39,602 nucleotides of DNA from Flavobacteriales bacterium (GTDB taxonomy: Bacteria; Bacteroidota; Bacteroidia; Flavobacteriales; Flavobacteriaceae), in the NCBI GenBank assembly GCA_027066365.1, contig JAMONV010000038.1:1-39602 (forward strand), in the 5' to 3' direction. The notes beneath the pieces are model-generated. The model made no database searches. It was not told the DNA's origin and worked only from the letters and a program-made list of their open reading frames with translations. Below, one piece after another: positions 1 to 39,602 of the stretch (within the stretch, counting starts at the first letter, position 1; the number at the start of each line of letters is the position of its first letter). The translations under genes and the position numbers were made by a program.

Positions 1-311
1 TGGTGGCCTGGCCTTCGGCCGAAATCGCCGTAATGAGCGGCGCGTCGGCGTCCAAGGTGTTGCTTCAAATCGAAGAAGCGCGCCTTAAAAAGCAAGGCAA
101 AACCATCGACCCGGAAACCAAAAAGAAACTTTTGGAAGAAATCCAACGCAAATACGACGAACAAATATCGCCCTACTACGCCGCGGCGCGCCTGTGGGTG
201 GATGCGGTGATTGACCCTTTGGAAACGCGACAATGGATTTCGGAAGGCATCCAAACGGCGAACCACAGACCTATTGAGGAAGAATTTAATCCGGGAATTA
301 TTCAAACATAA
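1..311 (+). CDS. Acyl-CoA carboxylase, carboxyltransferase beta subunit (3' end only)
   Basis: This is the last ~100 residues of a biotin-dependent acyl-CoA carboxylase carboxyltransferase subunit, which moves CO2 from carboxybiotin to an acyl-CoA in the cytoplasm. The reading frame is open at the left edge and the first GTG (position 3) is internal, so the gene starts outside the window. The visible part has the AWPSAEIAVMSG segment typical of the C-terminal carboxyltransferase domain and the late SPYYAAARLWVDAVIDP block. The SPYYAAAR and DPLETR segments and the PIEEEFNPGIIQT tail resemble methylcrotonyl-CoA carboxylase beta more than propionyl-CoA carboxylase beta, but the substrate cannot be decided from this fragment. 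The TAA stop at 309-311 lies 6 bases before the next ATG, suggesting co-transcription. Confidence 0.88.
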   Translation, partial: VAWPSAEIAVMSGASASKVLLQIEEARLKKQGKTIDPETKKKLLEEIQRKYDEQISPYYAAARLWVDAVIDPLETRQWISEGIQTANHRPIEEEFNPGIIQT

Positions 312-317
312 TTGCTT

Positions 318-1661
318 ATGCCTTCATGGAAAGATTATTTGATCAATGCTTCTCGTCGATTGGGGAAGAATGAAAATCCCGGGCAAAAGGGAAGAACGGT
401 TTTTCAGCGGGATTATGACCGGATTATTTTTTTTGATGCTTTTCGCCGTTTGCAAAATAAAACGCAGGTTTTTCCCATTCCCGGGTCCGAGGAAATCCGT
501 AACCGGCTGACCCACAGCTTGGAAACCGCTTCCGTTGGCCGGTCGTTGGGATTTTTGGCCGGTATGGAGATTTTAAAAAAATATCCCGACTTGCAACGGG
601 AAACAGGCTTATCCGCCGATGATTTCAGTTATATTGTTTCTGCCGCTGCTCTGGCTCATGATATCGGCAATCCGCCTTTCGGACATCAAGGCGAAGAGGC
701 TATTTCCGTTTTTTTTAAATCGCCGAAGGCACAAAAATATTTGCAAAATTTGACCGAAAAACAAATAGCCGACTTGCAAAATTTTGAGGGAAATGCGGCG
801 GGATTTCGTATTTTGGCTACCACTGTCGATCCGAGAAGTCAAATCAAAGGCGGTTTACGCTTGAATCTCGCAACCTACGGCGCATTCGTTAAGTATCCGA
901 AGGAGGTTTTGCCTGCGCGTAAGCATGAGCGAAAAGTGAGCTTAAAGAAATACGGCTTTTTTCAAGCGGAAAAAAGCGTATTTAAATCACTGGCCGAAGC
1001 GCTCAATTTGATTGAACAACATCATGCCGGTGGCTTGGCTTGGAAACGTTATCCATTGGCTTTTCTGACCGAAGCCGCCGACGATATCTGCTATAATATC
1101 ATCGATTATGAAGACGGTTATCATTTGAAAATCATAGCTTTTCGATCGATTGAAGAAAAATTTCAAGCCCTTGCGCGCCTCTCGAAAAAACAAATGAACG
1201 ATTATCATTCCATTTCCGATGAAAAACAAAAAATTGCCTATCTGCGCGCGCATGTAATCCATATTTTGATAAGTTCGTTATCACGGATATTTGTGGAAAA
1301 CGAAGCGGATATACGTCATGGAAAATACGATCGTTCATTATGGAAGGATTTGCCGGATGAATATTTGGAAACTTTGAATGAAATTGCTCGTGAAAGCTTG
1401 GAAAAATTATACCATAACGAATTGGTGCTTAAAAAAGAAGCAACGGGAAAAACGGTTATTCCGTTTCTCTTGGAAAAATTTTTGGATGCTGTTTTTGATA
1501 GTGAACAAAACAAACAATACTACTTGCTGATTCCGCCTGCCTATCGTCAAAATGAGGATGCATACTTGAAAATTTTGGATGTGGTGATGTATATTGCGGG
1601 CATGTCGGATCGTCAGGCGGTGGAATTGTATCGCAATTTTATCGGAATTCGATTACCTTAA
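318..1661 (+). CDS. dgt: dGTP triphosphohydrolase-like HD-domain protein (dNTPase)
   Basis: A 447-residue cytoplasmic metal-dependent phosphohydrolase of the Dgt family, which cleaves dNTPs (classically dGTP) to the deoxynucleoside and triphosphate. HD-domain metal ligands are visible: His66 in RLTHSLET, His114-Asp115 in ALAHDIGNPPFGHQGEE, and a later Asp pair at 255-256 in EAADDICYNI. The RRLQNKTQVFP segment near residue 43 is also typical. I place the start at ATG 318, because the upstream in-frame TTG at 312 lies directly against the previous stop and ATG begins a good N-terminus (MPSWKDYL). Length fits the ~440-residue bacterial subgroup. Substrate preference and allosteric activation cannot be read from the sequence. 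Confidence 0.92.
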   Translation: MPSWKDYLINASRRLGKNENPGQKGRTVFQRDYDRIIFFDAFRRLQNKTQVFPIPGSEEIRNRLTHSLETASVGRSLGFLAGMEILKKYPDLQRETGLSADDFSYIVSAAALAHDIGNPPFGHQGEEAISVFFKSPKAQKYLQNLTEKQIADLQNFEGNAAGFRILATTVDPRSQIKGGLRLNLATYGAFVKYPKEVLPARKHERKVSLKKYGFFQAEKSVFKSLAEALNLIEQHHAGGLAWKRYPLAFLTEAADDICYNIIDYEDGYHLKIIAFRSIEEKFQALARLSKKQMNDYHSISDEKQKIAYLRAHVIHILISSLSRIFVENEADIRHGKYDRSLWKDLPDEYLETLNEIARESLEKLYHNELVLKKEATGKTVIPFLLEKFLDAVFDSEQNKQYYLLIPPAYRQNEDAYLKILDVVMYIAGMSDRQAVELYRNFIGIRLP

Positions 1662-1672
1662 AATGATAATAA

Positions 1673-2065
1673 ATGAAGAAGAAAACGGCCTTCACAACGG
1701 TTATAACATGCATGGACGGACGCATACAATTGCCCGTATTGGAATGGATTGCAAAGCATTACGGGAAAACTTATCCCGATACCATAACGGAACCGGGTCC
1801 GGTTAAGATTTTAAGTGAAAATCAACCGAATGAAATTATCAAAAATATCAAAAAGCGTTTGGATATTTCGATGCGATTGCATGGGTCGAAAAGGATTTTT
1901 TTAGTGGCACATGACGATTGTGCCGGCAATCCCGTTAGCCGGGAAAAGCAATGGGCGCAAATGAAAATTGCCGTTGAAAATGTGAACCAATGGAAACCTG
2001 AAGCGGAAATTATTCCTTTGTGGGTCGATTTGAACGGAAAAGTATCGAAATTGGATTTGAATTGA
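1673..2065 (+). CDS. Small beta-carbonic-anhydrase-like protein
   Basis: A 130-residue protein with the signature residues of beta-class carbonic anhydrases: Cys13-x-Asp15-x-Arg17 in ITCMDGR, then His80-x-x-Cys83 in VAHDDCAGNP. These match the zinc-binding C...H-x-x-C set and the catalytic Asp-Arg dyad. It is much shorter than a normal beta enzyme (about 200 residues) and lacks the usual long N-terminal helical arm and most of the C-terminal part. There is no signal peptide, so it is expected in the cytoplasm. It starts 11 bases after the dGTPase stop and probably shares its transcript. True CO2 hydratase activity is uncertain; a zinc-binding relative with another role is equally possible. 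Confidence 0.68.
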   Translation: MKKKTAFTTVITCMDGRIQLPVLEWIAKHYGKTYPDTITEPGPVKILSENQPNEIIKNIKKRLDISMRLHGSKRIFLVAHDDCAGNPVSREKQWAQMKIAVENVNQWKPEAEIIPLWVDLNGKVSKLDLN

Positions 2066-2126
2066 ATCGTGGTTTTTGTGATGATTAAAAAAATTCATTA
2101 CTTTGCTCAAAATTTAAAGTCGTTAT

Positions 2127-2516
2127 ATGTCCAAGAAGAAAAAGTACCAATTTGAATTTTTGATTAAAGTATCTCCTGCGATGTTGTATCAATATTTAAC
2201 TTCGCCTTCCGCATTGTCGCAATGGTTTGCCGATGATGTTATTTTTCGCGGGGGTAATTATATTTTTATATGGACGGATACGAAAGAGCGCGCCAAATTG
2301 GATCGCAATAAAAAAAATGAGCGTGTTCGTTTTCAATGGCTGGACGAAGAAGGAAACGAAACGGGTTATTATACAGATTTTCGTATAATGATTGATGAAT
2401 TGACCAAAGATACCTCATTAATAGTAACGGATTTTTCGGAAGATGATGAAGAGGAAACGGCACTTTTGTGGGAGAATATGATTGACGATTTGAAGCATGT
2501 TTTGGGGGTGGTTTAA
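2127..2516 (+). CDS. START-like / AHSA1-type domain protein
   Basis: A 129-residue single-domain protein of the START-like group widespread in Bacteroidota. The N-terminal strand FEFLIKVSPAMLYQYLTSPSALSQWFADD is the characteristic opening of the SRPBCC/AHSA1 helix-grip fold, followed by strands around VRFQWLDEEGNETGYY and a C-terminal helix (LLWENMIDDLKHVLG) that would pack against the hydrophobic cavity. No signal peptide or membrane segment is present. The ligand and biological role are unknown in the family. It sits between the carbonic-anhydrase-like gene and mfd on the same strand, with 61 and 19 bases of spacing. Confidence 0.82.
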   Translation: MSKKKKYQFEFLIKVSPAMLYQYLTSPSALSQWFADDVIFRGGNYIFIWTDTKERAKLDRNKKNERVRFQWLDEEGNETGYYTDFRIMIDELTKDTSLIVTDFSEDDEEETALLWENMIDDLKHVLGVV

Positions 2517-2535
2517 AACCGAATGAAAATGTTAA

Positions 2536-5500
2536 ATGGGAATGTTAGAAACATTTCCGGATTTATTACGACACAAGGTTTGGCGTGAATTCCTAAAAAA
2601 ATTTCCGGACAAAAAACGATGGGCTTGGCAAATATCCGCTTTGCCGGCACATGCACTGTTTGCAAACGATTTAGTCAAGCGGGTCGGACGTCCGTTGGTT
2701 TTTATTGCTGTCGACAAAGAAGAGGCGAAGTTGATAGCGGACGATTTTCGGGCGGTGAGTGATTTTCCGGTTTTTTTTCTTCCTTCCGGGTTCGGGGAAA
2801 GCGGAGGAAAATTAGCGGAAGACATTTATGAATCGCAAATCAGATGGCAGATATTGAATGCGTTGGAAAAAGAAAAAGGCGCTTATATTTTAATAACTTA
2901 TCCCATGGCATTTTTGGAAAAAATTCCTTCAGCCGAAGCCATGAATGATCGTCGATTTCATATAAAAAAAAGCGAAACGATCGATCCGGATTTTTTGGTC
3001 GAATGGTTGTTTGATTTGGATTTTGAAAAGACCGATTTGGTTACGGCGCCGGGTGAGTTTGCAAGATCGGGAGCTGTTGTCGATATTTTTTCTTTTGGTG
3101 ATACAAAACCGGTTCGAATTGTTTTTGATGATGATACGGTGAAACAAATACGGTATTTTGATATTGAATCGCAACTTACGGAGGGTGAATTAAACGAAGC
3201 GGAAATAGTAGCAAAGCCGGATACGGAAAAGGCGCTGACGAATTTATATAAGATTTTTCCAAAAAGTTCGTTGATTTATAGTGCTTCTTTTGATGCCTTG
3301 TCGAGATTCGCTTTCGTTTTGGGAAGCAAATCGGAGAAATCTTTTTTCGATATTTCTTTTACGATGGAGGTTTTGAGAAATTTTGTCTTATTATCGCCTT
3401 CATTTCAGCAAGTCGAGGGTTTTCGTACGCCGGTTGAACGTGTTCCTTATTTCAAGCGCTTAAAAGATTTTATAGATGAAGTAAGGCGGGATTTGAAAAG
3501 AGGTTTTAAGGTTTATATCGGCATAGAAGATGCGGCGCAACGGAATAGGTTGAAAGCTATTTTTGAAGAAACCGAATTCGATTCTTTACCCGTCATTTTA
3601 CCTAAGACTTTGAGCGAAGGATTCAAATGCCCCGAACTCGGATTTGCGTTTTACCCGGAACACACTGTTTTTAATCGTCCTTTACCCGAAAAACCGAATA
3701 AGATCAAGCGCCAAAAACAACGTTTGGTTTTGCAAAGTTATAATGACTGGCACAAGGGTGATTTTATCGTTCACACGGACTACGGAATAGGAATTTACGA
3801 AGGGTTGGTAAAAATCGTGAAGGAGGGAAGAACGGTGGAAGCCATTAAATTGCGTTTTAAGAATGATGATATTTTGTATGTCGGTGTTCATGCATTGTAT
3901 AAATTGACGAAATACAAGAGCGAAAGCGGAAAACCACCGCGATTACATAAATTGGGTTCGGCATTATGGCGTAGAACCAAAGAGCGCACCAAGAAAAAAA
4001 TCAAGAAGTTAGCCTTCGATTTGATGAGATTGTATGCCGAACGAAAGCAACAACAGGGATTTGCTTTTGCTTCGGATTCATTGATGCAATTGGAACTCGA
4101 GTCGTCGTTTCCCTATCGGGAAACACCGGATCAGGCGGAGGCGATAAGAGCCGTCAAGAAAGATATGGAACGTCCCGAACCGATGGATCGATTGGTGTGT
4201 GGCGATGTGGGTTTCGGGAAGACAGAAGTGGCGTTGAGAGCGGCATTTAAAGCGGCGGATAACGGCAAACAAACGGCGGTTTTGGTGCCTACGACCGTTT
4301 TGGCTTATCAGCATTACCGGACTTTTTCGGAGCGGTTGAAAAATTTTCCGGTTTCGGTGGACTACATCAATCGTTTCAGAACGGCGGCGGATCGCAAGCG
4401 AATATTGAGAGAACTGGAGGAAGGTAAAATCGATATCATTATCGGAACGCATGCGTTGGTGAGCGATTCCGTTAAATTTAAGGATTTGGGCTTGTTAATT
4501 ATAGATGAAGAGCAAAAATTCGGCGTGAATGTGAAAGAGAAAATCAAAAATTTGAAAAAGAATATCGATGTTTTGACATTAACAGCCACTCCGATTCCGC
4601 GCACCTTGCAATTTTCATTGATGGGAGAGCGCGATTTGTCGGTAATCAATACGCCGCCTCCCAATCGTTATCCCGTTGAGACGAAAGTGACCGGTTTTGA
4701 TGCACGGATATTGAAGGAAGCCATGCAAAAGGAATTGGAGCGTGGTGGACAAGTGTTTTTTGTACATAATCGAATCGAGCATATCGACGAGATGGCGGCG
4801 ATGATTAAGCTTTGGTTGCCCGAAGCGCGCATAGCGGTGGCACACGGAAAAACCGAAGGAAGAAAATTGGAAAGAATTATGTTGGATTTTGCCGGGGGAA
4901 AATACGATATTTTGGTTTCCACTGCGATTATTGAAAGCGGCTTGGATGTGCCCAATGCCAATACGATGATTGTTCACAATGCGCATCAATTCGGGTTGGC
5001 GGATTTGCATCAATTACGCGGCAGGGTAGGGCGTTCCAACCGCAAGGCATATTGTTATTTTGTTATTCCTTCGCCCGAAACACTCACTGCCGAAGCCCAA
5101 AAACGAATGCAAACATTGGAGGCATACACAGCTCTGGGAAGCGGATTCGAAATCGCTTTACGCGATTTGGAAATCAGAGGTGCGGGTGATTTGCTGGGAG
5201 CGGAACAGAGCGGTTTTATCGAAGAGATGGGTTTTGAAATGTATCGAAAAATAATGCAGGAAGCCGTAGACGAATTGCGCCGGGAATTTCCGGCCGAAGA
5301 TGAAATGACTAATCAAGCGCTGCCGGTATTTGAAGTGACTTGGGATACCGACCGCGAATGGTTTATACCCGATGATTATATTTCTTCGCGCAAGGAGCGT
5401 TTGCATTTTTATATGCGTCTTAATGAAGCGGAAACCGGTGCGGAAATTAATGAGATTGCGCAAGAAATGGAGGACCGCTTCGGACCTGTGCCGGTGGTAG

Positions 5501-5787
5501 TTAAAGATTTGATTAGAGCCATGCAATTGCGAATTTTGGCGGCCGCCATCGGAATGGAAAAATTAATTTGGAAAAAAAATCGATTGCAGTTGTTGGCTTC
5601 GGAAATTTTTTATGGCGGGAAGCCTGAAATGGCGATGAAATTACTTGTTTTTGTTCGTGAACAATTCGCCGATGGTATTGTCAAGCAGGAGGGAAATACA
5701 TTAAAATTGGCTTTTGCACCGGTGCAATCGGTGGATAAATTGGAACGCATTTTAAAATCCATTAAGGATGTTCTTTCTGACGGATGA
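2536..5787 (+). CDS. mfd: Transcription-repair coupling factor Mfd
   Basis: A 1083-residue SF2 DNA translocase that removes RNA polymerase stalled at lesions and recruits UvrA. An N-terminal UvrB-homology region (about 1-340) is followed by the CarD-like RNA polymerase interaction domain at about 400-470 (DWHKGDFIVHTDYGIGIYEG). The motor has Walker A GDVGFGKT ending at Thr563, the DEEQ box at 657-660, TATPIPRT near 686 and the arginine-finger motif LRGRVGRS near 826. The C-terminal TRCF domain occupies roughly 920-1060. Length is slightly below the E. coli protein (1148). The start is ATG 2536; a second in-frame ATG at 2542 is possible. The 3' end overlaps aat by 20 bases. Confidence 0.97.
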   Translation: MGMLETFPDLLRHKVWREFLKKFPDKKRWAWQISALPAHALFANDLVKRVGRPLVFIAVDKEEAKLIADDFRAVSDFPVFFLPSGFGESGGKLAEDIYESQIRWQILNALEKEKGAYILITYPMAFLEKIPSAEAMNDRRFHIKKSETIDPDFLVEWLFDLDFEKTDLVTAPGEFARSGAVVDIFSFGDTKPVRIVFDDDTVKQIRYFDIESQLTEGELNEAEIVAKPDTEKALTNLYKIFPKSSLIYSASFDALSRFAFVLGSKSEKSFFDISFTMEVLRNFVLLSPSFQQVEGFRTPVERVPYFKRLKDFIDEVRRDLKRGFKVYIGIEDAAQRNRLKAIFEETEFDSLPVILPKTLSEGFKCPELGFAFYPEHTVFNRPLPEKPNKIKRQKQRLVLQSYNDWHKGDFIVHTDYGIGIYEGLVKIVKEGRTVEAIKLRFKNDDILYVGVHALYKLTKYKSESGKPPRLHKLGSALWRRTKERTKKKIKKLAFDLMRLYAERKQQQGFAFASDSLMQLELESSFPYRETPDQAEAIRAVKKDMERPEPMDRLVCGDVGFGKTEVALRAAFKAADNGKQTAVLVPTTVLAYQHYRTFSERLKNFPVSVDYINRFRTAADRKRILRELEEGKIDIIIGTHALVSDSVKFKDLGLLIIDEEQKFGVNVKEKIKNLKKNIDVLTLTATPIPRTLQFSLMGERDLSVINTPPPNRYPVETKVTGFDARILKEAMQKELERGGQVFFVHNRIEHIDEMAAMIKLWLPEARIAVAHGKTEGRKLERIMLDFAGGKYDILVSTAIIESGLDVPNANTMIVHNAHQFGLADLHQLRGRVGRSNRKAYCYFVIPSPETLTAEAQKRMQTLEAYTALGSGFEIALRDLEIRGAGDLLGAEQSGFIEEMGFEMYRKIMQEAVDELRREFPAEDEMTNQALPVFEVTWDTDREWFIPDDYISSRKERLHFYMRLNEAETGAEINEIAQEMEDRFGPVPVVVKDLIRAMQLRILAAAIGMEKLIWKKNRLQLLASEIFYGGKPEMAMKLLVFVREQFADGIVKQEGNTLKLAFAPVQSVDKLERILKSIKDVLSDG

Positions 5788-6412
5788 CCGTATGCCCTTA
5801 CCCGAGCCGGTTTTTGCGGATGAAAACGGGTTGTTGGCTATAGGCGGACGTTTGACTTTGAAGCGTTTGATTGAAGCGTATTCCAAGGGGATTTTTCCAT
5901 GGTTTTCCGAAGGCGATCCGGTCATGTGGTGGTCGCCCGATCCGCGGATGGTGTTATTTCCGGACAAGGTAAAAATCAGTAAAAGTATGCGGCAATGGTT
6001 TCGCAAACATAACGATTACCGATTCACACGCAATATGGCATTCGATCAAGTAATTGATTCCTGTGCAAAAGTATCGCGCAAAGGACAACGGGGGACGTGG
6101 ATAACACAAGAAATGCGTGAAGCATACTCGGAATTGCACCGCAACGGATTGGCCGTATCGTATGAAGTATGGAACAGTGCGGGGCGATTGGTAGGCGGAT
6201 TGTATGGTGTGGATTTAAAAAACGGCGTGTTTTCGGGAGAAAGCATGTTCCATATCGAAGCTAATGTTTCCAAAGCGGCACTGATTTATTTGTGTCGTAC
6301 GGCCGGAGATTACGGATATCGCATCATTGATGCACAGGTTTATACGCCCCACATGAATTCTATGGGTGCACAATTAATTCCAAGGAAGCAATTTTTGCAA
6401 TATTTGAAGTGA
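5768..6412 (+). CDS. aat: Leucyl/phenylalanyl-tRNA--protein transferase
   Basis: A 214-residue cytoplasmic aminoacyl-transferase that adds Leu or Phe from tRNA to proteins with N-terminal Lys or Arg, marking them for ClpS/ClpAP degradation (N-degron pathway). Family motifs are clear: FPxPEPVFADENGLLAIGG-like opening (here MPLPEPVFADENGLLAIGG), the YSKGIFPWF segment near residue 38, MWWSPDPRMVL near 55, and the GxxGGLYGVxLxxxFSGESMF core near 140-160. The ATG at 5768 overlaps the end of mfd by 20 bases; a second ATG at 5792 in MPLPEP would remove the overlap. Close coupling to mfd suggests one transcript. Confidence 0.96.
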   Translation: MFFLTDDRMPLPEPVFADENGLLAIGGRLTLKRLIEAYSKGIFPWFSEGDPVMWWSPDPRMVLFPDKVKISKSMRQWFRKHNDYRFTRNMAFDQVIDSCAKVSRKGQRGTWITQEMREAYSELHRNGLAVSYEVWNSAGRLVGGLYGVDLKNGVFSGESMFHIEANVSKAALIYLCRTAGDYGYRIIDAQVYTPHMNSMGAQLIPRKQFLQYLK

Positions 6413-6473
6413 AATGTAGAAAAGCTTGAAATATCCGGTTGTTGAAATAAATTGACGGGAAAGAAATCCGGGT

Positions 6474-7244
6474 TTAATTCTTTTGTTCGTTCCAAATCCG
6501 GTCCATTTCTTCAAGGCTCAACTCATGAATTTTTTTGCCTTGCGCTTCGGCTTTCGCTTCGATTTTTTCAAATCGTTTTTTGAATTTTTTATTGGTTTTT
6601 TCCAAAGCGGTTTCAGGGTTAACCCCGATAAAGCGCGCATAATTTATCAATGAAAAGAGCAAGTCACCGAATTCTTCTTCCGTAGCTTTTTGATCTTGTC
6701 TGTGTACCGCTTCGAGCAATTCTTTTTCTTCTTCCTTGACTTTTTTCCAAACATCATCGGGATTTTTCCAATCAAAACCCACACCGGCGGCTTTTTCTTG
6801 CATGCGCATGGCTTTGATCATAGCGGGTAAAGAACGGGGAACACCGGACAAAACGGATTTTTTTCCTTCTTTCATTTTGAGTTTTTCCCAATTTTTTTTG
6901 ACTTCTTCGGCGTCGTAAACTTTCAGTTCGCCATAAATGTGAGGATGGCGTTTAATAAGTTTATCGGAGATGTGATTGGCGATATCTGCCACGTCGAATT
7001 TCCCGATTTCTTCGCCGAGTTTTCCGTAAAAAACCAAATGAAGCATAATATCGCCGGCTTCTTCCATGATGCCTTCGTAATTTTTGTCCAGTATGGCGTC
7101 GGAGAGTTCATAGACTTCTTCGATGGTCAAGTGTCGAAGGCTGTGGAAAGTTTGTTTTCTGTCCCATGGACAACCTTTTCGTAGGTCGTCCATGATGTCC
7201 AGCAATCGACCGAATGCTTTAAGTTTTTCTTCCTTGGAGTGCAT
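6474..7244 (-). CDS. mazG: Nucleoside triphosphate pyrophosphohydrolase MazG
   Basis: A 256-residue all-alpha NTP pyrophosphohydrolase that hydrolyses (d)NTPs to NMP and PPi, a house-cleaning activity. Two tandem MazG domains are visible. The N-terminal one has CPWDRKQTFHSLRHLTIEEVYEL and the metal-binding EExxE...EEAGD pattern (EEVYELSDA, MEEAGDIMLHLVF). The second repeat follows the linker around SGVPRSLPAMIKAMRMQEKAAGVGFDW and carries KEEEKELLEA and EEEFGDLLFS. Length matches the two-domain family. The start codon lies inside the end of the BtuF-like gene (26-base overlap), so translation of the two is probably coupled. Confidence 0.96.
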   Translation of the reverse strand: MHSKEEKLKAFGRLLDIMDDLRKGCPWDRKQTFHSLRHLTIEEVYELSDAILDKNYEGIMEEAGDIMLHLVFYGKLGEEIGKFDVADIANHISDKLIKRHPHIYGELKVYDAEEVKKNWEKLKMKEGKKSVLSGVPRSLPAMIKAMRMQEKAAGVGFDWKNPDDVWKKVKEEEKELLEAVHRQDQKATEEEFGDLLFSLINYARFIGVNPETALEKTNKKFKKRFEKIEAKAEAQGKKIHELSLEEMDRIWNEQKN

Positions 7245-8034
7245 GATTGATTTTTTTGCGAATTTCCGAAAAATAATCGAAGGCTGTCAAGGGATAGGAA
7301 CCGAACCAAGTGAAAGGTTCTCCCGAAACATTCAAAATCAAGGAACGGGGAAAAAATTTTTGTATTTCCAGCCGGTGTTTTTCTTTGAACGGATATGGTT
7401 CCGAGGCCAAAAGAATAAGCTGCGGATTACGTTCGGCTATGGTATCCAATGATAATGCGGGATACCGGGCTTCGTTTTCAAGTGCTATATTTTCAAATCC
7501 GTTTAGGGAAAGCATAGTATCGATAAAGGTATTTTTCCCGGCTAACATATAAGGGTCTTTCCAGATGAAATAGGCGGTTTTTAACGGTTTTATGTTTTTT
7601 TTGTGAATTTGGAATTGTGCATTCAGCCGGTCGATAATTTGTTGTGCATTCCGTTCCTTACCCGTTAAAATACCGATATCGCGGATCCACCGGATATTAT
7701 CTTGTTCGCTAATTACTTCCGAGACATAAACGGGGAATATCCGGGCGAGTTTTTCCACGCCTTCTTTGGTATTTTCTTCTTTATTGGCCAAAATCAGATC
7801 GGGATTGAGTGCGGCTATTCGTTCGAAATGAAAGTCTTTGGTTCCTCCCACACGTTTTTTGGATTGTTTCCATTCGGAAGGATATTTGCAAAAGCGCGTA
7901 ATGCCTAGCACTTCACGGTCTAATCCTAAAGACCAAAGCAAGTAAGTTTGTGAAGGAAAGAGCGAGACGATGCGCTTGGCCGGATGAGGAAGGATTAGGT
8001 TTCTTCCCAGCATGTCTATTATTTCCACCGACAT
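7219..8034 (-). CDS. BtuF-like helical-backbone metal-receptor protein lacking a signal peptide
   Basis: A 271-residue protein of the class III periplasmic binding fold (BtuF/FhuD/TroA type), which normally captures cobalamin, haem or siderophores for an ABC importer. Both lobes carry the expected repeats: AKRIVSLFPSQTYLLWSLGL and IAALNPDLILANKEEN in the first, LDTIAERNPQLILLASEPYPF in the second, joined by a long helix. The N-terminus begins directly with the domain (MSVEIIDMLGRNL). Reading upstream in frame meets a TAA at 8059-8061 with no start between, so no signal peptide or lipobox was missed. No permease or ATPase gene adjoins it. Either it is retained in the cytoplasm or it works without standard export; the ligand is unknown. 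Confidence 0.8.
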   Translation of the reverse strand: MSVEIIDMLGRNLILPHPAKRIVSLFPSQTYLLWSLGLDREVLGITRFCKYPSEWKQSKKRVGGTKDFHFERIAALNPDLILANKEENTKEGVEKLARIFPVYVSEVISEQDNIRWIRDIGILTGKERNAQQIIDRLNAQFQIHKKNIKPLKTAYFIWKDPYMLAGKNTFIDTMLSLNGFENIALENEARYPALSLDTIAERNPQLILLASEPYPFKEKHRLEIQKFFPRSLILNVSGEPFTWFGSYPLTAFDYFSEIRKKINHALQGRKT

Positions 8035-8087
8035 TTTTTTTGCAGCAAGATAAGATTTTTATAAATAAAGATCAGGGAATTTATGCT

Positions 8088-8095
8088 TAATTTTG
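8088..8095 (+). promoter_or_regulatory. Candidate -7 promoter element of mnmE
   Basis: TAATTTTG matches the Bacteroidota -7 consensus TAnnTTTG exactly and ends 4 bases before the mnmE ATG. That would place transcription initiation at or next to the start codon, giving a leaderless or nearly leaderless mRNA. No TTG is found at the expected -33 distance, so the call rests on the -7 element alone. Confidence 0.45.
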
Positions 8096-8099
8096 TGGT

Positions 8100-9497
8100 A
8101 TGAAAATGCAAGATAATATTATAGCTTTGGCAACGCCGTCCGGTATGGGTGCCATAGCTGTTTTTCGTCTATCGGGGAAGGATGTGATTGAAATAACGGA
8201 TCGATTTTTCAGAAGTCTTTCGGGTAAACCATTGCGCGAGGTTGAAGGGCATACCATACATTTCGGATTGTTGTATGACGGTGATGAGTTGATCGATGAA
8301 GTTTTGGTGAGTGTTTTTAAGGCGCCCAGGTCCTATACGGGAGAAAATGCCGTTGAGATTTCGGTTCACGCTTCGCCTTATATTCAAAAACGAGTATTGG
8401 AGTGGTTTTTGCGGAATAATGTTCGTATGGCCGGTCCGGGCGAATTTACTTTGCGTGCTTTTATTAACGGAAAGATGGATTTGGCGCAGGCCGAAGCGAT
8501 AGCGGATTTGATAGCCGCCGACAATAAGTGGGCGCATAAAGCGGCGTTGCAACAATTGCGGGGCGGATTTTCCAAGGAACTGAAAGCACTTCGTTCACGT
8601 TTGGTGGAATTTGCGTCGCTTATAGAATTGGAATTGGATTTTGCCGAAGAAGATGTGGAATTTGCCAAGCGGGATGATTTGAAGAAATTGATCGATGAAA
8701 TGAAAACGGTTCTTCGGAGGTTGATCGATAGTTTCAAGACCGGAAATGCAATAAAAAACGGTATTCCGGTGGCAATTACAGGTCCGCCCAATGCGGGTAA
8801 ATCCACTTTATTGAACGCTTTGCTTAACGAAGAAAAAGCCATTGTTACCGAAATTCCTGGTACAACGCGTGATGCCATTGAAGACGAATTGATATTGAAC
8901 GGTATCAAATTCCGGTTTATCGATACGGCAGGTATTCGTCAAACCGGAGATTTGATTGAAAAGATGGGAATTGAGCGGACTTTTGAAAAAATGAAGCATG
9001 CCCGGGTGATTTTATACTTAATCGACATTGTTCGCAATGATGGCGAAATGGAATTGCTAAACGAAATCAAGAAGATGAAAAGCCGTTATCCGGATGCGCG
9101 GTGGATTGTTTTGCTCAATAAGTCCGATTTAATTGATGCTTCGCGGTTGAAAAAAACGGCGGACATAATACAAAATGAAGAAATTCCGGTTTTTACCGTT
9201 TCGGCTAAACAAAAAACAGGGCTTGAACCCCTGAAGGAATTTTTGGTAAATCTTGTGGAAACGGGGGATTTGGCTGCCGGTCAAACGGTGGTTACCAATG
9301 TTCGGCATTGGGAGGCTTTGCGTAAAGCATTGGAAGCCATTGAGCAAGTTGAGTCGGGTTTGGATGCGGGATTGAGCGGAGATTTATTGGCGGTTGATTT
9401 GCGTGATGCCTTAAATTATTTGGGAGAAATTACCGGCGATATTACCACGGACGATTTGTTGGATCATATTTTCGGAAATTTTTGCATCGGGAAGTAA
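8100..9497 (+). CDS. mnmE: tRNA modification GTPase MnmE
   Basis: A 465-residue G protein that, with MnmG, installs the carboxymethylaminomethyl group on wobble U34 of certain tRNAs. The N-terminal folate-binding domain opens with DNIIALATPSGMGAIAVFRLSG and includes RSYTGENAVEISVH. The inserted G domain has G1 GPPNAGKS (228-235), G2 GTTRD (254-258), G3 DTAG (275-278) and G4 NKSD near 341. The C-terminus ends in the catalytic motif CIGK with the conserved Cys462. Length is normal. The gene stands alone on the plus strand, divergent from the BtuF-like gene and convergent with icd. An alternative start is the second Met, 6 bases downstream. Confidence 0.98.
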   Translation: MKMQDNIIALATPSGMGAIAVFRLSGKDVIEITDRFFRSLSGKPLREVEGHTIHFGLLYDGDELIDEVLVSVFKAPRSYTGENAVEISVHASPYIQKRVLEWFLRNNVRMAGPGEFTLRAFINGKMDLAQAEAIADLIAADNKWAHKAALQQLRGGFSKELKALRSRLVEFASLIELELDFAEEDVEFAKRDDLKKLIDEMKTVLRRLIDSFKTGNAIKNGIPVAITGPPNAGKSTLLNALLNEEKAIVTEIPGTTRDAIEDELILNGIKFRFIDTAGIRQTGDLIEKMGIERTFEKMKHARVILYLIDIVRNDGEMELLNEIKKMKSRYPDARWIVLLNKSDLIDASRLKKTADIIQNEEIPVFTVSAKQKTGLEPLKEFLVNLVETGDLAAGQTVVTNVRHWEALRKALEAIEQVESGLDAGLSGDLLAVDLRDALNYLGEITGDITTDDLLDHIFGNFCIGK

Positions 9498-9582
9498 ATC
9501 TTCTTCGGTTTTCATAACTATATGTCATTATTGTTAATATGGGTTTAGCAGCCGTAGCGACCGAAGAGTTTTTCACGCAAAA

Positions 9583-9614
9583 AGAAAACCGTCTCCTTCC
9601 AAAGAGGAGACGGT
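9583..9614 (-). terminator. Rho-independent terminator after icd
   Basis: A perfect 9-bp stem (9588-9596 with 9606-9614) encloses a 9-base loop. Read on the minus strand it is followed by a T-rich tract (TTTTCTTTTT). It lies 25 bases beyond the icd stop, in the right orientation for icd. Confidence 0.8.
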
Positions 9615-9639
9615 CCCCAAAACAAAGCTATGAAACCTC

Positions 9640-10869
9640 CTAAAAAGCGCTAAGGCGCTGATCAAGATTATTTTTGAGCGTTTCTAAGAACTCTTCTGTA
9701 TTGAGGTAGTGCTCGCGTTTTAAGTTTTCTTTGTGGATAAGCAACGCTAAATCTTTGGTCATTTTACCGCTTTCTACGGTTTTGATTACAACTTCCTCTA
9801 ATAGTTTTGTAAAGTTAATCAATTTTTCGTTATTGTCCAACTTGCCGCGATGACGTAATCCGGTTGTCCACGCAAAAATGGACGCTATGGGGTTGGTGGA
9901 AGTTTCTTCGCCTTTTTGCCAACGTCTGTAATGTCGTGTTACGGTTCCGTGAGCGGCTTCGGCTTCGAGGGTTTTGCCGTCGGGTGTGATGAGTGCCGAA
10001 GTCATTAGACCCAATGAACCGAAACCTTGAGCCACCACGTCCGATTGGACGTCGCCGTCGTAGTTTTTGGTTGCCCAAACAAATCCGCCGTTCGATTTAA
10101 GTGCATAAGCAACCATATCGTCAATCAACCGGTGCTCATACCAAATGCCGGCTTTTTCGAATTTTTGTTTAAATTCTTTTTCGTAAATCTCTTGGAAAAT
10201 ATCTTTAAAACGACCGTCATAAGCTTTCAGAATGGTGTTTTTGGTGGAAAGGTAAAGCGGATAGTTTAAATCCAAGGCACGGTTGAACGAAGCACGGGCA
10301 AATCCTTCGATGCTTTCGTCTGTGTTATACATAGCCATGGCCACGCCGTCTCCTTGGAATTCATATACTTCGAATTCTTGTTTTTCGCCGTTTTCGGGTT
10401 CAAAGACCAATTTGAGTTTTCCTTTGCCTTTGGTGACGATGTCCGTAGCTTTGTATTGATCGCCGTGGGCATGTCGACCGATAATAATCGGCTTTGTCCA
10501 TCCGGGAACATAACGGGGGATATTACTAATAATAATAGGTGCACGAAATACGGTTCCGCCTAAAATATTTCGGATGGTCCCGTTAGGCGATTTCCACATT
10601 TTTTTCAATCCGAATTCCTCTACACGCGCCTCGTCGGGTGTGATAGTCGCACATTTAATTCCGACGTTATATTTTTTGATGGCATGGGCGGCTTCAACGG
10701 TTACCTGATCGTCGGTGGCATCGCGGTTTTGAATACTTAAATCAAAATAAACGACGGGTAAATCCAAATAAGGCAAAATGAGTTGTTCTTTGATATAATG
10801 CCAAATAATCCGGGTCATTTCGTCGCCGTCCAATTCTACAACCGGATTAATAACTTTAATTTTTTTCAT
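9640..10869 (-). CDS. icd: NADP-dependent isocitrate dehydrogenase, eukaryote-like type II
   Basis: A 409-residue homodimeric cytoplasmic enzyme of the TCA cycle that oxidises isocitrate to 2-oxoglutarate with NADP+. It belongs to the ~410-residue subfamily resembling eukaryotic IDH1/2 rather than the E. coli type: [23 protein letters not shown] at the N-terminus, [18 protein letters not shown] (isocitrate binding) near residue 92, [13 protein letters not shown] near 132, and the metal-binding [22 protein letters not shown] near 270, followed by [12 protein letters not shown]. It is a single gene with its own promoter candidate upstream (10897-10927) and a terminator downstream. Confidence 0.97.
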
Positions 10870-10896
10870 TGATTTTTTTCTTTTGATTAAGTGTTA

Positions 10897-10927
10897 CAAA
10901 AATATTGAAAGATTTTTAATCGAACAA
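10897..10927 (-). promoter_or_regulatory. Bacteroidota-type promoter of icd
   Basis: On the minus strand, TTG (10925-10927) is followed after exactly 20 bases by TATTTTTG (10897-10904), fitting the -33/-7 consensus. The -7 element ends 27 bases before the icd ATG. Confidence 0.65.
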
Positions 10928-10981
10928 GGATTTTTGGAATTTTTATTGTTCAATTAAAATCAATTTTGGCTTTTGTCGATA

Positions 10982-11017
10982 AAAAAAATAAAAATCCGGT
11001 CGAAACGACCGGATTTT
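10982..11017 (-). terminator. Rho-independent terminator after rplS
   Basis: A perfect 12-bp stem (10991-11002 with 11006-11017) has a 3-base loop and, on the minus strand, runs into an almost uninterrupted T tract. It begins 6 bases after the rplS stop and separates rplS from icd. Confidence 0.88.
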
Positions 11018-11023
11018 TCATTT

Positions 11024-11392
11024 TTAGTTTTCCTTTTTCTTGAAGGAGATCTTTTCTTTGATACGGGCTTTCTTTCCACGTAATTTGCGGAAATAGAAAA
11101 TACGACCTCGACGCACTTTACCGTGTTTGTTCACTTCGATTTTCTGAATGGAAGGCATGTTGATGGGGAATATACGTTCCACGCCGATGTCGCCGGACAT
11201 TTTTCTAACGGTAAAGGTTTCGGTGGCACCGTTTCCGCGTCGTTGAATGACGACGCCGCGGAAAAACTGTGTTCGTGTTTTGTTTCCTTCCTTGATTTCG
11301 TAGTAAACCGTTATGGTATCGCCTGCGTCGAAATGCGGGAAATCTTTTTTTTCCACCAATTGGTCGTTAACGTAACGAATTAATTCGTCCAT
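11024..11392 (-). CDS. rplS: 50S ribosomal protein L19
   Basis: A 122-residue large-subunit ribosomal protein located at the 30S-50S interface. Recognisable segments are FPHFDAGDTITVYYEIKEG, the FFRGVVIQRRGNG core, ETFTVRKMSGDIGVERIFP, and the basic tail VRRGRIFYFRKLRGKKARIKE. The frame remains open upstream to a TTG at 11464, but that would add 24 residues absent from the family and would begin inside the promoter. ATG at 11390-11392 (MDELIRYVND) gives the usual length. It is monocistronic with its own promoter and terminator and has a structured-looking leader (11438-11461). Confidence 0.97.
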   Translation of the reverse strand: MDELIRYVNDQLVEKKDFPHFDAGDTITVYYEIKEGNKTRTQFFRGVVIQRRGNGATETFTVRKMSGDIGVERIFPINMPSIQKIEVNKHGKVRRGRIFYFRKLRGKKARIKEKISFKKKEN

Positions 11393-11437
11393 GGCTTTAG
11401 TTTTTTTAGTTCGGGTTAGAGGAACATTCACGACCTT

Positions 11438-11461
11438 CGCCAGAGGTTCCAAAAACCGGCG
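11438..11461 (-). promoter_or_regulatory. Hairpin at the 5' end of the rplS leader
   Basis: On the minus strand the sequence right after the -7 element can form a stem of CGCC-GGTT with AACC-GGCG, a 5-base loop and a 3-base bulge. It lies at the expected transcript 5' end, about 45 bases before the rplS ATG. Ribosomal protein leaders of this kind can bind the encoded protein; here that role is only inferred, and the outermost base pairs may not be transcribed. Confidence 0.4.
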
Positions 11462-11492
11462 CAAAATTAGAATTTTATTTATTAAAAACCAA
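11462..11492 (-). promoter_or_regulatory. Bacteroidota-type promoter of rplS
   Basis: On the minus strand, TTG (11490-11492, within TTTG) is separated by 20 bases from TAATTTTG (11462-11469), a perfect -7 element. This is one of the best matches to the Bacteroidota promoter consensus in the window and suits a highly expressed ribosomal gene. Confidence 0.72.
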
Positions 11493-11506
11493 ATCTTATG
11501 CGGTTC

Positions 11507-11881
11507 TTATTTCTTTTTTTCGATGTGTATTTTCACTTGGATTTCTTTGATAAATATCATATTGAGTATCAGGCTTATAAGGCTATATATAATGGAGAAC
11601 CAAAACCCCGTCCAAAAATTTTCGATATGAATTCCCGGAGTGATTTCGGCGGCCCAAAGGATAATGACGGCATTCAAAAAAAGTAAAAAAATGCCGAGGG
11701 TGATTATTGTAACCGGGATGGTAAGTAAAAATAGAACGGGTCGAACAAATGTATTCATGACGGAAAGTATCAACGCGAAAAGCAGAACATTACGAAAACC
11801 CGTGAAATAAACGCCGCTGAAAATACGGTTGGCGATAATAAGGGATAATACTACAATCAAATAGCGTAATATTATTTTCAT
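11507..11881 (-). CDS. Phage-holin-4_2-type small membrane protein
   Basis: A 124-residue inner-membrane protein with four hydrophobic segments: IILRYLIVVLSLIIAN, LLFALILSVMNTFV, VLFLLTIPVTIITLGIFLLFLNAVIIL and FSIIYSLISLILNMIF. The conserved NTFVRPVLFLLTIPVTIITLG region is typical of the family annotated as phage holin family 4 superfamily 2 (mycobacterial 4-TM type). Despite the name there is no prophage context and the true function is unknown. I start at ATG 11881; the frame extends 11 residues further (to 11914) but that reaches into the terminator hairpin of the preceding gene. The C-terminus is basic (IHIEKKK). Confidence 0.8.
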   Translation of the reverse strand: MKIILRYLIVVLSLIIANRIFSGVYFTGFRNVLLFALILSVMNTFVRPVLFLLTIPVTIITLGIFLLFLNAVIILWAAEITPGIHIENFWTGFWFSIIYSLISLILNMIFIKEIQVKIHIEKKK

Positions 11882-11885
11882 ACGG

Positions 11886-11893
11886 CAAAGATA
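11886..11893 (-). promoter_or_regulatory. Candidate -7 element of the holin-like gene
   Basis: TATCTTTG on the minus strand matches TAnnTTTG and lies 4 bases before the ATG. It sits just downstream of the preceding terminator, so a separate promoter is needed here. No TTG is seen at -33. As with mnmE, the position would imply a nearly leaderless mRNA. Confidence 0.45.
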
Positions 11894-11894
11894 A

Positions 11895-11925
11895 GAAAAG
11901 CCCGCACAATGCATGAGCGGGCTTT
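11895..11925 (-). terminator. Terminator of the FadL-GDSL operon
   Basis: A perfect 9-bp stem AAAGCCCGC/GCGGGCTTT (11897-11905 with 11917-11925) with an 11-base loop is followed on the minus strand by TTTTCTTATCTTT. It lies 22 bases past the GDSL lipoprotein stop. Confidence 0.78.
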
Positions 11926-11947
11926 CGATTTGCTTTGTTAGCCGGGA

Positions 11948-13456
11948 TTAATTTTTGTTTAGAATGGTAATATTGGCATCGAAGTATCCGGGGTCGTATT
12001 TACGTAATGTGGAGCCGTATTTTTCGTTGATTGCATCGATAAATTTGTTGGCCAGAATAACGTATCCTTTGGTATTGGGATGAACGCCGTCGAGTGAGAA
12101 GAATAAATTGGGCATGGTGGCCAATCCGTTGAAGTAGTTTGCCGTATAGATGCTGTTGTCGTCCAATCGAAGTCCTTGAACCAATTCGTTCATTGCGGCT
12201 TCCATATCTACCAGTGCCAAATCGTATTGTTGGGCTAATGCCCTGATGACGGCATTCATTTGTGCGGTGACCGCGCGTGTTTCCGCCACTTCGGTTTCGG
12301 TGAGTACCCATTTATCGGCAAGGGGCGAGGTGATGCCCATAAGCAAGTTGTTATTTAGCGGGTCGGGTTGACCGATGATGCTTGCGGCGGGCAGAACCAC
12401 CAAATCGTTTTCCGTTGTTTGGCGAATGGAAGGTAGCCCCAGTGCGCTTAGATCGGTGAGGGATTCGTCTTCAATCACGAGAGCGTTTTTACCGGCATGG
12501 AAGGTTATTGTTCGTTTACTGGCTTCTTCTTGGGTTATTAAGCCGTTTTGCAAAGCTAATTGAAGTCCGCCGTTATATTGGGCGTAGGCATTATTAAGGG
12601 CTGATGCCGTGGAGTCGTTCAGCGGAACGGGATTGTAGGGGACGGTAGTCATATAAGGAACGGACGCCACGTCGGGTAGGGTGGCAACGGCTCCTTTTGC
12701 TCCGTTAGCGGTAAGGGCTTGCAAGATTTGGTTATATATATAGGCGAACAAACCCGGATCCGTTAAATCGTTGGGTCCGTATGTTGTTGGGTCGGTGTTT
12801 CCGGTTTGGTTGACGCCGTCGCCGCCCGAAGTGGCATACCAGAGCACATCGTTATTGCCCAACCAAAGGGTGAAAAAGGTCGGTTGTTGTGCCAAAACGT
12901 CTTCCAATACGCTTGCGTTGGGATTGGAGGCCATTCGCACAAAGTAGGGATTGGCGGTGCCGTTCAACAGATTTTGTGAATTACCGTAGCCGTTGTAAAC
13001 ATAGTGATAGATTTTGGCACCGGGAACGCCCATGTTATTGTAGGGGCCGGGATGGGGCTGTAGTTGTATTGTAGGAGTAGCGTTGATTCGTTCCACGGTT
13101 CCGCGTCCTGCATTTACGATTAATTTGGGTTGTAAAATAACGGTATTTCCCACGACCATTCCGCCTATATCTTTGGTGTCGTCGTCCATATAGGGTTGCG
13201 TAAATTCGCCGCCTCCGGCTTCTTTCATACGGTCGGCCAAGAGTTTGGGGAAGGAGTTGGCTTGTCCGCTTTTGTGTAAGGTGCCGTTCATATATCCGGC
13301 GGATAGGGAATTTCCTACAGCCACATATTTGCTGAAATCGGCTTGTCCGGGATTGGCTTTGGCTTCGGTATCTACGGGATTTTTAAATTCCGGCTCGCAT
13401 GATACTAAAGCGAAACCGAAAAATATTGCGCTGAGGATATATATTTTTTTCATCAT
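11948..13456 (-). CDS. SGNH/GDSL-family lipoprotein hydrolase
   Basis: A 502-residue exported lipoprotein. The signal sequence ends in a lipobox with Cys20 (ALVSC-EPEF), placing it in the outer membrane or on the surface. SGNH blocks are recognisable: block I YVAVGNSLSAGY with nucleophile Ser50, block III TLWLGNNDVLWYA, and block V DGVHPNTKGYVILAN carrying the catalytic Asp-x-x-His. The central region is larger than in minimal GDSL enzymes. The likely reaction is hydrolysis of an ester or acyl bond in lipids or acylated glycans, but no substrate can be named. It follows the FadL-type porin by 11 bases, a pairing that suggests hydrolysis of a hydrophobic substrate and uptake of the product. 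Start may be either of two adjacent Met codons. Confidence 0.88.
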   Translation of the reverse strand: MMKKIYILSAIFFGFALVSCEPEFKNPVDTEAKANPGQADFSKYVAVGNSLSAGYMNGTLHKSGQANSFPKLLADRMKEAGGGEFTQPYMDDDTKDIGGMVVGNTVILQPKLIVNAGRGTVERINATPTIQLQPHPGPYNNMGVPGAKIYHYVYNGYGNSQNLLNGTANPYFVRMASNPNASVLEDVLAQQPTFFTLWLGNNDVLWYATSGGDGVNQTGNTDPTTYGPNDLTDPGLFAYIYNQILQALTANGAKGAVATLPDVASVPYMTTVPYNPVPLNDSTASALNNAYAQYNGGLQLALQNGLITQEEASKRTITFHAGKNALVIEDESLTDLSALGLPSIRQTTENDLVVLPAASIIGQPDPLNNNLLMGITSPLADKWVLTETEVAETRAVTAQMNAVIRALAQQYDLALVDMEAAMNELVQGLRLDDNSIYTANYFNGLATMPNLFFSLDGVHPNTKGYVILANKFIDAINEKYGSTLRKYDPGYFDANITILNKN

Positions 13457-13467
13457 GACTATTTTTT

Positions 13468-14697
13468 TTAAGGTTTATAGGTAATTCCGAATGCGGGCAC
13501 GAAGGCATTGGACACATATTCGCCGGCAAATTTAGGTGTTGACAGTCCTTCTTTGTAATAATCGTAGCTGGCGTTTCTTTCTTTGCCGTTTACGTAGAGG
13601 AAGGCAAGGTCAATGCTGAGTTTGCCGGTTTGATAGCCTAATCCGAAGGTGAAATTATTGCTGTCCAAGCTGGGTGTTTCGGGTGAGAAATAGGTTTCGG
13701 GAATGGGGGAGTAATCTTTATAGTATCCGGCTCGGACAAAAATATTGTCGTTTATTTGAAATTCCGCACCGATTCTCCATGTCCAAGTATCTTTCCAGTT
13801 TTTAGGTAACTTACTGATACCCAGTCTGTTGAATTTAATATCCAGTGATTTGTAAACCGACCAATAGGTGCGATTTAAATCGAAAGCCAATGTTATTTTT
13901 TTAGCGGGTTTCCAAGCCATACCCAAGTCGAATTCTGCGGGCATGGGCAATTCGGCGGTGAAAGCGTCCGCTTCCGGGAAATATTGAGGCCGGTCGTTGA
14001 AGGTTGCTTTTCCGTATCTTGCTTTAAAGATTACTTTGGAACGGTATGATAATCCGAAAGTAAATTTATTTGAAGGACGGATTGTAGCGGCCAGGGTATA
14101 TCCGGTTGCGGGTATGTTTTTGGCTTCCAGTTCCACATTGGTTCGGTTTCCTTCTTCATCGGTCATGAACCGGTTGATATTTTTATTGAAATTAACGCTA
14201 CCGGAGGCGGAAATGAAGGAGGCGGCTATGCTGAAATAATCGTTGATTTTGTATGCGGCGGATAATTGAAAATAGATGGCTTTAAGGGAAATATTGTTTA
14301 CCAGATGTGAACCGGCCCAATCTTTTTCCCATTTCACCGTGCTACCGAATGGTGTATAGATCCCTACACCTAAGTATAAATTATCCGATGCTTTGTAGGT
14401 GGCGTATACATAAAACGGCGTTCCCACGGGATTTTGGGTTTGTGCCGTTGCCAAGGTTTCGGCATTTTGGTATTTTACGTGAGAGATCACGAAATTGGCT
14501 CCGAATGCCAATTGATAATTTCCGGTTGTGTAAACCATCCCCGAAGGGTTGAAAAATACGGTTTCCGGTCCCGAGTATACGGCCGTTCCCGCATGTGCCA
14601 TTCCCAACATACGAGCGCCTTGCAGAGCAACCCGGTAACCTCCCGCAAAAGCGTGAAGTCCCGTTGCTAACATAAGGGTTAATAGAAGTTTTCTCAT
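13468..14697 (-). CDS. OmpP1/FadL-family outer-membrane transporter
   Basis: A 409-residue beta-barrel with signal peptide (MRKLLLTLMLATGLHAFAGG). The mature N-terminus GGYRVALQGARMLGMAHAGTAV and NPSGMVYTTGNYQLAFGA correspond to the FadL hatch domain, in which an NPA-like motif is common (here NPSG). Many alternating aromatic strands follow (YKASDNLYLGVGIYTPFGS, FTFGLSYRSKVIFKARYG, IGAEFQINDNIFVRAGYYKDYS). The last strand is FGITYKP with an atypical C-terminal residue. The family passes long-chain fatty acids or other hydrophobic molecules across the outer membrane by lateral diffusion. It is the first gene of a two-gene operon with the GDSL lipoprotein. Confidence 0.88.
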   Translation of the reverse strand: MRKLLLTLMLATGLHAFAGGYRVALQGARMLGMAHAGTAVYSGPETVFFNPSGMVYTTGNYQLAFGANFVISHVKYQNAETLATAQTQNPVGTPFYVYATYKASDNLYLGVGIYTPFGSTVKWEKDWAGSHLVNNISLKAIYFQLSAAYKINDYFSIAASFISASGSVNFNKNINRFMTDEEGNRTNVELEAKNIPATGYTLAATIRPSNKFTFGLSYRSKVIFKARYGKATFNDRPQYFPEADAFTAELPMPAEFDLGMAWKPAKKITLAFDLNRTYWSVYKSLDIKFNRLGISKLPKNWKDTWTWRIGAEFQINDNIFVRAGYYKDYSPIPETYFSPETPSLDSNNFTFGLGYQTGKLSIDLAFLYVNGKERNASYDYYKEGLSTPKFAGEYVSNAFVPAFGITYKP

Positions 14698-14733
14698 TAT
14701 GCTTAATAATTTTAGTTTTTTTCAAATCCCAAG

Positions 14734-14741
14734 CAAATATA
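14734..14741 (-). promoter_or_regulatory. Candidate -7 element of the FadL-GDSL operon
   Basis: TATATTTG on the minus strand matches TAnnTTTG and ends 36 bases before the fadL-like ATG. The -33 TTG is not evident. The rest of the 184-base gap (14698-14881) is AT-rich and shows no other feature to me. Confidence 0.4.
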
Positions 14742-14881
14742 ATGATTTTAGACGGATTTTGAATTTTTTTTGTGAAACCGAAATTTCGAGTAATTAATCG
14801 ATGAAAGCACATTCTGAATGATTTTTTGAACACTTTGAATTCAGGCTGATTTTTTGTTTTAAATAATTGTGTTACGGTATG

Positions 14882-15658
14882 TTAATTTGTTTTTGTTAAA
14901 TAGTCAAGGACGGTTTGGTAAACAAAAGCGGGGTTGTCGGCATGGAGCCAGTGGCCTGCACCGGGAACGGTTTTTATTTCGGATTTCGGAAATATTTTTT
15001 TGATTTCATTCCAATCGTGATTGTTGATATACGGTGACTTATCGCCGCGTAAAAATAATATGGGGACATTTGAAATTTTTCCGGGGATAGCCGATCCGAT
15101 TTTTTCCATATTTTTTTCCAAGACGGGCCAATTGAATTTCCATGCCCATTTTCCGGTATTTTGTCTTTTTAGATTTTTCAGAATAAACCGTGCTATGGCA
15201 ACATTGCCTATGAGTTTAATAAAATCTTTTTCGATATTTTTCCTACTTGTGTAAGATGACAAGTCAATCTTTTTTATCGCTTCGAAAATAAAACGGTGAT
15301 GAACGGGATAGAAGCGTGGTGCTATGTCGAACACAATATACCGACTTCGGTTTTTGATCAGGTCTTGTGCATCGAGCATAACGATTTTTCCACCTAAGGA
15401 ATGGCCGGCCAAAACGGGTTTTTTCAATTGATGGTATTCTATATAGTTTTGTAGATCGTTTTTGAGCGTTTCAAGGTCGAATATTTCGCTATGAAAAGAT
15501 TTTCCGTGGTTTCGTAAATCGGGAAGGTGAATTTGGAAACCGGCTTGTGCCCAACGACGTGCAAGACTGATCCAATTGTCGCCCATGCCCAAAAAACCGT
15601 GTAAAATGACTAGAGGGCGGCCTTCACCGATAATGTTTGAGTGCATTATCGATGTCAT
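14882..15658 (-). CDS. Alpha/beta-fold hydrolase (YbfF-like esterase)
   Basis: A 258-residue cytoplasmic alpha/beta hydrolase. The oxyanion-hole motif LVILHGFLGMGDNW is near residue 20, the nucleophile elbow GHSLGG (LAGHSLGGKIVML) is near residue 85, an acidic residue follows FLRGDKSPYI, and the catalytic His is in GAGHWLHADNP near the C-terminus. The closest well-known relatives are YbfF-type acyl-CoA/short-chain esterases, but substrate range cannot be predicted. The start ATG (15656-15658) lies one base after the pdxJ stop, so the pair is almost certainly one transcript. A second Met four codons in is an alternative start. Confidence 0.88.
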   Translation of the reverse strand: MTSIMHSNIIGEGRPLVILHGFLGMGDNWISLARRWAQAGFQIHLPDLRNHGKSFHSEIFDLETLKNDLQNYIEYHQLKKPVLAGHSLGGKIVMLDAQDLIKNRSRYIVFDIAPRFYPVHHRFIFEAIKKIDLSSYTSRKNIEKDFIKLIGNVAIARFILKNLKRQNTGKWAWKFNWPVLEKNMEKIGSAIPGKISNVPILFLRGDKSPYINNHDWNEIKKIFPKSEIKTVPGAGHWLHADNPAFVYQTVLDYLTKTN

Positions 15659-15659
15659 T

Positions 15660-16376
15660 TCATTTCAATTTATCCAGATACATTCTGACGACGTTTTCCA
15701 TGCCAAACCATAGGGCTTCGGCCACCAGTGCATGTCCGATGGAAACTTCTTCCACATAAGGAACATTTTGAACGAAGTAAGCTATGTTTTCCAAATTCAA
15801 ATCGTGTCCCGCATTGATTTCCAGTCCGATTTCGTGTGCCAGAACGGCGGCTTCGCGAAAAGGTTTCACGGCGGTTTGGGCTTGACCACGGGCATAAGCG
15901 CTTGCGTAGCTTTCGGTGTATAATTCGATGCGGTCGGTTCCGGTTTCTACGGCGCCTTTGATCATTTCGGGGACGGGATCTACGAAAATGGAAGTGCGAA
16001 TACCGGCTTTTTTCAGGGTTTCTATGATGTTGCGTAAATAGTTTTTGTGTTTGATCGTATCCCAACCGTGATCGGATGTGAGCTGATGCGGGTCGTCGGG
16101 AACCAGGGTTACTTGATCGGGTTTGACTTCCAAGACCAAATCCAAAAAACGGTTGACGGGATTGCCTTCCACGTTGAGTTCGGTATACACTACCGGGCGC
16201 AGGGCACGCACATCGTTGTAGCGAATATGCCGTTCGTCGGGGCGGGGATGAACGGTGATTCCATGTGCGCCGAAACTTTGGATTTTCTTAGCAAAAAGAA
16301 TGGGATCGGGTAAATTGCCGCCCCGGGCATTTCTAAGGGTGGCGATTTTGTTGATATTGACACTTAAACGAGTCAT
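15660..16376 (-). CDS. pdxJ: Pyridoxine 5'-phosphate synthase PdxJ
   Basis: A 238-residue TIM-barrel enzyme that condenses 1-deoxy-D-xylulose 5-phosphate with 3-amino-2-oxopropyl phosphate to form pyridoxine 5'-phosphate, in the DXP-dependent vitamin B6 route. Diagnostic segments are LSVNINKIATLRNARGG at the N-terminus, GITVHPRPDERHIRYNDV near 38-55, ELNVEGNP near 70, QVTLVPDDPHQLTSDHGWD near 95-115, and LEINAGHDLNLEN near 190. Length is typical. It heads the pair with the alpha/beta hydrolase. A near-match to the -7 element (CATCTTTG) lies 13-20 bases upstream of the ATG. Confidence 0.97.
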   Translation of the reverse strand: MTRLSVNINKIATLRNARGGNLPDPILFAKKIQSFGAHGITVHPRPDERHIRYNDVRALRPVVYTELNVEGNPVNRFLDLVLEVKPDQVTLVPDDPHQLTSDHGWDTIKHKNYLRNIIETLKKAGIRTSIFVDPVPEMIKGAVETGTDRIELYTESYASAYARGQAQTAVKPFREAAVLAHEIGLEINAGHDLNLENIAYFVQNVPYVEEVSIGHALVAEALWFGMENVVRMYLDKLK

Positions 16377-16411
16377 AAACTATTTTTTGCAAAGATGAGA
16401 AATGTAGGAAT

Positions 16412-16446
16412 AATAAAAAAAAGCGACTCAAAAGGTTGAGCCGCTT
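16412..16446 (-). terminator. Terminator after the btuB-btuG operon
   Basis: An 11-bp stem with one G-T wobble (16421-16431 with 16436-16446) is followed on the minus strand by eight consecutive T. It lies 30 bases beyond the BtuG-like stop and before pdxJ. Confidence 0.78.
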
Positions 16447-16476
16447 CATTACGAAAAAGTGGGTTACTACGGGAAA

Positions 16477-17571
16477 TTATTCGTTTAACAATACCGAATT
16501 GGGCAAAAAACCTGTGGTAAATTCACCGATTTTGTTGAATTGATTACGGGCATCGAAGATGAAGACTTTTCCGGCGCTTTGATAATCACGGGCATCGGTG
16601 ATAAATAATTTTTCGTCGGCATAATCCATGCCATAGGGGGTTTGAATGCCTGCGCTGGCAAGATCTTTGAGGGTTTCGATTTGCAGGGTATTGCCGTTGA
16701 CAATGAGTTTTACCAATACGTTGTCTATAATCGTATAGAGATTTCCGTCGATGTAAGTAAGGAATTGCGGATGTCCGCCCGGAATAAAGGCGCTGGATTC
16801 CACTTGATTGGTAGCCGGATTTATTTGGTAAATGGTAGCGGCGGTTTCATTGCCGGTCCATGATGGATTACCCGAGCAAAGCACCCAGAGTTGATCGTTA
16901 TCGTCCTTAACAATGTCGGCAGGACGGTCGCCTACGGTGATATATCCGGTTACTTGTCGTGCAGCAGGATCGATGACGGCTACTTCGTTACCACCGTTGT
17001 TAGCGCCCAATCCGGCAATTAAAACATAGAGGTTGCCGCCTTGATAGAGCATTTTGCCCGCTCCAAGGTGAACGTGTAAGGTGTCGGTGATGACGTCATT
17101 GTCGGTGTCTACGAAGGCCACGAAATCGTCGTCAACCGGCGACCAATTGCTGTCGAAAACTTCTCCCCAATTGCTCAATGCCGCATAGCGATTGTCTATT
17201 TTGGTCATATAGCGGGGTGATTTGACATAGGCGGTCATTTCGGCCGTTTTCTTCATGGTCCAGCGTTTGGTTACCAGAATTTTATTCGAATTGTTAACGA
17301 CTATATACATTTTGTCGCCGCGGGCATAAAGCGATTGAGCAATGTCACCGATATTTTCGTTGTTTACTTTGTAGTAGACGCTATCTTCGGTTTCTTCGAA
17401 ATTTTTTTTCAGGAAGCTAATACTTGCGTTGTCGTGCATAAATTGTCCTTCGTTCAGCACGAAGTATCCGCCGTCGTAATCACCACGCGGGGGAACCGGT
17501 TTGGGTTTTTTACAGCTTGTAATGAAAATGCCGATGCTCAGCAGGAATGTGAGGATGTTTTTTGTTTTCAT
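16477..17571 (-). CDS. btuG: BtuG-like surface lipoprotein (DUF5074, YncE-type beta-propeller)
   Basis: A 364-residue lipoprotein with lipobox Cys20 (GIFITSC-KKPKP). The mature protein opens with GGYFVLNEGQFMHDNASISFL, the typical first blade of DUF5074/YncE-like propellers, and repeats follow (VAVIDPAARQVTGYITVGDRPADIVKDDNDQLWVL, FIPGGHPQFLTYIDGNLYTI, YGMDYADEKLFITDA). In Bacteroides, BtuG is a surface propeller that binds cobalamin tightly and hands it to BtuB. The same role is inferred here, since this gene overlaps the BtuB-type receptor by 4 bases (ATGA) and lies downstream of a cobalamin riboswitch. Specific B12-contacting residues cannot be confirmed by eye. Confidence 0.82.
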   Translation of the reverse strand: MKTKNILTFLLSIGIFITSCKKPKPVPPRGDYDGGYFVLNEGQFMHDNASISFLKKNFEETEDSVYYKVNNENIGDIAQSLYARGDKMYIVVNNSNKILVTKRWTMKKTAEMTAYVKSPRYMTKIDNRYAALSNWGEVFDSNWSPVDDDFVAFVDTDNDVITDTLHVHLGAGKMLYQGGNLYVLIAGLGANNGGNEVAVIDPAARQVTGYITVGDRPADIVKDDNDQLWVLCSGNPSWTGNETAATIYQINPATNQVESSAFIPGGHPQFLTYIDGNLYTIIDNVLVKLIVNGNTLQIETLKDLASAGIQTPYGMDYADEKLFITDARDYQSAGKVFIFDARNQFNKIGEFTTGFLPNSVLLNE

Positions 17572-19418
17572 GATTTATTGTTTTTATAGTTTTTGTTTAA
17601 ATTTATCTGTAAGATGAGATTAATTTTTCTTCCGGGCATGGGATGTGCCGGCATCCATTCGTAGTAAACATTAAAAATATTGTCGATACGAAGACCCGCC
17701 AACCCATTTTTATACCGGAAATTGAGTTCCAAATCGTTTAAGTAAACGGGTGGCATGACGGATAAATTGTCAGGGTCGGTGAAATAGAGGCTTTGAAAAC
17801 GGTAATGCCAAGCGGTTTCCCAGTGTTTATATCGAATCCGGATATTAGCATTATAGAGCAATTGCGGTGAATAATTGAGTAATTTTTTTGTTTTAAGGTT
17901 TAAAATTTTTTGGTAGGAAAGGATTTGTTTGAATCGGATATTCCATTTATTTCGTTTAATCCGGGTTATTGAAGAAAATTCCGCACCTGTTCCTTTGACT
18001 GCGTCTATATTCACGGGATGCCAAAGTCCGTTGTTGCCGGGTTGCCATCGAATGAGATCAAAGGTTTTTTTTCGAAATACATCTAGATAAACGATTGTTT
18101 TTAGTTGTTTGATATTCAGTGTGTTGCGGAAATTCCACTCGTGGTTTTTTTCGGGTTGGAGTGTGGGATTACCGCCGGGTTTCCAAAATAAGTCGTTAAA
18201 AGTAGGGAAGCGGTAGCCCGTGTTGTAGGAAAGTTTCAGTCCGTAATTTTTTGAAATTTCATAATTTACGGAAGCGTGTGATCCGTTTGTGAAGCTTTTT
18301 CGCTTTTGTTGCATATTGATTTGTAGTCCGCCGGTTAGGCTTAATTTATTGACGGGACGAAAAAACCATTCTTGCATCAGGGAATGGCGAATGATGACGT
18401 GCGGGTCGAAATTTTTGGACTGACCTTTCACGCTTTGCCATTCATATCGTAGATGTGCGGTGAGATGTTGTGTCCAATGCCAAGTAAAATTTTCTTTCAA
18501 ATATAAAGTGGATGCAAGGCCATGTCCGGAAGGTTTTTTTCCTTTGATGTAAAAATAGGTGTAATTTTCAAACAAATAGCCTGCTGTCAATAATTGCCGA
18601 AATTTATTGCGGTTTGTTTTCCAGTTGAAGGCGAAACGATAATGTTTATTGATCAATTTGCTGTTGGAAACGGAATGGAGTGTTCCGGGTAAATTTCTAT
18701 CGGAAGAAGATGCTAACATATTGAATGTTAGTAAGTTATTTTTGAATTTCCGGTAAAGACCGAGGTTAAAGTTGCGGTTTAGAATTTCGGCATTGGAATT
18801 GGTGTAATGAAAACGGTCGATTTGGAAATGGTTTTTTTCGCTGTGGAAAGAAAAGCCGCTGTTCATCGCCCAATTTCCTTTTCCCGCGTCGATTTTGACG
18901 GATGGAAGCCATTTTCCGAAGTCACCGGCGATGAGGGTTATTTTCACGGATCGATGCGAAGAGAAATCGGGCAGGTTTTGGAGTAACACGGCACCGCCTG
19001 TTGCACCGCTTCCGTAAAGAAAAGAGGCATCGCCCGTGTAGATTTTGATCCGGTTTACATTATTGACCGCAAGAGTGTTGAGGTCGGTTTGTCCGTTCAA
19101 AGGCGAATTGACAGGGACGTTGTTCCAGATTACACTCACTTGTGCAGGTGAAGCACCGCGAATGCTGATTCCGCTAACCATTCCCGCACCGTATTCACGT
19201 AATTGAAACGGGGTTTCTTTTTCGATAATTTGATTGAGATTGGCGGAAGTTTCCAATTTACCGGAATGGAGAATCAGGCTTTGGCGGATATTTTCCGGTT
19301 CAATCAAAAAGGATGAATTAACGCTAACCGTGTCTAATTTTTCTGTCTTTTCGTTTTGAGCGAAAAGGGGGGATTGAATCAACCAAAATGATATGTAAAC
19401 TAATACGTATTTTTTCAT
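17568..19418 (-). CDS. btuB: BtuB-type TonB-dependent outer-membrane receptor
   Basis: A 616-residue TonB-dependent receptor with signal peptide (cleavage near SPLFAQ-NEK). The plug domain spans roughly residues 28-150: LDTVSVNSSF, GISIRGASPAQVSVIWNNVPVNSPLNGQTDLNTLAVNNVNRI and IKIYTGDASFLYGSGATGGAVLL. The rest is a beta-barrel ending in IDNIFNVYYEWMPAHPMPGRKINLILQINL, the late-barrel signature. There is no N-terminal carboxypeptidase-like domain, so it resembles compact BtuB-type receptors rather than SusC. Cobalamin as substrate follows from the riboswitch directly upstream and the BtuG-like partner downstream. Energy would come from TonB-ExbBD encoded elsewhere. Confidence 0.9.
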   Translation of the reverse strand: MKKYVLVYISFWLIQSPLFAQNEKTEKLDTVSVNSSFLIEPENIRQSLILHSGKLETSANLNQIIEKETPFQLREYGAGMVSGISIRGASPAQVSVIWNNVPVNSPLNGQTDLNTLAVNNVNRIKIYTGDASFLYGSGATGGAVLLQNLPDFSSHRSVKITLIAGDFGKWLPSVKIDAGKGNWAMNSGFSFHSEKNHFQIDRFHYTNSNAEILNRNFNLGLYRKFKNNLLTFNMLASSSDRNLPGTLHSVSNSKLINKHYRFAFNWKTNRNKFRQLLTAGYLFENYTYFYIKGKKPSGHGLASTLYLKENFTWHWTQHLTAHLRYEWQSVKGQSKNFDPHVIIRHSLMQEWFFRPVNKLSLTGGLQINMQQKRKSFTNGSHASVNYEISKNYGLKLSYNTGYRFPTFNDLFWKPGGNPTLQPEKNHEWNFRNTLNIKQLKTIVYLDVFRKKTFDLIRWQPGNNGLWHPVNIDAVKGTGAEFSSITRIKRNKWNIRFKQILSYQKILNLKTKKLLNYSPQLLYNANIRIRYKHWETAWHYRFQSLYFTDPDNLSVMPPVYLNDLELNFRYKNGLAGLRIDNIFNVYYEWMPAHPMPGRKINLILQINLNKNYKNNKS

Positions 19419-19464
19419 TTTTTCCCTTGGCCTTTCCTCCGAAGACCGGTTTTTTTCGGGTTAG

Positions 19465-19627
19465 GGATTTCAGCAGGTCTCCTGGCTTACCGCATACTTT
19501 TGCCGCCTTCCCGTTCCGAATGACGAACAGTGGCAATTTGACAAAAGCGTCACGGATCACAGTTGCGGGGACAGCCCGGGATTTTCACCCGGTTCCCTTT
19601 TAATCCGTTTGATCGGAACTGAAATCC
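19465..19627 (-). ncRNA. Cobalamin (AdoCbl-type) riboswitch
   Basis: On the minus strand the leader of the receptor gene has the conserved cobalamin aptamer. The 9-bp closing helix is perfect (19619-19627 with 19465-19473). In order come GGTGAAAATCCCGGGCTGTC-like and CCCCGCAACTGTGA segments, GCCACTG, and the B12 box AAGCCAGGAGACCTGC at 19474-19489. The 3' end is 46 bases before the start codon. I see no strong intrinsic terminator between aptamer and ATG (only a 5-bp hairpin at 19439-19459), so translational control is more likely. High cobalamin would repress receptor and BtuG synthesis. Confidence 0.95.
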
Positions 19628-19631
19628 GCAA

Positions 19632-19639
19632 CAAAGTTA
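19632..19639 (-). promoter_or_regulatory. Candidate -7 element for the riboswitch-btuB transcript
   Basis: TAACTTTG on the minus strand fits TAnnTTTG and ends 4 bases before the closing helix of the aptamer, exactly where initiation is expected. At the -33 position there is only TTTC, 18 bases upstream of the -7 element. Confidence 0.55.
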
Positions 19640-19771
19640 AAAAAAATATTTTATTGAGAAAGCTTTATAATGGCCATTGATTTTCTTTGGCCTTAATCGC
19701 CGGATGTCGAAATACGGCCGTTTGTAATAGAGATTTTTTTTTTAAATTGTGCGCAATTTTAATGCTTGGGC

Positions 19772-21946
19772 ATGAGAAATTTTTTTCTATCCTTATTCGG
19801 GTTGTGTTTTTTTTTCATATCCGCTCAATATCAAATTACAGTAAGCGATATTTGGCTAAAGGGCACTTTTCGCCAGGATTATTTATACGGATACCTGTTT
19901 GCCGGGCGGCACGATATGATTTTTTCCCGCTTTGATCACGGGAAGTTTTATTTGGAACGTTTGGACATGAGTACCGGGCGGAGCAAGGAAATTATTTTTT
20001 CGAGTGAAAATCATTCCGGCCTCCGGTATGTTTATCAATATGTGTTTTCGCCTGATGAACAAACCATGTTGCTGTCGATATATCAAAAACCGGTTTACCG
20101 GCATTCCAAAATGGAAAGGTATGTTTTGTATGATATAAAGAAGAATAAAATCAGTGTGTTTGAAGATGATTTGATTCAAATTCCCACCTTTTTTCCCGAT
20201 GGAAAAAAAGTGGTTTATTTTAAGGATAACAATTTGTATATCAAGGATTTATCTTCCAAAAAAATTTTGCAAATTACTAAAGATGGCGAAAAAAATAAAA
20301 TTCTAAACGGCCATACGGACTGGGTTTATGAAGAAGAATTCGGATTTGTGAAGGCATATGCCGTTAGCCGAAGCGGGCGTTATTTGGCCTATTTGAAATT
20401 TGACGAATCACAAGTGCCGGCTTATTCGTTTCCGGTTTATGAGGACCGGCTTTATCCCGAGGAATATACGTATAAATATCCGAAAGCGGGTGAAAAAAAC
20501 TCGGAGGTTACACTTTATATTTATGATTTTGTTACGGGAACAACCCGGGCGGTCGATTTGGGTGAATACGAGTATATCCCCTTCATTCATTCGGGCAGGG
20601 AAGCGGATGATTTTGCCGTTATTACGATGAACCGTTTGCAAAATACCGAAAAATTATTTTTGGTAAAAACCGGTCAAAAGCCACATTTATTGTTGGTGGA
20701 ACAAGCGGAAAAATATTTGGATTTCGAACGTACGAAAAAATTGTTTTTTCTCAAAGACGGATCTTTCATTCGCACTTCCGAAAAAGACGGATACAATCAC
20801 ATTTATCATTATTCGGTGACAGGTAAAATAAAACGTCAGATTACCCGTGGAACATGGGAAGTGACCGAATTATACGGAGTGGATGAAAATAATAACCGGA
20901 TTTACTATCAGTCCAATGAAAGCGGCGTTTTGAATCGTGCCGTATATTCGATTGATTTCAAAGGAAAAAACAAGCGTCTATTAAGTCCTGAAAAAGGAAC
21001 ATCGTCGGCATCATTTTCCAAGGATTTTCAATATTTTTTACTGACCTATCAGAGTGTTGAGGAACCTTTGATATATATACTGAAAGATTTGCGCGGTCAA
21101 ACCGTTAAAGTTTTAAAATCCAACGAAAAACTCAAAGAAAAAGAGGCGAATATGCAATTGCCGGCGAAGGAATTTATTGATTTTAAATCCTCCGACGGTG
21201 AAACGGTTTTGCACGGTAGTATTATATTTCCGCCTGATTTTGACAAGCAAAAGCAATATCCGTTATTGATACACGGGTATAACGGGCCCGGCTATCAGAT
21301 GGTGCGCAATAGATGGTTTTCCTATGATGATTATTGGCACATGATGCTGGCTCAAAAGGGATTTATCGTAGTGACGGTTGACACACGCGGCACCGGTGGG
21401 CGCGGACGAGATTTCAGGCAGATTACTTATAAGCAACTGGGAAAATACGAATTGGAAGATTTGACGGCGGTTTTGCGGCAAATGGAAGCCAAACCCTATG
21501 TAGATCGAAGTAAAACGGGTATTTGGGGTTGGAGTTTCGGTGGGTTTATGGCAACCAATGCCCTTTTGCAAAAGCCGGATTTGTTTGATTTTGCCATAGC
21601 CGTGGCGCCTGTAACCAATTGGCGGTTTTACGATACGATATACACGGAGCGTTATATGCAAACACCGCAGGAAAATCCCGACGGTTACGACGACAATTCT
21701 CCGCTATCCTATGCGGAATTTTTAAAGGGTGATCTTTTATTGGTACATGGCACAGCCGACGACAATGTGCATGTTCAAAACACATACCGTTTGGCTTCGG
21801 CTTTACAAAGACAAGGAAAAACTTTTCGGATGATGATTTATCCCGATAAAAATCACGGCATATACGGAGGTGGAATTCGCTATCAATTATATAAAACGAT
21901 GACGGAATTTTTAATGGAAATAAAACAAAAAAATCATAAATCATGA
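19772..21946 (+). CDS. Dipeptidyl-peptidase IV-type S9 serine peptidase
   Basis: A 724-residue exported serine exopeptidase. A signal peptide (MRNFFLSLFGLCFFFISAQ) precedes an eight-blade-like beta-propeller (about 20-480) and a C-terminal alpha/beta-hydrolase domain. The catalytic triad is readable: Ser588 in GWSFGG, Asp663/664 in HGTADDNVH and His695 in KNHGIYGG. The propeller contains WVYEEEF with Glu187-Glu188, matching the DPP-IV Glu pair that binds the substrate N-terminus, so removal of N-terminal dipeptides (typically X-Pro) is likely. The start is ATG 19772; a TTG two codons earlier is rejected. The stop overlaps the next gene by 4 bases (ATGA), linking the enzyme to a peptide transporter. 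Confidence 0.93.
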   Translation: MRNFFLSLFGLCFFFISAQYQITVSDIWLKGTFRQDYLYGYLFAGRHDMIFSRFDHGKFYLERLDMSTGRSKEIIFSSENHSGLRYVYQYVFSPDEQTMLLSIYQKPVYRHSKMERYVLYDIKKNKISVFEDDLIQIPTFFPDGKKVVYFKDNNLYIKDLSSKKILQITKDGEKNKILNGHTDWVYEEEFGFVKAYAVSRSGRYLAYLKFDESQVPAYSFPVYEDRLYPEEYTYKYPKAGEKNSEVTLYIYDFVTGTTRAVDLGEYEYIPFIHSGREADDFAVITMNRLQNTEKLFLVKTGQKPHLLLVEQAEKYLDFERTKKLFFLKDGSFIRTSEKDGYNHIYHYSVTGKIKRQITRGTWEVTELYGVDENNNRIYYQSNESGVLNRAVYSIDFKGKNKRLLSPEKGTSSASFSKDFQYFLLTYQSVEEPLIYILKDLRGQTVKVLKSNEKLKEKEANMQLPAKEFIDFKSSDGETVLHGSIIFPPDFDKQKQYPLLIHGYNGPGYQMVRNRWFSYDDYWHMMLAQKGFIVVTVDTRGTGGRGRDFRQITYKQLGKYELEDLTAVLRQMEAKPYVDRSKTGIWGWSFGGFMATNALLQKPDLFDFAIAVAPVTNWRFYDTIYTERYMQTPQENPDGYDDNSPLSYAEFLKGDLLLVHGTADDNVHVQNTYRLASALQRQGKTFRMMIYPDKNHGIYGGGIRYQLYKTMTEFLMEIKQKNHKS

Positions 21947-23832
21947 ACAAAACAACGAAACAAAAACATCCCAAGGCATTATATACCTTGTTCACAACCG
22001 AGATGTGGGAAAGGTTTTCCTACTACGGTATGCGAGCTCTTTTGACGTTGTATTTGGCGGCCGAATTGGTGCGTGGCGGTTTCGGGTTGCCGCGCGAAGA
22101 GGCTTTGGCCGTATATGCTTTATTTACCGGTTTGGTTTATTTGACGCCGATTATCGGCGGTTGGGTGGCCGATAAATTTTTGGGTAAGCGAAAAACCGTT
22201 TACATTGGCGGGTTGGTAATGGCCGTCGGTCAATTTATGTTGGCTACCAGCGCATTCGGGGAGCTTTGGAGCTGGGATATGTCATTGCGCCATACGATTT
22301 TTAACCTCGGGTTGGGCATATTGATTATCGGTAACGGATTTTTCAAGCCCAATATTTCGACTATAGTTGGAGATTTCTATGACGATAACGATCCGCGTAA
22401 GGATTCTGCATTCAATATTTTTTATATGGGCATCAATTTGGGCGCCATTTTGGGACCGTTTATCGCCGGTTATTTAGGTGAAGAAGTTTTTTGGGGCTGG
22501 GGTTATTTTTCGGCCGGAGTGGGTATGCTGCTGGGAGTTTTATGGTTGTATTTTCATGAATATACGTTGGAAGATAAAGGTTTGCCACCGGGGCGAAACC
22601 GGTCGGAGGTGCTCGGAAAAAAAGATTGGGCGCAAATTGTGATATATGCGGTGGGATTGGTTTTGGGAACCATCGGGATTATTTTTCTTTGGAAGGCACT
22701 CCCCGATCCGGTAACCGGTGTTATTGTTCGTTGGGGCTTCGGGTTGTTGGTAGCAGGCATTGCTTATGTCATTATCCGTGGGCTCGAAGATGAAAATTCG
22801 TGGAAGGGTAAATTTATTCCCGTGGCCGTTTTGATATTGTTGATATTGATTGCTTCCGAAGCGGGGCTGTTCGGTATGTTGTCCGTTACGGTCAAAAAAT
22901 ACTTGATGTTTGGCGTGTTTGGCTTGGCATTATTAGGAATGATTCTTATGATGTTGAGTAAAAATACGGGATGGAGCCGGATGGGTGTTATTATAACTTT
23001 GGCCTTTTTTAATGTTGCCTTTTGGGCCGGATTTGAACAAGCGGGAGGAACTTTAAACCTGTTTGCCGACAAAAATACCAACCGTACTCTTCCGGCGTTT
23101 TGGGTGCCGGATTTCATAAAAAGCGTTCCCTTGAAATATTGGGGAATTGCGGCGCTTGTTTTCCTGGCGGTATTATTGTTTTACATATACAATAACATTT
23201 ATAGCGAAAACGAAACATTCAAACAAAAAATTGAGCCGCTTTACAAAATAGGACTATACGGAACGTTGTTTTTCGCCTTCATTGCCGTTTGGAGTTTTTT
23301 TGCATCCGGTCCTGAAATTCCCGCCTCGTGGTTTCAGAATATCAATCCTTTTGCCATATTGATTTTCGCGCCGATTTTTTCGGTGATGTGGTTGTGGTTG
23401 GACCGGCTCGGATTGAATCCGCGGACGTCCATTAAGTTTGCTTTGGGCTTGTTTCTGGGTGCAGTGGCATTCTTTGTAATGACCATGGCGCAAAATCGCG
23501 CCGATTCCGGTCATTTGGTTTCGCCGTTGTGGTTGGTGGCCGTGTATGTAATATTGACTTTAGGCGAGTTGATGCTTTCGCCTATCGGTTTATCGATGAT
23601 TACCAAATTGGCCGATGCCAAGATGGTTTCGGTGGTGATGGGATTGTGGATGGCCAGTTTTGCGGCAGGCAATTATCTGGCCGGGATTTTGGAAGCCACT
23701 TTACACAAACTGCACGATGTGGGCTTAAACATCGACTTGTATCCTTTCTTGACCTATGTGATGTTGGGGTCGGGAATTATATTGGTGCTTCTTTCGCCGC
23801 TGTTAAACAAAGCTATGAAAGGAATTCATTAA
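21943..23832 (+). CDS. POT/PTR2-family proton-coupled peptide transporter
   Basis: A 629-residue inner-membrane major facilitator that imports di- and tripeptides with protons. The POT signature ExxERFxYYG is intact near residue 17 (TEMWERFSYYGMRALL), and the second family motif occurs as FNIFYMGINLGAILGPFIAGYLGE near 165. About fourteen hydrophobic segments are apparent, including extra helices between the two six-helix bundles (residues ~220-350). Late motifs GELMLSPIGLSMITKLA near 545 are typical of bacterial PTR2 proteins. It is translationally coupled to the S9 peptidase upstream (4-base overlap), which suggests it takes up dipeptides that enzyme releases. Confidence 0.94.
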   Translation: MNKTTKQKHPKALYTLFTTEMWERFSYYGMRALLTLYLAAELVRGGFGLPREEALAVYALFTGLVYLTPIIGGWVADKFLGKRKTVYIGGLVMAVGQFMLATSAFGELWSWDMSLRHTIFNLGLGILIIGNGFFKPNISTIVGDFYDDNDPRKDSAFNIFYMGINLGAILGPFIAGYLGEEVFWGWGYFSAGVGMLLGVLWLYFHEYTLEDKGLPPGRNRSEVLGKKDWAQIVIYAVGLVLGTIGIIFLWKALPDPVTGVIVRWGFGLLVAGIAYVIIRGLEDENSWKGKFIPVAVLILLILIASEAGLFGMLSVTVKKYLMFGVFGLALLGMILMMLSKNTGWSRMGVIITLAFFNVAFWAGFEQAGGTLNLFADKNTNRTLPAFWVPDFIKSVPLKYWGIAALVFLAVLLFYIYNNIYSENETFKQKIEPLYKIGLYGTLFFAFIAVWSFFASGPEIPASWFQNINPFAILIFAPIFSVMWLWLDRLGLNPRTSIKFALGLFLGAVAFFVMTMAQNRADSGHLVSPLWLVAVYVILTLGELMLSPIGLSMITKLADAKMVSVVMGLWMASFAAGNYLAGILEATLHKLHDVGLNIDLYPFLTYVMLGSGIILVLLSPLLNKAMKGIH

Positions 23833-23862
23833 GCTTAAGTTACATAAAAAATATTTGGAACA

Positions 23863-25404
23863 ATGGAACAGACACAAGAGAAAATGGGATTGATAGCCTT
23901 GTTTAAATCCTTTCCCAAGGCTTATTGGTTTGCCAGTATATTCGAATTATTGGAACGTTATGCGTGGTATGGATTATTCGCGGTATTTGGCTTGTATTTG
24001 ACCAATGAATTGGGTTTTTCATCGGCTCAACGAAGCAGTATTCAAACCATTGTTACGGGAATTTTATACTTACTGCCGATTATAACGGGTGCCATAGCCG
24101 ATAAAATAGGTTATAAATTAACTTTGGCCTTATCATATATCATATTGATGACCGGCTATTTTTTTATGGGGCATGTCACTGTATATTGGGCGGTATTTTC
24201 GGTGTTTTTATGGGTTGCGATAGGTGCCGCTATGTTTAAACCCGTAGCTTCGGCTATTGTAACCAAAACAACCGATGAACGCAATTCTTCATTCGGTTTC
24301 GGCTTGTTTTACATGATGGTGAATATCGGAGGATTTTTCGGTCCTTTATTGGTAGGTATATTACGAAATAAATTTGATTGGGATGCAGTGTTTGTCTCTT
24401 CTTCATTGGCAATTTTACTCAATTTGGTTATTTTGATGTTTTTTAAGGAACCGGATAGGGAAAAAATAGAAGAGTCCACCTCCGAAACCATAAAACGATC
24501 GTTATTAAACATTTGGGAAGCACTGAAAGATCTTAAACTCACCTTCCTGTTGATTATTATGATAGGGTTTTGGCTGATGTTCAATCAGTTGTTTTACACA
24601 TTGCCCAATTTTATCGACGATTGGGTCAATACGGAAAAAGTTTATCGTTTCATTCACTCCCTTTGGCCTTGGCTGGCCGACCAAATGAAGAACAGCGAAG
24701 GAGGAATCAATCCCGAGCAGATGGTTAATTTGGATGCCTTTTTTATTGTTGTCTTCCAAATAGTGGTTTCCTATATTATCTTGAAATGGAAACCGATCAA
24801 TGCCATGATGACGGGAATTTTTATTACTATCGTAGGGATTGCCTTGTCTTTTTACTCCAATAATGCCACTTATACGGTATTGGGTATTTTGATTTTCGCT
24901 TTAGGCGAAATGACTTCCAATCCCAAATTTTCGGATTATATCGCGCAAATATCGCCCAAGGGCAAGGAGGCGTTATACATGGGAACTTATTTCTTGCCGA
25001 TTGCAGCCGCCAATTTTCTTACGGATATTATATCGGGTGATTTGTATCAGAACAAGGCGGATAAATTGACTCTGCTTTTCAGATATTTAAAAGACAAAGG
25101 TATCGATATTGTGGACAAAAGCACCGGAAAACTGGTTACATACACCAATGAAGGTATTCAATTGATGAATGAGAATGGTCATGTTTTAAGTGATAAACCC
25201 GGAATCAAGCGCAATGAAATTCTGGCACAGGCGGCCGAAAAATTACATGTGAGCACGGCCGAACTTCAAAATGTTTTATGGGATACATACCACCCGGGCA
25301 AGATTTGGTGGGTGATGGCTACCGTAGGCATGATAACTTTCGCCGGATTGTTGATTTATAATTATGTTATCAACACCTATTTTAAAGAAGAAAAATCGGC
25401 TTGA
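23863..25404 (+). CDS. Second, divergent POT-like MFS transporter
   Basis: A 513-residue inner-membrane transporter beginning 30 bases after the first POT gene. It keeps the family pattern in altered form: FELLERYAWYGLFAVFGLYL (ExxERYxWYG instead of ExxERFxYYG) and FGLFYMMVNIGGFFGPLLVG in place of the FYxxINxG motif. GEMTSNPKFSDYIAQISP near 345 corresponds to the GE-SP motif. Two unusual soluble stretches stand out, a loop around residues 245-290 (VNTEKVYRFIHSLWPW) and a hydrophilic segment around 390-480 before the last helix. A peptide or peptide-like substrate is inferred from family and operon; it probably differs from that of its neighbour. Confidence 0.86.
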   Translation: MEQTQEKMGLIALFKSFPKAYWFASIFELLERYAWYGLFAVFGLYLTNELGFSSAQRSSIQTIVTGILYLLPIITGAIADKIGYKLTLALSYIILMTGYFFMGHVTVYWAVFSVFLWVAIGAAMFKPVASAIVTKTTDERNSSFGFGLFYMMVNIGGFFGPLLVGILRNKFDWDAVFVSSSLAILLNLVILMFFKEPDREKIEESTSETIKRSLLNIWEALKDLKLTFLLIIMIGFWLMFNQLFYTLPNFIDDWVNTEKVYRFIHSLWPWLADQMKNSEGGINPEQMVNLDAFFIVVFQIVVSYIILKWKPINAMMTGIFITIVGIALSFYSNNATYTVLGILIFALGEMTSNPKFSDYIAQISPKGKEALYMGTYFLPIAAANFLTDIISGDLYQNKADKLTLLFRYLKDKGIDIVDKSTGKLVTYTNEGIQLMNENGHVLSDKPGIKRNEILAQAAEKLHVSTAELQNVLWDTYHPGKIWWVMATVGMITFAGLLIYNYVINTYFKEEKSA

Positions 25405-26789
25405 TGAGAGGATTTTACGGCGGATTGATAGGGTTTATTGTCTTGATGTTTATTTCATGCCATCAGGATAAAAGTGTATCTTATGTGACGGTTTCGGGGC
25501 AAATAATTAATCCGTCTTCTAATGCCGTATTGATTTATAATTCCTATTTTCAACCTCCCGGGAGTTATAAACCTCAACTCGATTCTTCCGGATATTTTAG
25601 CGTGAAAATTCCATTAACGTCAAAAAATAATTCCTTTGTTTTGGAGGAAGGAGCAAATATAACCATGTTCTATGCAGAACCGGGCGATAGTATATACATT
25701 TTTCTTAATTCCGACGATTTTGACGGTTCCTTGAGCTATTCGGGAGATGAAAGGCATTTTAATAATTTGATTTCGGAACTTATTTTCATCAATAGCGAAG
25801 AAGCCGAGCAAACCTTATCAATCATATTTTCCGGGAATTACAAAAGCAGTTTGCTACGCTATTTAAATAAGTATAAAAATCGTAAATTACAGCTGGTTAG
25901 CGAATATTTGGAAGCTCATCCCCGGCTGCTTGATAATCCTTATAAAAACTTAATGTTGAATTTGCATTTGTATGTGACGCAATGGATGGTTTTGGAAGAA
26001 TTCAATACCGCCTATCCCAAGGACTCTATTCACTATGAGTATGATTTTCCTTTTAATTGGCATGACAGCCTTATGCCCATGATGTATGATTTGCCTTTTT
26101 ACGGGCTTTATTACTTTAATAACCTTGTTTTTGAGGGAAGAAAAGAGTTTTCTCAAACGCAAATCAAGCGGGTTTTTGATACCATTTATTCTACGGTGAA
26201 ATCCAAAGATTTGGCCGACGCCATATCCACTATGCTATTTGTTAGATACACTGCTATTCATTATCCGAAATGTAATAAAAAAGATTGTGAAGTGATGTGG
26301 AATGCCGTCAAGGATAAAATTTACGGTGTGCAATACAAAGATAACATACGGCGCGTACTGAATCTTTATCGTATGTCCTTACCGGGAGAACCGTTTACGG
26401 AATTGGATTCTTTGCTTACGCTTGACAGTCGAAAATTTCAAAATATCATAGCCGGAAAGGATGACATGCAAATCTATATAGTACCTGAAATTTCTTTGTA
26501 TAGATTAGGCCGTTATGATTTTATTTTAAAGAATCCCAATTGGGCAAGCAGGGTTTATTTCCTGTATAGAAATAAAGAGGATATTCCGGTTAAGATTTTA
26601 ACTTCGTTTTTTGATTATACCGACAGTTTATTGCTTAATCATCATTTATATCCCGAAAATCCTGCAACCGCCTATTCGCCTGTTTATTCATCTAAAAATT
26701 TTGCTTTTATAGTAAGCAAGGATACCATCCGTCGAATCGTTTATTTAGGGAAGAATCCCGAAAAGATTTTATCAAAACTCTTGAAGTAA
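25404..26789 (+). CDS. Lipoprotein of unknown function with DUF4369-like N-terminus
   Basis: A 461-residue predicted lipoprotein with Cys19 (LMFISC-HQDK). Residues ~28-115 (VTVSGQIINPSSNAVLIYN, LDSSGYFSVKIPL, ITMFYAEPGDSIYIFLN) look like the beta-rich DUF4369-type domain found in Bacteroidota TlpA-like proteins, and a long helical region follows. Those proteins usually end in a thioredoxin domain with CxxC; no such motif exists here (the only other cysteines are in KCNKKDC). The C-terminus YSSKNFAFIVSKDTIRRIVYLGKN may be a remnant of the redoxin fold. I start at ATG 25404, which overlaps the previous TGA by one base; a TTG one codon earlier is rejected. Its place at the end of the peptide operon suggests an envelope role in peptide handling, but the function is unknown. 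Confidence 0.75.
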   Translation: MRGFYGGLIGFIVLMFISCHQDKSVSYVTVSGQIINPSSNAVLIYNSYFQPPGSYKPQLDSSGYFSVKIPLTSKNNSFVLEEGANITMFYAEPGDSIYIFLNSDDFDGSLSYSGDERHFNNLISELIFINSEEAEQTLSIIFSGNYKSSLLRYLNKYKNRKLQLVSEYLEAHPRLLDNPYKNLMLNLHLYVTQWMVLEEFNTAYPKDSIHYEYDFPFNWHDSLMPMMYDLPFYGLYYFNNLVFEGRKEFSQTQIKRVFDTIYSTVKSKDLADAISTMLFVRYTAIHYPKCNKKDCEVMWNAVKDKIYGVQYKDNIRRVLNLYRMSLPGEPFTELDSLLTLDSRKFQNIIAGKDDMQIYIVPEISLYRLGRYDFILKNPNWASRVYFLYRNKEDIPVKILTSFFDYTDSLLLNHHLYPENPATAYSPVYSSKNFAFIVSKDTIRRIVYLGKNPEKILSKLLK

Positions 26790-26803
26790 TCGGTAAATAA
26801 GGA

Positions 26804-27289
26804 TTAATGTTTCGAACCGGGAGGATATTGCTCAAAAGCTTTTTTCAATTTTTTGTCAAGCAACCGGTTTAATTCCGGTTTATCGTCGAATCTTAAATAA
26901 AATGATGTTTTCCAAATGGTTTTTCCCGTTTGAGCATCGTTTAATAATATCGTTAGGGTTCCTTCCCATGATTTGTGTTTTCTAGCCCGGCGTATCCAAG
27001 GTTCGTTTTCAACATAAATGTCTATCCGTTTATGAAACGAAGGAATGATGCGTATCACGAGGTCGGGATTGGGCGAAGGTTTTAATCCCTTGGAGTGTAT
27101 GATGTGATCGGTTTCGAAAGCAATGACGGTTTTATAATCTTTGCCGAGTTCCGCTTTAAGCATGTCTTTTTTGTAATAAGCGAAAGTTTTATAATGCGAA
27201 AAATCCGTGTTTTTATCAAAAACCACACGGGGGGATGCACAGGAAATAATCATGAAAACGGAAACAACGGGAAGCAAAAATCGTTTCAT
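26804..27289 (-). CDS. DUF4136-domain lipoprotein
   Basis: A 161-residue lipoprotein with lipobox Cys17 (VFMIISC-ASPRV). The mature start VVFDKNTDFSHYKTFAYYK matches the hallmark opening of DUF4136 (D-x-x-x-x-F-x-x-Y-x-T-F-x-W/Y), and the middle region PDLVIRIIPS and the later GTLTILLNDAQTGKTIWKTSF block are also typical. The function of the family is unknown; members are envelope lipoproteins. It lies convergent to the peptide operon, 39 bases after the YqgE gene on the same strand. Confidence 0.85.
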   Translation of the reverse strand: MKRFLLPVVSVFMIISCASPRVVFDKNTDFSHYKTFAYYKKDMLKAELGKDYKTVIAFETDHIIHSKGLKPSPNPDLVIRIIPSFHKRIDIYVENEPWIRRARKHKSWEGTLTILLNDAQTGKTIWKTSFYLRFDDKPELNRLLDKKLKKAFEQYPPGSKH

Positions 27290-27328
27290 GTTTTTTTATA
27301 ATCGAGAAACAAAAATTATACCAAGTGT

Positions 27329-27874
27329 TTAATTGAGCTCGGGATTGTCGGGAGCATTTTTCCATAAGGCGAACTCGGGTGCGACACGAGGGAGCAAATC
27401 GCGCCAGAGTGTGCCGGGATTTACGGCAAACGGATCGATAATCAAATCGGAGACAAACCATGCATTTTCATTAATCTCTCCTTGCAACTGTCCGGGCGCC
27501 CAACCACTATAACCGACAAAAAAACGAATATTGACGTCGGAAAACAGACCGGAGTTTTCTTTAAGGTTTTTATTGAGTTGGTCGAAGTCGCCGCCAAAAT
27601 GAATATTTCCCGTTATGGGAAGACCCCCGGGAATGATTTCGGGGATTTTGTGGATGAAATACAGATGATCCTCTTCCACGGGACCGCCGTGAAAAAGCTG
27701 GAAATCACCGCCGAGGGATGTGGCTTCGGATAACCGGTAAAGCAACGGACGGTTCAATATCATCCCCACCGTTCCGTCATCATTATCGTCCACAATGAAA
27801 ATAACCGATTTGGAAAAATATGCATCCGTTAATAAATGCGGACTTGCGATTAATAATTTACCTTTCATTTTCAT
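27329..27874 (-). CDS. YqgE/AlgH family protein
   Basis: A 181-residue soluble protein of the YqgE/AlgH family. The N-terminus KGKLLIASPHLLTDAYFSKSVIFIVDDNDDGTVGMILNRPL is diagnostic, followed by FHGGPVEEDHLYFIH near 58-72 and the RFFVGYSGWAPGQLQGEINENAWFV block near 120-145. Despite the AlgH name the biochemical role is not established. The gene follows HU on the minus strand across an intrinsic terminator, so it may have its own promoter in the very short space after the hairpin or depend on read-through. A second Met two codons in is an alternative start. Confidence 0.92.
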   Translation of the reverse strand: MKMKGKLLIASPHLLTDAYFSKSVIFIVDDNDDGTVGMILNRPLLYRLSEATSLGGDFQLFHGGPVEEDHLYFIHKIPEIIPGGLPITGNIHFGGDFDQLNKNLKENSGLFSDVNIRFFVGYSGWAPGQLQGEINENAWFVSDLIIDPFAVNPGTLWRDLLPRVAPEFALWKNAPDNPELN

Positions 27875-27880
27875 GCGCTA

Positions 27881-27924
27881 CGCTAAGAAAAAACCATCTT
27901 TCCGCCAAACGGGAAAGATGGTTT
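27881..27924 (-). terminator. Rho-independent terminator after the HU gene
   Basis: A perfect 13-bp stem (27891-27903 with 27912-27924) with an 8-base loop is followed by TTTTCTTA on the minus strand. It lies between HU and the YqgE gene, 23 bases past the HU stop. T residues also follow on the plus strand, but no plus-strand gene ends here. Confidence 0.82.
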
Positions 27925-27947
27925 CGGAATTTTTTTTTAAATAAATT

Positions 27948-28217
27948 TTACAAAGCCTTTTTCAAGCCTGCGCCGGCTTTAAACTTAACAACCGTTTTAG
28001 CGGGGATTGTAATTTCTTTATTGGTTCTGGGATTGCGGCCTTTGCGCGCTTTACGTGTTTGCGTCATGAAAGTGCCGAATCCGATCAATGTTACTTTGTC
28101 GCCTTTTTTCAAAGCGGCTTTTACGTTGTCCATGAAAGCATCAAGCGCTTTTTTGGCTTGGGCTTTGGTGATGCCGGCGTCTGCGGCCATGGCTTCGATT
28201 AATTGGGTCTTGTTCAT
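27948..28217 (-). CDS. HU-family nucleoid DNA-binding protein
   Basis: An 89-residue histone-like protein that bends and compacts DNA as a dimer. It has the N-terminal helical part MNKTQLIEAMAADAGITKAQAKKALDAFMDNV, the strand GDKVTLIGFGTFMT, the DNA-binding arm RKGRNPRTNKEITIPAKTVVKFKAG with the conserved intercalating Pro in the RNPRT/ITIPA region, and a C-terminal helix. Length and sequence fit HU better than IHF subunits. It is monocistronic with a good promoter upstream and a strong terminator downstream, consistent with abundant expression. Confidence 0.97.
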   Translation of the reverse strand: MNKTQLIEAMAADAGITKAQAKKALDAFMDNVKAALKKGDKVTLIGFGTFMTQTRKARKGRNPRTNKEITIPAKTVVKFKAGAGLKKAL

Positions 28218-28246
28218 AATTGTTCGATTTTAAGTTTTTGTATGCA

Positions 28247-28275
28247 CAAATATATAAAATTTTTTTTTAGACCAA
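28247..28275 (-). promoter_or_regulatory. Bacteroidota-type promoter of the HU gene
   Basis: On the minus strand, TTG (28273-28275, within TTTTTGG) is followed after 18 bases by TATATTTG (28247-28254), a perfect -7 element. It ends 29 bases before the ATG. The rest of the 28218-28373 gap is AT-rich with nothing else evident. Confidence 0.62.
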
Positions 28276-28373
28276 AAATAATGACTGAATTGATTTTTCG
28301 GTTGTTTTTACCATTCGGTCGAGTTAAAAATTATGCATTTTCAGCCGGTTTTATTATGTTAAATTTGTTTAAG

Positions 28374-29327
28374 TTAGTAGAAAATTTTTATTTTATTGCT
28401 TTGTGTTCCGTTAAAAAGTTCAAGATTGTCGATTTGTTTTTTTCCTTCGAATTTGATGGAATGAGGAATAATAAAACCGTCTTTGGCGGCGATTTTGACG
28501 GTTTTTTGGTCGTAAATCGCTTGCCCGGGAACCAAAGAATGAGTTACGGGTATAAAACAGGCGTCATAAATAAAGCTTCGTTTCTCGCGGTTGTTTTGGA
28601 ACCGGGTTATTGTCCATGCGCCGGGGTAGGGTGATAATCCGCGAATAAAATTGCGGATTTGTTGGCCGGGCAAAGTCCAATCGATGCGTGTGTTTTCTTT
28701 GGTGAGTTTGGGAGCTTTATGGAGGACCTTGGTGTGATCTTGTGGTTGAGGTATGATGTTATTTTCTGCAATTGCTTCCAATGTTTTAATTACGAGTTGA
28801 GCGCCTTCTTTCATGAGCCGGTCGTGTAGACTTCCCGCATTATCGTCCGGGTGAATTTCCACACTTTTTTGCATCAGTATGGAGCCTGTATCAATATGAT
28901 CGTCGATAAAGAAAGTAGTGACGCCGGTTTGGGTTTCGCCATTGATGATGGCATGGTTAATGGGAGCGGCGCCGCGATAATCGGGTAGGAGTGAGGCGTG
29001 GAGATTAAAGGTGCCGAAGCGCGGTATTTCAAAAACTTTTCGGGGAAGTATTCGAAATGCTACCACAACACCAACGTCGGGATTGAGCGCTTTTAGTTCT
29101 TCCACCAATTCTATCGATTTCAATTTGACGGGTTGAAGTAAAGGCAATCCATGGGTTTTGGCGTATTTTTTTACTTCGCTTTCGCGTAATTTTTTGCCGC
29201 GTCCGGCCGGTTTGTCAGGTGCGGTGATTACGGCGGCAATTTCATGTCCTTGTTGATGGATGGCTTTCAAACTTTCCACGGCAAAGGCCGGTGTGCCGAA
29301 AAAAATAATTCGTAAGGGTTTTTTCAT
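28374..29327 (-). CDS. fmt: Methionyl-tRNA formyltransferase
   Basis: A 317-residue cytoplasmic enzyme that transfers a formyl group from 10-formyl-THF to Met-tRNAfMet. The N-terminal catalytic domain opens with LRIIFFGTPAFAVESLKAI. The active-site region is FNLHASLLPDYRGAAPINHAIINGE near 108-132 (Asn, His and the SLLPxYRG loop), followed by GVTTFFIDDHIDTGSIL containing the catalytic Asp. The C-terminal OB-like tRNA-binding domain follows IDWTLPGQQIRNFIRGLSPYPGAWT. I use ATG 29327 because it directly precedes the conserved core; the frame runs back to an ATG at 29357, which would add ten unsupported residues and cover the promoter element. Confidence 0.96.
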   Translation of the reverse strand: MKKPLRIIFFGTPAFAVESLKAIHQQGHEIAAVITAPDKPAGRGKKLRESEVKKYAKTHGLPLLQPVKLKSIELVEELKALNPDVGVVVAFRILPRKVFEIPRFGTFNLHASLLPDYRGAAPINHAIINGETQTGVTTFFIDDHIDTGSILMQKSVEIHPDDNAGSLHDRLMKEGAQLVIKTLEAIAENNIIPQPQDHTKVLHKAPKLTKENTRIDWTLPGQQIRNFIRGLSPYPGAWTITRFQNNREKRSFIYDACFIPVTHSLVPGQAIYDQKTVKIAAKDGFIIPHSIKFEGKKQIDNLELFNGTQSNKIKIFY

Positions 29328-29354
29328 TAGCGACAGAATATTTAATTTGTAGTG

Positions 29355-29362
29355 CAAATGTA
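29355..29362 (-). promoter_or_regulatory. Candidate -7 element of fmt
   Basis: TACATTTG on the minus strand matches TAnnTTTG and ends 27 bases before the chosen fmt ATG. It lies in the 41-base divergent space shared with the NnrD/E gene. No TTG was found at -33, so support is partial. Confidence 0.45.
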
Positions 29363-29368
29363 AGGATT

Positions 29369-30856
29369 ATGTTTACGAAAATCTTTCCGGCTTCCGTCAT
29401 TAAAGAAATAGATCGTTTAACCATTGAAAAACAAGGGATTACGTCTGACCGGTTGATGGAAAGGGCGGTGGATGCATTGTTGGCAGAGCTTCAACCGTAT
29501 TTAAGCAAGGAGCACAAAATCATGATTTTTTCGGGAGTAGGGAACAACGGGGGTGACGGGCTTGTGTTGGCGCGTAAGCTTTTGCTTTCGGGTTATCACG
29601 TGGAACCTGTGATTGTTGCGTTTTCCGAAAAAAAATCCCCGGATTTTGAAATCAACTTTCAGCGTTTGATACAAACGGGGGTTCGTCCTTCGTTTTTCGG
29701 AAGGGGGTTTTCCGGGAAAGCGAATCTTGTGGTGGATGCTGTTTTCGGTGTCGGATTGAATCGTCCCGCAGGCGGTTTGGCGGCGGAAGCCATACATTAC
29801 ATTAATAAAATATCGGCGGAAGGCGCAACGGTTTTTTCGGTGGATATGCCCTCGGGTCTTTATGCCGATCGATTGAATGCGCCGGAGGATCCGGTCGTAA
29901 AAGCCGGCAGGGTTTTTACATTTCAATTTCCCAAATATTCATTCTTTTTCGAGGAAAACCGGTTTTTTGTTCCGGAATTTACGTTAGTGGACATAGGTTT
30001 GGATAAGGGCGTGATTGAAGTGCAAAACACATTTGATTTTTATGTGACTGATGCGCCTGTTTCGCTTGTTCGTTCCGATGTTTTTGCTTCGAAGGCGGCA
30101 TACGGACATGTGGCAATTTTAGGCGGTGTGGAAGGCAAAAGCGGAGCGGTTATTTTGGCGTCGTTGGCCGCTTTGCGCGCGGGTGCCGGATGGGTGACGG
30201 CTTATGTGCCCGAATCGACGGCACAAGTCATTCGTGCCATGCGTTCCGAAATCATGACGTCCATTGTGGAAGGAGAATCGGTATATGTCAAGGATTTTCG
30301 CCTATTCGATCGGCGTAAATATTTGGCCGTGGGTCCCGGATTGGGAACGCATTATTTGACGGCGGTTGCTATGAAAAAATTATTGCAACCGTATTTCAAG
30401 CCGGTTGTTTTGGATGCGGATGCTTTGAATATTTTGGCTAAAAATCCGGATTTGTTTTCTTATATTCCACCGGATTCCATATTAACACCTCATGAAGGAG
30501 AACTTCGGCGTTTGGCAGGTTCGTGGTCAAATACGATGGAAAAATGGGAGGTTGCAAGTCAATTGGCGCAAAAAAATAACGTTATTATTGTGGCTAAAGG
30601 CAGATATACACTCATAACCGACGGAAGCCGGAGGTTTTTTAATTCAACGGGAAATCCGGCGTTAGCCAAGGCGGGAACGGGCGATGTGTTGACCGGTGTA
30701 TTGACGGCAATGCTGGCTCGTGGTATCAAACCGTTGGAAGCAGCCGTGGCGGGAGTTTATTATCACGGTAAAGCCGCCGATTGTTGGATAGAAAAACACG
30801 GAAATTATTCGTTGTTGCCTACAGACTTAATTGATTGTTTGTCAATGGTCGAATAG
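29369..30856 (+). CDS. nnrD: Bifunctional NAD(P)H-hydrate epimerase / ADP-dependent dehydratase
   Basis: A 495-residue fused repair enzyme (NnrE-NnrD, YjeF type) that restores damaged NADHX and NADPHX. The N-terminal epimerase domain (about 1-215) has MFTKIFPASVIKEIDRLTIEKQGI, the GVGNNGGDGLVLARKL phosphate-binding loop, DAVFGVGLNRPAGG and SVDMPSGLYAD. The C-terminal dehydratase domain (about 240-495) has HVAILGGVEGKSGAVILASLAALRAGAGWVT, VGPGLG, VLDADALNILA, LTPHEGELRRL and the nucleotide-binding GNPALAKAGTGDVLTG. Both halves look intact and full length. It is divergent from fmt with a 41-base shared upstream region. Confidence 0.96.
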   Translation: MFTKIFPASVIKEIDRLTIEKQGITSDRLMERAVDALLAELQPYLSKEHKIMIFSGVGNNGGDGLVLARKLLLSGYHVEPVIVAFSEKKSPDFEINFQRLIQTGVRPSFFGRGFSGKANLVVDAVFGVGLNRPAGGLAAEAIHYINKISAEGATVFSVDMPSGLYADRLNAPEDPVVKAGRVFTFQFPKYSFFFEENRFFVPEFTLVDIGLDKGVIEVQNTFDFYVTDAPVSLVRSDVFASKAAYGHVAILGGVEGKSGAVILASLAALRAGAGWVTAYVPESTAQVIRAMRSEIMTSIVEGESVYVKDFRLFDRRKYLAVGPGLGTHYLTAVAMKKLLQPYFKPVVLDADALNILAKNPDLFSYIPPDSILTPHEGELRRLAGSWSNTMEKWEVASQLAQKNNVIIVAKGRYTLITDGSRRFFNSTGNPALAKAGTGDVLTGVLTAMLARGIKPLEAAVAGVYYHGKAADCWIEKHGNYSLLPTDLIDCLSMVE

Positions 30857-30889
30857 TTTTTCATTCGCCCGGTTTCCAATCATAATTCG

Positions 30890-30897
30890 TATCTTTG
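30890..30897 (+). promoter_or_regulatory. Candidate -7 element of ftsK
   Basis: TATCTTTG fits TAnnTTTG, lies between nnrD and ftsK and ends 17 bases before the ftsK ATG, giving a leader of roughly 14 bases. There is no clear TTG at -33. Confidence 0.45.
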
Positions 30898-30914
30898 AAG
30901 CAGAATTTTTTTCA

Positions 30915-33281
30915 ATGGCTAAAAAAAAGAAAAAAAAATCCGAACAATTATCATTAAGACCGGCACCGCATTGGCGAACCGTCGGGAGTTTATTGTTATT
31001 GGGTGCGGGGGTGTTTTTATTGCTGTCACAAATTTCTTTTTTGTTTAATTGGAAGACGGATCAAAGTGCGTTGGACTTTGAACGTCAGTCGGAACCTGTG
31101 GCGAATATGTTCGGGAAAGTAGGGGCATGGCTGGGCGATTTGTTTATCTTCAAAGGTTTCGGTGTAGCCACATTGTTGATCGGTTTGATGATAATACGGA
31201 CAGCTTGGCGTTGGTTTTCCAAACGGGCATTATTGCCTGTGGTGCAACAATGGATTTGGACATTGATAGCCATTTTTATGATTTCGTCGGGGGCGGGATT
31301 AATGATTCCTTCCGTGCCGTTATTGGGAGGCGTAAGCGGATTTGAATGGGCTCAATTGATGATGCATTATTTGGGTAAAGCCGGTTCCATAGTCGTGTGG
31401 ATTGTGGTGTTATTGGTGTTGATGGCATATAAATTTAAATGGGAGCCCGAACACATTCAAGCGCATGCGAAAAGATTCAATCCGGTTAAATTGTCGGCCA
31501 AAACTTTAAAAAGGAGTAAAACCGGAAGGCATGAAGAATCGGAGGGAAGCGGCTATGAGCGGGAGGTTGTGGAGGGAATTGAAACGGAAGCGCCGGTTTT
31601 ATCAAGTGAAGCGGAAACACCGGGAACGGAAATTTTGCCGGATGATGGCGGGCAAAGTGAATCCTTTTTGGGTGATGATGTAACGAACAAATCCGACGAC
31701 GAAGTGGATATTAAAGTGGAGGTGGGAAAAGAAGAAATGATCGACGCCAATGTTTCTTTGGTGGAAAAATTCGGACGTTTCGATCCCACTTTGGAACTAA
31801 GCAATTATCGCTTCCCCGGTTTCGATTTGCTTAATGATTACCCCGACACGGAAATTCGTTCCGATACGCAGGAAATTGTTGAAAATAAGAATAAAATTGT
31901 TAAAACTTTAAGGGATTTCGGAATTGAAATTACTAAAATCGATGTTACGGTGGGTCCGTCGGTGACTTTATACGAGATTGTTCCACAAGCCGGAACACGC
32001 ATCAGTAAAATCCGCAATTTGGAAGATGATATTGCTTTGTCGTTATCGGCTTTGGGAATTCGTATTATTGCACCCATGCCGGGTCGAGGAACCATCGGGA
32101 TAGAGGTGCCCAACAAAGAGCCTTTGCTTGTTCCGGCCAAGCAAGTTTTGCGCAGCCGGGTTTATCAGGAATCGGATATGGAGTTGCCCGTTGCATTGGG
32201 AAAAACCATAAATAATTCCACCTATGTTTTTGATTTGACCAAAATGCCTCACTTGTTGATGGCCGGCGCTACGGGTCAAGGGAAGTCCGTCGGCTTGAAT
32301 ATGATTTTGAATTCCATATTATACAAAAAACACCCGGCCGAAGTCAAATTCGTATTGATTGATCCCAAGAAGGTGGAATTTGCACTTTATAATGATATCG
32401 AAAAACATTTTTTGGCTAAATTACCCGATAATGCCCAAGCGATTATCAACGATGTGACGAAGGTCAAGGAAACACTTAATTCTTTGACCAAGGAAATGGA
32501 TAACCGTTATAAGTTGCTGGAGAAAGCAAAGGTTCGTAATATTAAAGAGTATAATGAAAAATTTGCCAACCGGGAGCTAAATCCGAATAACGGTCACCGG
32601 TATTTGCCGTATATTATTTTGGTTATAGACGAATACGGTGATTTTATCATGACAGCCGGTAAGGAAGTGGAACAACCCATTGCGCGATTGGCACAGATGG
32701 CGCGAGCCGTTGGAATTCACATGATTATCGCCACGCAGCGTCCTTCGGTTAATATTATCACGGGAATTATTAAAGCCAATTTTCCTGCCCGTATTGCCTT
32801 TCGAGTGACGTCAAAAATCGATTCGCGAACCATTTTGGATCAGGGTGGTGCTGAAAAACTGGTAGGAAAAGGCGATATGTTGATTACGCGTGGCAATGAT
32901 TTGGTGCGCATTCAATGTGCTTTTATCAGCACCGAAGAAGTAAAAAGAGTGGTTGAATTTATCGGGAATCAACAGGGCTATCCGGAGGCGTATTATTTGC
33001 CGGAGCCGGACAGGGATGAAGGGGGTTTTGAAGACTTCGACGATGAGGAAAGGGATGCGTTATTTGAAGAAGCCGCCCGCATTATTGTTATGGCACAGCA
33101 AGGTTCGGCATCATTATTGCAGAGGAAATTAAAAATCGGGTATAATCGTGCGGGTCGTTTGATCGATCAAATGGAAAAAGCAGGCATTGTGGGACCGTCG
33201 CAAGGAAGCAAACCGCGTGAAGTTTATATCAACGATATGGCTCATTTGGAACAATTATTGAATAATGAAAGATTTGAATAA
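30915..33281 (+). CDS. ftsK: FtsK/SpoIIIE-family DNA translocase
   Basis: A 788-residue membrane-anchored motor that pumps chromosomal DNA through the division septum and activates dimer resolution. A lysine-rich N-terminus (MAKKKKKKSEQ) leads into four hydrophobic segments (about 25-180), then an acidic linker (210-300). The motor domain has Walker A GATGQGKS at 451-458, Walker B VIDEYGDF with Asp572-Glu573, and ATQRPSVNIITGIIKANFPARIAFRV. A C-terminal winged-helix gamma domain (about 720-788: LLQRKLKIGYNRAGRLIDQMEKAGIVGP) would recognise polar KOPS-like sequences. The frame is open back to a TTG at 30831 that overlaps nnrD, but ATG 30915 gives the expected N-terminus. It heads a cluster with the LolA-like and LptF/G genes. 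Confidence 0.96.
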   Translation: MAKKKKKKSEQLSLRPAPHWRTVGSLLLLGAGVFLLLSQISFLFNWKTDQSALDFERQSEPVANMFGKVGAWLGDLFIFKGFGVATLLIGLMIIRTAWRWFSKRALLPVVQQWIWTLIAIFMISSGAGLMIPSVPLLGGVSGFEWAQLMMHYLGKAGSIVVWIVVLLVLMAYKFKWEPEHIQAHAKRFNPVKLSAKTLKRSKTGRHEESEGSGYEREVVEGIETEAPVLSSEAETPGTEILPDDGGQSESFLGDDVTNKSDDEVDIKVEVGKEEMIDANVSLVEKFGRFDPTLELSNYRFPGFDLLNDYPDTEIRSDTQEIVENKNKIVKTLRDFGIEITKIDVTVGPSVTLYEIVPQAGTRISKIRNLEDDIALSLSALGIRIIAPMPGRGTIGIEVPNKEPLLVPAKQVLRSRVYQESDMELPVALGKTINNSTYVFDLTKMPHLLMAGATGQGKSVGLNMILNSILYKKHPAEVKFVLIDPKKVEFALYNDIEKHFLAKLPDNAQAIINDVTKVKETLNSLTKEMDNRYKLLEKAKVRNIKEYNEKFANRELNPNNGHRYLPYIILVIDEYGDFIMTAGKEVEQPIARLAQMARAVGIHMIIATQRPSVNIITGIIKANFPARIAFRVTSKIDSRTILDQGGAEKLVGKGDMLITRGNDLVRIQCAFISTEEVKRVVEFIGNQQGYPEAYYLPEPDRDEGGFEDFDDEERDALFEEAARIIVMAQQGSASLLQRKLKIGYNRAGRLIDQMEKAGIVGPSQGSKPREVYINDMAHLEQLLNNERFE

Positions 33282-33294
33282 TAAAATTACGATT

Positions 33295-33936
33295 ATGAAA
33301 AAAATGTATCTTCTGTTTCTTGTGATTTTGCCTTTGACGGCTTTTAAATTGCAAAATGACCCGGCAGCCGAAAAATTGCTTAAAAGTGTTTCGGATAAGT
33401 TTTCCACTTATAAGACCGTTTATGCCGAGTTTGAATACCAACTTTATAATCCCGATGCGGATTTACATCAAGATACCAAAGGCCGGGTGCGCATAAGCGG
33501 AAATAAGTACTATGCCGAATATGAAGGCGTTATCGATTTGTTTGACGGAACGAAACGTTATTTGATTATTCCCGAAAATAAAGAAATCAATGTTTCCACT
33601 CCTTCGGAGGAAGACGAAGAAATCACTCCGGCCAAAATTTTTAATTTTTTCAAGCACGGCTACCGGTTTAAAATGGATATTAAACAACCCGTTCAGGGAA
33701 GAATCATTCAATACGTGAAACTTTTGCCGATTAAAGAAGATAATGAAGTCAATTATGTGCTGGTTGGTATTGACATACGAACCAAAAATATTTACAAAGT
33801 CATAATTATTCAAAAAGATAAAACCCGTATTACATTGACCGTTCGGAAATTGGATGTTAATAAACCCATGAGCGAACAATTATTTCGTTTCGACCGTTCA
33901 AAATACCCGGGATATACCATAAATGATTTGGATTAA
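33295..33936 (+). CDS. lolA: LolA-like outer-membrane lipoprotein carrier
   Basis: A 213-residue exported protein with a signal peptide (MKKMYLLFLVILPLTAFKL). The mature part follows the LolA pattern: AAEKLLKSVSDKFSTYKTVYAEFEYQLYN at the start, GRVRISGNKYYAEYEGVIDLFDGTKRYLIIPENKEINV in the middle, and LTVRKLDVNKPMSEQLFRFDRSKYPGYTINDLD at the end, which is typical of Bacteroidota LolA-family proteins. LolA ferries lipoproteins across the periplasm to the outer membrane. I use ATG 33295; an upstream in-frame ATG at 33265 overlaps ftsK and would place ten polar residues before the signal peptide. It lies 13 bases after ftsK and 3 bases before the permease gene. Confidence 0.87.
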   Translation: MKKMYLLFLVILPLTAFKLQNDPAAEKLLKSVSDKFSTYKTVYAEFEYQLYNPDADLHQDTKGRVRISGNKYYAEYEGVIDLFDGTKRYLIIPENKEINVSTPSEEDEEITPAKIFNFFKHGYRFKMDIKQPVQGRIIQYVKLLPIKEDNEVNYVLVGIDIRTKNIYKVIIIQKDKTRITLTVRKLDVNKPMSEQLFRFDRSKYPGYTINDLD

Positions 33937-33939
33937 CCG

Positions 33940-35751
33940 ATGATCAACCGGGCGCCCACCATTCAGTTCTATATTCTCAAGGAATTTTTGAAGCGTTTTG
34001 TGCCTGCATGGGTTATCTTGTTTTTCATTTTTGTGCTTCAAACTTTTTGGGTATATTTTGACGAATTGGCCGGTAAAGGTTTGTCGGCATGGGTTATTTT
34101 TAAGTTTTTCTATTATTTTTCGCCCAACATTTTACTTTATTCTTTGCCATTGGCAGCGCTTTTGGCCGGATTAATGACTTACGGGAATTTGGGAGAAAAT
34201 TATGAGCTGGCCGCTATTAAATCTTCGGGTTTGTCGTTGCCTCAATCCATGCGCTATTTGGTAATTTTCAATATTTTTTTGGCACTTTTCGTCATTTTTA
34301 TTGCCAATTATTTACAACCGGCAGGCAATTATAAATTTACTCAATTGAGGCGTGCAATCGGACGGAAGATGCCCGCGGCGGTTATTCGTCAAGGAATGTT
34401 TTCCGGAATCGGGGACTACAATATAAAGGTATCGGAAAAATACGGCGAAAATGACAGGTTTTTGAAGGATGTGATTATCCATCAGGAAATCAACGGTTTG
34501 CCCGACCGAGTGATTGTAGCGAAGAACGGCGAATTGCTCAATGATGAAAAAAACAGTTTTCTAAAATTGAAATTATACGAAGGCGAATTTTTCGAAGACA
34601 TGACCCGTCGTCAACGCAAAAGCACCGATCGTAAACAGCTTCCGGCGCTTTTGACGCGCTTCGAAACCTATATTATCAATATGGATTTATCGGGCATGAA
34701 TACACTCAAGGAAAGTAAATCCAAGATGCGTATCTATCATATGCTCAACATTCCCGAATTGAACCATGCCATTGATTCGCTTCGAAGGGAATTGGTTCTG
34801 CGTAAAGCGAAATTTTACAAGGAGCTATATCGTCGCCATAGTATTTTGACGCCCAACAAAAAGTTGGTGCCGCGTAATCAAATCGTATTTCCCCCGGAAA
34901 TGTCGCCTTCTTCGGCTAATAGTATAGTCACACGCGCTTTGAACAAAGCACAGGCCAATAAGAGTTTTGTCGAACGAAAGAATAAAGCTTTTAAAGACCA
35001 ACAGGTTTTTATAAATAAATACATTCATACCTTGCAAGAGAAATTTTCGCTTCCGGTATATATCTTTTTGTTATTCCTGATAGGCATTCCGTTGGGTGCT
35101 ATTATCCGTAAGGGAGGATTCGGTTTGCCTTTTGTGTTGGGATTACTGATTTACGTGACTTTCTATATGATTGCCATGATCGGTCAAAATTTGTCGGAGG
35201 AAGGAATTATTCCGCCGTGGTTGGGAGCCTGGCTTCCGGTTTTGATTATGTTGCCTTTGGCCGTGTATATGATTTGGGTGGTTAATCGCATCCCCGAATT
35301 TAATTTGGGCGAGAAAATCCAATTGTTATTCAAAAAAACATTAAAACGTTTGCATTTAACCCGAAGCGAAAAACAAACCGATGTGATTTATATGGCTCTG
35401 CCCGGGCCGGACATGCGTATTAAAGGAAGGGAAAATGTTTTTTATACACATGAAACGGGTGTTTTGCTCAAAAAAGAAAGAGTGGATTTCCATGATTTTT
35501 TGGAACAATTGAAAGAAATGAGCCGGCAATATCAAACCAAGGTGATCGGGTATCGAAAATTGGATGACCGTTTCAAACGGCAGTATGATATTTTGGGTGA
35601 TGTTTTTATGATACAGGTTGATCCGGACGGAAAGATTCAAATCACAACCGATTTGGATATCAATTATGTTTTGGAAAACCGTAAGTTCGTTTTTTTGAAA
35701 AATGCCAAACAAAGCTTTACTCATTACAAAAAATTATTCGACCTGCATTGA
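33940..35751 (+). CDS. LptF/LptG-family (YjgP/YjgQ) LPS export permease with C-terminal extension
   Basis: A 603-residue inner-membrane permease of the LPS transport ABC system (LptB2FG), which extracts LPS from the inner membrane. The N-terminal half has three helices and the family core: ILKEFLKRFVPAWVILFFIFVLQTFW, SPNILLYSLPLAALLAGLMTYGNLGENYELAAIKSSG, and IFNIFLALFVIFIANYLQPAGNYKF. A long periplasmic region (about 130-360) precedes further helices (SLPVYIFLLFLIGIPLGAIIRKGG, VLIMLPLAVYMIWVVNRI). Classical LptF/G are ~360 residues; here a soluble C-terminal extension of ~130 residues follows the last helix. Whether it acts as LptF or LptG cannot be told. It is three bases from lolA. Confidence 0.9.
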   Translation: MINRAPTIQFYILKEFLKRFVPAWVILFFIFVLQTFWVYFDELAGKGLSAWVIFKFFYYFSPNILLYSLPLAALLAGLMTYGNLGENYELAAIKSSGLSLPQSMRYLVIFNIFLALFVIFIANYLQPAGNYKFTQLRRAIGRKMPAAVIRQGMFSGIGDYNIKVSEKYGENDRFLKDVIIHQEINGLPDRVIVAKNGELLNDEKNSFLKLKLYEGEFFEDMTRRQRKSTDRKQLPALLTRFETYIINMDLSGMNTLKESKSKMRIYHMLNIPELNHAIDSLRRELVLRKAKFYKELYRRHSILTPNKKLVPRNQIVFPPEMSPSSANSIVTRALNKAQANKSFVERKNKAFKDQQVFINKYIHTLQEKFSLPVYIFLLFLIGIPLGAIIRKGGFGLPFVLGLLIYVTFYMIAMIGQNLSEEGIIPPWLGAWLPVLIMLPLAVYMIWVVNRIPEFNLGEKIQLLFKKTLKRLHLTRSEKQTDVIYMALPGPDMRIKGRENVFYTHETGVLLKKERVDFHDFLEQLKEMSRQYQTKVIGYRKLDDRFKRQYDILGDVFMIQVDPDGKIQITTDLDINYVLENRKFVFLKNAKQSFTHYKKLFDLH

Positions 35752-35793
35752 AAGATTTTTATTTATTTGTGTTTCGTATTGAAATTTTGTTAC

Positions 35794-35825
35794 TTGAAAT
35801 CCTAAAAATCCGAGTGGTATTTTTG
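35794..35825 (+). promoter_or_regulatory. Bacteroidota-type promoter of the M1 peptidase gene
   Basis: TTG (35794-35796) is followed after 21 bases by TATTTTTG (35818-35825), a full -33/-7 match. The predicted leader is about 70 bases. The -7 element forms the left arm of a perfect inverted repeat (35818-35840). Confidence 0.55.
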
Positions 35826-35840
35826 ATAAAATCAAAAATA
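35818..35840 (+). repeat. 23-bp perfect inverted repeat overlapping the promoter
   Basis: Ten-base arms TATTTTTGAT and ATCAAAAATA flank a three-base AAA centre. The left arm contains the -7 element TATTTTTG. The AT-only character makes a terminator unlikely, so an operator for a dimeric regulator is one possible reading; chance in AT-rich DNA is another. Confidence 0.5.
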
Positions 35841-35897
35841 TTTGTGGTTATTACCGGAAAATGATTTATCTTTACTTCATAATTAAAACCGTAGAAA

Positions 35898-38156
35898 ATG
35901 AAAAAATTTTGGATTTTCCTACTTATGTTACCGGTAGCGCAAGTCATTCAATCACAGAACATTCCTCAAGGACATACGAATAATAGCAAGTTCAGGCAAT
36001 TATATGATCTATTACCTTCCCCCAATCGATACAGGTCGGCGGACGGATCGCCCGGGCCGGATTATTGGCAAAATTATGTGAAATACAGCATGAACATTCG
36101 GCTTATTGATGACAAGAAGCAGCCGGTTTTGAAGGGTGAAGAGCGAATTACCTATTTGAATAAATCTCCGAACACTTTGTCGTATCTGTGGATTCAATTG
36201 GATCAGAACCGGCGGGCACCCGGTTCTTTTACCGATTTGGTAACATCCAGCGGTGATAATGTGATGTTGCGTCCGGGTAAATTCATTTCCGAATTCACCG
36301 ACAAGGGTTATGAAGGAGGCTTTCATATAGAAAGTGTCACGGATGCAAGTGGTAACCCGTTGCATTATGACATCAATTATACTATGATGCGAGTGGATTT
36401 GCCCAAGCCGGTCATTCCGGGTGGGTCCGTTCAAATCAAAATCAAGTGGTGGTATAATATCAATAATTTTACGCAAGATTGGGCGCGATCGGGTTATGAA
36501 GAATTTCCCGACGGCGAAAAAGAATATATCATAGCTCAATTTTATCCTCGCTTGGCGCAATATGATGATGTGGAAGGTTGGCAAACGAATCAATTTATCG
36601 GGACGGGAGAGTTTGCGCTTCCGTTCGGAGATTTTCAGGTGGATATTACGGCGCCAGCCGATTTCGTTATAGACGGAACAGGGCGGTTACTCAATCGTTC
36701 CGAAGTGTTTTCCGCCGAGCAAAATTTGCGCTGGCAACAGGCACGCCGTTCTTTTGATAAACCCGTAATTATCGTTTCGGAAGGTGAAGCCCAGCACAAA
36801 ATCAATAATCCGGATAGAAAACATACCAAAACATGGCGTTTTACGGCTTTGAAAGTGCGCGATTTTGCCTTTGCCGCTTCACGCCGTTTTATTTATGATG
36901 CCATGGCAGTGAATATCAACGGTAAAACCAAAATGGCCATTTCGATGTATCCCAAAGAAGCCAATCCGCTTTGGGAAAAATATTCCACACGCGTGGTGGC
37001 ACATACGTTGAAATCTTATTCCGATATTTTGTTCGATTATCCATATCATAAGGCTATTTCGGTGAATGCTTTCCGGCAAGGAATGGAATATCCTATGATT
37101 TGTTGGAATTACGGTCGTCCCAAACCCGACGGAACCTACACCGAACGCTTGAAGAACGGTATGATTAGCGTTATTACCCACGAAGTGGGACACAATTGGT
37201 TTCCGATGGTGGTCAATTCCGACGAACGCCAGTGGATGTGGATGGACGAAGGTTTGAACACTTTTGTGCAATTGCTCACCGAACAGCGTTGGCAAAAGGG
37301 TTTTCCCTCCCGCGGCTTTCCTAAAGACGTGGTCCCTTTTATGATGGGCGACCAAAGTAAAATGCAACCGATTATGGTTAATGCCGACAATATGTATAAC
37401 CGCAGCATGACGGCCTATTCCAAACCCGCTGCCGGATTGTATATGTTACGTGAAGTTATTTTGGGACACGATAAATTCGATAAAGCCTTGAAAACCTACG
37501 CCAATCGATGGAAATTTAAGCATCCCACGCCGGCTGACTTTTTCCGCACCATGGAAGATGCTTCGGGAACGGATTTGGATTGGTTTTGGCGCGGATGGTT
37601 TTTCACTACCGACGTGAATGATATAGGCATTAAGGAAGTAAAACGCTTTTACGTAACCGATAAGCCGACTCAACGAATAAAGAATATGGCCAAGCGTTAT
37701 GGAATTAAAGTCTCGGATTTACCGAAATTTATTTCATTGGTTGCCGAAGATAGCCCCGACTTTACACCCGATATGAAAAAAAATCAGGATGTTTTAATCC
37801 AAACACCCGCACTGAAGGAATACTTGGCAAAGCATTTTCCGAAGGAAGAATGGGCACAAATCAAAGCACCCAAGTATTTTTATCGAATCGTATTCGAGAA
37901 AAACGGCGGCTTGGTGATGCCGATAGTTTTGCAAATAACCTATGAAGACGGCACTAAGGAAAGAAAAATTTATCCCGCCGAAATCTGGCGATTCAATGAC
38001 AAGGAAGTAAGTAAACTTTTAGCAACCGATAAGAAAATTGTCCGGTTGGAAATCGATCCCGAAAATCTGACTGCCGATGTCAACCCCGAAAATAATGTTT
38101 GGCCGAAACAAAAAGCTAATTCACGTTTCAAGAATTATCGCAAGAATCTGCGTTGA
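35898..38156 (+). CDS. M1-family zinc metallopeptidase (aminopeptidase)
   Basis: A 752-residue exported metallopeptidase. A signal peptide (MKKFWIFLLMLPVAQVIQSQ) is followed by a beta-rich N-terminal domain (YSMNIRLIDDKKQPVLKGEERITYLN) and the gluzincin catalytic domain. The zinc motif is complete: His428-Glu429-x-x-His432 with Glu451, spacing HExxH-X18-E. The substrate-recognition motif is GMEYP at 395-399, a variant of the usual GAMEN found in a Bacteroidota M1 subgroup. It should cleave single N-terminal residues from peptides in the periplasm or outside the cell. It stands alone behind a promoter containing an inverted repeat. No T9SS tail is seen. Confidence 0.94.
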   Translation: MKKFWIFLLMLPVAQVIQSQNIPQGHTNNSKFRQLYDLLPSPNRYRSADGSPGPDYWQNYVKYSMNIRLIDDKKQPVLKGEERITYLNKSPNTLSYLWIQLDQNRRAPGSFTDLVTSSGDNVMLRPGKFISEFTDKGYEGGFHIESVTDASGNPLHYDINYTMMRVDLPKPVIPGGSVQIKIKWWYNINNFTQDWARSGYEEFPDGEKEYIIAQFYPRLAQYDDVEGWQTNQFIGTGEFALPFGDFQVDITAPADFVIDGTGRLLNRSEVFSAEQNLRWQQARRSFDKPVIIVSEGEAQHKINNPDRKHTKTWRFTALKVRDFAFAASRRFIYDAMAVNINGKTKMAISMYPKEANPLWEKYSTRVVAHTLKSYSDILFDYPYHKAISVNAFRQGMEYPMICWNYGRPKPDGTYTERLKNGMISVITHEVGHNWFPMVVNSDERQWMWMDEGLNTFVQLLTEQRWQKGFPSRGFPKDVVPFMMGDQSKMQPIMVNADNMYNRSMTAYSKPAAGLYMLREVILGHDKFDKALKTYANRWKFKHPTPADFFRTMEDASGTDLDWFWRGWFFTTDVNDIGIKEVKRFYVTDKPTQRIKNMAKRYGIKVSDLPKFISLVAEDSPDFTPDMKKNQDVLIQTPALKEYLAKHFPKEEWAQIKAPKYFYRIVFEKNGGLVMPIVLQITYEDGTKERKIYPAEIWRFNDKEVSKLLATDKKIVRLEIDPENLTADVNPENNVWPKQKANSRFKNYRKNLR

Positions 38157-38261
38157 AAAAGGCATAAGGAAAAAAACTTTGGTAGTAGTGCAATTGGGTG
38201 GATAAAGCGCCTAATTCAAAAAATCTTTGACTTTAAAATTTCATACACACTTTTGGGGATA
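38157..38261. other. Short gap between convergent genes
   Basis: The gap between the M1 stop and the small minus-strand ORF shows no convincing terminator hairpin. If the small ORF is read through one frame change near 38270, its open frame would continue into this gap to a stop at 38216. Confidence 0.3.
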
Positions 38262-38363
38262 TTACCTTTGCCAGTCGTTGGTACCGGTTTGTACACTACC
38301 GGAAATTTGTGCATTTCCGATAAGGAATGCCCATAAACCGAAAAGAAAGAATATTTTTTTCAT
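38262..38363 (-). CDS. Short ORF with signal peptide (33 codons), possible gene remnant
   Basis: This ORF begins 5 bases after the stop of the T9SS protein gene and encodes 33 residues: a clear signal peptide (MKKIFFLFGLWAFLIGNAQ) followed by only 14 residues (ISGSVQTGTNDWQR) and a TAA. The signal peptide is of the same style as other secreted proteins in the window. In the adjacent frame the sequence continues open for about 16 more codons (GNIPKSVYEILKSK) to a TGA at 38216-38218. It may be a tiny secreted peptide or a broken gene for a secreted protein. I do not recognise it. Confidence 0.4.
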   Translation of the reverse strand: MKKIFFLFGLWAFLIGNAQISGSVQTGTNDWQR

Positions 38364-38368
38364 ACGCT

Positions 38369-39602
38369 CTATTTTTTTATCAATTTCTGCGAGGAAACAT
38401 ACCGTTCGGATTTTATTTGGACAATATACGCTCCGGCCGGAAGTTCCGCAATATTTACCGTTTCATGATCCCGGATTGCTTGTTCCTGAATTAATTCCCC
38501 GGTGGTATTATAGATTTCCAGGCGGGTATTTTTCATGGGGAACTTAAAATCAATGCGGATGGTTTCGCCGGCGGGATTGGGCGTAATGCGGAAAGCATTT
38601 TGTTTTGTTTTTTGTACGCCTATCCAATGTTCTCCGGTAGGATTTTTTCGTATTAATCCGTTCCAACCTACTACATATCCAATGGTATCCTCGGCAAAAT
38701 CGATAGCATTATAAATGGGGTCGTTAACATTGTAAAAACCAATTACATTAAAATTATTTAAACTATCGATTTCAAAAGTTGTGATATAACTTCCTCTATT
38801 ATCAGAACAAATGATATTATCCCAGCCGGGTACCCAAATTTTGCCAACGGAAGATACGAATATATCTTCACCTTTGACTAAATACTCACCATTGTAACCA
38901 ATTTCATTTATGAGAGTATCATTTATAAAAAGTTTACCAAGATTGTAATATTCTTTTCCTATTGTATAAATGGTAGAGGTATCCGCGCATGAAATAATGT
39001 CATAAAAATTAAAAGTGGATTGAAAAGTAAAGCGGAACCATGAAAGTCCTTCATCTCTTGTTCGATAAAGATTTTCATTTTGCGGGGAAGAATATGGTTC
39101 GGGTATTACATAAATATAACCCGGTGCAGGCACTTCGATATCAATTAAATCTTGATCAACCGCCGGACCCGGAATAACGGTCCAATTATTTCCGCCATCC
39201 TCTGTTTTCATGATTAATCCGTTCGTGCCAGCCACATAGACGGTATCGGCCGAATAGACATAAAGCGCCATTATAGTGTCATTGGTGCTAATAGCGAGCG
39301 GTTGCCAAGATGCGCCGTAGTCGGTGCTTTTGAGCAGGGTATTATTTTCGCCCAAAATATAACCTGTGGCACCGGAAAACTGAACTTCTTTCAAGTTATG
39401 TGTTGTTATACCCGGTAAGGGCAGCCAGTTTGTGCCGCCATCCGTAGTGCGTAATATGGTGCCGTTTTCACCCACCACCATCACCGTGTCGGGATTTAGA
39501 CAGAAAACGTCGTTTAAATTTTCCGTTGTTCCCGAATCTTGCAATTCCCATTGGGCGGTGAGGGAAAAAACGGTCAACATGATGAAATAGGAAAATAACC
39601 GT
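38369..39602 (-). CDS. T9SS-exported YCF48/BNR-repeat protein (5' end cut by the window)
   Basis: At least 410 codons are visible on the minus strand, and the frame stays open to the right edge. The first in-frame ATG (39578-39580) lies inside a hydrophobic stretch: upstream codons read LFSYFI, then MLTVFSLTAQ, so the real start lies outside and this is the end of a signal peptide. The mature protein has YCF48/sialidase-like propeller repeats (VMVVGENGTILRTTDGGTNW, GYILGENNTLLKSTDYGASW, VYVAGTNGLIMKTEDGGNNW). The C-terminal ~75 residues (FRITPNPAGETIRIDF, LEIYNTTGELI, LPAGAYIVQIKSE, SQKLIKK) form a type A T9SS sorting domain, so the protein is secreted or anchored at the surface. Its binding partner or role is unknown. 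Confidence 0.88.
   Translation of the reverse strand, partial: RLFSYFIMLTVFSLTAQWELQDSGTTENLNDVFCLNPDTVMVVGENGTILRTTDGGTNWLPLPGITTHNLKEVQFSGATGYILGENNTLLKSTDYGASWQPLAISTNDTIMALYVYSADTVYVAGTNGLIMKTEDGGNNWTVIPGPAVDQDLIDIEVPAPGYIYVIPEPYSSPQNENLYRTRDEGLSWFRFTFQSTFNFYDIISCADTSTIYTIGKEYYNLGKLFINDTLINEIGYNGEYLVKGEDIFVSSVGKIWVPGWDNIICSDNRGSYITTFEIDSLNNFNVIGFYNVNDPIYNAIDFAEDTIGYVVGWNGLIRKNPTGEHWIGVQKTKQNAFRITPNPAGETIRIDFKFPMKNTRLEIYNTTGELIQEQAIRDHETVNIAELPAGAYIVQIKSERYVSSQKLIKK

Follow-up and report, generated by a model that had tools for sequence, protein, structure and literature searches.

The stretch of DNA analysed here (39,602 nucleotides, hereafter the window) is the whole of contig C38 of the genome of an uncultured Flavobacteriales bacterium, which has 2.03 Mb distributed over 64 contigs and is rated as 98.99% complete. 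Going down the minus strand from position 19638 to 16477, a cobalamin riboswitch aptamer is followed by btuB, for a TonB-dependent receptor, and by btuG, for a propeller lipoprotein (Table 1). The riboswitch match extends over model positions 1-189 of RF00174, at 132.2 bits (gathering score, 31.5); it is the sole match in the genome, and its identity as a cobalamin riboswitch is certain from its sequence. A previous sequence-only reading had described a complete cobalamin aptamer before a TonB receptor whose stop overlaps, through ATGA, the start of a DUF5074-type propeller lipoprotein, and had related the pair to BtuB-BtuG of Bacteroides. All of this was borne out: the aptamer is complete, the overlap is present, the btuG product reaches 74.2 bits with Pfam DUF5074 (cut-off 27.2), and the homology was recovered at the level of the sequence and at that of the predicted fold.

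Table 1. Features of the riboswitch-btuB-btuG unit and its flank in the window.
Feature	Position	Strand	Evidence
Cobalamin riboswitch aptamer (RF00174)	19455..19638	-	132.2 bits, full model
P13/L13-like expression-platform hairpin, loop UUCGGAGGAAA	19425..19451 (few flanking bases included)	-	Present in 9/9 genus members
btuB-type TonB-dependent receptor, 616 aa	17568..19418	-	Pfam Plug and TonB_dep_Rec domains
btuG-type DUF5074 propeller lipoprotein, 364 aa, lipobox Cys20	16477..17571	-	DUF5074, matches to solved BtuG
ATGA overlap of btuB stop and btuG start, four bases	17568..17571	-	ORF coordinates and sequence
Terminator-like hairpin 3' of btuG	16420..16447	-	12-pair stem, 4-nt loop, T-rich tail

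The neighbours of the pair are pdxJ, downstream, and a divergent gene for a DPP IV-type peptidase, upstream; therefore, no B12 gene adjoins btuB-btuG. The same reading had presented the locus as a minimal two-gene unit that ends in its own terminator. The first description holds in the sense that no B12 gene lies beside the pair, but the form is not special, and the "minimal" arrangement was ruled out as a novelty since it is the usual one in the genus (9/9 genomes) and is common in the family. Regarding the terminator, the hairpin does lie about 30 nt past the btuG stop; it should be noted that the whole scan gave no more terminator-like sites than chance would (3, with 4.4 expected), and only the position and the length of the stem argue for this one. 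Promoter-like sites were about as frequent as expected by chance (9 against 8.0).

The nine genomes of the genus each contain btuG and exactly one riboswitch, in the same order and with btuB between them, although in one genome btuG is found in two pieces on two contigs. The four named relatives that were found are "Flavobacteriales bacterium" MAGs, with BtuG identities of 48-56%. In the eight other genomes of the genus, the 1.9-3.0 kb that precede btuB yielded no copy of the peptidase of the window, and pdxJ and the hydrolase were not found after btuG in the five of these eight with at least 0.5 kb visible, the remaining three stretches ending at btuG. The riboswitch, btuB and btuG have been kept together in all nine genomes while their neighbours change. 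The locus is a genuine BtuBG operon, intact and conserved, of an already known type.

The solved structures closest in sequence to the receptor are BtuB2, BtuB3 and BtuB1; E. coli BtuB comes after them. Its predicted structure (5-row alignment, mean pLDDT 70.0) gave a similar picture in Foldseek, where ranks 1-6 were occupied by receptors of BtuBG complexes and the next places by Cir and E. coli BtuB (E 4.3e-24). The latter shares the cobalamin TonB receptor fold, ranks below the Bacteroides BtuBG receptors and is not known to have a lid protein. Among family models those of B12 receptors ranked first, each below its cut-off; the NCBIfam equivalog TIGR01779 scored 84.2 against a cut-off of 599.7, and we do not claim membership of that equivalog. 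More distant matches of the barrel include receptors for siderophores, copper and heme. Judged by its sequence and its predicted fold, the receptor is a BtuB of the BtuBG type, with Bacteroides BtuB as the nearest solved structures.

In the published BtuBG complexes, the EL8 loop of BtuB dislodges B12 and BtuG acts as a lid (PMC10404256). One place in this loop is occupied by Tyr538 in BtuB3, by Phe in BtuB2 and by Trp in BtuB1 (PMC10404256). Trp466 of the window receptor, in the equivalent loop, aligns with this place, and the window receptor and four congeneric receptors all carry it without variation. In the solved BtuB3 chain that we used, index 538 is the Tyr as published and index 524 is not the published Ser of the EL8 tip (PMC10404256), so that our mapping of EL8 is confined to the Tyr538 position.

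For the lipoprotein, 12 distinct solved sequences were matched at E <= 1e-5 and all of them are BtuG, ten according to their entries and two (8baz and 8puj) according to their aligned letters. In Foldseek, the propeller model (5-row alignment, mean pLDDT 76.3) retrieved BtuG chains at ranks 1-16, with a best E of 5.7e-18, and then BtuK1 and XusB; rank 9 corresponds to 3DSM, which we treated as BtuG following PMC6143338. The identity to solved BtuG in these fold alignments is only about 21-23%. By sequence and modelled fold, the btuG product is a BtuG-type propeller lipoprotein, nearest to the solved Bacteroides BtuG structures, and it is predicted to bind B12. The lipobox is ITSC, and its cysteine is invariant in 29 aligned BtuGs. 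An adjacent acidic pair soon after the lipid cysteine was present in 24 of the 28 aligned BtuGs of the family (23 detected by script, and L145 by alignment). The window protein, with C-K-K-P-K-P, does not have this pair, and in 9/9 genus members the residue after the cysteine is K or R; given both features, surface display of this BtuG is putative as far as the motif goes.

The binding pocket of BtuG2 includes Tyr316, Tyr335, Trp272, Trp194 and Tyr239 (PMC10404256). The first two are kept in the window protein as Tyr313 and Tyr330, whereas His267 stands in the place of Trp272; the alignment offers no residue opposite Trp194 and no clear equivalent of Tyr239. The differing residues include ones that line the pocket of the B12 upper ligand in BtuG2. 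This change at His267, the unclear Trp194 and the report that BtuG2 binds several corrinoids (PMC10404256) would fit a pair that prefers another corrinoid or B12 precursors such as cobinamide, working by the same mechanism with an altered upper-ligand pocket. The two conserved tyrosines are against it, and so is the full aptamer match, although the latter is not decisive on the ligand because corrinoid riboswitches can answer several corrinoids (PMC10653944). We regard such a preference as rather unlikely, and cobalamin as the probable ligand of the pair.

Between the aptamer and btuB there is a hairpin that ends 10 nt before the btuB ATG, with a stem of four pairs in the window sequence. The hairpin is present in 9/9 genus members, ending 7-10 nt before the first ATG. 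Two of its five pairs have changed on both sides within the genus, the outer pair being lost in two sequences, that of the window included, and 95.6% of the cells pair, against 86.9 in shuffles. Of 500 shuffles, 1 attained the covariation score and 88 attained the number of pairs altered on both sides. The free energy of folding of the leader did not stand out from that of shuffled sequences (z -1.16 and 0.52). In the published kissing loop, L5 (consensus UCCCG) pairs with CGG in L13 (PMC10653944). The aptamer of the window carries UCCCCG and the loop of the leader hairpin carries CGG, and by this analogy the hairpin fits the published L13 arm and may form the L5-L13 kissing loop.

This recurrence of the hairpin across the genus and its fit to the L13 arm make control at the level of translation likely, and the scan of the minus strand points in the same direction, as no terminator-like site was found between the aptamer and the btuB start. 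Some corrinoid riboswitches do act by terminating transcription (PMC10653944), but with that clean interval, and a conserved hairpin placed so close to the first ATG in the nine genomes, premature termination appears quite improbable here. Translational control is the mode that we adopt below.

Import of a siderophore or heme, by analogy with XusA, a TonB receptor paired with the propeller lipoprotein XusB, would agree with the distant receptor matches of the barrel and with the recovery of ferrichrome-bound XusB by the propeller model (rank 19, E 1.2e-10). This reading was rejected as very improbable on the riboswitch and the ranking of the matches: the pair lies behind a cobalamin riboswitch in 9/9 genus genomes; the E-value of the best BtuG chain is seven orders of magnitude better than that of XusB, which is also outranked by BtuK1, likewise a protein that binds B12; and the top-ranking models for BtuB, none of which reaches its cut-off, are those of B12 receptors.

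We consider with high confidence that the pair is a B12-repressed operon for the uptake of cobalamin across the outer membrane. When intracellular cobalamin is low, the leader would permit translation of btuB and btuG; BtuG, anchored by its lipid outside the cell, would bind cobalamin and serve as a lid on BtuB. On closure of the lid, the EL8 loop with Trp466 would push the vitamin off BtuG and into the barrel, through which TonB would then drive it. When cobalamin is high, the aptamer would bind its ligand, L5 would kiss the loop of the hairpin before the btuB start and translation of the pair would stop, btuG presumably being coupled to btuB through the ATGA overlap. The imported vitamin would serve the NrdJ ribonucleotide reductase, methylmalonyl-CoA mutase and QueG.

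These possible users were found by searching the genome of the window. NrdJ gave one match, with 496 bits against a cut-off of 399.95. E. coli has class I ribonucleotide reductases, and the NrdJ search also matched in E. coli; therefore, with a single match here, no second large subunit of class I or II was seen. A PduO-type adenosyltransferase and QueG are present as well, and methylmalonyl-CoA mutase is the only match to the B12-binding domain. The MetH reactivation domain was not found in any of the nine genus genomes, its control being positive in 7/14. For later steps of transport, the window has a BtuF-like (TroA_like) gene at 7219-8034 on the minus strand, whose start, inspected by eye, has no signal peptide. 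The genome encodes two Peripla_BP_2 proteins, one on C16 with a lipoprotein-like start and the copy in the window, without signal peptide. The one FecCD permease, on C4, has BtuC as its best model, below the cut-off, and by eye no transport partner was apparent beside it.

The best matches of the pair, in sequence and in fold, are BtuB2G2, BtuB3G3 and BtuB1G1 of B. thetaiotaomicron, with which it shares the riboswitch, the TonB receptor, the adjacent propeller lipoprotein and the EL8 aromatic (PMC10404256). There are also differences. In B. thetaiotaomicron the system is spread over three loci, which also contain further lipoproteins and ABC genes (PMC10404256), whereas here there are two genes and one riboswitch locus in the genome; the window receptor is shorter (616 aa, against 690-713 in the solved chains), and its BtuG differs in pocket residues and in those that follow the lipid cysteine. 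In gut Bacteroidetes, as in the window, btuG adjoins btuB in B12 transport operons (PMC6143338). That survey covered 313 gut genomes (PMC6143338), while the lineage of the window belongs to Flavobacteriales known from MAGs. In a limited literature search, judged mostly by titles, we found no study of a BtuBG system in that group. With this locus, the BtuBG lid system known from gut Bacteroides is found also in a Flavobacteriales genus with small genomes, where it is the sole cobalamin-riboswitch locus (one match per genome in 9 genomes). B12 would be used there by a class II ribonucleotide reductase, the sole large subunit obtained by the NrdJ search of the genome of the window.

To place the pair in its family, 100 genomes were considered, our own included; btuG was matched in 35 and the riboswitch in 84. 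The relatives gave 111 riboswitch matches, of which 100 were analysed, with ORFs of at least 80 aa called mechanically; these do not include the ten matches of lowest score (59.6 bits and below), and the 101st locus (G022:C89, 80.7 bits) had no BtuB or BtuG match. In 33 of the 100 loci btuB is followed by btuG (lidded), in 52 btuB is present without btuG next to it (lidless) and in 15 no btuB comes first. A search with a single BtuG sequence gave no match in 50 of the 52 lidless cases, the exceptions being G094, which also has a lidded locus, and G036, with a weak partial match. According to PMC10404256, which cites earlier surveys, among them that of the 313 gut genomes (PMC6143338), almost all Bacteroidetes B12 loci encode BtuG. 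As 52 of the 85 riboswitch-btuB loci are lidless, this generalization fails in the present Flavobacteriales family.

In a tree of 86 receptors (our own included), lidded and lidless receptors lie on two sides separated by one change (SH-aLRT 86, not starred). The branch of the window BtuB is long (2.39), and the tree program warns of long branches meeting. L116, a BtuG-paired receptor without the EL8 motif, stands beside the lidless clade. The EL8-loop motif [WF]xPxN, which was drawn from the same receptor rows after inspection, occurs in 28 of the 34 BtuG-paired BtuBs and in 0 of the 52 unpaired ones. At the aligned EL8 column itself an aromatic residue is found in 31/34 lidded receptors (W in 26, F in 5) and also in 17/52 lidless ones, and the loop around the column differs between both groups. 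Since all this traces to one clade split and not to many independent events, the association between EL8 and the lid is no independent proof. We give even chances to the proposal that riboswitch-controlled BtuB of the family form two clades, with and without a BtuG lid, with the EL8 "push-off" motif restricted to the lidded one; EL8 would then be a device specific to the lid, and the lid mechanism would have an ancient, environmental origin and would not be an adaptation to the gut. The lidded and lidless clades offer a natural comparison for the function of the lid and of EL8.

The leader hairpin was also searched in these 85 loci. The strict loop motif of the genus appeared in 5 of them (4/33 lidded, 1/52 lidless). 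A relaxed hairpin, defined as any stem of at least 5 pairs around a TCGG loop, was found in 75 (30/33 lidded, 45/52 lidless), against about 1.3 expected from mononucleotide shuffles, a pattern to be read as post hoc because the definition was relaxed after reading the misses of the strict search. On the other side of the operon, the next ORF after btuG lies on the opposite strand, in convergent orientation, in 24 of the 33 btuB-btuG loci.

Cobalamin-riboswitch loci of family relatives (L070-L169, 100 loci) included 52 at which a riboswitch-controlled BtuB is present but the next ORF is not btuG, the gene of the propeller lipoprotein that in Bacteroides acts as a lid on the receptor. In the receptor tree and alignment, the BtuBs of these lidless loci formed a clade that does not carry the EL8 motif ([WF]xPxN in loop EL8). 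Furthermore, a single-sequence search of the whole genomes gave no BtuG match in 50 of the 52 that harbor these loci. Three lidded loci (L071-L073) extend to a third gene, which lies closely behind btuG and encodes about 375 aa; in L071 this gene presented a PKD-like match slightly below the Pfam cut-off.

In genus g1, which comprises nine congeneric genomes including that of the window, the lipid cysteine of BtuG is followed by K or R and then by a P-[IV]-P-P run (9/9). Adjacent acidic residues occupy this N-terminal place in 24 of the 28 other aligned BtuGs. The stretch found in genus g1 may be a lineage-specific surface-export tether.

Binding-protein genes were also observed in the window and in relatives. 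Gene pieces similar to the C16 binding protein, a Peripla_BP_2 protein with a lipoprotein-like start encoded on another contig of the window's genome, were found at the 5' end, divergent and adjoining the riboswitch, in 27 of the 100 loci (L075 and 26 more), and in L098 btuB is followed by a Peripla_BP_2 gene. The ORF adjoining the BtuF/TroA-like gene of the window is a putative mazG. The ribosomal leader overlaps the 5' end of an ORF called at 11024-11464, and the two tandem ORFs that follow the peptidase are putative peptide transporters.

Other features located in the window
Feature	Position	Strand	Remark
BtuF/TroA-like solute-binding protein	7219-8034	-	start without signal peptide, judged by eye
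L19-Flavobacteria ribosomal leader	11422-11449	-	40.1 bits
DPP IV-type peptidase, then two transporter-like ORFs in tandem	19766-25404	+
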